DNA from: Echinarachnius parma
Lineage: Eukaryota; Echinodermata; Echinoidea; Clypeasteroida; Echinarachniidae
DNA: 64,000 nt
Assembly: GCA_037951105.1 (NCBI GenBank)
Contig: JBAMJV010008904.1
Location: forward strand, 72,001 to 136,000
Direction of reading: 5' to 3'
Notes under the pieces: generated by a model
What the model was told of the DNA's origin: nothing
The model's database searches: none
What the model saw: only the letters and a program-made list of their open reading frames with translations
Program-made: the position numbers and the translations under genes
Shown here: positions 1-64,000 of the stretch, one piece after another
How the letters are laid out: each line of letters starts with the position of its first letter
Numbering within the stretch: the stretch's first letter is position 1

Positions 1-87
1 TGCATGTTGGTCGTGTTGGTATGATTAAATCAACATCAGATCGATACTTACATTTAATAGGCCTATTTCTTGTATTATAGCCTTATA

Positions 88-824
88 CAGGGTGTTTATA
101 AAAAAGCGGAACCCAACTTCCACCCGCAATATTTTATTTAATAAACATAATTATATTTATTGCAATATGGCATATCAAAGGTCAATTCATACTCTTTCGT
201 TTGATACCAAATATGTGATAACGTCATGCATGATTGAATAAAACCTTTTAAAAAAGGGTTATGTAAAAAGTACTTTGCGCACGAGAGTAGAAACTAATTG
301 TTAAATGCAGTGTAAATAATGAAACAGACAAAGTCAAGTGACACTTCATGATGTTTCTTGATTCATAGTTTGACATTTTATTCAACTTTGAGAAGAGTTG
401 AGGGTCCAAAATCATCCCCAATGTCCTACCACATGACCCCCATGTCTGTCCGCACAGGTTTGTGCTCGTGTTCAGTGGTCAGTTGCTTGGTCAGGCAAGG
501 AACTGATTAAGAAAGTATCTCCATGTTCATTTATTTACAGAACAAAAGGATTACAAGACAAAAGAACACAAGGAGAGGTTTGAATGAATGACCATCAGCC
601 CGTGTTGATGAATAGATCTAAATCATGTGCGCAAAGCAATTTTAACATTGCTCGTTTAAAATGCCTGCAATTCGATAACTACAAGATCAATTATTACAAA
701 AGTGGTATCAAATGAAAGAATAATAAATCATCTTTAAGATGATATATTGCAATAAACATAACTATGTTTACTTCATAATATATTGCTGGTGGAAGTTGGG
801 TTCCGCTTTTTTATAAACACTCTG
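88..824. mobile_element. MITE with TA target duplication (Tc1/mariner-type)
   Basis: The ends are inverted: left begins CAGGGTGTTTATAAAAAAGC and right ends in its complement with one or two changes (GCTTTTTTATAAACACTCTG). TA flanks both sides (86-87 and 825-826). The paralogous intron near 6280 reads straight through the target (CCTTATA then an AGAAGAAAG-like flank), giving an empty site. Looser inverted similarity continues inward for about 150 bases. There is no transposase ORF, so it is non-autonomous. Confidence 0.85.
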
Positions 825-956
825 TATTGGAAGAAAGAACAAGTTCACATAATCATTAGATGCAATTTTATGTTGTTATTACTTATTATACAAAAAGTGC
901 ATCGCTTGTAGTTGAATATAACAGAATATACACCAATATATTTTGAATTTCTCGAC

Positions 957-1004
957 TGCATTTATATTGCATCGAGGCCTTAGGCCGAGTGCAATATAAA
1001 TGCA
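957..1004. repeat. 48-base near-perfect palindrome
   Basis: TGCATTTATATTGCA pairs with TGCAATATAAATGCA around a centre containing AGGCCTTAGGCC. Weaker inverted flanks (TTTTGAATTT / AAATTCAAAA) extend it. A second version lies at about 6385-6440 in the next paralogous intron. It is probably a short foldback element copied with the unit. Confidence 0.75.
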
Positions 1005-1879
1005 TAAAATTCAAAATTTAGAGGTGTGTATTATTTGATATCATATTGATGAACCAAAACTTGACCTTGCTTAAGTTGTGATACTTCCCTCCATCCATCT
1101 CAGACCTTGCATATTTTGTGCAAGCGCCAGTGCTTGTTATATAACATAACAGCGTGCATTGTACAGACTTTCCATTCAAGAACAAGCGCATTAAAACAAA
1201 TTAGTCGCTCCAAGGCCATCCTGTGCGCGGCTCATTTGGCTCTCTATGGGAAGTTTGCACGCACTTATCATTCAATATAACACTGTTAAGGTCTGGGATA
1301 ATAAAAGTCTGATCAAGGGGGGTCTCAAGAAGTTTTTTTGCAATGCTTACAAAATGATGTAGATGACAGAAATTTTAGAAATATATATTTGTATTGTGAT
1401 CAAAAGTTTTGAAAATGTTACTTTGTCTGATGAATCATCCTGTTACATCACAAATGTGATTGAATCACAATTGATAGTCCTTGACCAAAATTAATTTAAA
1501 ATTTAGTGTGCGAACATCAAGTACCAGCACAAAATACAATAAAGACTCCGCAGTTGATTAAACTAATTGAACGGTCGTAATGATAAATTTATTATTTCAA
1601 GCTCTATATAAAGTCGATACTATAATATCACTATTTGTATTTTTAGGTTCTAATCTTCTTATAGTAACTCTCAAATTGATGTTTCTTCTTACTGTCTACT
1701 GTTTATTATCTATATATTCTCTATCTGTTTGAATTAATTATTCAAAAAGGCTGCATCACTTCGGTGATCCCTCACATATTCTCCAAGTTGATTTCTATCC
1801 TTCGGGTTTATGTCAGGTTTATAATAGCTTCTGACCATTCGAACAATGAAAGCTAAGGAGTTTCTGGGACGAACACCGA

Positions 1880-1951
1880 CTAAAGCTCAGTCAGTAAGAA
1901 CGCCGGTCTAGCAATCCGGAGGTCTCGGGTTCGAATCCAGCTGGAATCCCA
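1880..1951 (+). repeat. tRNA-derived block, copy 1
   Basis: The block has an A-box-like D arm (AGCTCAGTCAGTAAGAACGC), an anticodon-like arm CCGGT-CTAGCAA-TCCGG with AGC in the anticodon position, and a B box (GGTTCGAATCC). The acceptor ends do not pair properly, so a functional tRNA gene is unlikely. The same block recurs at 4891, 8591 and on both arms of the foldback at 43539-43932. Confidence 0.75.
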
Positions 1952-2082
1952 TTTTCTTTGCTCTTTTTCAGTCATATTATATTTCTGGTCAGTTTCTTTA
2001 TAAATATGTTTGAATTGTTTATTATCTCTGTTTTATTCAAATTAATCTGAACGTTCTGCACCAAATTGAATTTTCACTCCAG

Positions 2083-2220
2083 ATGTGGACAACTGCGCTG
2101 CAACACCCTGTAGAAATGGAGGCACTTGTCATGATCTAATAAATACATTCTCCTGCACCTGCCCTCCGGGATATGAGGGTTTCTACTGTGAGAGCAGTGA
2201 TAACATCACATTGACAAATG
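2083..2220 (+). CDS. EGF-like exon 1
   Basis: This 138-base phase 1-1 exon lies between a CTCCAG acceptor and a GTAATG donor. It encodes [16 protein letters not shown], then [21 protein letters not shown] and a linker [10 protein letters not shown]. Six cysteines have EGF spacing. CRNGGTC fits the O-fucose consensus (C2-x4-T-C3) and [10 protein letters not shown] fits the Asp/Asn hydroxylation consensus CxDx4FxC of calcium-binding EGF modules. The DVDNC start has Asn where Glu/Gln is usual. The linker carries an N-glycosylation site (NIT). The next in-frame exon is the SRCR at 2832. Confidence 0.9.
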
Positions 2221-2831
2221 GTAATGTACTTTAACCGACACAATATCAATGTCTAAATCTCTCAAATTATAATTATGAAATATATACCATGATAATACTG
2301 ATAGTAATAATAACACTAATATTGGTAGTAATGATAATAAAAATGATAATATTATAGGTTTTCCCATCCATTTTCAAACAATCCTAGTTCAATTTCATTA
2401 ATTGTTAATAATGCTGTTATCCGATCCGAGAACGGGGACGAATCGCGGCGGTAAATGCCACCGAGCCGGGATCCGGGCCGGTACCGAGAATTGAGAAATA
2501 TTCAGATAATTTTCGGAAAATTTGGCGACCCATTTTCTCCAGTAATAATTGAAAATGTGTATGTTTGACAGTCCATTAAAGTTGTGGAATTCAAATAAAA
2601 AGTGGGGGAATTAATATTGTTCACTTTATGAGTGGTTATTTTAGAGAAATTCTTGGTTCGTTACTTCGTTCGTCGAAAATTGAACAGGACGCGCAAAATT
2701 TCTAGTCATTTAAACACGATATTGTAGACGGATGTGCACACAAACTCCAACATTATTCCTCTGTGTGGATAGGATGATTGTTTATGAGGGCAAAATAATT
2801 CACAATAAATGTTTTTTTTTTCTGTGCTTAG
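2221..2831 (+). other. Intron between EGF 1 and SRCR 1
   Basis: It holds an AT-rich TAATAA-type microsatellite (about 2278-2356) and a short GC-rich block (about 2420-2490). The same intron recurs almost unchanged at 5227-5843, including microsatellite and GC-rich block, showing that the duplication copied introns as well as exons. Confidence 0.8.
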
Positions 2832-3140
2832 GTGACCTGCACCTGGTGAACGGTGCTGGGTTTCATGAGGGACGAGTGGAGATCTGGTACAATGGGGTGT
2901 GGAGCACGATCTGTGACAATTATTGGAGCAGTGATGAGGCACGGGTTGTATGCAGGCAGCTTGGCTTTGAAGACAGAATAACCTACCGGAATGGTGCCTA
3001 CTTTGGAGAAGGCACCGGGACAATCTGGCTTGAAAATCCCGAATGTGGTAGCGCAGAGAGTCGTCTGATGGACTGTCCACAAGCAACGTTTGTCACCAGT
3101 TCCTGCCTGCATAGTAGAGATTCTGGTGTTGAATGCTCAT
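2832..3140 (+). CDS. SRCR domain exon 1
   Basis: This 309-base phase 1-1 exon (103 codons) lies between a CTTAG acceptor and a GTAAGT donor and encodes one whole SRCR domain. It begins DLHLVNGAGFHEGRVEIW and contains WSTICDN, VVCRQLGFED, GEGTGTIWL, SRLMDC and SGVEC. The six cysteines (TIC, VVC, PEC, MDC, SSC, VEC) give the group A pattern. SRCR domains are extracellular ligand-binding modules of scavenger receptors. Its 3' half resembles SRCR exon 4 (46 kb away) more than the neighbouring SRCR exon 2. Confidence 0.95.
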
Positions 3141-3213
3141 GTAAGTTAATATTTCACAATTAACCCTTTCCATACTAATATTAACTGACAAAAGGCTGTT
3201 GAGGAATTACCCA

Positions 3214-3400
3214 CATGCATATCCGTACTTCCCCAAATGTAGATACTTTTAAATCTAGGTTAAAAACTCATTTGTTTAAGTTAGCATTTTTGTAATAGTT
3301 AATGTATGTATATGCATGTATGTTTATTGTATCTTGAAATATCATTTGATGATTTGTATGTAATTATATTGTTCAGCGCTTAGAGGCTGTTTTGCAATTT
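3214..3400 (+). pseudogene. 3' end fragment of a LINE (CR1/Rex1-like), very short
   Basis: Codons around 3234-3296 read PNVDTFKSRLKTHLFKLAFL then stop. This is the usual C-terminus of CR1/Rex1-type LINE reverse transcriptases (the FKSRLKTHLF motif). A short AT-rich tail follows before the paralogous intron resumes at about 3407. It occupies the place of bases 90-1110 of the first unit, so the insertion came with a local deletion. Confidence 0.6.
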
Positions 3401-3930
3401 GCGCTATTTTGTGCAAGCGCCAGCGCTTGTTATATAACATAACAGCGTGCATTGTACAGACTTTCCATTCAAGAACAAGCGCATTAAAACAAATTAGTCG
3501 CTCCAAGGCCATCCTGTGCGCGGCTCATTTGGCTCTCTATGGGAAGTTTGCTCACACTACTTACCATTCAATATAACACTGTTAAGGCCCGGGATAATAA
3601 AAGTCTGGTCAAGGGGGGTCTTAAGAGGTTTTTTTGCAATGCTTACAAAATGATGTAGATGACAGAAATTTTAGAGATAAATATTTGTATTGTGATCACA
3701 AATGAGATTGAATCACAATTGATAGTCCTTGACCAAAATTAATTTAATATTTAGTGTGCGAACATCAAGTACAAGCACAAAATACAATAAAGGGTCCGCA
3801 GTTGATTAAACTAATTGAACGGTCTTAATGATAATTGATTATTTTGAGCTCTATAAGTCGATACTATAATATCACTATTTGTATTTTTAGGTTCTAATCT
3901 TCTTATACTAGCTCTTAAATTGATGTTTTT

Positions 3931-4709
3931 ATGCCTCCGCAACGAAGTAGCCGGAGGCATTATGTTTTCGGGTTGTACGTCCGTCCGTCCGTCCGTCCGT
4001 CCGTCCCGTACGTCCGTACGTCCCGTTCTCGTGATCACGTTATCTCAAGAACCGTTTCTCACGGATTCTCACCAAACTTGGTTCATGTATGTATCTTGGG
4101 ATGCCAATGATCTGATTAGATTTTGGGGTCATGAGGTCAAAGGTCACAGGGCTCATTATATATGCAAAAATAGCTCGTGATCGCGTTATCTCAAGAACCG
4201 ATTGACGGATTCTCACCAAACTTGGTTCATGTATGTATCGTGGGGTGCCAATGATCTGGTAAGATTTTGGGGTCATGAGGTCAAAGGTCAAGGTCACAGG
4301 ACTCAATATATGTGTAATAATGCATCGTTCTCACGAACCGGTTGATGAATTAATTTAAAACTTGGTATGAGTGTACATATCGGGGTGGCAATGATCTGAG
4401 TAGATTTGGGGGTCATGAGGTTAAAAGTCAAGGTCATAGGACTCATTATACATGCAAAAAAGCTTGTAATGGCAAAATCTCAAGAACTAAATGTCAGATT
4501 TCAATCAAACTTGATACCTAAATGTTTCTTTATAGGAAGCCAATGTAGCCATCAAAGTTTGGGGTCATATTGTCAAGGTCACAGGACTCAAAATATATGA
4601 AAAATATATAAAAAAATGAATTCAGTTCATGTTAATTTGGGCTTGATATTAAAATCGCGTCATAGCGGAGACATAATTTTCGACTGCGCGCAGTCGAAGA
4701 TCCATCTAG
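3931..4709. mobile_element. GTCCG-minisatellite element, copy 1
   Basis: It starts ATGCCTCCGCAACGAAGTAG, runs into a GTCCGTCC array (about 3977-4024), then two to four degenerate units of about 110-130 bases (TCTCAAGAACCG, ACCAAACTTGG, TTTGGGGTCATGAGGTCAAA), and ends near a TCGACTGCGCGCAGTCGA palindrome. Paralogous introns at about 1680 and 7645 lack it and read GATGTTT-TTCTTACTG directly, so it is an insertion. A second copy is at 50954-52030. No ORF of known type; superfamily not recognised. Confidence 0.75.
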
Positions 4710-4890
4710 TTTCTTACTGTCTACTGTTTATTAGATATATTCTCTATATATTTGAATTAATTGTACAAAAGGCTGCATCACTTTGGTGATCCCTCACATA
4801 TTCTCCAAGTTGATTTCTATCTGATTTCTGACCATTCGAGCAATGAAAGCTAAGGGGTTTCTGGGACGAACACCGAATAAAGGGTTTTCT

Positions 4891-4961
4891 ATAGCTCAGT
4901 CAGTAAGAGCGCCGGTCTAGCAATCCGGAGGATTTCGGGTTCGAATCTAGCTGGAATCCCA
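4891..4961 (+). repeat. tRNA-derived block, copy 2
   Basis: TATAGCTCAGTCAGTAAGAG, CCGGTCTAGCAATCCGG and GGTTCGAATC are preserved. The flanks (TTTCTGGGACGAACACCG before, CCATTTTCTTTGCTC after) match the other copies. Confidence 0.75.
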
Positions 4962-5088
4962 TTTTCTTTGCTCTTTTTCAGTCATATTATATTTCTGGTC
5001 AGTTTCTCTATATGTTTGAATTGTTTATTATCTCTGTTTTATTCAAATTAATCTGAACGTTCTACTCCAAATTGAATTTTCACTACAG

Positions 5089-5226
5089 ATGTGGACTACT
5101 GCGCTGCAACACCCTGTAGAAATGGAGGCACTTGTCATGATCTGATGAATACATTCTCCTGCACCTGCCCTCCGGGATATGAGGGTTTCTACTGTGAGAG
5201 CAGTGATAACATCACATTGACAAATG
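5089..5226 (+). CDS. EGF-like exon 2
   Basis: This 138-base phase 1-1 exon has a CTACAG acceptor and GTAATG donor. It reads [16 protein letters not shown], then [21 protein letters not shown] and [10 protein letters not shown]. It differs from EGF exon 1 at only a few bases (Asn to Tyr after the calcium-ligand Asp, Ile to Met), which marks a recent duplication. The O-fucose and hydroxylation consensus sites and the linker glycosylation site are kept. The next exon is the SRCR at 5844. Confidence 0.9.
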
Positions 5227-5843
5227 GTAATGTACTTTAACTGACACAATATTAATGTCTAGTAAATATCTCAAATTATAATAATGAAATATATACCATG
5301 ATAATACTGATAGTAATAATAACACTAATATTGGTAATAATGATAATAAAAATGATAATATTATAGGTTTTCCCATCCATTTTCAAACAATTCTAGTTCA
5401 ATTTCATTAATTGTTAGTAATGCTGTTATCCGATCTGAGAACGGGAACGAATCCCGGCGGTAAATGCCACCGAGCCGGGATCCGGGCCGGTTCCGAGAAT
5501 TGAGAAATATTCAGATAATTCTCAGAAGATTTGGCGACCCATTTTCTCCAGTAATAATTGAAAATGTGTATGTTTGACAGTCCATTAAGTAGCGGAATTC
5601 AAAATAGAAAATGGTAGAAGTGATATTATTTACTTTATGAGTGGTTATTTTCGAGAAATTCTTGGTTCGTTACTTCGTTTCACAGTCGAAAATTGAACAG
5701 GACGCGCAAAATTGCTAGTCATTTGAACGATATTGCGGACGGATGTTCACACAAACTCTAACATTATTCCTCTGTTTGGATAGGATGATTGTTTATGAGG
5801 GCAAAATAATTCACAATAAATGTTCTTTTTTTTCTGTGCTTAG
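5227..5843 (+). other. Intron between EGF 2 and SRCR 2
   Basis: Paralogous along its whole length to 2221-2831, with the same TAATAA microsatellite (about 5287-5363) and GC-rich block (about 5430-5490). Nothing else is seen. Confidence 0.8.
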
Positions 5844-6152
5844 GTGACCTGCACCTGGTGAACGGTGCTGGGTTTCATGAGGGACGAGTGGAGATCTGGT
5901 ACAATGGCGTGTGGAGCACGATCTGTGACAATAATTGGAGCAGTGATGAGGCACAGGTTGTATGCAGGCAGCTTGGCTTTGAGGACAAAATAAACAAGTG
6001 GACTGGTGCTCACTATGGGGAAGGCACAGGGACAATCTGGCTTGAATATCTCCAATGTGCTGGCACAGAGAGTCGTCTGATGGACTGTTCACAAGCAACG
6101 TTTGTCATCAGTTCCTGCCTGCATGATAGAGATTCTGGTGTTGAATGCTTGT
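5844..6152 (+). CDS. SRCR domain exon 2
   Basis: This 309-base phase 1-1 exon has a CTTAG acceptor and GTAAGT donor. It opens like SRCR 1 (DLHLVNGAGFHEGRVEIW, WSTICDNNW) but diverges after LGFED: INKWTGAHYGEGTGTIWL, then EYLQCAGTESRLMDC. All six group A cysteines are present. The GAHYGEGTG block is shared with SRCR 3, not SRCR 1, so the exon looks like a recombinant of two sequence types. The exon ends TGC TTG T before the donor. Confidence 0.95.
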
Positions 6153-6510
6153 GTAAGTTAATATTTTGCGATTAACCCACATGCATGTTGGTCATGTTGG
6201 TATGATTAAATCAACATCAGACATTTTATAGGCCTATTTACATTTTATAGGCCTATTTCTTGTATAGCCTTATATCAGAAGAAAGAAAAATAATTATTAG
6301 ATGCAATTATGTTGTTATTATACAAAAAGTGCATCGCTTGTAGTTAAATATAACAGAATATACACCAATATATTTTGAATTTCTCGAGTGCATTTAATGT
6401 ATTGCATCAAGGCCTTAGGCCGAGTGCAATATAAATGCACGAGTAAAATTCAAAAATTAGGGGTGTGTATTATTTGATATATTGATAAACCAAAACTTGA
6501 CCTTGCTTAA

Positions 6511-7046
6511 AGGGATAGTTGAGTTTCGGTAAAGAGAGTATAGTTTTGGTCAAACAGAATTTTAGTAACCAAAACTTGCACCATTACATTAGAAACTAAT
6601 ATATATAACTCCACCATGCTCGAAGGGAATACAAAATTAAAAATGACTAAGTAAAAAGCCTGTTATCATAAACAAACTGGTAAAACTCAAGAGGACGCTC
6701 TTTAAACACTCATCGATTTGAACCATTTAAAATGAAATATTGTGCATATGATTGTTTTGTCAAAATAGTGATTAGATAGAGAGATAATCAACAACTCTTT
6801 AAATACCTCTTTTGAAATTTTTTTTTTACGCCTGCTTCAAAATTATCAAATATTTGTGGGGCTCCACAACTATTACAAATGGTTATGTTCATGGATATTT
6901 TAGTCATTTCTGAACCGATTTGGATCAAATAAAGTTTATTCTGTCATTAAAATATTATGCTCTATCGAATTTGACACTCAGTTTTTCAGTATCTCACAAA
7001 AAAGTTTTTTGTGTAGCGCCCTCTATACCAAAACTCAACTATCCCT
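6511..7046. mobile_element. TTAA-target MITE, AGGGATAGTTGAG family
   Basis: The termini AGGGATAGTTGAG and CTCAACTATCCCT are inverted and flanked by TTAA on both sides (6507-6510, 7047-7050). The paralogous intron at about 1070 reads GACCTTGCTTAAGTTGTGAT, an exact empty site. TTAA targeting fits piggyBac or Kolobok; no transposase is present to decide. Relatives occur at 38945-39497, about 46785-47123 and 55550-56552. Confidence 0.9.
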
Positions 7047-7680
7047 TTAAGTTGTGATACTCCCCTCCATCCATCTCAGACCTTGTGTATTTTGTGCAAG
7101 CGCCAACACGTGTAAAAAAACAGTGTGCATTGCGCAGACTTCCCGTTCAAGAACAAGAGCATTAACAAAAATTAGTCGATCCAAGACCATCCTGTGCGCG
7201 GCTCATTTGGCTCCCTATGGGAAGTTTGCACACACTACTTACCATTCGATATAACACTGTTAAGGCCCAGGATAATAAAAGTCTGATCAAGGGGGGTCTC
7301 AAGAAGTTTCTTTGCAATGCTTACAAAATGATGTAAATGACAGAAATTTTAGAGATGAATTATTTGTATTGTGATCAAAAGTTTTGAAAATGTTAATTTG
7401 TCTGATGAATCATCCTGTTCCATCACAAATGTGATTGAATCACAACTGATAGTTCTTGACCAAAATTAATTTTAAATTTAGTGTGCGAACATCAAGTACA
7501 AGCACAAAATACAATAAAGGGTCTGCAGTTGATTAAACTAATTGAACGGTTGTAGTGATAATTTATTATTTCGAGCTCTATAAGTCGATACTATAATATC
7601 ACTATTTGTATTTTTATGTTCTAATCATACTAGCTCTTAAATTGATGTTTTTTTCTTACTGTGACTCTGTTTATTATCTA

Positions 7681-8406
7681 CACTCAGCAAAAAAAGAAAG
7701 TAAACACTTTTTCAAGTCCAGAATTTTCATATAAAACTTAAATAAAAATCAATAAATTACATATCAAATTTAAGACAATTTAATTGTTTTTCAACCTGCC
7801 AGGTGAACACAAATTGAAACTGTATGCATGAGTAAACACATTTGTTTTTCTCTTCCAATGTGCAAAAGTAAAAATTGCAAAAATGGACTGCCTGCCATTG
7901 ATGTGTAAATGCCCTTCCACAAAAGAAAATGGAAACAAAAGATCACACTTACACAATGGCTTTATCTTTGAATGGGAGACAAATGTGGTTAAACTGTGGT
8001 TAACAGTTATGGTGGCCCAACAAGATATTGACTTTAAAGAAAGAAAGAAACACTGCAAAGAAAGAAAGATACTGACTCTAAACAAACAAACAAAGATTAC
8101 TCTTTTTAATAATTTTCTTTTCAAGTGCAATGAACCATGCAAACCTTTATCATGTTTTGTTTAACTTTTCTGTGCAATATGACTTTTTATATTTTTTTGT
8201 GCAATTTTGAAATTTTTACTTTTGCACCTTGGAACAGACAAATGAATGGGTTCACTCATGCATAAAGTTTCAATTTGTATTCACCTAACAGGTTGAAAAA
8301 CAATTAAATATCCTTTAATTTGATATATATCATTTATTTGTTTTTTATAAAATCTTATATGAAACATGAACTTGAAAAAGTGTTTACTTTCTTTTTTTGC
8401 TGAGTG
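7681..8406. mobile_element. Long-TIR MITE, CACTCAGC family, TA target
   Basis: It begins CACTCAGCAAAAAAAGAAAG and ends with the complement. TA flanks (7679-7680, 8407-8408) and an empty site in the first unit (TTATCTATATATTCTC near 1710) fix both ends. Inverted similarity extends roughly 200 bases inward on each side. The ORFs inside are not recognisable and are probably chance. Confidence 0.9.
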
Positions 8407-8590
8407 TATATATTCTCTATATGTTTGAATTAATTATAGAAAAAGGCTGCATCACTTCGGTGATCCCTCGCATATTCTCCAAGTTGATTTCTGTCCTTCG
8501 GGTTTATGTCAGGTTTATAATAGCTTCTGACCATTCGAGCAATGAAAGCTAAGGGGTTTCTGGGACGAACACCGAATAAAGGGTTTTCTA

Positions 8591-8659
8591 TAGCTCAGTC
8601 AGTAAGAGCGCCGGTCTAGCAATCCGGAGGATTTCGGGTTCGAATCTAGCTGGAATCCC
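8591..8659 (+). repeat. tRNA-derived block, copy 3
   Basis: It is almost identical to the block at 4891-4961 and has the same upstream region (about 8440-8590, with CTTCGGTGATCCCTCGCATA) that forms the loop part of the foldback at 43539-43932. Confidence 0.75.
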
Positions 8660-8787
8660 ATTTTCTTTGCTCTTTTTCAGTCATATTATATTTCTGGTCA
8701 GTTTCTCTATATGTTTGAATTTTTTATTATCTCTGTTTCATTCAAATTAATCTGAACGTTCTGCACCAAATTGAATTTTCACTCCAG

Positions 8788-8925
8788 ATGTGGACAACTG
8801 CGCTGCAACACCCTGTAGAAATGGAGGCACTTGTCATGATCTGATGAATACATTCTCCTGCACCTGCCCTCCGGGATATGCAGGTTTCTACTGTGAGAGC
8901 AGTGATAACATCACATTGACAAATG
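8788..8925 (+). CDS. EGF-like exon 3
   Basis: This 138-base phase 1-1 exon has a CTCCAG acceptor and GTAATG donor. It reads [37 protein letters not shown] and [10 protein letters not shown]; the main difference from its paralogs is Glu to Ala in PPGYAGF. Its downstream intron starts like those of EGF 1 and 2, but similarity stops in the AT microsatellite near 9070. The next SRCR exon lies about 34 kb away at 43200. Confidence 0.9.
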
Positions 8926-8999
8926 GTAATGTACTTTAACTGACACAATATTAATGTTAATATTAATAAATATCTTAAATTATAATTATGAAATATATA

Positions 9000-9135
9000 C
9001 CATGATAATACTGATAGTAAAACTAACACTAATATTAGTAATAATGATAATAAAAATAATAATATTATTAATAATAATAATCATTTGATGATATCATTAA
9101 TAATAATGATAATATCAATAATAATCTATATTGAA
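9000..9135. repeat. AT-rich TAATAA microsatellite
   Basis: Degenerate ATAATAATA/GATAATAAT runs are longer here than the matching tracts at 2278 and 5287. Paralogy with the earlier units ends inside this tract. Confidence 0.8.
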
Positions 9136-9470
9136 AAAGTGTGTCGTGTCAGTCACGCTCTTCACCTACCGATCCCATGTTAAGGCCGCTGTAGTAGCGA
9201 CGGTTGCGACCTTTGCCCCTATTGAAGCAAACATGTCCATCACAGATTTCTCACCAATTTTGCAGTGAGCAAGCCACATCTGGGCAATTAATCACACTAG
9301 CAGCGATGGGCCTATTACAGGCACGCTGACCCAATCGTGACAATACACTGCGCTGTATAATGGTTGCGGGATAAGTTGTTATGACGCTTCAAACGATATC
9401 CTTAATATAGAACATAATCTCTTAATAGAACATTCAATTTCACTGGTCCATTAAACAGAACTGATACTAA
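9136..9470. other. Unassigned intronic sequence
   Basis: This is a mixed-composition stretch without a convincing ORF, inverted repeat or similarity to other parts of the window. Confidence 0.5.
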
Positions 9471-9471
9471 A

Positions 9472-10471
9472 CTCCGCAAAAAAGAAACAGGACACTTATT
9501 TAAGACAAAATATCTATTATTTATTTGGGATACAATTTATGATATATTGTAAATCGAATTAAAGATAAAATGACCCCCTTCAATATTGGCATAAAATCCA
9601 GATGAAATCATTCATGCATGACTTGTCACAGTCAATTAACCACAGCAAGGTCTGTTTTCAAAAATAGCAAAAATGGAACATTCACTCAACCATATAAATG
9701 TTGATAAGCATATTACTAAAATGCTATATTCATGACATGTCATAATTTTATTCATTAAAAATGTGCTATTCTTTATTTTCATCTCAATAAAAAAAAGTAT
9801 AAATGAAGTCAAATTGTGACTGTTATAGGTTTTATTTTCATCCAAATGTAACAAAATGGGGAATTTCATGGCAAAGGTTTATTTGTCTAAACCACAGCTT
9901 GTGTCCTTATTTCAGCATGAATCTTGGTATAAATTCTTCTTAAGAATTCTACCTTTGTCCAAAGATCTTCAAAACCTGATGTCTAGAGAGTCCCTTGGTC
10001 AACCTGTTGGGCAGTCTCTAACATGTCATTTCTTTTATAGGTAACTATGGTTAAAATTGCAGGGGACACATGAAACAGACAAGCTTCATGCCTCAAAGAT
10101 AGACCAGTATGTTGATCATGTTCTCATATCTGTTTTATTGGAAAATGTGTATTTTCAGAGTTTGTTCATAACAATAAGGTTGAATAATGTCATAATTTAC
10201 TTGCCCCACACATCTTGTTCTAAGCGAAACGCTTACTATCATTTCAGTCGAATGGTGTGGTCCTCCATTGTTTTTGCTATTTTTAAAAACAGACCTTGCT
10301 ATTGTTAATTGACCATGGCAGTTCATGCATGAATGATAATGCATTTCACTTATACCCAGCGTATAGAGGACTAAATTTCCTTTAATTTGATATATGATAA
10401 TGTGCACTGTATTGTACATAAATATGAAATGTTGAAACTTGAACAAGTGTCCTGTTTCTTTTTTTGCGGAG
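9472..10471. mobile_element. Long-TIR MITE, CTCCGC family
   Basis: The left end CTCCGCAAAAAAGAAACAGG and right end CCTGTTTCTTTTTTTGCGGAG are inverted. A second inverted block lies inside (GGTCTGTTTTCAAAAATAGC near 9650 against the complement near 10285, with CATTCATGCATGA on both sides), so the arms are about 200 bases or more. A TA follows the right end; the left flank is less clear. End sequence and design resemble the element at 7681, so the two are probably related. No transposase is seen. Confidence 0.8.
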
Positions 10472-10578
10472 TATATGTGTTGTTGTCCAACAGAATCTGT
10501 CATAAGTCGCTGTGGGTCTTTAGTACATAAAGCCTCAAATTCATTAAAAGTTGTCTCCGGCTGAAAATTTCAACTTAA

Positions 10579-11268
10579 AGGTATGGTGAAATCCCGGCTT
10601 TTATTCAGGTGTATAGCTTTCTTTCAAAGAAATCCTTTAGTTGGGCAAAAAAAGGTAAATTTCATGCAACCTTTTGGCGTCGGCGTTCCATACTCCAAAA
10701 AAAGTGATTTACGTCACATGCAGTCTGTGACGTCATCTATGACGTCATGAACATTTCTTTTTAGAAATTTCAAATTTGAACTTCATTTTCCGAAATAGCG
10801 TCAAAAATAATGACCAAATACCGAAAATCTATTGAATATGTGAAGTATTGGCTGAGATATGCCCATCAAAATTAATTTTACTTCAATGGGCAATCAGTGT
10901 TATAGAGCTCTGGTTCATAAAGTTATTACCAGAGCACTATAACACTGATTGCTTATTGACAAAACATTCATTTGGATGGGCATATCTCAGCCAATTCAAT
11001 TGATTTTTCGGTATCTGGTCATTATTTTTTACGCTCTTTCGAAAAATGAAGTTCAAATTTGAAATTTCTAAAAACAAATGTTCATGACGTCATAGATGAC
11101 GTCACAGACTGCATGTGACGCCAAAAAGTCGCATGAAATTTACCTTTTTTTGCCAAACTAAAGGATTTCTTTGAAAAAAGAGTGTGGTACATGTACATTA
11201 TATCAATATAACCATATATTCAAAGCTATAAGCCTCAATCAAAGCCGGGATTTCACGTCACCGTACCT
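10579..11268. mobile_element. Near-complete palindromic foldback element, TTAA target
   Basis: Arms of about 330 bases are inverted copies: AGGTATGGTGAAATCCCGGC at the left end, a slightly diverged complement at the right, shared blocks such as TGACGTCATCTATGACGTCA, and a centre where ATCAGTGTTATAG meets CTATAACACTGAT around a short spacer. TTAA flanks both ends (10575-10578, 11269-11272). No ORF. It is probably a non-autonomous piggyBac- or Kolobok-type element. Confidence 0.85.
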
Positions 11269-11272
11269 TTAA

Positions 11273-12489
11273 CGGAATTCGATACTTGCATATTTCATCT
11301 ACATCCTCTGAAAATTGTAGGTCCTAATTCAATTTTTTTTTTATGCCATAAATAATGTTTTTCTGAGCAACCTTCATTTCGGTTTCAACTGAAATCTTGG
11401 TTTGGGAGCGTTGGCTGCTCAAGATCGATCGTGAAACAAACGCCACTGCATGCAATGCAGAAATCATACCGCGGTGAGCGAAAGCGCTGTGATTGGTCAG
11501 GCTGACCTGGCCATTGTATACATGTATGGATATGGGAACGTTGTATTATTTCCGGGTTGCGTGTGCGTCCTTCCGTATTAAAGGGTACCACCACCCAAAC
11601 ATAATATCTATATTATAATAAGAGGACGGTGTTTGTGTCGGTCATCAAGATTTGTCCAGATTGGCTGTTTTTAAGCCATGTATGGGCAATAAATCGCGAT
11701 GCAGCTTCTACCGGTTTGTTACGTGCGGGCGAAGAACAAACCCATAGTGCGTTTTTACTAACCTAAGGGATACCTCAAACATAGAACAAGTTTGACAGCA
11801 AAATTATACCATACAGCACCGCACGTACGCAATGACTGCAGCACTGGTACAGTACAAATATGTGCACCGGCCTGCATGTATTGCGTACTATATGGGTACG
11901 GTATTCAAAGCGATGCGAAAGCGACGCGATCGCAATTTGATATTTTATTTTTGAAGCGAAACAAGACTGACATTGATTATCTCCTTGTGGGAACATAATT
12001 TTGTATTTAGATAGTTATATGGTGTTCGTTGTTTTCAATTGTCAAATTCAGTATTTGGTCGGTAGCGAACAAGGGTGCGGAATGCTTCGACTCGACGTAT
12101 TTACCCATACCAATGGCAAGACACGGCATACGTACGCTGCATGCGTGAGTGACTGACTGACGATCGGTGCATTTTTGTTTCATCATATACCGAGTGTTGT
12201 TTCAACACCATATTCGTAAAATTCGAAGGAAAACATTGGGGCTACCAAAATATGTTGTTCACTTGCACTTGAAAGTTGAAATATTGAGAAAGGCGTTTTG
12301 TAAATGTCTATTCGAAGTACATCAGTATTTATTTTTGTATTCAAGTATAAAAAGCTGTAGCCTACTTGTGCAAGAATTAGGGTTATTTTTCCTTGCCAAT
12401 TCGTACAGGATTCGTAAAAGATTTTCTGAAAATAGTCGTACAAAATTTGTGAAGCCTAGACCGAAGAATGTTTCGACATTTTCGAGACT
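11273..12489. other. Unassigned intronic sequence
   Basis: No clear coding or repeat structure was found. A GGGTACCACCACCC motif near 11583 matches the terminus of the TTAA element at 13704, so a fragment of that family may start here. The short ORFs lack recognisable motifs. Confidence 0.4.
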
Positions 12490-13560
12490 GAGACCAGGTC
12501 CAGTCCTAAATTTTCAAGGCCGAGACCAAGACTCATTGGGGGGGGGGGGGGGGGGGGGGTAGTCGAAGAAAATCTTTGAAGCCGAGACCGAGAATTTTCG
12601 ACATTTTTGAGAACGAGACCATGACCCATTGGATGAGAATCCTGTAATAAGCGAGGGGGAGGGGGGGGGGTTGTGGTGGTCGTAGAAAATTTTCAAAGCC
12701 GAAACCGAAACTTGTTGACACTTTCGAGGCCGAGACCACGGTTCTTCGCACTTTTCGAGGCCGAGACCATCGATAATGACGGTCGAGACCGCTAAAATGT
12801 GGTCTCAAGACCAGTTAAGATTTGAAAAGGGGGGGGGGGGGTTCAAACCCCCCAAAACAGCATTTTTTGGTCAAAGGGGGGGGGGGGAGGTTCGAACCCC
12901 CCCCCCCTGGGTACGCCGATGACTACCTACAATACTACTACTACTTCTACTACTACTACTACTACTACTACTACCATAGGCGTACCCAGGGGGGATTTGG
13001 GGGGTTCAAACCCCCCCCCCCCTCTGACCAAATAATGGCTGTTTTAGGGGGTTTGAACCCCCCCTTTTACAATTGTAGCGGGTCTCGGGACTACTTTTAA
13101 GCGGTCTCGACCGTCTAAAACCTGGTCTCGACCGACTAAAACCTGATCTCGACCGACTAAAACCTGGTCTCGGCCCACACAATTTTTGAAGATCTCCGGT
13201 CGCTGGCTCGAAAAATTTAAAAGTACTTGGTCTCGGCTTCGGTGAGAGGGGTTTTCAAGTTTGACGGTACTTGGTCTCGGTCTCGAAAATTTTGAAAGTA
13301 AGCCTACCTGGTCTCGGTTTCGAAAACATTTTTACGGACACCGCCCCCCCCCCCCCCCCCCCCCCTCCCACCCCACTGAGAGGTTTTTTTAATCTTTGAA
13401 AGTACGAAAGTACTTGGTCTCGGTTTCGAAACAAATTTACGCACAGCGCCCCCTTCCTCCCTCCCCCTTCCCCCCTTTCCCCCCCCCCCCCACTGAGAGG
13501 TTTTCAACTTTGAACGTACTTGGTCTCGATTTCGAAAACATTTTACGGACACCCCCCACC
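12490..13560. repeat. Low-complexity block: G/C homopolymer runs and GGTCTCG repeats
   Basis: There are long G runs (about 12538-12559, 12656-12670, 12830-12840, 12877-12887) and long C runs (about 12898-12906, 13010-13022, 13343-13365, 13480-13491). Between them, GGCCGAGACC and its complement GGTCTCG recur with TTTTCGA spacers, including a 21-base tandem repeat (GGTCTCGACCGACTAAAACC) at about 13100-13165. A TAC/CTA trinucleotide run lies at 12938-12975. Proline- and glycine-rich ORFs here are by-products of the runs. Confidence 0.8.
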
Positions 13561-13703
13561 CACCCCCCCCATTGTTATTATGAATCTGTATACTGTACGT
13601 ATGTTTAGTGACTGGTGCTGAACTTGACGAAATGCTGACCAAATTGTTAATAGTACACTGATAGGCTACACTCCTATAACTTATTTAAATATTTTACCTT
13701 TAA

Positions 13704-14690
13704 GGGTACCACCACCCAAAAATAATATTCTTATTAAAGAAAGGTAACATCTTTAGTATTCCATTCCATCAACAAGTTCATAAAAATATGTTTCCAGAAA
13801 AAAAAAATATAATTGGAAAACGCATCACCATTCTAAAGCATGCGTTCATGCGGTCTGAATTGAATTGCGACTACTAATGTGTGCAGAGCAAACGAATCGC
13901 CCGGGAATCTATTGTCTACACGTGAATAGCATTGGCGCACTCGCAAATGGTTGGCCCGTATGGAACCAGGAAATAGTAGTGGTTCCGTAAGTGGTAGAAA
14001 TTAATTGCTTTGTTTATGAATTACACTACCCTTTTCAAAATATTGGGTATCTATTTGATATCACAAAACGGTACCAAAACATTTAATAATGTGTTGTTAT
14101 TTGCCTGGTGGCAAATAACAATAATTTTGTCCATCTTAATTATTATAACCATATAAACAAAGAATCAATTACTTATGTTTTTTTTACACTCGGACATATA
14201 CAAAAAATAAAGAGTTACAAAAATACAACATTCAACATATCTCACTCAAAGATCTGGTAACGGGTAATTTGCTAGTTCTTACTAAAGAAAGGTAACATCT
14301 TTAGTATTCCATTCCATCAACAAGTTCACAAAAATATGTTTCCAGAAAGAAAAAAAATATAATTGGAAACGCATCACCATTCTAAAGCATGCGTTCATGC
14401 GGTCTGAATTACGCAGACTGCTATGTGTGCGGTGAATTGGAATGTATGCAGAGTGAACGAATTGCCCGGGAATCTATTGTTTACAAACGTGCGCGTGAAT
14501 AGCATTGGCGCACTCGCAAATGGTTGGCCTGTATGGAACCAGGAAATAGCAGTGGTTCCGTAAGTGGTGGAAATTAATTGCTTTGTTTATGAATTACACA
14601 ACCCTTTGCAAAATGTTGGGTATCTATTTCATATCACAAAACGGTACCAAAACATATAATAATATGTTGTTCTTTACCTGGTGGTCCCCT
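13704..14690. mobile_element. TTAA-target element, GGTACCACC family, with internal duplication
   Basis: The left end GGGTACCACCACCC and right end GGTGGTCCCCT form imperfect inverted termini next to TTAA (13700-13703, 14691-14694). The segment starting TTCTTA(T/C)TAAAGAAAGGT occurs twice, at about 13727 and 14275, so the body is partly duplicated. A single-length relative is at 60990-61429 in the other orientation, and fragments lie at 51306-51419 and 57831-58516. No ORF. Confidence 0.8.
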
Positions 14691-14694
14691 TTAA

Positions 14695-15472
14695 GTTTAT
14701 AAGTCATTTTACTGAAGAGGGTATTATGAATTATAATAAAAGATATTATCACGTCTCACGAAATGGCTGCGAAGAATGATCAAATCCACCCCCCCACCCC
14801 ATGCGTAGGTCATTGTTTAGTTTATTGTTGCGTTAATGACCGGGCGTGATAAATGAGAAGGGGTCGATATCATCCAACTGTGAAAGGGAAAGATGACAAG
14901 TAAACTTTGAAAGGGCCCCATGCAGTAGAGGCTTAGAGGGTAAAGGGAATGTTTAATTATAGCCTCCGGAAATTAAGGAATTTTGACAATTTCTTATTAT
15001 TGGTTTACAACCAAATGACACATAAATTAGACAAACAACATCCATTTCCTAGACTAGAATTTACATGACCACTTAATAACAGCTCCGCCTATCGACTCCG
15101 ATATTATTTTGTTAATGATATCAGCGCATATGGACAGAATTGAAAAGATAGATTATTTTAGATTATTATATTGTCTGTGTCAGTGTTATATAGATCAGGC
15201 CTTCAAAAAACTTATATGTTTCAAGTTGTACATCATTTTAAAGCTGAAATCCTAGAGAATTCATAACGCTAAAAATCTCAATTTTGATATTTCCGACAAA
15301 ATACCCAATTATGTTAGAGAAGGTCACATATGTTTTGCCTTGGTACTGTGTGCATGCATGCACAATTTTGCACCAATTGGTACTTTGTATATATGTGTAT
15401 TCACATTTCTGAATTACTACTAATACAGCTATAGCAACAACTACAGCAACAACTTATAGTAATAATAATAAC
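14695..15472. other. Unassigned intronic sequence
   Basis: Low-GC sequence with no convincing ORF or repeat structure. Confidence 0.4.
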
Positions 15473-15700
15473 TAGCTGTACCCGCGGAAATCCGCGGGTT
15501 TTTTGTGAGAGAAAAGGCGATGATGACAAAACGATAGTTTAAATCTTGACTATTCCCAAAGTCATAATAATAAATAGTATAAGACAAAATCAACACGGGC
15601 GACTCAATCCCGCCCCACAACCCGTCGGGGCCCCGTCCAACAATATCCGGTTTATGTATAACAAAATCATAATGGTTTAGTACCCATGCAAATTTATTCA
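15473..15700. repeat. Dispersed repeat fragment starting at a CCCGCGGAAATCCGCGGG hairpin
   Basis: A perfect 7-base stem, CCCGCGG/CCGCGGG, opens the segment. Its distal part (TTATGTATAACAAAATCATA and following) is inverted-similar to about 20336-20400. The two may be fragments of one element family; the class is not recognised. Confidence 0.5.
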
Positions 15701-16074
15701 GTTATCCCCCATATTTTATATATAATTTGTTCCGCTTGTATTAAATTAGATACAGTACACTATGGTCGTGTACTTGCTAATATAGTATCTTCGCCGCTGA
15801 CCCCCCCCCCCTTCCCCGCGACTCCAATTGCCTGCATGACACATATTGTGCATGTGATGTTTTGTTGAAATGGTGATTAGATAGAGAGATAATCAACAAA
15901 TATATATTTAAAAACTTTTTGAAAATGTTTGAAAAGAGAAAGCATTTTCTTTTTTGCGAAGTTAGTTCGCGATCGCCTTCTCCTGTTTTCCAATTCAATT
16001 GATTTCAATTTCAGTATCATCCCTTGTTAGCCTATACGTTTATCATAATGTGAAACCCAGGAATATATACTGTA

Positions 16075-16957
16075 ATATAGGGAATGCTTATAGCTGTCTC
16101 TTCATGCATTTAATACAATGACACTCTTTAGAATTATTTTGTAGTATCAATCGTGTGCGTATTGTAATACAATAACACATTTCGCATACCTGCCAACTAT
16201 TACGATTTTGGCGTAATCATTACGATTTTTTGTTTTAAATTCCGCCTTACGATTTTGTGTCAAAAATTACGTAATTTTTTTTTTTTAATAATCCTCTCTG
16301 CTTGCTGGTAACGATAAAAATGATTACCCAGAGCCAAAAACCTCTCTGCTTGCTGGTAACGATAAAAATGATTACCCAGAGCCAAAATTGAAAAATCTCC
16401 CAACTGTGGGAGGGGGGACACCCCCTCCCCCGCTCAGTCGCTTCGCTCCCTCGCAGTAGTTCTCGAAAGTTTTTCAGTGTTTTTTATGAACAGTACTTTT
16501 CATGTCTGACTATGACACAAAAATTACCCATAAATTTGTGTTGAATTTTAGGGGAAATGATCCCTAAAATAGGCTCAGATTGCACCAGAGAGCATCAGGG
16601 ACACCAGAGCTTCCAGGGCCCTAAAGCGGGCCCTGGACCACGGCTAAAGGGACTTCGCGCTCGTGATGTGCGCTTTGCGCACATCATGGTCGCTCCGCTC
16701 CCTCGCAGTGTCTCGCAAAAAACGATTACTATTTTTGGTCTTCAAAGGTTGGCAGGTATGATTTCGCCAAAGGGTGGCGATATTCCAACTAAATACATGG
16801 AGCGAGTTATATAGGGAAAGCTTATAGCTGTCTCTTCATGCATTTAATAAAATGACACTTTATAATTATTTTGTAGTATCAATCGTGTGCGTATTGTAAT
16901 ACAATAACACATTTCGCCACAGGGTGGCGATATTCCAACTAAATACATGGAGCGAGT
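16075..16957. repeat. Tandem duplication of about 150 bases, split by a MITE
   Basis: Copy 1 is 16075-16184 plus 16767-16808; copy 2 is 16809-16957. Both contain CTTATAGCTGTCTCTTCATG, AATCGTGTGCGTATTGTAAT and GGGTGGCGATATTCCAACTA. Copy 2 is uninterrupted and gives the empty site for the element at 16185. Confidence 0.85.
16185..16760. mobile_element. MITE with CATACCTGCCAAC termini
   Basis: The left end CATACCTGCCAAC and right end GTTGGCAGGTATG are inverted. ATTTCG is duplicated at both sides (16179-16184, 16761-16766), and the tandem copy near 16912 shows a single ATTTCG. A 48-base unit (CTCTCTGCTTGCTGGTAACG...) is repeated twice in a row at about 16293-16388. No transposase; superfamily not assigned. 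Confidence 0.85.
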
Positions 16958-18628
16958 TTTAGCAGGATTAGTCTAGAGAGGTGGGAAGGTGCTCCTCTCG
17001 TATTAGTCGATGCCACTGTGAAAATAAACACGGGCCTGTATTTAATAGCAGAGGGCGCTTTAGATGACTCTGAGCCGTGTGCACGTTTGTAACGACTACC
17101 AGTGGAGTAAACGCGCAGCGAAATTCCAACTACTAAGCCTTCCGACTATTTTACTACGAATACACAACACCTTGCGTTGTCAATTTTAGACTTACAGATC
17201 ATATCGACCATTTGCGTGAAAATAATATTTATATTTATCTAAAACTGGATAGTTTTGCAACTCGTAAACTTTGAATATGTTTCGTAATAGATATCTTGCA
17301 TTTTAAACTCCGTTTTATATTCATCGAACAAGTTGCGGCGGTAAATCGTTAGTCAATGCTCGGCGTCTTAAACGGACAACTGACATTGCTGACTTTCCCT
17401 TTTCTTTGATCTGGACGACGACCATGGGGCGGGAGCGACTCGGGAATGGCTTATTGTCCTCCGCAAAACGTATATCCTTCGATCCAACGGTCGGGGAGTC
17501 GCCGAATCCTCGGGGTGAGGTTATCTCATGTGGGAGGCGATTCGTGGGATTAAAGCTACCCGTATTAATATAATAGATAATAAAAAACGTATAACAATAA
17601 TAGTTATCATACCAATGATAATAATATTAATAGTTATACCAATGATAATAATATTAATGATAATCGTAATTATGATAATAATAATAATAATGATAATAAT
17701 AATATTAATAATAATGATAATAATATTAATAATAATTATGATAATAATTATAATACTACTATTACTATTAATACTACTAATATAAATATAAATGATAATG
17801 GAACTACTACTACTACTTCTTCCACGAGTAATACCGTATTTCCTGGTGTATTAACTGCAACTTTTTCCATTAAAGTGATACCTGTAAAGTGTCAGATATT
17901 GCACAAAATGACATGTGAGACTTCAATCTTATATCAATATCATTGTAAAATACAATTGAAAGATTTGTGAAAGTTTGAAAGAAAAAGAACACTGTTTACC
18001 TAGTGAAAAAAAAAAATATTGAGTTCATATTTTATCACCGAATACTGATGGTCTGCCATACATTGGTCGCAGTAATGAATGATCCGTTTGAGATATTTGC
18101 ACCTGTGTATGTTTACACACGTAGTACAGAATTCATGGAATTTGCAATCGTTCGGCTCCAAGTTCAATCTCCGGAATGTTCTCACGCGTGCTGCATGCGG
18201 ACGTTCTCAGCTAGGACAATTGTACTTTTTATCAAAAGCGTTAATCAACGTGATTGAAATAAAAGATTTAAATGATAATTATCTTCATACTAAAGGGACA
18301 TTTGAAAAAATCAAACCCTATTTTATTCTTCTTTTACCATAAGCTAAACAACACGGTAGAAGAGAAACGAGGAAACTCCAAGTAATTTTCGTGGATTTGG
18401 ACACTTTACAGGTATGACTTTAAGAAGAACCTGCAAAAAAGGGGGAGCGGTTAATACACAGAAATAGTCGAGAAACATATTTCAGGAAAATACCATGTAT
18501 GGCTATAATATCAGTTTATGTGGAGTGAAAAGTTTGATAGGCTTTTTATTAGGAATTGTACTCCAATCAGAAACAAGTATGTGACTTGTGTTGTTGTTGT
18601 TGTTTTGTTTACTTAAAGTGGTGTTTGC

Positions 18629-18687
18629 TTGGTCTACACTCAGTTGGTCTACAACTCATTTGGTCTACAACTCATTTGGTCTACTAC
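18629..18687. repeat. GGTCTAC array, left partner
   Basis: Four TTGGTCTAC words with ACTCA spacers. The complement (GTAGACCAAATGG) recurs three times at 20445-20487. The pair interleaves with the inverted repeat 17330-19035 rather than nesting neatly. It resembles the larger GTCTAATG arrays at 28425-30414. Confidence 0.65.
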
Positions 18688-18730
18688 CTGATGCCTTTGA
18701 CTTCAATTTCTCCAACTCCAAACGCGATCC

Positions 18731-18780
18731 CAAACTCAAAACCTAACCCTAACTCTAATCCACACCCCTAACCCTAATCA
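18731..18780. repeat. Short telomere-like CCCTAA tract
   Basis: ACCTAACCCTAACTCTAATC and CCCCTAACCCTAATC are degenerate CCCTAA units over about 50 bases. It is an interstitial fragment, not a chromosome end. Confidence 0.55.
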
Positions 18781-19348
18781 TAATCTATTATATTAATACG
18801 GTAAGCTTCAACCCGGAATTTAGGTTCCCATTCTGGCCTCCCCCCGAAATTTTGGCGACTCCCCGACCGTCAGGATCGAAGGGTATATGTTTTGCGGAGG
18901 ACGTAGAGGCATTCCCGAGTCGCCCCCGCCCCGTGGTCGTCGTCCAGATCGAAGAAAAGGGGGCATGCATCATTCTGGTTGCCTATTTAAGCCGCCGAGC
19001 ATTGACTAACAATTTACTGCCTCAAGTTTGTTTGAGGGAGTCGATAAAGTGAGTATTATATTGAGAAACCGTTTTAGATATAACACATTGCGAAACTACC
19101 CAGCTTTTGATAAATATCAATATTTATATTACGCGGATGGTATGGTAATGATCGCTATTGACGATTGGCATCGTGTTTCCAAGGGCATCAACGACAAAAT
19201 GACGACAACTTCAATTTAGCTGCGCTCATACCATGCATACAGTATACTCCGTGCCTGTACAACCGTGTACATGTCACGGACTCAAATAATCACCCCCACC
19301 GTATCGCGGGAGTTTGTTTGCACAGCTCACTGACCTGCTGACCCATTG

Positions 19349-19374
19349 AAGTATACCACGTTAGTGGTATACTT
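19349..19374. repeat. Perfect 11-base hairpin
   Basis: AAGTATACCAC and GTGGTATACTT are exact complements around a GTTA loop. Nothing nearby suggests a transcript, so it is recorded only as structure. Confidence 0.7.
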
Positions 19375-19476
19375 AAATGTGCTGACCACACGATTCTACA
19401 ATCGCGCCCACTTGTGGTAAGATTTATTATGCAATGCATGTATAGACGGCTACTATTCCCTTCAGGGCCATTCTTG

Positions 19477-19891
19477 GTCACGTGTGTGACCCAAAACATG
19501 ACAAATTTTGGAATGGGATGCTTATATTTCAGTAAGTATGAGACTATAATGATTTTTACTTCATATGTGACTTGAATATGTTGTAGTCTTTCAAACTTAA
19601 CACAAAAGATTTTATAAGGATTACGTAACTCAATGTCAGAGGTCAAATGGCATGGGTCACGTGTGTGACTTCGCACGGAGCGCTTTTTTCATAACTAAAT
19701 TTCATTTGGAAAATTCTTTAAAATATGAATAGCTATAATGTTCATCTTATTACCAGAGAAGTACTATACATTTGTAAGTACAACAATAGCAATGAATGAG
19801 AATTATATCAAACCGTTGTTTTTTATAGTACTTAATTATGTGGCAACGTCTGGTCACGTGTGTGACATTTTGGGGTGGTCACGTGTGTGAC
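19477..19891. promoter_or_regulatory. Four copies of a CACGTG (E-box) palindrome
   Basis: GTCACGTGTGTGAC occurs at 19477-19490, 19656-19669, 19853-19866 and 19878-19891. Each holds a CACGTG E-box core inside a GTCAC/GTGAC palindrome. Spacings are about 179, 197 and 25 bases, so this is not a simple tandem repeat. No promoter or exon is recognised nearby; a repeat-derived origin is equally possible. Confidence 0.45.
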
Positions 19892-20666
19892 ATGTACAAT
19901 GTGAATGGAAAAATGGGAATTTTATAATATCGGGTTTAGAAAAGAATGAAAGGTTGAATTTTTACAAAGTTGGTATCAACCTGTACAGGAAAGTGAGAAG
20001 AATGAGCTTGCTAATTATCTTTTTGATATCTTGATTATTTTCTGAATTATGATTATTAGAAAAATATTGAAATATGTAAATTTATGCAAATGAGTAAAAA
20101 AGTTTCATTTTAAACTTCAAATCATGTATTTCATGAAACTTTACACATGGATCATTCCAAAAATGGAACAAAACTACAGAAAAATAAAACTTCAATTTTT
20201 CCGAAAAAGTTTCACTTTTCAAAGAATGGCCCTTCAAAGGAATATATCATCGGGTTTCACAAGAATATAACAAAATGTATATGCGGGAGTTTACAAGCGG
20301 AACAAATTATGGACCATATGAAATATGGGGGATAATATTTGCATGGGTACTAAACCATCATGATTTTGTTATAAATGAGGACTATGGGAATAGTAAAGTT
20401 TTAAAGTGTCGTTATGTCATAAGCCCCAGAATTTATCATTTGCTAGTAGACCAAATGGGAGTAGACCAAATGGCTGTAGACCAATCGGCAAGTTACCATT
20501 AAAGTTTATAAAGGTTAGGGGGAAATCATGGAATTTTATTATAGTGCAATGATTCCCTGCACAGTTTTATTATCTAGAAAATGTTTTTTCCTCTTCAATG
20601 ACAACCCAAAGTTGGGTGTGCAGTTAATACACAGGTGCGGTTTATACACCGGCAAATACGGTGGTG

Positions 20667-20730
<64 letters not shown>

Positions 20731-20768
20731 GTCTACTACGTCTACTACTACTACGTCTACTACTACGT
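20667..20768. repeat. CTA trinucleotide microsatellite
   Basis: About 100 bases of CTACTACTA with a few CGTCTA interruptions. ORFs through it (poly-Tyr, poly-Thr) are artefacts. Confidence 0.9.
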
Positions 20769-20936
20769 ATATATAATGATAATAATTAGTGTCCTACTAT
20801 GGTCCCACTTATGGGTAAGTGGGAAGGGAGAACATGGATTTATTTTCGGCGCCCTGTATTTCTTTCCAAATAACAGTATTGGGAAATGCCCCACGCACAA
20901 AAAATGAAAGATATGCTTTCATCACCTACCATGTGA

Positions 20937-21794
20937 AAGAATATCATAACTTATCTGACTCACAAGGACAGGCATCCACTTCACAAGAAAGCAGGAGTCT
21001 ACAGAATACCATGCAAATGCAGTCAAGTCTACATTGGGGAAACGGGCAGAAATCTGGAAACACGACTAAAGGAACACAAGACCAGCTACAGACTCAGCGA
21101 TTGGGACAAGTCAGCCATCGTCAAGCACGCACAACAGCACGAACACGTCATTCAATGGGACGACAGCAAGCTCATCACCACCATCAAACATTGGAACACA
21201 CGCCGCATCCGAGAAGCCATCGAAATTCACCGCCACAACACAGTACCTCAAGATACAGGATTATACATCAGCGACATCTGGAAACCACTCATCAACAAGG
21301 ACACAAATAGACCGCCGACACAGCCTACACAGCCAGCCACACATCACCCACCGCCACCCACAGAGGAAACCGAGCAGCCTAGCGCCACTCAAATCCGCAA
21401 CCAGCACACCGAAATGCAACAGCCAGTCAGCCAGCCAACCGTACACCACCCGCTGCTACCCGCAGAAGAGCCTGGCGTCACCCGCATCCGCGACCAGCGA
21501 GCCGAGAGATTACAGCGCCGCCAGCGTCAACAGCCAGCCAGCCAGCCAGTCGAACATCAAACGCCGCCACCCGCAGAGCAGCCTTGCGTCACCCACGTCC
21601 GCGACCAGCGAGCCGAGAGATTACAGCGCCGCCAGCGTCAACAGCCAGCCAGCCAGCCAGCCGAGCATCAAACGCCGCCACCCGCAGAGCAGCCTTGCGT
21701 CACCCACGTCCGCACCCAGCGAGCCGAGAGACTACAGCGCCGCCAGCGTCGGCAGCACACACAACGCGTCGCCGATAGCGCTCCTAATCGATAG
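20937..21794 (+). CDS. Penelope-like element fragment: GIY-YIG endonuclease plus Pro/Gln-rich repeats
   Basis: The frame is open from 20937 to a stop at 21792-21794. Residues from 20955 read LTHKDRHPLHKKAGVYRIPC, then KCSQVYIGETGRNLETRLKEH, matching the GIY-YIG endonuclease at the C-terminus of Penelope-like retroelements (GVYRIPC and YIGETGR motifs). After WKPLINKDT the protein becomes Pro/Gln-rich with a 37-residue (111-base) unit repeated about three times (start points near 21491, 21602, 21713; core RDQRAERLQRRQRQQ). The reverse transcriptase part is absent upstream, so this is a 5'-truncated copy. GC content is clearly higher than in its surroundings. The endonuclease would nick target DNA in an active element. 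A longer ORF in another frame over the same bases is a shadow. Confidence 0.75.
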   Translation, partial: KNIITYLTHKDRHPLHKKAGVYRIPCKCSQVYIGETGRNLETRLKEHKTSYRLSDWDKSAIVKHAQQHEHVIQWDDSKLITTIKHWNTRRIREAIEIHRHNTVPQDTGLYISDIWKPLINKDTNRPPTQPTQPATHHPPPPTEETEQPSATQIRNQHTEMQQPVSQPTVHHPLLPAEEPGVTRIRDQRAERLQRRQRQQPASQPVEHQTPPPAEQPCVTHVRDQRAERLQRRQRQQPASQPAEHQTPPPAEQPCVTHVRTQRAERLQRRQRRQHTQRVADSAPNR

Positions 21795-21855
21795 TACGTC
21801 ACCCGCGTCCGCAACCCCTAGCCTTATAGCCGCGCACGCCAACAGATCCCCACTC

Positions 21856-21885
21856 CTGACGACGGATAGTCAATCTATTCGAAAC
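21856..21885 (+). ncRNA. Hammerhead-ribozyme-like core, weak
   Basis: CTGACGA is followed by a stem GGATAG/CTATTC with loop TCAAT and then GAAAC. This is the order of a hammerhead core, and Penelope-like elements are known to carry hammerhead motifs. One extra C separates CTGACGA from the stem, and the outer helices were not identified, so activity is doubtful. Confidence 0.3.
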
Positions 21886-21928
21886 GTCGAGTCCCTCCTA
21901 CTATCCACCCTCTCCTCGCAATACCAAC

Positions 21929-22312
21929 AGTCCTTTCTAGGACTATTAACAGTCCTTTCTAGGACTACCAACTGTCCTTTTTAGGACTCTCCTAGAAAGA
22001 ATACCAACAGTCCTTTTCAGGACTATCCCAACAGTCCTTTCTAGGACTAACAACAGTCCTTTCTAGGACTACCAATTGTCCTTTTTAGGACTCTCCTAGA
22101 AAGAATACCAACAGTCTTTTTTCAGGACTATCCCAACAGTCCTTTATAGGACTACCAACAGTCCTTTCTAGGACTATCAACAGTCCTTTCTAGGACTACC
22201 AACAGTTCTTTTTTTTTTTTTTTTTTAGAACTCTCCTAGAAAGAATACCAACAGTTCTTTTCAGAACTACACCAACAGTCCTTTCTAGGACTACCATAGT
22301 CCTTTTCAGGGC
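21929..22312 (+). repeat. Array of 15 short hairpins resembling histone mRNA 3' stem-loops
   Basis: AGTCCT-TTCT-AGGACT or close variants occur about 15 times with CCAAC before and ACTACCA-like sequence after. Examples start at 21929, 21951, 22009, 22033, 22055, 22138, 22276 and 22297. Stems are 6 bp and loops usually 4 pyrimidine-rich bases. Two units carry AGTTCT/AGAACT, a matched change on both sides of the stem, and one has AGTCCT/AGGGCT, kept by wobble. A spacer CTCTCCTAGAAAGAATACC recurs three times, so there is also a higher-order repeat of about 105-130 bases. It lies 135 bases downstream of the Penelope-like ORF and may be its 3' untranslated region. Confidence 0.8.
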
Positions 22313-22416
22313 TTACCAATCCACCCATCTCACATGGTGTACCCGTAAACCACACGTATTATATACACCACCATGGAAACCGATACTTACAAGCAACATT
22401 TATCTGATAATGTACA

Positions 22417-23078
22417 TGTCGTGGTAATTTTGTACCGTAATATATATTTATAGGATGGAACACTTGAATATATATTTCTGTAATATTTTATTGTAATGTT
22501 ATATCATTTTAGTTCTGTACTCAGTATAATGTTGGTAGGCAATATAGAAGAAAGCCAAGTTGGTCAGTTTTATATGTAGTGGTATACTAGATATATTTTA
22601 ATGAAGAAAGCTAAGTTGTTCAGCTCTCTCTATCTAGATCCTCTTTCAAAGCTACGAGTCTACCCTTTTCTTTCATACCCACCCCTCTATTGATCCTCCC
22701 TGCATCGCCCCTATTCATGTCCCCCATAAACCCGCCTTGTACCAAGCTGCTGGGCAGCCCTATTCAAACACTCCCCCAGCCCCAAGCCCAACTCAGGACA
22801 AGTTCAATGCCCTCTTTGTTCTGCGTTATATCCTCTTCTTTTATGTCATCTTTCTTAGTTACATCAAGTTTGTTTGGTGTTTACTAACAACTTGAATCTT
22901 GCTTTTAGAGAAAAGGTATAAATATGAGGTGTTAGAAAGCTAATATGATTCCTCGTAAAAGTAACCGTGTTGTGAAGTTGGATCCTGGACCAGTGGACCT
23001 GCAAGCCATTTTGTTAGTGTAGTGCTGGTGGAAGCTGTACTTGCATTGCTGATTATAAGGTGTTGATGGTTTCGCTGT
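22417..23078 (+). repeat. Outer 5' LTR, first part
   Basis: It matches 33454-34114 almost base for base, beginning TGTCGTGGTAATTTTGTA. It ends with GCTGT, the target duplicated by the inner element. Confidence 0.9.
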
Positions 23079-23314
23079 TGTAATGAGTTGACTCGTACTC
23101 ATCAATAAACAGTCAGTTCAGCCATATCAGTTCAGCTTCCAAGTTATCTTTATTAGAGTACTGCTGTATTCAGTTTACTGTACTGGTGTGTATTCTGTAT
23201 GTGTCTATGTATAGTTGTATACATGCAGTGTGTAGTATGAGTGTGTATCTATACATACATTGTGTACTGTAATATTGGCAACATGCTATGCCTCACAAGA
23301 TGCAATACATCACA
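23079..23314 (-). repeat. Inner element LTR (3' in element sense)
   Basis: 236 bases, TGTAATGAGTTGACTCGTAC to GATGCAATACATCACA. It appears identical to the other LTR. Confidence 0.92.
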
Positions 23315-23525
23315 TCCCCCTTTTCATCATAAAGAAATAATGTCCCGAAATATTCAAAGTCCCAAAAATATCAAAATATCTTAAAGTCCAAAAGTTCTCG
23401 AAATGTTTAAATCCAAAAGTTCTCGCCGCTATTCTTAATTGTTTTTCTGTTCTCAAAACTTTATCAATAAGAAAGCTTATCTGGCTTCCTAACGTGGCGT
23501 CCACTGCGAGTAGTATGTGGACTCT

Positions 23526-26500
23526 TCACCGCCGGAGGGGTATTTGGACTCGGTGATGGGTGATGGAATTTGACATCACGGGATGGATTCGGCACATCCA
23601 CAGACGGACCGGGTGTGTCCTTGGATCGTGGTTCGTTGTCAAAGTGGATTCATCTAGGTTCGACATCGTCGAGGTGACGTCGATTTCTGCGCAAGACACC
23701 TCCATTTGGCGTCTCAACGAGGTAAGACCGTGGTTCCCGACATTGCTCACGAACGGTAGCTGGGAACCAGTGTCCTGTCTTGTGGTCCTGGACTCTGACG
23801 AGTTGACCTGGTGTGAGAGGTTGCAGATCATGAGCAGTCTTGTCATGATGGAACTTCTGTGTCTCTTGTCTCCGCTGCATACGATGGTAGACTTCATCGC
23901 GAGCTGGAGCACGGTTGCGGATCCTTGTTGGAAGGTTGTCCTTCATCTTCCTGCCGTATAGAAGCTCTGCCGGGCTAGGAATCTCGCTGTCAATGGGGGT
24001 GGCACGGATGCAAAGAAGTGCCATGTTGGGATCAATGTTACTCGCTTTGGCTTTCTTGAGCACGTTCTTCACCGTCTGGATGCTACGCTCGATGAAGCCA
24101 TTGGACTGTGGGTAGTGCGGTGAAGATGTGACATGGCAGAATCTCCACTGTGTACTGAAGTCCTTGTACACTGCTGAGTCGTACTGTCTGCCATTGTCAC
24201 TGATGACGCGATCTGGGACTCCCTGCTCGGCGAATATCTGCTTAGTCGCGTTGACTACAGCTGCGCTCGTGCATTCTCTCGGCAACTTACGAATGAAGGG
24301 GAATTTGGAGTAGTAGTCGCAGATGATCAGGAAGTTGTCTCCTTCAAAATAGAAGAGATCGGTACCAACCACTTGCCAAGGTCGACTGGGAACCTCGTGT
24401 TACAATAGGCTCTCAGAGGGATTGGAGGGCCTGTAAGTCCTGCAAACTGAACAGTTCGCTGCCGTCGCCTCGATGTCTTGGTTGATTGAAGGCCAGTAGA
24501 CTGCGCCTTTGGCCCGTAGTCGCATCTTCTCTGTGCCCTGGTGCCCTTCATGTAATTTGGACATGATGTAGGATCGCATACGTCCGGGAATAACGATGCG
24601 TTCTCCCTTCAAGATCAGGCCATCCTCTACTGACAACTCATCTCTAAATGGCCAGAACGAATGTAACAGTTTTGGAACATCACGTCTCTGTTCCGGCCAG
24701 CCATGGACGATCACGTCGCGCAGGGCAGCAAGATCCGGATCATTCGAAGTCTCCTGTCGCAGCTGGCTGAGACGATCAGGGGAGAATTGGACGAAGTGTA
24801 TCATGAGATCGAGTTCAATGTGGTCATTGTCCTTGACAGGCGAGCGTGACAGGCAGTCTGCCACTTGGACATCCTTTCCGATTCTCATGTCGTATGGCTG
24901 CAAACGCATTATCATCCTTTGGAGGCGAGGGGGTGCAGCTGTGAGAGACTTGCGGAGAATCATTTCCAAAGGCTTGTGGTCTGAGTGGACCGTGAACTGC
25001 CTGCCGTATACGTACGTGCGGAATCTTTCACATCCGAAGACCACCGCGAGAAGCTCCCGTTCGATATTTGCATACCGCTTCTCTGTATCACTGAGCGATT
25101 TTGATGCGTATGCGATTGGCTTGTTGTCTTGCATCAGGGTGGCACCTAACCCATGCATCGATGCATCAACTTGGATCAATGTGTTTTTCGTGCTGTCGAA
25201 GTATGCGAGTGTTGCGTCCTTGCAAATTCGGTCGCGTAGATCGTCAAAAGCATGCTGATGTGACTGTGTCCACACGAAGACTGCCTCTTCTTTAAGTAGC
25301 TCTCTGAGGCTGGCAGTCTGGGATGACAAGTTGGGGATGAAGGAGCTGAGAAAAGTCACCATCCCCATGAACTCGCGAAGCTGAGTCTTGTTTTCTGGTG
25401 GTGCCATCGACTTGATTGAGTCCACCTTCTTGGGATCTGGGTGGACCCCTTGTGCGTCATATACTTGACCAAAGAATTCAATCCTTGGAGCCTTGATCAA
25501 GCATTTCTGGCTGTTGAACTGCAGACCATGCTCACTTGCGATGCGCATCAGGCCATGGAGGTTCCTGGCATGTTCCGCTTCAGTTGCTCCAAAGACAATG
25601 ATGTCATCAGCGATTCCTATGACGCCACTGCAGCCTTCCAGAATCTGGTCCATTCTCTGCTGGAAGAAGTCCTGTGACACAGATAACCCAAAAGGCATCC
25701 GGGTGTACCTGTATCGACCAAACGGGCTGTTAAAGGTCGTCAAGAATGAGCTCTCCTGGTCCAACTTGATAGACCAATATCCGCTCTTGGCGTCGAGCTT
25801 GCTGAAGTACCGAGATCCTGCTAGCTTGTGAGTGATCTCTTCTGTCGTGATTGTGCGATAGTGACAACGCTGTATAGCTTGATTCAGTTCCTTTGGGTCC
25901 AGGCAGACTCTCAGGCTTCCGTTTCCCTTGCGGGCAATAACCATACTGTTGACCCACTGTGTCGGTTCCATAACCCTTGCGATCACTCCTTGTGCTTCCA
26001 TACTGTCCAGTTCCTGCTTGAGTTCATCACGGATGTGGATTGGACAGCGGCGTGGAGCATGAATCACAGGCTGAATGTCTGACTTGAGAGTGATGTGGCA
26101 TTCACCTTCAAACTCTCCAATATGATCAAACTGCCTGGGGTATTGTCGGATCAGTTCCTCCGTTGAATTCAGATCTGTCGAAGTAGTGCGCTTGATGTTG
26201 CTGATGTTCGTGTGCATTGTTACCAGCTTCAGTTGCAATGATGTTTTCAGTCCTATGATAGCAGGTCCCTCGGATTCAACTACGTAGAACACATCCGTGG
26301 ACCATGGAGAATTGTTGTACCTGCAGGGGAGCACTATCGACCCGTAATGCTTGATCTGCGTTCCGTTGTATGCCGTCAGCTTGGCATTAGTGTTGCGTAC
26401 AAAACTAGGCTCAGGAAACCCATCGGCTGTGAGATGATTTGGATACATCCCGCGAAACATGCGTACGGGCAAAGTGTTCCCTTCGGCACCTGTATCAACC

Positions 26501-27483
26501 TTTGACCGGATTCGGGCTGTCCTCTGCCCTTCAAACTTGATTTCAACATACGTCATTGCAGAATCAGATCTGTCATCTTTGTCCACGGCACTTATGTTTG
26601 AAACAACAATCTCTTCAAAACTCAGAGCATCGAATACCTCCTCAAGTTGGGCAGTATGCGTGGTGTCGTCAATGGTATCCACTCTCTGGTGCTGCCGATT
26701 TCTATATGAGTTTTGTCGCTGACGTGGAGGGTCACGACGGGTAGGACGATTGGCTGGTTGCTTTGAAACAGACCGCGACCGACAGAACTTCTGCCAATGA
26801 TTTTGCTTGCCACATTTCTTGCACGCTGTACCAAACGCTGGACAAATGTGACGTGGCTGTCGAGGATGATGGCGTCCACAGCTTTGACATGCACTTTGCT
26901 GAGGACGGGCTGCTATTGCATCAACCGCTTTGTTGTCTGGTTGCATGCGGGCTAGCTGTGCCATATGAGTTTGTGATGCTTCGTAGGTTCTCGCAATTTC
27001 CAGTGCGTTTTCCAGTTTCAGGGATTTGTCTTTCCCCAACAAATCCTTCTGTATGTCAGTGTACCTTGTACCAGCGATGAACTGCTCAATAACACGCTCT
27101 TGGAACTCCATGTCATCACGGAAATCACAGGTGTATGCATGCAGCTTCAGGCGCGACATGAAATCATTCGCAGTTTCTCTCTCCTGCTGAACAAATTTCT
27201 GTAGATACAGTCTGGCCACTCGGAAGTGGGTTTTTGGCTGAAGTTGGCTCTCAAACTTGCTCCATACCACTGCAGGATCCTTCTTGTTTTCCTCAGAAAG
27301 GCCCCATGAGTTGTAGAGCTTGAGTCCAGTTGCCCCAGCAAACAACAAAACGTGGTCAACTTGCTTGGTTTCGGTAACATTCTTCACAGAGAAATAAAGT
27401 TCACATTGTTGGTGAAAAATCTTGATAGCACTTGACCTATCTGGGTCATTCCGGTCCATACGAGGTGTAATTGACTCAGTCAT
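23526..27483 (-). CDS. gag-pol coding region of the inner Ty3/gypsy element
   Basis: Read on the minus strand: an N-terminal gag-like part (MTESITPRMDRNDPDRSSAI), a CCHC-type zinc knuckle region (CQSCGRHHPRQPRHIC, then CKKCGKQNHWQKFC), an aspartic protease motif (VDTGAEGNTLP), reverse transcriptase with YFSKLDAKSGYWSI and the catalytic ADDI box, RNase H with the IQVDAS and VHSDHKPLE motifs, the integrase zinc finger (HEGHQGT...CSVC), and an integrase core with ISDNGRQYDS and YPQSNGFIERSIQ. Gag and pol share one frame over most of the length, as in several Ty3/gypsy lineages. About one break is apparent overall. The proteins would make the particle, copy the RNA and integrate the DNA; for this copy the region is treated as a fossil. 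Confidence 0.9.
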
Positions 27484-27674
27484 TGTTCACTCTCAGTTCA
27501 CTCTCAAGGCAAAACGATTGTAGCATATAGTAATGTGTACTTACACAAAAATGCACACATGGGACTGTATGATGCACTGCAGAAGAATCCTATGAACTGG
27601 CACAGGTGCAAAGCAATAAAAGTCCTCAAATTTCACAATGCCTTGGGGTGTGGCTAGGTTCAGTGCTGCCACCA

Positions 27675-27910
27675 TGTAATGAGTTGACTCGTACTCATCA
27701 ATAAACAGTCAGTTCAGCCATATCAGTTCAGCTTCCAAGTTATCTTTATTAGAGTACTGCTGTATTCAGTTTACTGTACTGGTGTGTATTCTGTATGTGT
27801 CTATGTATAGTTGTATACATGCAGTGTGTAGTATGAGTGTGTATCTATACATACATTGTGTACTGTAATATTGGCAACATGCTATGCCTCACAAGATGCA
27901 ATACATCACA
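27675..27910 (-). repeat. Inner element LTR (5' in element sense)
   Basis: Identical by eye to 23079-23314. On the minus strand it is followed by TGGTGGCAGCACTG, the expected site of primer binding; the tRNA was not identified. Confidence 0.92.
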
Positions 27911-27915
27911 GCTGT

Positions 27916-28219
27916 AATCTGTATAAAACTGTGTTGTGTCAGGTTTCCGTTTCGGTTTTCGCTATGTTGTTAGGTTTCGGGTTTTAGCTTTAGTGTTAGT
28001 TATTGTTTTGGCTTTTAGGTTTTCTCTTTTAGTTTTCGTTTATGTTTTGATGTTTTATATTTGGAATTTAATAAAGAGTTCAAAGTTAAGTTATTATCTT
28101 CAGTGTCTTCCTTTCCATAAAGTCTTCTAGTAAATGAACCAGGGATAGATTTGTTAGGTTTTGATATGATTTATTGATTAATTTATTCTAATACCTGCGG
28201 ACCAGTTTCGCAGGTCACA
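27916..28219 (+). repeat. Outer 5' LTR, second part
   Basis: It continues the LTR interrupted at 23078 and matches 34115-34419. It ends CGCAGGTCACA, followed by the primer-binding-like sequence. Confidence 0.9.
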
Positions 28220-28424
28220 TAATTTTGGTGCCGAAACCCGGGAAGACTGAAAAGAAACACTGTTGTAAATTTAAACAATAACTCGCCAAATTGGGATAAC
28301 TTGAATGAATTGAATAGGCCAAAAAAAGGAATATTTTTAACATGATAAGCCTGACACAGCATAGCAAGGTTACAGGAATCAACATGGAGACGCCCATCCC
28401 ACTGAACTTGTCAACTCCCATCGG

Positions 28425-30414
28425 TAAACCCCCACTTGGTCTAAACCTGCTTCGTCTAATATCCACTTCGTCTAATCCTACATAGTCTAAACCCATTTCG
28501 TCTACAACCACTTGGTCCAATAGCCGGTTCGTCTAATAACCATTTGGGCTATACCCTTATCGTCTAATATCCACTTGGTCCAAACCCACTTCGTCTAATC
28601 ACCATTTCATCAAATTCCCGTTTGGTCTAATTGACAGTTGGGCTAATGCCCACATGGTCTAATGCCCACATGGTCTAATGCCCATTTGGTCTAATGACCA
28701 TTTGGTCTAATGACCATTTGGTCTAATGGAAGTTTGATATGATATAGGTGTTACAACGAATGTTTTCTTTCCCACTCGTATACAAATACAAAAGGGGGGG
28801 GGGGGATAATTGTACATGTCATTCCCCACCTGGTGAGGCGGGATGTATCCCACTCATCCTCCCGTTGCCTGTTTGACGATATACCATTTTATGGAACCTG
28901 TTTTTTTTAAAGGTACCTGATTATAACGCCCACTTGTTTCCTTTTAGGTGGTCAATATGCACCGTTTGATGAATAGTGGGAAAATAGATACAATAGATAT
29001 TATCTATTATAGATATTATCTATTTTCTCTTCGGTGGTGTATGAAGGTCACCTGATTGTAATGGCCAATTATTTTTCTTTGATACACAGGTTTCGTCTCA
29101 CTGTGGCTAAATATCCATAGAGATATAATTACGGGTGCGCTTCGTTATTCCGAAGGTTCGCTATTCCTAAAATGAAATCGGGTTCGTTATTCCGAAGGTT
29201 CGGTACTCCTAAAATGAATTAGGGTTTGTTAATCCGAAAATGAAATTGGGTGTGTTTCATGGGCCCCCTCCCAAATCAATTTAAATCATGGCTTTTATCT
29301 AATTTGATTGGAAAAGAGAGTAAAACAAGAAAACTCAGATTGCACAGTTTCAATTAAAACAATGCAAAAGCTCCTTAACGGGGGGGGGGGGGGGGGGGGG
29401 GCACCCCCTCCCACACCCCCTTTAGCAAAAAGCTAGATCTGCCCCTGCCCTTAGTTGCTATTTATGATGAAATACATACAATTCAGACAAATAAAATGTT
29501 AGAATTAAGATATTTTGGACTGATATCAAGCAGCAAAATCTAACTTTATGACATAATTATAATTATATAATATCAAATTGATTTTGGTTTAATTTCATGG
29601 TTTTTTTTTACATGAGAAAGATATAAATATATCTCAAATATCTAATTCTTATTGCACTGTTTTACAAAGAAAAATAAAATCACTTTTGAGGTAATTCATT
29701 TCAGATTATAACAACATATTACAAATGATTCTTATACAATTTTACTAGAATTTTAAAGCCACTCTTTGCCCCCTCCCCTTCTCCCACACCCCCATGCAGC
29801 CACGGCAATTAGAATAAGATTGATCCCCTTTCCCAAGACCACACTGCTCAAAATAATTTGTTTAGGCAACATTCAAATTCAAAAAATCAAATTCTTTTCT
29901 ACGTCGTATTTTTTAATAACCCTAATTTCATTTTAGGACTAACGAACCTTCAGAATAACGAACCCGATTTTATTTTCGGATCAACGAACCTTCGGAATAA
30001 CGAACCTTCCGAATAACGGACTGTAACCATAATTACAACCTTATGAAATCGTTCATACGGTATACAGGTGGTGGCCACCACACAGGTCAGTGTGGGCGAT
30101 CGTTAGACCAAATGGGAATTAGACTAAATGGTCATTAGACCAAATGGGCATTAGACCATGTGGGCATTAGACCATGTGGGCATTAGACGAAATGGCATTA
30201 GACGAACTGGTATTAGACGAAGTGATAATAGACGAAACGAGGAAAAAAAAAAGTAGACGAAGTGACAATTAGCCCATTTGGTGATTAGACGAAACGGCAG
30301 TTGCCTAAATGGGCATTAGACCTAGTGATGATTAGACCAAATAGGTTTAGCCGAAGTGAAGTTAGACGAACTGATGATTGGACCAAGTGGTATTAGACCA
30401 AGTGAATATAAACC
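28425..30414. mobile_element. Foldback element with GTCTAATG satellite arms, in the leader of the outer LTR element
   Basis: The left arm (about 28425-28735) holds about 18 words of the type TTTGGTCTAATGCCCA with TTCGTCTAA variants; the right arm (about 30105-30410) holds the complement (ATTAGACCAAATGGTC). CTCCCATCGG flanks both sides (28415-28424, 30415-30424), a 9-10-base target duplication as made by Mutator-like or foldback elements. No transposase was found. A second palindrome-armed segment lies inside (29117-30040). Confidence 0.8.
29117..30040. mobile_element. Nested element with TTCGTTATTCCGAAGG arms
   Basis: GGTTCGTTATTCCGAAGGTT repeats near the left end (29141-29220), and CGAACCTTCGGAATAACGAA near the right (29940-30020). 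Outer ends ATAATTACGG / CCATAATTAC are also inverted. A G run lies at about 29381-29401. No ORF. It sits between the two arms of the GTCTAATG element. Confidence 0.7.
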
Positions 30415-30556
30415 CTCCCATCGGAGGTGAGACGTGCTCACCGCTGAGAGCAGGAACGACAACCATCGGACCAGCGCCCGAGTGGGACCGGTATAGGGCA
30501 GCTACCCCCCTTCAATTTGCAGGGTTAGACCCCATGCCGTCAAGGGCAGAGCTAGC

Positions 30557-33229
30557 ATGGATCAGCGGACCACGTTACGTGACATCGCACCAGGTGGAGC
30601 CAGTGTCCACATTCAGCGGCAAAGGACTCCACTTAAGGTGGAGGATTGGGTCAGGGACATGAAGTATGTACTTGAGTCAAAAGGTACAATGCCTCCACAT
30701 GTGCAGTTTAACGAGGTCGTTCGACATACTGGAGGACGGGCTCGGGACCTCATCCTGAACTTGGAGCTGGATAGCGACCGATGCCTCACACCGGCTGCAG
30801 CCTTTCGGGAGCTGTTGGAGGAGTATGGCGATGCAGACTACACTACCTCACCGATGGCGAGTTTCTACGCACGGGTCCAGCACTCCAACGAGACAGCCAC
30901 CGAGTATGCTGTCGCTCTTGAGGCCAAGCCGCGGGTCGCGAAGGACAGGGGAGACAGGGCAGCGATGGTTGAGCAGGCGGCACGTGACAGTATGCTGAGC
31001 ATCCAGTTCATGCACGGTCTACGGGATCAAGGAGTGAAGGCTCGACTTGCACCGATGCGGCCTCGGGAGATGACGTTCCGCGACCTGAGGAGAGAGCTGC
31101 GCGTCATCGCGGAGGAAGAACGTCTTAACTCAGCCCAGGTCTACAGACAGGAGATGCGACAGGCAGAGCCAAGACAGGCAGAACCAAGACAGGCAGAGCT
31201 CAGACAGGCAGAGTTTAGACAGCCAGCACCACCCGAGAATCGAGCCATCGATGAGCTGACACGGGCTATGTATCAGCTGATCACGACCCAGCAGCAGCAA
31301 ATGGAGTCTGTGAACATGGCCATGGATTCGGTGAACAGGGCCATGGAGGAGAATCGTCGGAGGATAGCTGCCTTCGAGACCCAGCTCCAGCAACCCAGGG
31401 GCCCCCGTGACGACAGAGGGATAGGCGCACGGCGAGGAGGAAGGCGACCACAGCTTAGCGTCTGCTGCACGTGTGGACAGCCGGGCCACTTTTCTAGGTC
31501 TTGCCCTAATCAGCGGCAGATGCAAGGTGCCCCATCCCAAACTGACAATGCTGACAGCTTATCGAGACTCGCGAGCGAAGATGTTAAGGTGATCTTTGAT
31601 GAGGCAGTCCACGGCAAGTATCATAAGCGAGTAAAACAACCTAACCCCCAGTCCGAGTCACCATCTCACCAAGCCACTGCGTTCAACATGGCGACTCATG
31701 CTTCAACGTCAGAGCAAACGGTGGGTCAGGGGTCGACTAAACTTGAAGCAAGAATTGGCGCCCAAGATGTAATAGCAGCACAGGAAGCACATGAAGCTCT
31801 GCGAAAGGTAGCTGAATGGATATCCCAGGGACAGAGGCCTAGCCGAAGGCAGAGCCGCAAAGAGACGCGGCTAGTGAGGAGACTACTTGGGAAATGGGAG
31901 CATCTCGAGCTGAAGGACGGGATGCTGTTGTACCGAGCTAAAGATAGTAAGTCAGCTGTACCTGTTCTCCCAAGGAAACAGCGGAATCAACTTCTTCGCA
32001 GCATTCACGACGAGATGGGACATCCAGGTTATGAGCGGACTCTTCATCTCCTACAATCCCGCTGCTTCTGGCCAGGTATAGCTGCCGAGGTGCGATCATA
32101 TGTACAGCGATGCAAGCGGTGCACCCTGCGGAAGACACCAGACCCACATGCCAGAGCCCCACTAGAGAGCATCAGGTCGACCCGCCCCCTCGAACTGGTA
32201 TGTCTTGATTTCTTGTCCCTCGAATCGTCTATGGGTGAGATCGAAAATATCCTGGTGATCACTGACCACTTCACCCGTCACGCCCAAGCCTACCCGACCA
32301 GAGACCAGACTGCACTGACCGTTGCTAGAGCCCTGTGGCAGAATTACGCTGTACCTTATGGAATACCCGAGAGAATTCACAGCGACCAGGGTAGATCCTT
32401 CGATGCTGCCGTCATCAAAGAGCTGTGCAGTCTGCTGGGCGTCGACAAAAGCAGGACCACACCCTATCACCCCCAGGGTAATGGCATGACGGAGAGGTTC
32501 AATAGAACCCTGCTCGACATGTTGGGGACACTACTACCCGAACAGAAACCGCGATGGAAAGACCATGTATCCGCCATGACCTTCGCATACAACGCAACAT
32601 GCCACTCTTCGACTGGATTCACGCCTCATTACCTGATGTTTATGAGAGAACCGAGGACCCCAGCTAACTTGGTGCTGGACATGGATGCGGACAGGGATGC
32701 GACCCAAGGACAAGCCGAGTACGTCCACCAAGTCAGAGAAGGCCTGGAGGATGCGTTCCGCGCTGCTAACACTGCGGCTGACCAGGCGAGGACGAAGCAG
32801 AAAAGGGCGTATGACCAGAAATCAAAGGGGATAGACTTTAAGGTAGGCGACAAAGTGATTGTAGCAAACAAGAACCTCCGGGGTAGGATGAAGATCGCGG
32901 ATAGGTGGGAGGAGCATCGATACACTGTTATCGATAAGGTCAAGGGTCAATCTGTGTATGTTGTTCGTAGGGACGACAATGGTATCAAGCGCACTATTCA
33001 TAGGAATATGCTGACCGCATGCACATTCTTAACGGATGGCTACGATGCCTCAAGCGAAGAAGAGGAAGCGGTTAGTGTAGGTGAGGAGACGGTTTCCAAT
33101 GACATCCTCAGTCCCGATATGTCCCTTTCGGAAGCCGACTCTACACCACGTCCCAAGCCCCAGAGAACTCAATACCCCAAAAGGCGACGTAAGGCCCCTG
33201 ATCGGTTTGGACTGTTGAATAATAGTTAA
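30557..33229 (+). CDS. gag and integrase coding region of the outer LTR element
   Basis: An 890-residue frame. The N-terminal part is gag-like, followed by a Gln/Arg/Glu-rich stretch with a repeated EPRQA unit, a CCHC zinc knuckle (CCTCGQPGHFSRSC), an integrase zinc-binding region (HDEMGHPGYERTLHLLQSRC and CKRC), an integrase core (LVCLDFLS, IHSDQGRSFD, YHPQGNGMTERFNRTL), and an acidic tail. These are Ty3/gypsy-type parts. The region is broken: not every pol part expected between gag and integrase is recognisable. The start at 30557 was chosen because the longer upstream frame differs; it is uncertain because the foldback insertion lies just upstream. Confidence 0.8.
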   Translation: MDQRTTLRDIAPGGASVHIQRQRTPLKVEDWVRDMKYVLESKGTMPPHVQFNEVVRHTGGRARDLILNLELDSDRCLTPAAAFRELLEEYGDADYTTSPMASFYARVQHSNETATEYAVALEAKPRVAKDRGDRAAMVEQAARDSMLSIQFMHGLRDQGVKARLAPMRPREMTFRDLRRELRVIAEEERLNSAQVYRQEMRQAEPRQAEPRQAELRQAEFRQPAPPENRAIDELTRAMYQLITTQQQQMESVNMAMDSVNRAMEENRRRIAAFETQLQQPRGPRDDRGIGARRGGRRPQLSVCCTCGQPGHFSRSCPNQRQMQGAPSQTDNADSLSRLASEDVKVIFDEAVHGKYHKRVKQPNPQSESPSHQATAFNMATHASTSEQTVGQGSTKLEARIGAQDVIAAQEAHEALRKVAEWISQGQRPSRRQSRKETRLVRRLLGKWEHLELKDGMLLYRAKDSKSAVPVLPRKQRNQLLRSIHDEMGHPGYERTLHLLQSRCFWPGIAAEVRSYVQRCKRCTLRKTPDPHARAPLESIRSTRPLELVCLDFLSLESSMGEIENILVITDHFTRHAQAYPTRDQTALTVARALWQNYAVPYGIPERIHSDQGRSFDAAVIKELCSLLGVDKSRTTPYHPQGNGMTERFNRTLLDMLGTLLPEQKPRWKDHVSAMTFAYNATCHSSTGFTPHYLMFMREPRTPANLVLDMDADRDATQGQAEYVHQVREGLEDAFRAANTAADQARTKQKRAYDQKSKGIDFKVGDKVIVANKNLRGRMKIADRWEEHRYTVIDKVKGQSVYVVRRDDNGIKRTIHRNMLTACTFLTDGYDASSEEEEAVSVGEETVSNDILSPDMSLSEADSTPRPKPQRTQYPKRRRKAPDRFGLLNNS

Positions 33230-33257
33230 TTTGTCATATATATTGGACTGTAATGTA

Positions 33258-33453
33258 TTGTTGAGGACACCAATATTCAAACTAGTGGTGAATGTTATGT
33301 CAATTTTTACATTCAGATTACATTTAGATTCTTTTTATTGTTGAGGACAACAATATTCAAACTAGTGGTGAATGTCATGGTCAATTTTTACATTCAGATT
33401 ATATTTATATTCTTTTCATTGTTGAGGACAACAATGTTTAAACTAGTGGTGAA
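33258..33453 (+). repeat. Three tandem copies of an 80-base unit before the outer 3' LTR
   Basis: TTGTTGAGGACA(A/C)CAATATTC...CAAACTAGTGGTGAATG occurs three times, the last abutting the LTR. This is the position of the polypurine tract, so the duplicated unit may include it. Confidence 0.8.
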
Positions 33454-34419
33454 TGTCGTGGTAATTTTGTACAGTAATATATATTTATAGGATGGAACAC
33501 TTGAATATATATTTCTGTAATATTTTATTGTAATGTTATATCATTTTAGTTCTGTACTCAGTATAATGTTGGTAGGCAATATAGAAGAAAGCCAAGTTGG
33601 TCAGTTTTATATGTAGTGGTATACTAGATATATTTTAATGAAGAAAGCTAAGTTGTTCAGCTCTCTCTATCTAGATCCTCTTTCAAAGCTACGAGTCTAC
33701 CCTTTTCTTTCATACCCACCCCTCTATTGATCCTCCCTGCATCGCCCCTATTCATGTCCCCCATAAACCCGCCGTGTACCAAGCTGCTGGGCAGCCCTAT
33801 TCAAACACTCCCCCAGCCCCAAGCCCAACTCAGGACAAGTTCAATGCCCTCTTTGTTCTGCGTTATATCCTCTTCTTTTATGTCATCTTTCTTAGTTACA
33901 TCAAGTTTGTTTGGTGTTTACTAACAACTTGAATCTTGCTTTTAGAGAAAAGGTATAAATATGAGGTGTTAGAAAGCTAATATGATTCCTCGTAAAAGTA
34001 ACCGTGTTGTGAAGTTGGATCCTGGACCAGTGGACCTGCAAGCCATTTTGTTAGTGTAGTGCTGGTGGAAGCTGTACTTGCATTGCTGATTATAAGGTGT
34101 TGATGGTTACGCTGTAATCTGTATAAAACTGTGTTGTGTCAGGTTTCCGTTTCGGTTTTCGCTATGTTGTTAGGTTTCGGGTTTTAACTTTAGTGTTAGT
34201 TATTGTTTTGGCTTTTAGGTTTTCTCTTTTAGTTTTCGTTTATGTTTTGATGTTTTATATTTGGAATTTAATAAAGAGTTCAAATTTAAGTTATTATCTT
34301 CAGTGTCTTCCTTTCCATAAAGTCTTCTAGTAAATGAACCAGGGATAGATTTGTTAGGTTTTGATATGATTTATTGATTAATTTATTCTAATACCTGCGG
34401 ACCAGTTTCGCAGGTCACA
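33454..34419 (+). repeat. Outer 3' LTR
   Basis: 966 bases, uninterrupted, TGTCGTGGTAATTTTGTA to CGCAGGTCACA. It supplies the empty site for the inner element (TTACGCTGTAATCTG near 34108). Confidence 0.92.
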
Positions 34420-36879
34420 TACACATTTGACAAAAACTGCTTTGGAATTGACTAATTGAGCATAAAAAGGTTAGAAATTCAGGCAATCTGTTTTATACCA
34501 CAGATCAATTCAACCACGTATACGCAGCATGCAAAAAGATTATACTGGTGCATGTGTGCAGTACCATCCAGCAATCACTCAACCTCACCCCCTCTCCTTC
34601 CCCCATCCCCTCTCTCCCTCTCTCCCTCTCTTTCACTGCCTGGTTGCCATTATTATTATCATCATTATTATGATTATTATTATTATAACTGTAATAAATA
34701 TAATGTTATTAGTACTTTTTTGTTTTGTTAGCATTTAAGAATAAAAAAATAAACAAATAGCCACCCGGCCCCCCCCCCCCCCCCCCCCTTCCCCCCTAAA
34801 AAAAATAAATAAATAAATTCAAAACAATTTGAAAATGAGTCGGTCAATGCTATGGCACTTCTCATATATTTTCAGGTTACAAGGTAAAGATTATAATGAA
34901 TAATGAGTCAAATGAGAGTTTGCCGCCTCGCCTCCCCCTTCCTATCATTTAGACAGTAGGCCTACGCCACCGCATCAATAATTTCTAGGCTTCACATTGA
35001 GGGAACATTATCCTGCATTTTTCCAAATTATTTGACCCAACGAAAATGGATCTTGAATTTGGGATTTTGAGTCGTTTTACTGTTGTTTGAAGCGATCATA
35101 ACTTATACATTTTTCTGGCCATGCTGACTTCACATTCCAACAAAAAACAATTCATCCTTTAATTGATCCTTGGCAGGTACTCAAGATGCACCGTATAGGG
35201 GTTCACGGTTGCAAATGGGAAGCTATTGCTACCTTTGTTTGAAAAAAAAAGGCAATTTCCTTATAATTTAATCTCGTACTACGTACTTTGTTATAATTAT
35301 TTGTACACTATTGCCTTGAACTGAATTGAAATAAACATCAATAAAATTTTAAAAATCAATGCATATAAATGAGCATAAAAGCATTTCTATCCAAAAACTT
35401 TCGGCAAGTGGATTTTGCCGTCTGGCAAGTATATTTATGAAGCACGTGCTGGACCCCAAAACAACATTTTATTTTTTGTTAAGTTCATCTAGATCTGCAC
35501 ATGAGTAGATTGCTAGTAATAAATAGCACCTTTTTCATAATCATCTCTCAGTGCTTTACAATGGCATTACTACTCCGGTCATTGGACATGCAAGTATTCA
35601 TTCTGGCGGCCATGTAAGGCACACACAATAGTATACAGTTGATTCCATGTGATGCTCCTATATTGGATCCCTACTCCCTATTTACCATACTGACCTGCGT
35701 AATGGCCACATTCTTTTTCCTTTAAAAAAAAAAGGCGCAAAGTCGGGATGCGGCGCGTACGCGGCGATAGTCAAAATGTGACTCTTATTATAGGTCCAAA
35801 ACAATATGTTTATGCATGTGTGGGACTAGAGTATACATTTGGATGTATTCTATTTTGTTAGAAAATCAATCATGCAAAAGTGTATACATTTACCCATTTC
35901 GAAGCCTGTTTTTCCTGCTGATATTTTTTTTTTAAAAACTCCAAAACATTGATTTGTTACTTCAAATTTCGATAAATTAGAAGTGGAAATCATGCTTGCG
36001 ATCGCGATGACATGATCGACTGCCACTAGCACTGTCTTGTGTTTGCATTGCGTGTGCATGTGGCAACGTGCTGCCCCCCCGTTGAGGCCAGCTACATGCG
36101 GTATGATTCGGCATGGTGCAGTAGTATGCAGGTAGTATGCAGGTAGTATGCAGGCGTAGTAATCAGTTCAGAGTGGCTTCACTGGTACAGTGCGGTGAAC
36201 CACGGTACATACAGTATGTGTTGCTTACATGCAAGTGACCGTGGCAGTGTTATTAGGCTGCTTCGTTTCGACACGTTGACTAGTCAACACGTCGAGATGA
36301 CGTCATTTTCATGCACTGCGCATGCGTCAATATCGGCCACCTGCTCACCATCCGATTTGAGCACGCGTTCACCCCTGTTTTCACCAGCGACCCAAAAGAC
36401 GGTCACCATGTCTTGTTTATATCGTCATACTCTTCTCGAGATGCATGATATCGTGGAAATATCATACTAAAAGCGAGTCTCATGTTAGTTTATCAATGTT
36501 GGTACTAATAATTCAAACATGTTACTGCTTGAATTTGCATTGCGATTGTGATTGCGTACAATGCCAAGCTATAATGGCACACAAACGTGTTTGGCCCGTT
36601 TATATGCTATGAAATGAATGCAAACATCTACATTTATTGTACGGCATTGCCTATCACTATACGGCATATGCAGTGGCGATGTCCATGGGCCAGGGCCGGG
36701 CACGAAATGGTTAGGCTTAGCCAACTCTGCTTCGATTGCACTATTTATGTGTGTCTGTGTTCGCGCAAGCGTGACGTGACTGAACGAGCTTCAACGTGTG
36801 AAATCGAAAAGGTAACAAATGACAGTCAACCCAGTACAGTAAGGCTCACTCTCGACGCGTTCACTAGTGAACATGACAA
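34420..36879. other. Unassigned intronic sequence with simple repeats
   Basis: Contains a CTCTCCC-rich tract (about 34590-34640), an ATT/ATC microsatellite (34650-34700), a C run (about 34770-34790), and three copies of an 11-base unit (GCAGGTAGTAT, about 36118-36153). The ORFs at 36195-36470 and 36587-36898 have no recognisable motif. Confidence 0.5.
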
Positions 36880-36887
36880 AAACGAAC

Positions 36888-37424
36888 TAAGGCTGTAGTA
36901 AGTCGGGTATTTTGACAACCGGTTAACCGACGGCAAAAACCGTTTAACCGAACGTTTGAATCTATTTTTATTTTATTTTTATTTATTTTTTATTTTTTGT
37001 ATTTTATTTATATTTTTTTTCTCGGATATATCCGATATCTGTCCGTTTTTTCAATTGGAATCAGCAGGGCAGTGCCATGTTAGTCTACAAACCGCTGTCA
37101 AGATGAAAGCCTTCGGATATCTCATCACAAATGCGGATTCTTCTAAATTTGGCTCTACCAGTCTAATCTATTCATTAATCTATTCATTAATCCTCTTACC
37201 ATTTGTTTATTTGTGATACATGTAAAATACATGTAAAATACCTTTACTTTAGCAATAGATTAGCAGGGTTCAACGTGCCATTTTCTGACCGAATCTAAAG
37301 AATGGGGATAAGAACACACACTTTTTTTTCTTTTTTTTTTCGGCTTACCGAAAACGTGAAAATGACAACGTTTTTGCCGATGCCGGTCGGTTAACCGTCG
37401 TGTAACCGTTTCACTACAGCCTTA
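36888..37424. mobile_element. hAT-type MITE
   Basis: Inverted termini TAAGGCTGTAGT / ACTACAGCCTTA and an exact 8-base duplication AAACGAAC (36880-36887, 37425-37432), the hAT target length. Subterminal repeats GGTTAACCG / CGGTTAACC follow on each side. The centre is T-rich. No transposase. Confidence 0.85.
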
Positions 37425-37860
37425 AAACGAACGCAGCCTATATTGTTTGCATTGTTCATGCTCAGTGCATGCATGGATTATATCGATGGGATTATCAGGG
37501 GAATTCCATCGTCCATGTTAATATGATATGATACCTCGAGGCTATTATTTAGATACCGGATGTTTGTTGAAACGAAGTGCATTCTTATTCAATACAAGTC
37601 AGCCGATAAAGAAAGCTGTAGTCCGTTCTTCAATAGAGTTTTTAAATTCTAATTATCTAGTCTAGCGTAGGATAATTGATCATTATGTCCGCTGCTTACC
37701 AAGCCAGGGGTGTTTTAACTTTGGCTTTTGGTCAAGTTGCGCTTTCGAACATCTTTGTTATATCACTGATTGTTTACAAATAACTTTTCATTGCATGATC
37801 ACTGGAGAATTATACCATTTTGGGCATCTCCAATGTTCTTTTCGGGCCCATGGGCCCTGG

Positions 37861-37970
37861 GGGTGTTGCATAAAGAGTAGTGATCAATTGCAAAGTCCGA
37901 AAATTATGCGCATTTTCTGACTTGCATTTCATGGCAAATTTGCAATTGATCAACTCTTTATGCAACACCC
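37861..37970. mobile_element. Very small MITE, 110 bases
   Basis: GGGTGTTGCATAAAGAG and CTCTTTATGCAACACCC are perfect inverted ends; inside, TGATCAATTGCAAA pairs with TTTGCAATTGATCA. The target duplication is not clear. The termini recall PIF/Harbinger-type elements, but that is a guess. Confidence 0.75.
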
Positions 37971-38518
37971 CTTGGGTTGAAAGAGACATTTAGGGATTAA
38001 GTGACTAATTGGCAAAGAAAACCTATTACTGTTCGGATTATAAATGTTAATTACCACATGTATTAATAATAATAAATAATGTTTGCAATTTATATAGTGC
38101 CTACTATGATTGATAATCATCTCTAAGTGCTTTACATTACAAAGCACAAGAACAAAGCTTATGCTAGACCAACTGTTCTATTGCACTTAGATACAAAATA
38201 ACAGAAAACAGATTTGTAAACTGTTGTTCATTTTCTTCATTCTGGTAAACCGTACCAATTATGAATGGTATGGGGTTCTATTGAGAGTGAATTATGATCT
38301 AATACAATGGTAGTTTCATCTGGAAACATGATTGGTACCACAATTCGACAATCATCAATTACATGCCGAGTGCGGCCAACATTATTCCCCTGTGTGGAGG
38401 GGATCTACGAGTGAAGCTGGCAACGCACTATGGCAAAGTTGTGGACTACATGTACTCCCCTTGCATCTTGTACACAAAATTTAAATTTCGTTAAATTTTC
38501 TCAAAATGTATGTTTACC

Positions 38519-40449
38519 CAACGCTCGAAATTAACTTTTTTTTGCTGGTGGCCCGGTCGGGCCAGTAAAATGAGTATTTTTCCGATTTTGGTGGCCCGAT
38601 ACCAAAATCTACTGGCCCAAAGAAAATAAAGAAAAACAAAAGAAAAAAGGAGAAAATTCATAGCATATTCAAAACTGTGGAAAAGTGGAAAATTCACTGT
38701 TATTATACGAATTTGACCTCAACATTCTGTGTAAATGTCATGTGAAAATCTCAGACAAATAACATGTTTTAAAATTGTGGTGTTTTATTAAAGCAAGTCA
38801 AAAAGCCGATTCTTTGTAAACATCGGCTGCAAACTTGACATGTCACCGATCATACTGTATGATCCGATTTCGAATACGGCGAACATAATTTGTTGAGTTT
38901 TACGTGCATAACAAATTTGATTGATAAAGGAAATTTGTACTTAAAGGGATAGTTGAGTATTGGTCAAACTTAACTTTAGTAACCAAAACCTGCACCATTA
39001 CGGTACAAAGTAATAGTTATAATTTCACCATGCTCGAAAAGTATACACAATTACAAACGACTATTAAGTAAAACCCCTGTTATCATTCAAAAAGAGCCAT
39101 TACAACTCAAGAGGGCGCTATTTAAAAAATCACTGGTTTTAGCCATTTTTCATACAAAATTGTGCATTTAATGTTTTGTTAAAATAATGATTCAATAGAG
39201 ATATCATCAACGACTTTTTAAAAACCTATTCAGATTTTTTTCCAAGTAGTCTTTAAGCATTTTAATTTTTTTTCCTAAAAAGTCTAAATATCCCCCGGTG
39301 ATTGCCGGTGAAGAATCTTTTGAATAAAAATATACTTATGGATATTTCAGCCGTTTCTGAACCGATTTTGATCAAATAAAGTTTATTCTGTCATTAAAAT
39401 TGTTTGTTCTTTCAAATTTGACGGTCAGTTTTTCATTATCTCACAACAAAATATCGGGGGGCACTTCGGGAAATACCAATACTCAATGGTACCTTTAGAT
39501 ATATCAGACTTTTAATCTCACAATTCCGTAGAATATTGTTTTTTTGAAACCTGTCATGAATGACACATTTTTCAAATTGTGGTGCTATATTTGTAAAACT
39601 GTTCGTCAAACATTTATAAATTCTTTGTAAACTTACGGACACAGACAAGACGTAGACAATGCAGACACAACATGGGCTATTGAATTATACATGCGAACCA
39701 AATTTGATTGATTATTAAAATATCCTCTCACATTTCAGACTTTTAACCTCACTTTTCGATTTATTATTGTTTATAAACCTCACATAAATTAAATATTTTC
39801 AAATTGTGGGTTTTTGTTGTTGAAATTTTGGTGTCAAACATTGATGAATTGATCGTAAACATTCTATGCTCGCGTAAATACATTCACACTCACGTCATTC
39901 CATATATATGGAAATTGGAATGCTCCATTCACAAAACGGGGGTGTGGGGATAAACAGAATGGAAAACCACACAAATTAAACTTTTACAAATCAGACATTT
40001 CTCTAAATTTATTTCCGCAAGTACAATAGCAAATATTATTCTTGATACTTCCTATCATTTATTCAAGTTTTGTATACAAACTTAACTGATAACAGAATTA
40101 ATTTGATATCCTTCTAGCTATCCCAAGTGGAACATGCTGTATGGGGGCGGGGCAGAAACAATGCTAATTATAATCATTTGCGTCTTCTGAGCTAGCTGTC
40201 TGCAGAAGAAGAAAAAATCGCACAAAACTGATCATTATTGACCTCTCTTTCCTCTCTTTTTAAACCACAAATCAAGTATTTTCTGTGAGGTATCAAATTT
40301 GCAATAAGTACCATAATATTGTGCACAATTGTTTTAACATTTGGTGGCCTGATCGGGCCAGCAAACATTGGGAATTTGAGTTTTTTACTGGCCCGACAGC
40401 AATTTTTGGTGGCCCCGGGCCATCGGGCCTATGCTAATTTCGAGCATTG
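38519..40449. mobile_element. Non-autonomous hAT-like element
   Basis: CAACGCTCGAAATTA and TAATTTCGAGCATTG are inverted ends, followed on each side by GGTGGCCCGGTCGGGCCAGT-like GC-rich subterminal repeats. GTTTACC is duplicated (38512-38518, 40450-40456). The length is 1931 bases including a nested TTAA element. No transposase was seen. Confidence 0.75.
38945..39497. mobile_element. TTAA-target MITE nested in the hAT-like element
   Basis: Starts TTAA then AGGGATAGTTGAGTATTGGT and shares AACCAAAACCTGCACCATTA and TTCTGAACCGATTTTGATCA with the element at 6511. The right end (ACCAATACTCAATGGTACCT) is diverged. Confidence 0.75.
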
Positions 40450-40742
40450 GTTTACCCTTCGTTTGAGTTCAACATATGTTTTGTAGAATGCATTACATAA
40501 AATATGAGTTGGGCGAATGGAAAAGTGTGACTATGAAGAAAACTGAAAAAAAAATGGGAACATTTGTGTACAAAACATATGGGGAGGTAGTCCATACACT
40601 TATTAGAGTGCGTTGCCAATTTAAGTTCCCCATAGGAATAAATGGACATGTTCAAAGAGCCATAGTTTTCTTGTTTCTTGCCTGATTATGCTCTAACTTT
40701 CAGAGATTATTCCTCCTAATCTCTTCAAGTCTATGAAAGCAA

Positions 40743-41945
40743 CATTTTGCTTGGGTTTCATAACTTTCATTGTCCTTTAAAAGGACTGTCCCTCTTTTAC
40801 AAATCAGTTTTTTTACAAATCATCATCGCCCTTTTCTCCCATCCCGAGGCAGATTATGCACAACATTCACCCCTGAAAAGTTACCTACTGTACTTCCTTA
40901 CTGCGCACAGTACGCGCGCTGTGCAAGCGTATGCGCGATGTTTCCTATTTTCGGAATGCAATCCCAAAAGTTCAAGTCATTACGTTAAAAGGGAAAAAAG
41001 ACAGTTCTTTGCACCAAGATGAATGTAGCTCGCGGATATCTTGTTTTTAGAAATTTGCGTCACTTTTTTAGACCATCTTCTGATTTGTGTCGGAAATATC
41101 ACCTATTGATTTTAGAGGCGGAATGGAATCACGGCGTGGTAGCTCAAAAAAAATAACAAATAATCCCAGAAACGGGACAACTAATGATTTTGAGGGAGGC
41201 TTGCGTAGTTGCTATGTATCCTGGTATCCGCTCAGTATTGACTTTGCACGTAATCGACAGAAAACGCGAGAGAGGTCACACATGTACAAAGTCAATGGCG
41301 AGCCTAACCGAACGGACACAGGCATAGAAAAGGCCACTTTTCGTGGCTCTTAAAATCGTATAATTTCATCCCAATGACCAGTGCCTTCAAAATATTATGT
41401 AAACAAGTATTGGGGCGTTCGATTATTGCATAAATCAGTCCATGAAAATGTCAACTTTTAGCTGTGTTGTCATTCAATCAAAGAAGTGAGCGAGTGGCAA
41501 CACCTTTATGGTAGTCATGTTGAATGTGTATTTAACACATGGTTTAGGGCATGACAAGAGCTTGCTGTCAGTTGCAGCATTCAGCAATATATACCTTTTT
41601 CTCACACAAAAAATATTGGTTACAGATGTAAAAATTGCAAGTTTATTGAGCAGTAATACTGCTGCTAATGAATATTCATACATTCGTGAGCAGCAGTACT
41701 AATCAAATATGCAATTTTCTAACCGGTGGTTATTAATTTTGCTCATAATTAAAAATAGTTGTTAGTAAATTTAGGAAATTGCATTATATTTAGTGAGTAT
41801 TGGTGCTCATGAATATTCATGAATATTCATATTCTGAATATTTATGAGCACCAGTGTTACTGCTCAATAAATGTGCTATTTGTGTACTAAAACCACTATT
41901 TTTATGTGAGAAAATGATGTTGATGAATGCTACATTCAACATTAA
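40743..41945. repeat. 1.2-kb dispersed repeat, copy A
   Basis: From CATTTTGCTTGGGTTTCATA to GCTACATTCAACATTAA. Almost identical to 45011-46217 and partly to 48086-48815. It contains an inverted pair (GGTTTAGGGCATGACAAGAG near 41542 against CTATTGTCATGCCCTAGACC near 41948) and an AATATTCATGAATATTCATA palindrome. The ORFs inside are shared by copies A and B but have no recognisable domain; copy C has frame differences. Confidence 0.8.
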
Positions 41946-43199
41946 GCTATTGTCATGCCCTAGACCAGTGGTATAAGCATTCCAACATCACTTCAGGGTC
42001 TTTAAAAAAAACTACAGGGTGTCCAATAAAACAATGTAAAAAAATTGAAAGTTGGGGGTGCGTTTTATACACAAGTGCGTCTTATACACGGAGTTTTACG
42101 GTACATGCAATATGCGGACATGAGGGAAATACAAAAAATGGCGTACTTACAGGGTTTAAAAAGTCCTTTATTTCCAAGTAGAAGTCGTTTTATAGAATGA
42201 AATCTTCACAGATAGTCTGGAATATTTTATTGATTTATGCATGCTAACCCTAGAAACAAAAAAACAATCGGTCTACGTATAGCCTGACTAGGCAAAGTAA
42301 CGGAGAGCTTGGCGTAAACTCCCTGGGAAACTCCCTGCCGTGACCTCATCGCAAACCAGACCAATCGACATGCATATCTAGTACTTTTCAGCTGCGTAGT
42401 TATTGTAACGTAAAATGATAATCCACCAGCCGATTGACAAGACCCGCAATATCAGCTTTGCAATCGGTGTATACTTAATGCATGTGTGCCAAGCGTTTTT
42501 GACATGGACCTTTAAACACATCAGTGCAATTAATGTAGGCTGAACAGTACAGTACTGTAATGTGTGTATGTGGGCCAGGCAACCTCTCACCCCAGCCATG
42601 GACCCCCGAGTATGAGCGGTGCAGAGAGTGAGATTGATTAGCACTGCGCTACAGTAGCTAGGGTGAACGAATTTACAGACGGGCGAAGGATCATGAATGG
42701 GACAATAAAACACGACCCGCGTTTTATTATTTGGAGGTTTATAACCAATTATAACTCCATGAAAAGGAGGTTTCAAGCCCTAAATTTTTCAGGCAAGCTG
42801 GTAAATGACATTTTCTTTCATGTAAGACAATAACCTCGCAACTTTTAACCCGTTCACTTCGAGATTCTAAAATTCCCATAGACTTTGTACACAACCACCC
42901 GGTTCCCGTAGTCAAGGGGTTAAAATTTGGCTTGCAAAAGGCGGACAGTCCCTTCAATGGCGCAAAATTCACCTGAAAAGGTACCCTTTTAAAAATTTGT
43001 TTGATGAGTGCTGAAAACCAACCCTTTTTAAAGGAAAACGTCAATGACGCCTATAGCTGAAAATGATACCCTTCAATACTTTTTTTGGACGCGGGTCCGT
43101 AGCCAGTCATGTTGGGAGTGACCTCCCCCCCCCCCCTCCCCACCCCCCGGGGATCTACAAAATAAATGTATGTTTTTTTGTTTTTCTTTCTGTGCTCAG
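41946..43199. other. Unassigned sequence with a 71-base TTAA micro-element, up to the SRCR 3 acceptor
   Basis: 42849-42919 is a TTAA-flanked micro-element (CCCGTTCACTTCG against the complement of GTAGTCAAGGGG). Around 42050-42105, GTGCGTTTTATACACAAGTG and CTTATACACGGAG resemble a segment at 20615-20660. A C run precedes 43150. Sequence like the other EGF-SRCR introns resumes just before the CTCAG acceptor at 43195-43199. Confidence 0.5.
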
Positions 43200-43508
43200 G
43201 TGACCTGCGCCTGGTGAACGGTGCTGGGTTTCATGAGGGACGAGTGGAGGTCTGGTTCAACGGCAATTGGAGCACAATCTGTGACAATAGTTGGAACGAT
43301 AACGAGGCACGGATCGCATGCAGTCAGCTTGGCTTTGAGGATAGAATGAACAAATATTCTGGTGCTCACTATGGGGAAGGCACGGGGACAATTTTGTTTG
43401 AGAGTCTGAACTGTGATAACACAAAGAGTCGTCTGATTGACTGTGATGGATCAACGTTTGCTACCAGTTCCTGCCTGCATAGTAGAGATTCTGGTGTCGA
43501 ATGCTTGT
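43200..43508 (+). CDS. SRCR domain exon 3
   Basis: This 309-base phase 1-1 exon lies between CTCAG and GTAAGT. It encodes DLRLVNGAGFHEGRVEVW, WSTICDNSWNDNEARIACSQ, LGFEDRMNKYSGAHYGEG and SRLIDCDGSTFATSSC, ending SGVECL. Six group A cysteines are present. It is the most diverged of the four good SRCR exons (Trp to Leu in GTILFE, NDNEARIACS for SDEARVVCR). It should join EGF 3 (8925) upstream in frame across the 34-kb intron. A longer frame running past the donor into the foldback is not real coding. Confidence 0.93.
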
Positions 43509-43538
43509 GTAAGTTTATATGTTACAATGAATTATTTC

Positions 43539-43932
43539 GATTAAAAGAAGGCAAAGAAATGGGATTCCAACGGGATTCGAACCCGAGACCTCCGGATTGC
43601 TAGACCGGTGCTCTTCCGACTGAGCTATAGAAAACCCTAGACGGTGCTCGTCCCTGAAACCCCTTAAATCTCATTGTTTGAATTAATTATTACAAAAAGT
43701 TGTATCGCTTCGGTGATCCCTCGCATATAACCCCAAGTTGATTTGTTTCCTTCGGGTTTATGTCACGTTATAATAGCTTCTGACCATTCTGGCAATGAGA
43801 ATTAAGGGGTTTCAGGGACGAGCACCGTCTAGGGTTTTCTATAGCTCAGTCGGAAGAGCACCGGTCTAGCAATCCGGAGGTCTCTGGTTCGAATCCCGTT
43901 GGAATCCCATTTTCTTTGCCTACTTTTAATCA
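43539..43932. mobile_element. Foldback element with tRNA-like arms
   Basis: 43549-43676 and 43793-43921 are inverted copies of about 128 bases differing at only a few positions. Each arm holds a complete tRNA-like block (TATAGCTCAGTCGGAAGAGC, CCGGTCTAGCAATCCGG, GGTTCGAATCCCG) plus AGGGACGAGCACCGTCTAGG. Weaker pairing (GATTAAAAG / CTTTTAATC) extends both ends. The 116-base loop matches the region upstream of the tRNA-like blocks in the earlier introns (for example 8440-8560), which have only the right arm. It starts 31 bases after the SRCR 3 exon. No ORF. Confidence 0.85.
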
Positions 43933-44464
43933 CAATATATTTCTGGTCAGTTTCCCTATATGTTTGAATTAATGAATTATTTCCATACTAATTTTTAAAA
44001 GGCTGTTGAAGAATTACCAACGTATATGTGCATGTTTTTATAATTAAATCAGTATCTGATCAATGCTTTATTTTAGGGCTAACCTTGAAGGTAATGTTAG
44101 CTTATACAGTGAAAAGGAATAAAATATCATGAAAGAGACAGTTTTATTTTGGTATAACCTCATATTCTGAGAACCCTAGCCGAGGGATCCCAAGTGCTAG
44201 TTCTAAAGGGATAATAAAAGTCATTGTAAAAAAAAAAAAAACATTGTAAAAATGTTACTTCTTCTGTGTTCTGACAAATCACGCAGTTACATCACAAATC
44301 TGATTGAATCACAATTGATAGTGACCACTCAAAGAACAACCCTGGCTTATTTTTTAACTGTTATTTGATTTTACAAAGATGTCCAACATCTTGCAAAGGG
44401 TTGTGTAATTTATAAGCAATTACAACAAAAAAAGGATAGTACAGTTCTGGTAAAACTGAATATA
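43933..44464. other. Intronic sequence, partly paralogous
   Basis: AGGCTGTTGAAGAATTACCA near 44000 matches the start of the intron after SRCR 1 (about 3193). An A run lies near 44228-44242. Nothing else was recognised. Confidence 0.5.
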
Positions 44465-44806
44465 CAGCCTTGGAAAAAATTATTAGACCAAGCACTTTTT
44501 GATCAATTTTTTTCGAAGTTTGATGTTATTTTGTCTGATATTTTGAAGAAAAATTAGTTCATGACATACCAAAAGGGGTATAGTCAATGGTGTTAGTGAC
44601 ACCTAACATGTTTTCTGCCTTGAATTTTTATTAAAAACGTGAATTTTATCCAAATTGTATGGATTTTTTTCTTCTGTAAGTTGTGATTATACAATAAAAA
44701 GGTTTCTCCAGCTTCTAGTGTGACTTGTATTAGCACTTTGATTCTTGGTGAGAGTTGCCAATTGGCATTAAACTCTGTTGGAGTTCTGCAAATAATATTT
44801 GGATGC

Positions 44807-45014
44807 TAACTGCCTGTGCTTTAGCAGTATACCAGGATAGAGGCTATCTTCACCTGGTCTTACTTCTTCGATAAGAGCATTCGACTGTCACTTGGCAGCT
44901 CTAAACAAGAATTAATTTACTCATAAACAAGTCCCACAAAGAATGGAAAGACATTTCTATGATATAAGTACTACTTACAGAAAAAAATATCATAACATGT
45001 TCCACTATGCATTT
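44807..45014 (+). repeat. 207-base direct repeat, left copy
   Basis: TAACTGCCTGTGCTTTAGCA to TGTTCCACTATGCATT. It recurs at 46319-46525 with only a few changes (CATAAACAAG against CATTATCAAG). The two copies flank the nested 1.3-kb insertion. Confidence 0.85.
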
Positions 45015-46217
45015 TGCTTGGGTTTCATAACTTTCATTGTCCTTTAAAAGGACTGTCCCTCTTTTACAAATCAGTTTTTTTACAAATCATCATCGCCCTT
45101 TTCTCCCATCCCGAGGCAGATTATGCACAACATTCACCCCTGAAAAGTTACCTACTTCCTTACTGCGCGCAGTACGCGCGCTGTGCAAGCGTATGCGCGA
45201 TGTTTCCTATTTTCGGAATGCAATCCCAAAAGTTCATTAAAAGTCATTACGTTAAATTTAAAGGGGAAAAAAGACAGTTCTTTGCACCAAGATGAATGTA
45301 GCTCGCGGATATCTTGTTTTTAGAAATTTGCGTCACTTTTTTAGACCATCTTCTGATTTGTGTCGGAAATATCACCTATTGATTTTAGAGGCGGAATGGA
45401 ATCACGGCGTGGTAGCTCAAAAAAAATAACAAATAATCCCAGAAACGGGACAACTAATGATTTTGAGGGAGGCTTGCGTAATTGCTATGTATCCTGGTAT
45501 CCGCTCAGTATTGACTTTGCACGTAATCGACAGAAAACGCAAGAGAGGTCACACATGTACAAAGTCAATGCGAGCCTAACCGAGCGGACACAGGCATAGA
45601 AAAGGCCACTTTTCGTGGCTCTTAAAATCGTATAATTTCATCCCAATGACCAGTGCCTTCAAAATATTATGTAAACAAGTATTGGGGCGTTCGATTATTG
45701 CATAAATCAGTCCATGAAAATGTCAACTTTTAGCTGTGTTGTCATTCAATCAAAGAAGTGAGCGAGTGGCAACACCTTTATGGTAGTCATGTTGAATGTG
45801 TATTTAACACATGGTTTAGGGCATGACAAGAGCTTGCTGTCAGTTGCAGCATTCAGCAATATATACCTTTTTCTCACACAAAAAATATTGGTTACAGATG
45901 TAAAAATTGCAAGTTTATTGAGCAGTAATACTGCTGCTAATGAATATTCATACATTCGTGAGCAGCAGTACTAATCAAATATGCAATTTTCTAACCAGTG
46001 GTTATTAATTTTGCTCATAATTAAAAATAGTTGTTAGTAAATTTAGGAAATTGCATTATATTTAGTGAGTATTGGTGCTCATGAATATTCATGAATATTC
46101 ATATTCTGAATATTTATGAGCACCAGTGTTACTGCTCAATAAATGTGCAATTTGTGTACTAAAACCACTATTTTTATGTGAGAAAATGATGTTGATGAAT
46201 GCTACATTCAACATTAA
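45011..46217. repeat. 1.2-kb dispersed repeat, copy B
   Basis: Near-identical to 40743-41945 with a few small indels. It is followed by an 85-base micro-element (46218-46301, CCCGTTGAGGAC ... GTCCTCAACG) before the right 207-base repeat. Confidence 0.85.
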
Positions 46218-46318
46218 CCCGTTGAGGACGAATTGATTTTGGTATAACACGCATTCTTCATAGACTCAAGAACGAAATATTTCGGGACCAGTCCTCAACG
46301 TGCCCCCCGACACAAAAA

Positions 46319-46525
46319 TAACTGCCTGTGCTTTAGCAGTATACCAGGATAGAGGCTATCTTCACCTGGTCTTACTTCTTCGATAAGAGCATTCGACTGT
46401 CACTTGGCAGCTCTAAACAAGAATTAATTTACTCATTATCAAGTCCCACAAAGAATGGAAAGACATTTCTATGATATAAGTACTACTTACAGAAAAAAAT
46501 ATCATAACATGTTCCACTATGCATT
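46319..46525 (+). repeat. 207-base direct repeat, right copy
   Basis: Partner of 44807-45014. After it the Tc1-type element body continues to its right terminus. Confidence 0.85.
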
Positions 46526-46770
46526 GAAAACGTGTGTAAAAGCCATACATTTTTATGGCAAAAATCCACGCAAATATTCATAAAATTCATGTTTTCTTCA
46601 CATTCAAGACATCAAATCAGTTGTAAGCATTCACGATTCCATCGATTATACACTCTTTGATAATTTATGAAGTTTTGTTTCCTTAAAATGCAATTAAAGT
46701 GACAAAATAGGGTAAACAATCTAACAAATTTAGCAAAAAGTGCTTGGTCTAATAATTTTTTCCAAGGCTG

Positions 46771-47658
46771 TATAAAGTAACCCAAACTTGCACCATATCA
46801 TCACAAACTAATACTTATAACTACACCATGCCTGAAAGGTAGAAAAACTTACAAATATTAAAAACTTCTTACATGAAGGTACCGGTAATTTTTTGAAAAA
46901 GTGTAGGCAATATATACATTTGTTTCTTAAGTCCTCATTTATTCCAATTAGAAAGATTTATTGATATTTCAGCTGTTTCTCAACCGTTTTTTGATCAAAT
47001 AAAGTTTGTTTTATCTTTAAAATAAAGTGTTCTTCCAAGTATTACACTTAGTTGTTCATTACCTCACAAATTGATTATTTCCTGAAGCACATTCTAAACC
47101 AACACTGTACTATCCCTTTAATCACCCAAACTTACGGAACTTAACAGGGCCTTAAGTTATGAAGCGACAAATGTTTGCGAGTGGGTGAATTATAATTACC
47201 CGTACATTTGGAGACAATAGAACGGATAGAATGCATAATTATAGAACTAGTCTTCGTTTGCAGACCCGTGAACACATAATTCAGTATGATGATGAGTTTT
47301 TGAATTATAACATTTATATGGAAACCTATTTTTCAGAATTTTTTGGTGGAATGGACTACTAAAACTATTATCGTTCATTTATTAAACACTTATTTTTTGG
47401 TGTTAGAACCATGAATTAACCTCTGGCTGGGGCATTCCACAGCGGTCAGCAGAGAAGCTTCTGATGTGATATTCTTTCCTGCGACACCATCTGGGTATAC
47501 AGCCAGTAGATTAAAGAAGAAGGTTCCCTTTAACCAAAGAAAATGTAATATGAGATGTGTAAATATCAAGTACAAGCAGCATGTGACTAATGTTTTGCAC
47601 ATGACAATAAAGTAACCAAGTTCTTTCAATTAACTTTCTGTTCTTTTGAAATGTGCAG
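46771..47658. other. Intron before EGF 4 with degenerate TTAA-element remnants
   Basis: 46785-47123 resembles the AGGGATAGTTGAG family (AACTTGCACCAT, TTTTTGATCAAATAAAGTTT, TACTATCCCTTTAA). 47130-47360 resembles a decayed copy of the GGTACCACC family. No coding signal appears before the acceptor. Confidence 0.55.
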
Positions 47659-47796
47659 ATGTTGATAATTGCGCCACATCACCCTGCCTGCATGGAGGGA
47701 CTTGTCATGATCTTGTGGGAGCATTTTCGTGCGATTGTACCCCTGACTACAAAGGCCCATACTGTGAATCCAATATCAATGCTACTTGGGAAGAAG
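47659..47796 (+). CDS. EGF-like exon 4
   Basis: This 138-base phase 1-1 exon lies between GTGCAG and GTATTG. It reads DVDNCATSPCLHGGTC, CHDLVGAFSCDCTPDYKGPYC and ESNINATWEE. It has the same length as EGF 1-3 but is clearly diverged. CLHGGTC fits the O-fucose consensus, CHDLVGAFSC the hydroxylation consensus, and NAT in the linker is an N-glycosylation site. Upstream it joins SRCR 3 (Tyr at the junction), downstream SRCR 4 (Gly). Confidence 0.88.
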
Positions 47797-47808
47797 GTAT
47801 TGTACAAA

Positions 47809-47985
47809 TGTCATGATCTTGTAGGAGCATATTCGTGCGAGTGTACCCCTGACTACAAAGGGTCATATTGTGTAGCAAATATCAATGCCACTTTCATGGG
47901 AAGAGTGTTATGTGCAAATGTCACGATCTTGTTCAAGCATATTTGTGCGAGTGTACCCCTGATATACGCAAGCATTTCCTGTTAA
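47809..47985 (+). pseudogene. Two decayed partial copies of EGF exon 4
   Basis: TGTCATGATCTTGTAGGAGC at 47809 and TGTCACGATCTTGTTCAAGC at 47919 repeat the exon segment that starts at 47703 (periods about 106 and 110 bases). The first copy still encodes YSCECTPDYKGSYC; the second is more decayed. They lack acceptor sites and the N-terminal half of an EGF module, so they are probably intronic debris from a local tandem duplication. Confidence 0.75.
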
Positions 47986-48085
47986 TACATTTTAAATCTC
48001 CTCAGTATTAATGCTATGGTGCAAAATGAAAAATGAATGTAGATGCCTGTACATTAATATTTTAAAGTTTTGTATAAATATACAT

Positions 48086-48815
48086 GTACCATCGCGCGCC
48101 CTTTTCTCCCATCCCGAGGCAGATTATGCACAACATTCACCCCTGAAAAGTGACCTACTTCCTTTAATACTGCGCGCAGTACGCGCGCGGTGCAAGCGTA
48201 TGCGCGATGTTTTCTATTTTCGGAATGCAACCCCAAAAGTTCAAGTCATTACGTTAAATTTAAAGGGGAAAAAAGACAGTTCTTTGCACCAAGATGAATG
48301 TAGCTCGCAGATATCTTGTTTTTAGAAATTTGCGTCACTTTTTTAGACCATCTTCTGATTTGTGTCGGAAATATCACCTATTGATTTTAGAGGCGGAAAA
48401 GAATCACAGCGTGGTAGCTGAGGATCTTAGCACGACAATAGTAAGTATCGTTTATAACAAATAATCCCGGAAACGGGATAACGAATGAACTTAAGGGAGG
48501 CTTGCGTAGTTGCTATGTATCCTGGATACCGCTCAGTAATTGGCTTTGCACGTAATCAACAGAAAACGCGAGAGAGGTCACACATGTACAAAGTCAATGG
48601 CGAGCCTAACTGAGCGGACACAGGCATAGAAAAGGCCAATTTTCATGGCGCTTAAAATCGTATAATTTCATCCCAATGACCAGTGTCTTCAAAATATTAT
48701 GTAAACAAGTATTGGGGCGTTCGATTATTGCATAAATCAGTCCATGAAAATGTCAACTTTTAGCTGTGTTGTCATTCAATCAAAGAAGTGAGCAAGTGTC
48801 AACACGTGTATGGTA
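48086..48815. repeat. 1.2-kb dispersed repeat, copy C (partial)
   Basis: From CCCTTTTCTCCCATCCCGAG to AAGAAGTGAGCAAGTGTCAA it aligns with copies A and B but is more diverged and lacks their first 90 and last 430 bases. Confidence 0.8.
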
Positions 48816-49157
48816 CCTATGATTAGTTTATAAATTGTTTTTATGTTAAATTATTATGCAGATCTCACTTGAATGGAATTTGAATTAAGCAGTGCTCAGG
48901 AAATTCACCCTGATAATTATTTCACTCACATAGAAACTGTTTTTGTTTTATTTCCTTATTTGTGTGTTTTTATTCAGGTTTTACTTTACAAATATTGTGC
49001 TCTCTGTGTAAATTTAAAAGAAATATAAGAAAAATAACAAGTTAAAACAATGTTGATAATAACAATCTCATATTTACCCTAGGATATGTAAGTATTTTTT
49101 TAATACCACCCTTGAAAAAAATTCTGGCTCATCAAGTTTTGTTCTTTTTGTGCTCAG

Positions 49158-49466
49158 GTGACTTGCGCCTGGTGAACGGTGCTGGGTTTCATGAGGGACG
49201 AGTGGAGATCTGGTACGATGGCACTTGGAGCACAATCTGTGACGATTGGTGGAGCAGTGATGAGGCACAGGTTGTATGCAGACAGCTCGGCTTTGAGGAC
49301 AAAATAACCAACCGGAATGGTGCCTACTTTGGAGAAGGCACCGGGACAATCTGGCTTCAGAATCCCAGCTGTGGTAGCGCAGAGAGTCATCTGATGAACT
49401 GTCCACAAGCAACGTTTGTCATCAGTTCCTGCGCGCATAGTAGAGATGCTGGTGTGGAATGCTCGT
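49158..49466 (+). CDS. SRCR domain exon 4
   Basis: This 309-base phase 1-1 exon lies between CTCAG and GTATGT. It encodes DLRLVNGAGFHEGRVEIW, WSTICDDWWSSDEAQVVCRQ, LGFEDKITNRNGAYFGEG and NPSCGSAESHLMNC, ending AGVECS. Six group A cysteines are present. The 3' half (NGAYFGEGTGTIWL, GSAES, PQATFV) is nearly the same as SRCR 1. It can splice either to EGF 5 directly (phase 1 to 1) or, if usable, to the degenerate SRCR that follows. Confidence 0.94.
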
Positions 49467-49644
49467 GTATGTTGAAACTTCTCATTAACCCCTTCTGTAG
49501 TGATGACAAACCTGTTTAACTTTTTCACACAAAATGCACATATGGGGTGTGCAAGTTGCATAATATAAATGTAATGTATATTTGATGTATACTGTAGGAA
49601 TATACATTATAACATTTGGCATAGACATATTGTTCTCATGTTAG

Positions 49645-49933
49645 TGTAACAATACAAGTGCAAGTATTAATTCATGGGATAGTGGGCAATGGGGGACGGT
49701 GAGCGACGAAGGATGGGACGACAATGCAGCGAAGGCTGCATGTCGGCAACTTGGTTTCGAAGGCATGATAGCAAAGTTTAATGACGCAGCATTCGGGGAA
49801 GGCAGTGGTACTATCTGGATGAATGGGCTGAGTTGCAATAACACGGAGAGTCAGCTTGATGCCTGTGATGGTGACATTCTCGTCGATATAACTAATCGCG
49901 AGCACAAGGACGATGCTGGCGTCAAATGCCTGT
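49645..49933 (+). CDS. Degenerate or divergent SRCR exon 5
   Basis: In-frame residues include GQWGTVSDEGWDDNAAKAAC, then RQLGFEGMIAKFNDAAFGEG, SGTIWMNGLSCNNTESQLDAC and DDAGVKCL, ending before a GTATGT donor at 49934. It is a real SRCR homologue from another lineage than SRCR 1-4. The first about 30 residues of the domain are missing; an in-frame stop at 49642-49644 bounds the frame, and the only acceptor-like site (TTAG at 49641-49644) gives phase 0, which does not fit the phase-1 gene. Two of six cysteines are absent: Ser replaces the TVC cysteine, and the cysteine before the last one is missing. These two normally pair (C2-C7). It may be a pseudo-exon or a shortened domain with an unusual start. 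Confidence 0.6.
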
Positions 49934-50784
49934 GTATGTCACATTTCATTTCCCTATATATTGTCTTACATGAGAGGCAAGTGCTCCTCTCGTGATGAGA
50001 CACCCCCGACGTCAATGCTCAATTTTTATCAGAGGGATCGAGTGACTTTTATTGACTTTTATGTACACAAATGACGAAGTGCTGATACAATTATGTGTTT
50101 GTTTGTTGTAATCAAATTTGTCCACTGAGTGACGAGTGAAAAGTCCATGGTAAAGAAAACAATGTCTTTAATGGATATGAACGGATAGGAAATTCGAAAG
50201 ATGCAATATATGTGAGATCCGCTTAACTTCCTAGTGAGTTTTGTGGATTTTCATAATGTTACTATACCCAGGGTTTCAAGGGATAGTAACATTGTCAAAC
50301 AAATTAATATCTCAACACTTACTTGGAACTCCAGCAGTTGTCACAAACCTCATTTACTGTTATTGTGACTCGAAGCATGGAACAGCTCTCGGTTTTCCAA
50401 ATTTCCCTTCCGTTAAAAAGAAATGTAGAATTTCGAGTTATAATAATCTACTGGATAATTGAAAATGTGTTAAAAGACATTGCAATGAGGCAGTGAACAT
50501 TACTGTGCAATAGAAGTTTTGCACATCACTCAGCTGACATAATCATGTCGCAGAAATACCAATTTTATCAACCATTAGCCAGTTTGCATTTTGCCAGTCC
50601 ACAAACTTACAAGGTCCCTTTAAAATGTGGTTATCAGTTGAAAATATTGTTCTCATAACACATGATGTTCCTGATATATGTATTAATTGTATGAGCAAAA
50701 AGGCCTTTAATTTCGATAAAATATATTTTGTTTTTAACACTATTGAGAAGTTTGTGTTGTTCTATGTTTTGTTCCCAACTCCAG

Positions 50785-50898
50785 TTATTGATGATTGTGC
50801 CTCTTCCCCGTGCCAAAATGGAGGGACCTGTGTTGACGGCACAAACTCATATACCTGCACGTGCGTGTCTGGCTGGGAGGGAATTCATTGCGAAACGG
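50785..50898 (+). CDS. EGF-like exon 5
   Basis: This 114-base phase 1-1 exon lies between CTCCAG and GTGATT. It reads [16 protein letters not shown], then [23 protein letters not shown]. It is shorter than EGF 1-4 because it lacks the glycosylated linker that precedes an SRCR. CQNGGTC fits the O-fucose consensus and [10 protein letters not shown] the hydroxylation consensus. Next in frame is EGF 6. Confidence 0.9.
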
Positions 50899-50953
50899 GT
50901 GATTTGACATTTTCTGTGCTTTATTGAACACAAATTTTGTATTTGTACTATTT

Positions 50954-52030
50954 TTATGCCTCTGCAACAAAGTAGCCGGAGGCATTATGTTTTTGGGTTG
51001 TCCGTCCGTCCGTCCGTCCGTCCGTCCGTACGTCCGTACGTCCCATTCTCGTGAGCGCGTTATCTCAAGAACCGATTGACGGATTCTCACCAAACTTGGT
51101 ACATGTACTGTATGTATCTTGGAGTGCCAATGAACTTATTAGATTGTTGGGTCATAAGGTCAAAGGTCACAGGGATCATTATATATGCAAAAATAGCTTG
51201 TAATTGGAAATCTCAAGATCTGAATGTCAGATTTCAATCCAACTTGGTACCTGAATGTATCTTAGGGAGCATCTGTAGTCATTAGATTGTGGGGTCATGA
51301 GGTCAAAGGTTTATGAATTACCCAACCCTTTGCAAAATGTTGGGTATCTATTTGATATCACAAAACGGTACCAAAACATATAATAATGTGTTGTTCTTTG
51401 CCTGGTGGTCCCCTTTAACAGAATTAATTCTGTGTATGTTAATTTGGGCTTGATATATATAAATCGCGGTATCTCAAGAACCGATTGACGGATTCTCACC
51501 AAATTTGGTACATGTATGTATCTTGGAGTGCCAATGAATTGATTAGAATTTGGGGTCATGAGGTTAAAGGTCAAAGGTCGCAGGGCTCATTATATTTACC
51601 AAAATAGCTCATGATCCGGTTATCTCAAGAACCAATGCGGATTCTAACCAAACTTGTTTCATGTATGTATCTTGGAGTGCTAATGAACTGATTCGATTTT
51701 TGGGTCATGAGGTCAAAGGTCACAGGGCTCATTATATATGCAAAAATAGCTTGTGACCGCGTTATCTCAAGAACCGCTTGATAGATTCTGCCCAGATCCA
51801 ACTTGGTACCTGAATGTATCTTAGGGAGCATTTGTAGTCATTAGATTTTGGGGTCATGAGGTCAAAGGTCAAGGTCACAGGACTCTTTTTGTAAAATTAT
51901 CTCAAGAATCAGTTGACAAATAACCATCAAACTTGGTACCTATAATTTGAATTTTGGGGGGCTAATAAACTAATAAAATGTTGGTTCATGAGGGCAAAGG
52001 TCAACTTCACTTATATATAATTCAAAATTG
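50954..52030. mobile_element. GTCCG-minisatellite element, copy 2
   Basis: Begins ATGCCTCTGCAACAAAGTAG and has a GTCCGTCC array (about 50999-51043) and four or more units with CTCAAGAACCGATTGACGG, ACCAAACTTGG and GGGGTCATGAGGTCAAAGGT. It has more units than copy 1. A fragment of the GGTACCACC TTAA family (51306-51419, ending CTGGTGGTCCCCTTTAA) is inserted in it. The right end is indistinct. Confidence 0.7.
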
Positions 52031-52288
52031 AGTTAAAGAGGGACCTGCGTCTAATATTATTATTTATAACTCGGCCATTGGATACACTTCTGCACTCTCT
52101 CCACTCCCTGGGGAGCATTCAAGCAGGTGCTACTTTATAGTGCACTGAGTCTCATGCTTTTTACACATCAAGTGCCAAGAGTGGTATTTAACACGCAGTA
52201 TGATGTATGTTAATACACGTTTGCCTTTGATCCCAAATTATACACAATTTCCATTGACTAATCTCACACTACATGTCTGAATCCACAG

Positions 52289-52402
52289 ATATCGATGAAT
52301 GCATCTCATCCCCCTGTCAGAATGGAGCTACCTGTACAGATCTGTTGAATGGAAACAACTGTACATGTGCTGCAGGATATGCAGGAACACATTGCCAAAC
52401 AG
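52289..52402 (+). CDS. EGF-like exon 6 (calcium-binding type start)
   Basis: This 114-base phase 1-1 exon lies between CCACAG and GTATTT. It reads [16 protein letters not shown], then [28 protein letters not shown] is the classical calcium-binding EGF start. The aromatic residue of CxDx4[FY]xC is Asn ([10 protein letters not shown]), so hydroxylation consensus is not met. CQNGATC fits the O-fucose consensus. Confidence 0.9.
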
Positions 52403-52426
52403 GTATTTCCATAAAGCTTGGTTACA

Positions 52427-52526
52427 TTAACCCATTCAGGACTGGTCCAGAAAATTCTCAGGCTAGGAACTAGAGCAAATACGTGTTATAGCAAAATCAA
52501 TCAGTTCTGAATGGGAACAGGTTTAC
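52427..52526. mobile_element. TTAA micro-element
   Basis: TTAACCCATTCAGGACTGG at the left and the complement of CAGTTCTGAATGGGAACAG at the right. GTGTTATAGCAAAATCAAT inside is inverted relative to ATTGATTTTGGTATAACACG of the micro-element at 46218, so they belong to one family. Confidence 0.6.
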
Positions 52527-52559
52527 TTATCTTTCTATAAACAGAAAACAGTTATTCCG

Positions 52560-53381
52560 GTGCCTTGAGGAGCTCTTCTGATTCTGGCAGCCAGCAAGGT
52601 GTGTAGACTTTATGAAAGCCACGAGATATGTGTTTCTTGGCAGTGTTCTTGAGGATATTGCAGAAGGATGTGTAGCTTTTGGGGCCGATGTTGACTATGA
52701 GGGAAGAGAGGAAGTATCTTGCGAGATGCATGTAGTGGATGGCCATTGTTGGTTTTGGACAAAAAGCAGAGATCCAGATTGTAATCCCTTGTCTGTCTGC
52801 TCGAGTGGAGAGTTCCCATCTCTAGTTGCTCTCCATTCTCGTCATCTATGGCATAGCCCCAGTATGAGTTGTGACTGTTGAAATCTCCAGCATGGACTTC
52901 AGAGTGGGTGTGGGTTTGTAGTGCAGGAGAGGGCCAGTTCGTTTTTGGTGGTTTGTATATGTTTGTGATTGTTTCACGGTAGCAGTGAAGATGTCATTAT
53001 TGGAAGATTCCTTTATAAGGACACAACAGCCTGTCAGGTCATGTCTTAGGTACATGTAGGTAGCAACTCCATACTTGGCGTGATGCACGGCCACAATGAG
53101 CTTGAAGCCGTAGACGCAAAGATAAAAATGCACACGTTTCATCACGGATATGGGTTTCTTGAAGAAGGATAACGTCGCTGTCAAGATCCTTTGCTGATCT
53201 AGTCACTTTTTGCACGTGACATACCTTCCGCATTAACTTGGTATATGCGGAGAGATGTCCCTATTATGCGAGATGGTTGGCCTTGATAAGAGCCATTACG
53301 AGACGTTTTGCCCTGAGAAGGGCCATTCATAGGTTGACTTGGAGAAGTCATCGATGATACACTAGGTTGTTGGTTGTGCAT
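52560..53381 (-). pseudogene. LINE endonuclease-domain remnant
   Basis: On the minus strand the frames give IIGTSLRIYQVNAEGMSRAK, SDVILLQETHI, VHHAKYGVATYMYLRHDL, TYTNHQKRTGPLLHYKPTPT and finally FHKVYTPCWLPESEELLKA. This is the order of an AP-endonuclease domain and the start of the linker of a Jockey/CR1/I-group LINE. The pieces lie in several frames, with at least three frame changes, and no reverse transcriptase follows. It is a dead fragment in the intron between EGF 6 and EGF 7. Confidence 0.75.
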
Positions 53382-54833
53382 GTCTGGTTGATGGCATTAG
53401 TAAGGAAGATTTCCAAACAGGGTGGACCGCAAGAAGGTTGCCATCTTCCATCTACATGTATTTACATGATTGCATGGCATTTGAAAGCTGAACAGAATAA
53501 AAATGAGCCCCAAAACAATGAAAATACTGCGCTGAATATCGGTAAATTTCTGCCAAAGCTTGAACGCTCGAGAAGTTAGCTGAAAATGGGGATATTGAAG
53601 TTGGTGTGACATGCCGATCGCGTAATTAACAACACATGAAAATGTCTGTTACCCTCTTATTCGCGAAAATATTGGCGTATACAGTTGTCTATTTTTTTCA
53701 ATAATGAGTCTTGGGAGCAAAATTATTTTAAGCATCAAGTAAAAAGAAAAATTTGAAATTTCAACCAGCCCACAGTCAGGCTATAGGAAAGATAATAAAT
53801 GTCTTGACCATTTTAGGTAACCTAGTATGAGCATAATTTTGCTCCAAAATTATATTATTGAGATATACATGTACTATGGGGCAAAATGTTATAAAAAGAA
53901 ATGAACAGGCTTTCAAATATTGAATAAAAAGGGAGATTAAATTCATCAAACATGAGTTCATTTTTAACTAAAGGCAAGCACACCCTACTCAAAATAACAT
54001 CTATAGTAAAATAATATATTAAAAATATATTAAAAATATACTCTTTTGAACAAGAAAATATATTTGTTTAATAATATTTCTTATATCCCGAAATAATTTT
54101 TCCAAAATACAATTTACTTATACAATTTACTTATAAATAATATCAATAATACTTTAATATAAATTGTATCACCTAACAATTGGTTTGGGAAATTACTGTT
54201 CTTCTGTACTGATGTTACAGAAGTCACCGGCCCATCGGGTTTGTCTTTCATAGCGGGCATTATTGTTATGATATTACTATCGTAATGTGTATTCTGCAAC
54301 TCTACAAATGTGGATTTGCAGTGCAATATATTACCCGTCCGTTGAGCTGAATGATCATTATCCATATCGATGGGCGTAGGCACGCTAAATCCAGCATGTG
54401 AGTGTGCAAATGTATACGTGCGTTTATTAATGACGTATGAATGGATTTGCCTGTATCTAAATATGACGTTCATGTATGAATAGGTTTATGCATCTCTGCT
54501 AAAATACGTACAAATGATCCATTATGGGCGAAAATGGTGCTAATAATTTGAGATTCAATGTATTAGTCTTCTTCAATACACAAGGCGGATGAAGACTTAC
54601 GTTTTTGTTCATTTCCTCTTTTTTCCTCTGAATATGTATAATAATAATATTGACTTGAGTGTTCTTTCGTGATATATGAGGACCATTCGTCTTCGACTCA
54701 TGCAATATGATCCTAGTGAATGCTATATTTCTGATATACCACTCAAGGCCAGTCAATATTGTGTGAATAATATATACTATATACTAAATAATATACTATA
54801 ATATGATATATTGTTATCATATTGTATTCATAG
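53382..54833. other. Intron before EGF 7
   Basis: AT-rich, with no convincing ORF. It contains the inverted EGF fragment listed separately (54150-54245). Confidence 0.5.
54150..54245 (-). pseudogene. Inverted partial copy of EGF exon 7 and its intron start
   Basis: On the minus strand CGATGGGCCGGTGACTTCTG, AACATCAGTACAGAAG and TTAGGTGATACAATT match the plus-strand GATGGACCGGTGACATCTGC, AACATCTATACAGGTG and TTAGGTGATACAATTGAT of 54915-54995. The copy includes the exon-intron border, so it came from genomic DNA and not from a spliced RNA. It lies about 0.7 kb upstream in opposite orientation. Confidence 0.75.
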
Positions 54834-54950
54834 ATGTCAATGAATGTGCTAGCAACCCCTGTGAACACGGGAACTGTACCGATGGCCAGAACAGTTTCTC
54901 CTGTGACTGCGATCCTGGATGGACCGGTGACATCTGCAACATCTATACAG
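54834..54950 (+). CDS. EGF-like exon 7
   Basis: This 117-base phase 1-1 exon lies between CATAG and GTGAAT. It reads [15 protein letters not shown], then [21 protein letters not shown] and NIYT. DVNEC fits the calcium-binding start and [10 protein letters not shown] the hydroxylation consensus. CEHGNC is one residue short and has Asn before the cysteine, so it lacks the O-fucose consensus of the other EGFs. It joins the discoidin exon with a Gly codon. Confidence 0.9.
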
Positions 54951-55002
54951 GTGAATACTCATTACTCAAACTCATCATTAGGTGATACAATTGATATTTG
55001 TC

Positions 55003-55290
55003 AGTGTATATGGTATTTTGACATTTTGACCCTCGAACTGTGTAGTGTAGATTTATATATTTAAAACAAAATTAATGGTTCTAACTTGTTGATGACTTTT
55101 CCAAAGTTGTATAAATCACATCGCATTCAAATACAGGATTAATAATGATATTTGTTAGCATATATCCCTTTAAATATTTGTGAATTATACAACTTTGGAA
55201 AATTCATCAACAAGTTAAAACCATTAGTCTTTGTTTAAAAGTCTAAACACTTTGAGGGTCAAAATTTCAAAATAATGTACCATATACTTA
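55003..55290. repeat. Foldback repeat, arms of about 120 bases
   Basis: ATATGGTATTTTGACATTTT, TTGACCCTCGAA and TTCTAACTTGTTGATGACTT recur inverted as AATTCATCAACAAGTTAAAA, TTTGAGGGTCAAAATTTC and ATGTACCATAT. Probably a small non-autonomous element. Confidence 0.75.
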
Positions 55291-55549
55291 TACTGACAAA
55301 AATAAATTTTATTTATTCTAATATATTTATTGATATTTCAGCTGTTTCTGAATTGATTTTGATCAAATAAAGTTTATTCTGTCATTTAAATTGAATGCTC
55401 TTTCAAATTCGACACTCCAGGCTGTGATATTCTGGCCCAATTTTGGCAGTGTGCATTTTCTGTATTGAACAATACTATAAAACAGATCTATATTATAAAA
55501 CCATCACAAAATCCACAAAACCTGCTAAGATCTCTAGCGGATCCCTCAT

Positions 55550-56552
55550 CTGTGAGGTAATGAAAAAACAAGTGTAATATTTGTAAGAGCACATGATTTT
55601 AAAGATTAAAAAAATTGTATTTGATCGAGAAAAAAAAAAGCGATTCAGAAACGGCATAAATATCAATAAATATATCCGATTGGAATAAATGTGGGACCTA
55701 CATTTATTCGAAAATTAAAGAAAAATATTAATATAATACGTTAACATATTTTTTTTAAATATGGAAGCGGTTTTCAAATAGCTGTTGATGATCTCTCTAT
55801 TGAATAAATTGGTAAACAAAATATCACAGTAACAATTTTTCATAAGAAGTGACTCAAAAGAAGTATTTTAAAACAACATGATTTTAGAGAGCGCCCTCTT
55901 GTGTTTTAACGGCTGCTTTTTGAATGATAACAGACTCCTGACTAAGCCGTTTGTATTAAATACGTATCCATATTGCATTGTAATTCTCTGTTATGTGTAT
56001 AATTTTACTACCTTGCATATCCTTTTGTTAAGGTATGACCTGGGCCTATTCTTTTGTTTCTTTTCCTTTGTTGATATTTACATATTCAATGAAGTGATTA
56101 AACAAAAATCATTTAACAAGGAATTGTCACATATTACTCAGTGGACATATCTGATCACAGAAAGGCACATTTGATCCAACCTTTGTCAGTTTACTTTATT
56201 ATCCTTACTTTCGTTACCATGTTTATATCAATACAGATGAAGTTTAACATATGTAGGCAAAGCCGCATTCAGAATAGGGGTGACGTTTTATTTTACTCAC
56301 CAAAAAAATTAATCCATTCATTACGGGTCCCAATATCAAAACAATAACAATCGTCTATTTTACATATTAATTGTATTTAGGCAAACATGTGCCTTAATTT
56401 TGAACAGCCACATTTTGTAAAATTGTGTTAAAAGAACACAGATTGTTAATACTTTCGAGCATGGTGGAGTAATAACTATTACTTTGAAATGTTATGGTGC
56501 AGGTTTGGGTTACTAAAATTCAGTTTGACCAAAACCCCTCTATCCCCTTTAA
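55550..56552 (-). mobile_element. AGGGATAG-family TTAA element, minus orientation, diverged
   Basis: Its right end CCCCTCTATCCCCTTTAA and AACCCAAACCTGCACCATAA (minus strand) match the left part of the element at 6511. A plus-strand fragment of the same family lies just upstream (about 55320-55430, with TTGATCAAATAAAGTTTATT). Large insertions or rearrangements have lengthened it. Confidence 0.6.
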
Positions 56553-57208
56553 CGGTTTTGGCATATTAACTCTATGATTCTGTATCGAGTAACTTTGTCA
56601 GAATCGATCCAACTCACTTGCATATCCAGTGGTTCGTTCATGCCTGGTTGATTTCCTTTTACTAATATAACTATGACACTATTTTTTTTACCATCTATTC
56701 TTTGCTATTTAGATTTGTTCTCTCTATATTGTAATCAATTCAAGAAATGATTTTTTTTTTTTAACCAATACATTTCAAATTTGTAAACGAGGTTTGTTTA
56801 AATAAAACATTTATAAGGTCAAATGTCAAATTTGTTTGATTTGATATGAAAAACCACAGGGGACCATTTAAATCAAGCTTACACAATAATGGCTATGAGT
56901 ATTGAAGCAATTACATGTAGCATATTGCATTTTTTATAGCATTATTCAGGCAAATATAAATCACTGACGTTCAGATAAAATTATGTATGAATTGATGTGC
57001 AATATATTACGCTCTCTACGGTATATGTATTGATAATAGGATTTTGAAGCCACACATAAGACAGCAAATGATTATTATTTTTTTTTGTAGTAGAGTGACA
57101 CATGGCTTAAATATTATTAAGTTTGATGTATTGATGTTTAATTCTTTTTTGCTACGATTTGTGCGCTTATAAAAACAACTTGATATCTTGTGGTGTGTTT
57201 TTAAATAG

Positions 57209-57384
57209 GTTTTCCACTTGGACTTGAGTCTTACGCCATCCCTGATTCGAGTCTGACCGCGTCGAGCGTGTTTTATGGGGCATATACGGTAGCTGCCAGG
57301 TGGGGACGGTTAAATGTGGCTGCTTCTAATGGCGATTTTGGAGCCTGGGTCGCAGGCACTAGTGACGCTAACCAGTGGATCCAG
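57209..57384 (+). CDS. F5/8 type C (discoidin) domain exon a
   Basis: This 176-base exon enters in phase 1 after ATAG and leaves in phase 0 before GTAAAG. It encodes GFPLGLESYAIPDSSLTASS, VFYGAYTVAARWGRLNVA and GAWVAGTSDANQWIQ. PLGLESGAIPDSSLTAS and ANQWIQ are hallmarks of the first half of a discoidin domain. The canonical Cys before PLG is absent. Such domains bind lipids or carbohydrates at the cell surface. Confidence 0.93.
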
Positions 57385-57830
57385 GTAAAGATTATGTATA
57401 CTTATTCAAATACGCATTGAAAGGAAACATGTACCATATGTGTAAACAATTGTAGAATAATTGTTATGCATGATACTTGTAAATAAGACAATTAAAAATG
57501 TCCTATACCTACACATAATTTCTGCAGTAGATGCTACAGTAGCATCGACATGTATTTTTATAATAATTATCGCAATTTTGAATTATAAGGTGAACAGTTC
57601 AAGTAATTATGTCTATATTCAATGTAGGTATAATACATTTCTTTAAATCTTGTTTGATTAACTTCTACACGGCATATCAATTTAGGCCGCATTTTGTTGT
57701 TCTAGTGGTGGAAATGTGTATTAATTTAACATGTTGGAAATTCCATTCTTCGCATAAGTTTATTTATTCAAGATACTAATAATACAAATAATTGTCCATT
57801 TTGTAATATGGCGCTTTAGGACAGTTAAAG

Positions 57831-58516
57831 AGGAGCACCAGGCAAAGAACAACACCTACAAATATATGCTAATAATGTTGTTAAGTGGATGCCCAACACA
57901 GTTGTGTAATTTTCAAGTTATACATTATACTACCACCACTAAACTTATGGAACCCAAAATGTCTCATGGTTATGTATGCGCCGAACATGTGCGAGTAAGC
58001 CAGTTCTATTCAGGCGAATGGTAGGAGACACTAGAATCACGGACGATGCGTTTGTCCAAGACAAATGGTAGTCTTTGTCTGCAGACCAATGAACACATGC
58101 TTTAGTATGGTGATTCGTTTTGCAATAATATGTGTCTGAATGTGTTGGTGGAATAGACTACTGAAAATGATAACTTCCAATCATAAGATTATTATTTTTA
58201 TAAAAAGTAATATTCTTTTAAAAAGAAGGTAACATAATTAGTAGTCGATGCTGCTAAAAAGCTCAGAAAATATTGTTTCTAGAAAAAAAATGTATAATTA
58301 AAAAAAAAGCATCACCATACTACAACACGTGTTCATTGGTCTACGTTCTGTTGTGTCCTAACGTATGTGTACGGAACCATTAGGCCTTAATGGTTGCATA
58401 AGTAGTGGATAAAACGCATTGTGTACGAATAACACAACCCTTTGCAAACTGTTCCAAAACATATGATTATGTGTGTTTTCTTTAATATTTTTGTTAGGCC
58501 TTGTGGTCCTCTTTAT
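57831..58516 (-). mobile_element. GGTACCACC-family TTAA element, minus orientation, decayed
   Basis: AAGAGGAGCACCAGGCAAAG at the left resembles AAGGGGACCACCAGGCAAAG of the element at 60990, and TTGTGGTCCTCTTTATG lies near the right. Internal blocks (AACACAACCCTTTGCAAA, AAAGAAGGTAACAT) confirm the family. It is older and rearranged. Confidence 0.6.
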
Positions 58517-58857
58517 GTCTCGAACAGCTCGGAGCATTATTAACTTGGCTTTAGCTGTGTCATTCAAGTGCTCAAGTATTTGAAGGAATACATTCCCGCT
58601 AAGTACCCACTTACTACACTTGGGTTGAGAGCAGCAAGTGTAAATAAAGTGTTTTGCTGAAGGACACACATGCATATCAATTTTACACAGGTGCTATGAC
58701 TTACAAATGTGTAAATACCAACATGATAATCAGCAGAGGATTTGTCAATTGAATTAGAAATGTTATGTGAACAAAAAGTCAAACCGAGGCGATTCCATTT
58801 TAATCGTATACAACAAAATCAACTTAAAGAAACATTACGATTGCCTTCTCTGTTCAG

Positions 58858-59007
58858 GTTTTTCTCGGTTCTACCTACGAAGTCGTTGCCTTAGCAACTC
58901 AAGGACGGCAGGATGCCCCCCAATGGGTGACGAGCTACAAGGTCACATACAGCATGGATGGTGTGACATTTCACACGGTTCAAAACAGCACTAATGGGAC
59001 AGATGTG
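58858..59007 (+). CDS. F5/8 type C (discoidin) domain exon b
   Basis: This 150-base phase 0-0 exon lies between TTCAG and GTGAGT. It encodes VFLGSTYEVVALATQGRQDA, PQWVTSYKVTYSMDGVTFHT and VQNSTNGTDV. It continues exon a without a gap (NQWIQ-VFLGS). The usual Asp in WIQVDLG is Phe. NST and NGT are N-glycosylation sites. The last third of the domain (the ARYVRI strand and final Cys) was not found up to 64000, so the gene continues to the right. Confidence 0.93.
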
Positions 59008-60133
59008 GTGAGTGCTATTTTATGTTTCATAGTTACATCATCATAGATATATATACATTCTACAATATCTTGTGTTTTACTTTTAAGGGCTCCAATGATC
59101 ATTCCATCGACTTTGTTAATCTATTCCTTAAAACGTAACTTTCAATACTATCACATTTAACATGTTTGATTTAATTTTAATTATACAATGTATGTTCATA
59201 ATAAACCAAACCACAAAAGTAATTCCCCCCCTCCCCTAATCTAAATAGTGTTACTTTTTAACGAAAAAGTTATTGACTAACTTCTGTGTGGAAATGAAAT
59301 TGGTCCGTTGGGTCATGCATGAGTGAGCACACATTAAATGCACAATTGTCACTTTTCAAAAGTCACACGAGTCATTTTTGGGGGCATGCAAATTCTGTTT
59401 CTGTTGTATTTTTAAGTGTTGTTGTTGTTTTAGTATCCATCGTTTGACCACCTCAAACCTATTCTGACACTTTTCACGTTTTTTCACGGTTGGCTGAGCA
59501 CAATTTTAGGGGAAAAATTGCTATGTTCAACCCTCCTGAAATTGCAAAATCTAATTCAGTTTATTTAATATATTGACATCAAATATTGTTACCAACATGT
59601 ATCATCACATGTTATGTGAACATAAGAGGTACTTGTCGTGTCATGGTTGAGTGAGCACACTTTAAAGATGAAGCAAGAAATGCTAAAATTGACTGTTTAT
59701 ATGCGATTTTAGCACTGTATGTTTATCATCATATCCGTTACTTTCTTAAACCTATTCTGATATTGTGATTTATATTGCATGGTTGAGTGAACACAATTTT
59801 AAAGGCAAAATGGGGATATTCAACTGCATGAAAATGATGGCATTATTTCAGGTAAATGAAAAGTGAATGTCACTTATATCTTGCTGAATGTGTATTATTC
59901 TGTTAAATAAACATTTTTCATCATGTCACGCTTGAGTAGGTACAGAATTAAGATAAAAGAAGGAATTTAAATCATTAATTCAATATCAAATAGGCTGAGA
60001 GAAAGACTAATTTATAATTTCAGCGTATTTCGTATCTCCACGCATGTAATAAGAAAGTTATTTTTTGTCTGGATTTGTGTTTGAATTTTCATAATCGAAT
60101 GATCTTAAATTGGAAAAAAAGGTGCATTTAAGT
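59008..60133 (+). other. Intron with a degenerate tandem repeat of 137-173 bases
   Basis: TCATGGTTGAGTGAGCACAC or a near variant occurs at about 59311, 59484, 59641, 59778 and 59924, each followed by TTTAAA-like sequence. Spacings are 173, 157, 137 and 146 bases. No ORF. Confidence 0.6.
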
Positions 60134-61484
60134 CATTGGGCCATATGCATAAAAATAGCAATTGCTTGTGCTAGCCTTTTGCTTGAATCGGTATGCATAA
60201 AAACGAGCAATTGCTTGCAAGCAAAAGCTTTTGCTTAATACAAGCACAAGCAATTGCTTACTGCTCGTAAGCAATTGCTATTAACCAAACAAGCAATTGC
60301 TTAAAACCGTATGCATGAAACGAACCTTTTACTTGTCTTGATAAGCATTTGCTTGCGTTTGTTCAAGCACCTCCATACCAGCTTGAGCTCTTGCTTACTC
60401 AGGACATTCACAATTTAGGATACGTTTCTAAACCGTTTCAGGATGATTTAGAGCTCCTGATGCCAGAGGTTATTTTGTTAGTTCATATTTAACCAAATGG
60501 CTGTTATTTTAGGCATTTATATCCATGTCAGATCCTGATCACCTGAATGCAAATGTCCTTCCTCACAATCAGACGCCATGTTTTCGCTCGTCACTTCTGT
60601 CACATGAAATCAAAACACAACCAGCCTCTAACTTGCTGCAGTGTTGTATTAAACTACGTTGTCCTTTTGTCTGTGCATGCAAGTGCCTCTTTTATTCTTC
60701 ATTCAAAATTTTCATATGATAATTTGACCCTAAGAAGCTATTTGCGTAAGAAAAAAATACTGTTGCCAGGTCGGGCACGACCAGGGCAAGCTATGCAAGG
60801 GACTACACGACGTTTGCATACACTACAAAAGTACGAATACCCTTTGTTGTCATGCTTTGTTCAACACGTAAGCAATTGCTTAGGCAGTGTAAGCAAAAGG
60901 TTTCAGCACAAACAAAAGTTTATCCATATGAGTTTAAGCAATTGCTTGAACTTGATCTTTTGCTTGCCAAGCTCTTGCTTGTGCTTTAAAGGGGACCACC
61001 AGGCAAAGAACAACACATTATTATATGTTTTGGTACCGTTTTGTGATATCAAATAGATACCCAACATTTTGCAAAGGGTTGTGTAATTCATAAACAAAGC
61101 AATTAATTTCCACCACTTACGGAACCACTGCTATTTCCTGGTTCCATACGGGCCAACCATTTGCGAGTGCGCCAATGCTATTCACGCGCACGTTTGTAAA
61201 CAATAGATTCCCGGGTGATTCGTTCGCTCTGCACACGTTGCAATTCACCGCACACATAGCAGGCTGCGTAATTCAGACCGCATGAACGCATGCTTTAGAA
61301 TGGTGATGCGTTTCCAATTATATTTTTTTTTGTCTGGAAACATATTTTTGTGAAATTGTTGATGGAATGGAATACTAAAGATGTTACCTTTCTTTAATAA
61401 GAATATAATTTTTTGGGTGGTGGTACCCTTTAAGCAAAATTTTGCTTATAAGCAATTGCTACTGTTTATGCATACGGCCCAATG
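60134..61484. mobile_element. Element built on AGCAATTGCT palindromes
   Basis: CATTGGGCCATATGCATAAA at the left and TTTATGCATACGGCCCAATG at the right are inverted ends. The sequence AGCAATTGCT, itself a perfect palindrome, occurs eight times, mostly near the ends, with many AAGCAAAAG-type words. A TTAA element is inserted at 60990-61429. ORFs through the middle (60547-61056) are not recognisable. Superfamily is not certain. Confidence 0.75.
60990..61429. mobile_element. GGTACCACC-family TTAA element, compact copy
   Basis: Starts AGGGGACCACCAGGCAAAGA and ends GGGTGGTGGTACCCT, with TTAA on both sides (60986-60989, 61430-61433). At 440 bases it lacks the internal duplication of the copy at 13704. 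It looks intact as a MITE and is younger than the element it interrupts. Confidence 0.85.
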
Positions 61485-61629
61485 TTATGGCATTAACTGA
61501 ACACTGTAAGAAAATAACAACGAGAAACAGTTAACATCAGTTGTGAGTTACTTTCTCCATTTGTTTATGAAAGTACACTTAACTTAAAGATCGTCATGCT
61601 TGCATAACAGAGAAATATTTAAAAGAGAA

Positions 61630-62735
61630 CATAGAAAAAATCAGAAATTTTAGTCATAACATCTTTGGTAGACTGTTCACTGTCACCATGACTGTCGATG
61701 ACGGCCTGACACCTTCTCCTCATGCTGTTTATCAGCCTGGTCACACGTTGCTGCGGGATGGCTGCCTACTCCTCCTGGACGATCAATGACAGATCAGCGA
61801 GCGTGGTGTCACCATTGACCCGGGGCGTAGACAGACTGCTAAAGCTGATCCCATAGATGTTATATGGGATTCAGGTCCGGAGAGTTTGCTGGCCACGCCA
61901 TTCTCTTGATACCCTGCTCTACAGGAAAGCGTTCACCTCCCTCTGTCTGTGTGGACGGGCATTATCATCCATGAAGATGAACCCATGGCCATGGGCAGCA
62001 GCAAACGGCAGAACATGGGGACGCAGCTAGGATATCATTCAAGTTCCCATCAAGCTAGACAATCGCCGTCTTGTTCACGAGATTGATGCCCGCCCACATC
62101 ATGATGCTCCCTTCACCAAATGCGGTGACTGACTGTGCGGTGAACTCTTCATGCTGCTCCCCTCTCCGCCGCCACACACGATCCCGTTCATTATTATCAA
62201 GGTGTCGAAGGCACACATGACGTGGTGCCACTGCTGTCTGTTCCATCGGACATGCTGTATTGCCCATGCAAGACGCTGTTGTCGATGCTGGATGTTCAGG
62301 ATCGTCTTGAGCAACGGGCACGAAGTCCTGCATTGTGCAGAGGTCCCTGACAGTCTAGGCTGAAATCCGTTGGTTTGGGGAGATTTTGGAGACTGCACAA
62401 AATGACAATTATCATTTTGATATCAAATGTTAGCTTGATATTAATTTAACTGTAGAAATAAAAATTTTAATTTATCTCACCTTTTAATTTTCTCCCTCTG
62501 CGAATCTTGTTGACAACCAGACGATCTTCTCTGACAGTGGTCGCTCGAGGTCGGCCACTTCTTGGCAGGTCTCGTACCTCGCCAATATTGTTGAATTTCT
62601 CCCTAAGATTGCGATCATGGCTTTGGGAGAAACATCCACTCTTCTTCTTGCCACTTCCTTGACAGCTAGGGTTCCTGCCTGGAGAAGGCCTATCGCTACA
62701 TGTATGGCCCGGTTTGGGTTAGATAATCTTGGCAT
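61630..62735 (-). pseudogene. Tc1-like transposase pseudogene
   Basis: On the minus strand the N-terminal helix-turn-helix part reads MPRLSNPNRAIHVAIGLLQA, then VSPKAMIAILGRN and a stop at 62484. Further on NNERDRVWRRRGEQ and GSIMMWAGI match the catalytic region around the second Asp of Tc1 transposases, and VHVFMQDNARPH-type sequence lies in a third frame near 61930. At least three frames are needed and the final DDE region is disrupted, so it is inactive. No terminal repeats were identified. Confidence 0.8.
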
Positions 62736-62958
62736 TATGTGAGTGGAGAATAACAGTAACTTTGAATGTGGTATGTAAAATCTACTGGCTATGAAATGGA
62801 AAATGGATGGTCATGCAGACAACCACTATAATTGTCTGATTGTGGTTATTATGCCTTTTTGTTAAACCTCGATCTGTAAAGAATAATTGTAAAGAATGAA
62901 TACACCTAATACTCTATCTTCTCTTGAAGATATCTGCATTTGATTATGGGCAATTCCA

Positions 62959-63409
62959 TACCCAGCGTGAAATTCCCATTGACTATATTACCAATTGAAA
63001 TCAATTGGTAATTCAAGAGCTGCATATATGGAAATCGAAACAATTTGGCAAATTGAAATCAATGGGTACCAATTGAATTCAATGGGTACCCATTGAATTC
63101 AATTGGTACCAATTAGAATTTCAATGGGTACCCATTGGTTTCAATGGGTACCCATTGAATTCAATGGGTACCCATTAGAATTTCAATTGGTACCAATTAG
63201 AATTTCAACCCATTGGTTTCAATGGGTACCCATTAGAATTTCAATTGGTACCAATTAGAATTTCAATGGGTACCCATTGGCTTCAATGGGTACCCATTGG
63301 TTTCAATGGATACCCAATTGGTTTCAATGGATACCCATTGGTTTCAATGGGTACCCATTGAATTCAATGGGTACCCATTAGAATTTCAATTGGTATTTCG
63401 TCCTGGGTA
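62959..63409. mobile_element. Palindromic GGTACC satellite with inverted ends
   Basis: TACCCAGCGTGAAATT at the left and TATTTCGTCCTGGGTA at the right are roughly inverted. Between 63000 and 63390 the sequence is made of CAATGGGTACCCATTG, AATTGGTACCAATT and TTGAATTCAA words, each its own reverse complement. GGTACC occurs 13 times. No ORF. Confidence 0.8.
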
Positions 63410-63412
63410 GTC

Positions 63413-64000
63413 ACGGACATTACAAATCAGATAATTTTCATGTCTTGCCAATGCCACTTCTAATTCATGCCTCTTGCTAATGTCTAGCTTTGATTTTGAT
63501 TACAAAGCAATAGCCAGGCTGAGTATGCAAACAAAGTTTCAGAACATTTATCCGATTCGTTTTTTGAGTAATTTGAGCAAAATGTGCTCCATCACGGACA
63601 TTAATTTTGAACATGTCCTTTTTGCATCCATAAACATCTTTGCAAAAGTCTGTGAGTTTTGAGACCTCACATAAGATATTTAGGTACTAAGTTATAGACA
63701 AGGCAATGATAAATTGAATTCAAGTTAGATTTTGTGAAACGGGCCAGACATATGTGATCTAGACAACAAAATGTTACGTCATGGACATTACACTTTTGTC
63801 CACTTTCTCTATACCCAGAAATAACCCTCAAAAACTGTTCTATTGTACATATAACTTTTTTTATGGAACATTTGATAAATCAAGCAGTTTTGAGAAAAAA
63901 ATTAATATTCCGAAATGTATATTATTATAAAAATAATAGCAATAATTTTTACCAAATTTATGTTCAAATGTTGAATATTTCAAGAAAATGCGTTGTTAAC
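63413..64000. other. Unassigned sequence at the right edge
   Basis: No exon, repeat or ORF of recognisable type. It is presumably still inside the intron of the discoidin domain. Confidence 0.5.

Follow-up and report, generated by a model that had tools for sequence, protein, structure and literature searches.

Results and Discussion

The Penelope-like Element and Its Surroundings

The window, i.e., the whole 64-kb stretch of DNA analyzed here, contains a 5′-truncated copy of a Penelope-like element (PLE) at 20958–22405 of the plus strand, as delineated by locus matches and by the mapping of insert ends. The 3′ part of the PLE open reading frame (ORF), recognized from its translation and from the homologue in locus L022, occupies 20958–21794 on the same strand, where a GIY-YIG part is followed by Pro/Gln/Arg-rich repeats and the frame is open down to the stop at 21792–21794. 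An array of 15 histone-like stem-loops (21929–22313, plus strand), defined by a unit listing and covariance-model matches, lies on the sense strand of the element, 134 nt 3′ of this stop, and is located in the pseudo-LTR (pLTR) of the PLE. The copy terminates in a "tail" that extends 32 nt beyond the A of an ATG (22373) at which the ORF of the next tandem unit would start.

The assignment to the PLEs is based on the presence of a reverse transcriptase and a GIY-YIG endonuclease in one ORF, the naturally open 963-aa frame of L022 (Pfam RVT_1 6e-09, GIY-YIG 7.9e-05), and on tandem or partial tandem copies with a pLTR and a tail. In the tandem copy of L022, the 963-aa ORF begins, with ACCACCATGG, about 60 nt beyond the last hairpin, and the units of L020, L022, and L026 repeat every 3432 bp. 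The array region has at least 45 matching places in the 1.2-Gb genome (40 of 2766 candidates scored), and the family is very abundant.

A preliminary description of this DNA had linked the array to a Penelope-like element, and this link is confirmed: all 20 loci fetched (7–10 kb each) match the window through the GIY-YIG end of the ORF, the Pro/Gln/Arg-rich repeat, and the array, the match starting at window position 20958 in 19 of them and at 20974 in one. These loci were picked by their likeness to window 21000–22400 and are not an unbiased sample. That the array always follows a GIY-YIG ORF, which the preliminary description put as a question, holds for the 20 likeness-picked loci but not for truncated copies such as L034, which was fetched for another reason and carries a PLE end with the array and no ORF. 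Likewise, the array is a 3′ region of the element in the sense that it lies 3′ of the stop, but in tandem copies it is at the same time located 5′ of the ORF of the following unit. A plain satellite was considered and rejected, because the array is joined to the GIY-YIG end of the PLE in 20 of the 20 loci, chosen by likeness as they were.

No AATAAA or ATTAAA signal is found between the stop and the next ATG in L022 or in window 21795–22405. A hammerhead ribozyme at the pLTR/ORF junction is known from other PLEs, and we do not treat it as obligatory. In L022:4100–9300 there is no Rfam hammerhead match at E ≤ 5, and the core CTGA.GA is absent from L022:5301–6300, although a minimal form could escape both searches. 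Five other GIY-YIG loci, drawn from 17 GIY-YIG matches (150 of 426 candidates scored), show no stem-loop array in the 1.0–1.6 kb read of each and no hammerhead match at E ≤ 1.

Elsewhere in the window, 240- and 1027-aa ORFs on the minus strand (23650–27483), 1.2 kb downstream of the array, have by eye the look of a Gypsy-type retroelement. Two tRNA-Ala (AGC) genes lie in opposite orientation 200 bp apart at 43561–43635 (minus) and 43834–43908 (plus). Exon-like ORFs at 2732–3163, 43166–43603, and 49112–49519 resemble SRCR domains by eye, which suggests a large SRCR gene or gene cluster. Several arrays of related 15–16-bp repeats resembling TAGACCAAATGG on one strand or the other occur at 18629–18684, 20445–20484, 28431–28727, and 30103–30405.

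Structure of the Hairpin Array

The 15 units counted on the plus strand at 21929–22313 agree with the number given in the preliminary description, while several of its generalizations about them have to be narrowed. A 6-bp stem, which had been ascribed to every unit, is fully paired in 13 of the 15; the units at 21973 and 22077 have a T·T mismatch at the first pair and are left with 5 bp. Twelve units have all six pairs standard and a loop of 4 or 5 nt, among them the units at 22113 and 22298 with one G·U wobble each, so that two units, and not a single one as had been counted, keep their pairing by wobble. The paired change AGTTCT/AGAACT described for two units is indeed found at 22204 and 22253. 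In the former (22204–22232) the paired stem encloses 17 T, and in the latter (22253–22268, plus strand, 21.0 bits) the loop is UUUC.

The statement that only the first pair departs from the histone form is correct for the A-U pair present in 13 of the 15 units, but it overlooks T·T in the other two and the UUCU loop in seven. Four-base pyrimidine loops are the rule (TTCT in seven units, TTTC in three, TTTT in two), the exceptions being TTAT, TTTTC, and T17 in one unit each. The flanks are more variable than had been stated: CCAAC directly precedes 10 of the 15 units and a different sequence the other five, with a terminal AAC in 13, and the ACCA-like sequence that should follow each unit amounts to an ACC or ATC start in eight of the 15 and to ACCA in five. 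The commonest unit is CCAAC-AGUCCU-UUCU-AGGACU.

Three 13-nt copies of TCCTAGAAAGAAT occur in the array, after the units at 21973, 22077, and 22204. They are an addition to the preliminary description, which did not mention motifs of this type, and are identical in 12 of 13 positions to the host form of the histone downstream element (HDE), TCCAAGAAAGAAT. All three stem-loop and motif pairs are on the plus strand. The first (21973–22002) has a UUUU loop and an HDE-like motif at 21990–22002 and is the top model match of the window, with 26.4 bits; the second (22077–22106, motif at 22094–22106) scores 25.2 bits; and in the third (22204–22246, motif at 22234–22246), T17 separates AGTTCT and AGAACT in this copy.

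The array also shows tandem and higher-order repeats with periods of 22 and about 104. Folding of 21915–22330 yields −129.3 kcal/mol, as compared to a mean of −71.9 kcal/mol for shuffled sequences (z −12), and none of 100 dinucleotide shuffles is as good; a row of palindromes alone would give the same result. When the whole array is folded, the probability that a unit forms its own stem is at most 0.38 for 10 of the 11 units examined. The usual T form of the HDE-like motif has a 10-nt complement in the core of the stem-loop, with which it pairs at −10.5 kcal/mol in the window, versus −6.5 kcal/mol for the hairpin. With the A form of the motif, the stem-loop stays the best fold in L019 (−6.5 kcal/mol), while at the AGTTCT unit of L022 the competing fold is at −5.3 and the stem-loop at −3.9 kcal/mol. 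RNA folding during synthesis may differ from the whole-array fold.

Likeness to Host Histone 3′ Ends

The host genome has at least 99 histone-fold (PF00125) matches and at least 71 Rfam Histone3 matches above the cut-off (75 candidates scored), the latter including the Tc1-like loci L055 and L056 discussed below. The SLBP RNA-binding domain is also present (E 3.2e-11). Six sub-threshold matches to U7 snRNA were obtained, none of them convincing and none with TTCTTT in the stretch examined. A histone-type 3′ end is characterized by SLBP binding, an HDE complementary to U7, and RNA that stops 4–5 nt past the stem with no poly(A). A typical host histone 3′ end, among 20 Histone3 regions read, is that of L037, with CCAAC-GGCTCT-TTTT-AGAGCC-ACCCACATTCC-AAGAAAGAAT.

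To compare the array with these signals, a covariance model was built from 15 host histone-type 3′ ends and 10 non-PLE pattern finds, with the stem given and no PLE sequence included. Ten of the 15 ends lie within 3 kb of a histone-fold match, one is absent from the compared list, and four lack such a match within 3 kb, two of these being H1-like and one H2B-like by eye; L049, L050, L052, L053, and L054 were excluded before alignment. The four best matches of the model on the 64-kb window are all in the array, with 26.4, 25.2, 21.0, and 20.0 bits (E 0.0006–0.02), and the best match outside it has 12.7 bits (E 1.2); these E-values are approximate, but the bit scores are far apart. On the 20 loci, the stem-loop plus HDE segments of the arrays again rank on top, with up to 36.1 bits, and the best match clearly outside the arrays reaches 17.4 bits. 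Among 11 other loci, only L034, with its PLE array, yields significant matches. The resemblance to histone 3′ ends noted in the preliminary description is thus substantiated and extended to the HDE-like motif, and as a likeness between sequences it is significant.

The array also departs from the host signals in several respects. The histone stem-loop consensus is GGYYYU UYUN ARRRCC; a G-C first pair is absent from all 15 units, and seven of them have the loop UUCU. Two of the three units just before an HDE-like motif have T·T at this position, where all 25 model sequences have G-C, partly by choice because they were selected by a GG...CC pattern. The UUCU loop has C where all 25 model sequences have U, at a position that the selection pattern leaves free. 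The spacing between stem and HDE is 4 nt in the array and 10–13 nt in the host, although the motif itself matches the host HDE at 12 of 13 positions, and in 15 of the 30 arrays the middle one matches it at all 13. With Rfam Histone3 (RF00032) the array scores 18.6–21 bits, below the gathering score of 34.

Conservation among Array Copies

Thirty arrays were excised, each with 14–16 hairpins according to a relaxed unit finder. Three HDE-like motifs are present in 29 of them and two in one, and 89 of 90 slots fit TCC-N-AGAAAG-R-AT with only T or A at the free position; the one deviant slot, the third of its array, reads TACAAGAAAGAAT. In 15 of the 30 arrays, from eight loci, the middle motif has the sequence of the host HDE, TCCAAGAAAGAAT. 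The exact module AGGACT-CTCC-WAGAAAGAAT-ACCAAC occurs 2200 times genome-wide, while the reversed control gives 0. Its W position is T in 99 of the 100 modules listed out of the 2200 and A, as in the host, in one, so that the host-identical A form is a minority and probably derived.

The 30 arrays comprise 432 units, among which AGTTCT-TTTT-AGAACT occurs 28 times. Forty-six of the 432 were recorded out of register (AATTGT-T7-AGGACT for TGTCCT-TTTT-AGGACT), and another 13 have TGTCCT, in which the first pair is broken. Among the remaining 373, a broken pair is seen in 10, all rare forms occurring once or twice, and the common forms differ just by Y-Y/R-R changes in pairs 3–5 and by loop letters. 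Nucleotide diversity (π) is 0.0105 in stems and 0.0247 in linkers for 23 young and related copies, in a run where the codon-position labels were out of phase with the ORF, unit 22113 was mis-set, and unit 22204 fell outside the stem class. The conservation of the stems is accordingly suggestive only. It had been argued that the paired changes reflect selection on structure, for which the two paired changes and two wobbles of the window speak and against which stand its two broken first pairs. Across the copies, paired changes are few and neighboring, and the formal support for covariation is accordingly weak.

Insert Ends and the Template RNA

The ends of inserted copies were mapped with the array-to-ORF junction of L022 as query against the window and 21 loci (the 20 and L034), leaving out array-to-array matches and matches of L021 that start inside the query. 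Out of 36 array ends, 15 lie at −12 to −6 and 15 at +28 to +32 relative to the A of the ATG, five run into the next ORF, and one is at a contig edge. In the window, the two zones around the A of ATG 22373 fall within 22361–22405 (plus strand). This pattern corresponds to the PLE tail signature, which Frangieh et al. ascribe to internal reverse-transcription initiation at two sites (PMC11167929). In L009, L013, L020, and L025, the flanks outside opposite ends are complementary by eye, as would be expected of target-site duplications that enclose an insert bearing an inverted partial copy.

Inserted copies thus terminate about 50 or 90 nt past the last hairpin. As these ends lie beyond the array, the template RNA ran through it, which proves the existence of uncut template RNAs. 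We have also considered the array as the 3′ terminus of the template RNA; this was rejected because the inserts end 50–90 nt further on. The downstream ends, together with the 4-nt spacing between stem and HDE, argue against a simple 3′-end processing at the array.

Histone-Type Signals in Other Mobile Elements

A stem-loop plus HDE pattern was found at 108 places genome-wide, the reversed control giving 0. For the 100 listed ones, the distance to a PF00125 match is at most 3 kb in 61 and more than that in 39, in a comparison that used 70 of the 99 PF00125 matches, the omitted ones being on none of the contigs of the 39. Judged by upstream codons, some of these 39 resemble H1 or H2B genes, so that not all are mobile elements. 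A stricter pattern of two canonical stem-loops in tandem occurs at four places, all in L055 (C2418:115900–118400) and L056 (C3877:80900–83000). These are copies of one element, 98.8% identical over 1811 bp and with different flanks, whose transposase has a DDE_3 match (1.2e-19) and a sub-threshold Tc3-type HTH. Beginning 22 nt after the transposase stop, there are three canonical stem-loops in tandem, at a spacing of 24 nt, and an HDE; both loci exceed the Rfam Histone3 cut-off, with 39.2 bits.

A second lineage is represented by L065 (C415:48100–52500), with two copies in one contig and an open transposase piece of 181 aa (DDE_3 2.9e-15) that is 49% identical to the L055 protein over 176 aa; here, too, stem-loops with an HDE follow the transposase stop. 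L067 (C8927:36000–38700) has an interrupted frame and the same signal, and is 78% identical to L065 in DNA over 462 bp. All four loci match GGYYCTYYNNAGRRCCAC plus AGAAAGA, that is, a canonical stem-loop with a spaced HDE. When the 3′ region of L065 was used as query, further partial relatives were obtained, and many of the matches are histone genes (40 of 43 candidates scored).

Similar signals are found in repeats of other kinds. L062 (C3573) and L066 (C1887) belong to a multi-copy gene family, also present on C6661, C8020, and C9599, that ends in a GGTTCT/AGAACC stem-loop and an HDE; the ORF pieces adjacent to the stem-loop that were tested in L062/L066 have no Pfam match. On C1887, a DNA polymerase B-type match lies on the same strand about 15 kb from the L066 signal, and it is possible that the L066 element is Maverick-like. 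L058–L061 (C1874, C3492, C6002, and C1136) are short noncoding, partly palindromic repeats with GGTCCT/AGGACC and an HDE; just upstream of this stem-loop region, L059 and L060 have, as seen by eye, an inverted relative of it. GGCCCT/AGGGCC with an HDE occurs away from histone-fold matches in L063 (C269, with the same text on C1423 and C4724) and L064 (C3538). The stems of the gene family and of the short repeats differ from those of the histone genes by paired changes, within a search pattern that left pairs 3 and 4 free as Y/R, as would be expected if SLBP selects them.

By their sequence, mobile elements of this genome bear histone-type 3′ signals, and the complete signals in unrelated mobile elements are a stronger finding than the PLE array. 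They make the idea of the preliminary description, that RNA of the element could bind the stem-loop-binding protein or be processed without a poly(A) tail, much more plausible. A literature search of titles and abstract openings, with coverage that excludes most subscription journals, returned no mobile element with a histone stem-loop.

Possible Function of the Array

Taken as sequence, the data presented above show the PLE array to be a multi-copy imitation, in the pLTR, of the host signal for histone-mRNA 3′ ends. A function in the histone pathway that includes some effect on 3′ ends or stability is, in our estimate, the likeliest explanation, with close to an even chance of being correct, and it overlaps with binding of SLBP alone, considered below. 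In the proposed mechanism, the sense RNA of tandem PLE copies would bind the host SLBP at the array. By means of the HDE-like motifs, part of the read-through RNA could be cut by the U7 machinery or otherwise stabilized, giving an S-phase-type mRNA without poly(A) for translation. The RNA that reads through uncut would serve as the template, since the start of reverse transcription lies immediately 3′ of the array. In such a division of labor between RNAs, the host machinery would do the job that a hammerhead ribozyme may do at the same place in other PLEs.

A neutral origin of the array, as a short palindrome repeated in tandem inside the element and similar to histone signals by chance, seems to us rather unlikely. 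Hairpins, paired changes, and the HDE-like motif, as an inverted half unit, would then result from duplication, template switching at palindromes, and homogenization, and the periods of 22 and about 104, the varying number of units (14–16), and the exact complementarity of TCCTAGAAAG to the CTTTCTAGGA of the units fit such an origin. The stems are just modestly conserved in young copies, and with insert ends downstream, reverse transcription would retain the array whether useful or not. However, an inverted unit predicts AGAAAGGACT where the array has AGAAAGAAT, and the latter, together with the CCAAC flank, G2-C15, the Y/R arms, and the U-A closing pair, matches the host signals. The score far above background with a PLE-free model and the fit of 89 of 90 HDE-like slots to one motif, with T or A alone at the free position, also speak against chance.

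Binding of SLBP to the array with no cleavage, for export, stability, or S-phase translation of the read-through RNA or as an SLBP sponge, is in our view unlikely as the whole explanation. It would account for the many stem-loops, the short HDE spacing, and the uncut templates, but not for the HDE-like motifs kept in 89 of 90 slots, and the complete, normally spaced signals of the Tc1-like elements imply that a cleavable form occurs in mobile elements here. We consider it quite improbable that the hairpins are an RNA or DNA structure that has no relation to SLBP and serves the PLE's own protein, e.g., in RNP assembly, the choice of template, or the synthesis of the second strand. The array does lie directly upstream of the two insert-end zones, read as reverse-transcription start sites, and the Anolis PLE protein is thought to bind near here, with a structured ribozyme at the junction (PMC11167929). 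On the other hand, the Anolis element can insert in vitro without RNA upstream of +20 (PMC11167929), the five other GIY-YIG loci are free of an array in the stretch read, and the histone-like flank and the HDE-like motif would be left without a reason.

A broader reading is that mobile elements of different classes in this genome, namely the PLE, two Tc1-like lineages, a palindromic noncoding repeat, and a multi-copy gene family, took up histone-mRNA 3′-end signals, their RNAs being made, protected, and translated like those of histones in S phase and in eggs and cleaving embryos, and that in the PLE a host-dependent switch replaced the ribozyme. We put this forward tentatively, and give the reading as a whole somewhat less than an even chance. 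If true, these would be the times when insertion into dividing chromatin pays most. A working signal would tie transposition to S phase via a known host factor, and would point to a way in which tandem RNA could be resolved by a PLE that has no hammerhead ribozyme. The elements also offer a candidate set of natural SLBP/U7 substrates with altered stems, loops, and spacing, and give a hint that mobile DNA borrows the cell's histone-message machinery.

Comparison with Known Systems

With the histone mRNA 3′ end (RF00032), the array shares the CCAAC 5′ flank, the 6-bp stem xGYYYU/ARRRCx, the 4-nt pyrimidine loop, and the purine-rich AGAAAGAAT downstream of the stem-loop. It differs in the A-U first pair, in UUCU as the commonest loop, in the HDE spacing of 4 nt, in the presence of many units, and in a score under the Rfam gathering cut-off. 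The Tc1-like L055, L056, L065, and L067 resemble the PLE as mobile elements whose ORF is directly followed by histone-type signals, which are tandemly arranged in L055, L056, and L065; unlike the PLE, they are DNA transposons with canonical stems and HDE spacing, and few copies were found.

Like the Penelope/Poseidon-type PLE PAc of Anolis (PMC11167929), the present element combines RT and a C-terminal GIY-YIG in one ORF and forms tandem copies with pLTRs and two insert ends about 40 nt apart (the tail); it also has inverted partial copies and apparent target-site duplications. In contrast to PAc, long Pro/Gln/Arg-rich repeats follow the GIY-YIG part, and the pLTR contains 14–16 histone-like stem-loops and HDE-like motifs, with no hammerhead ribozyme found. 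The hammerhead ribozymes of PLEs and retrozymes have the same place in the element as the array, and both could resolve tandem read-through RNA, the difference being that the array would use host proteins.
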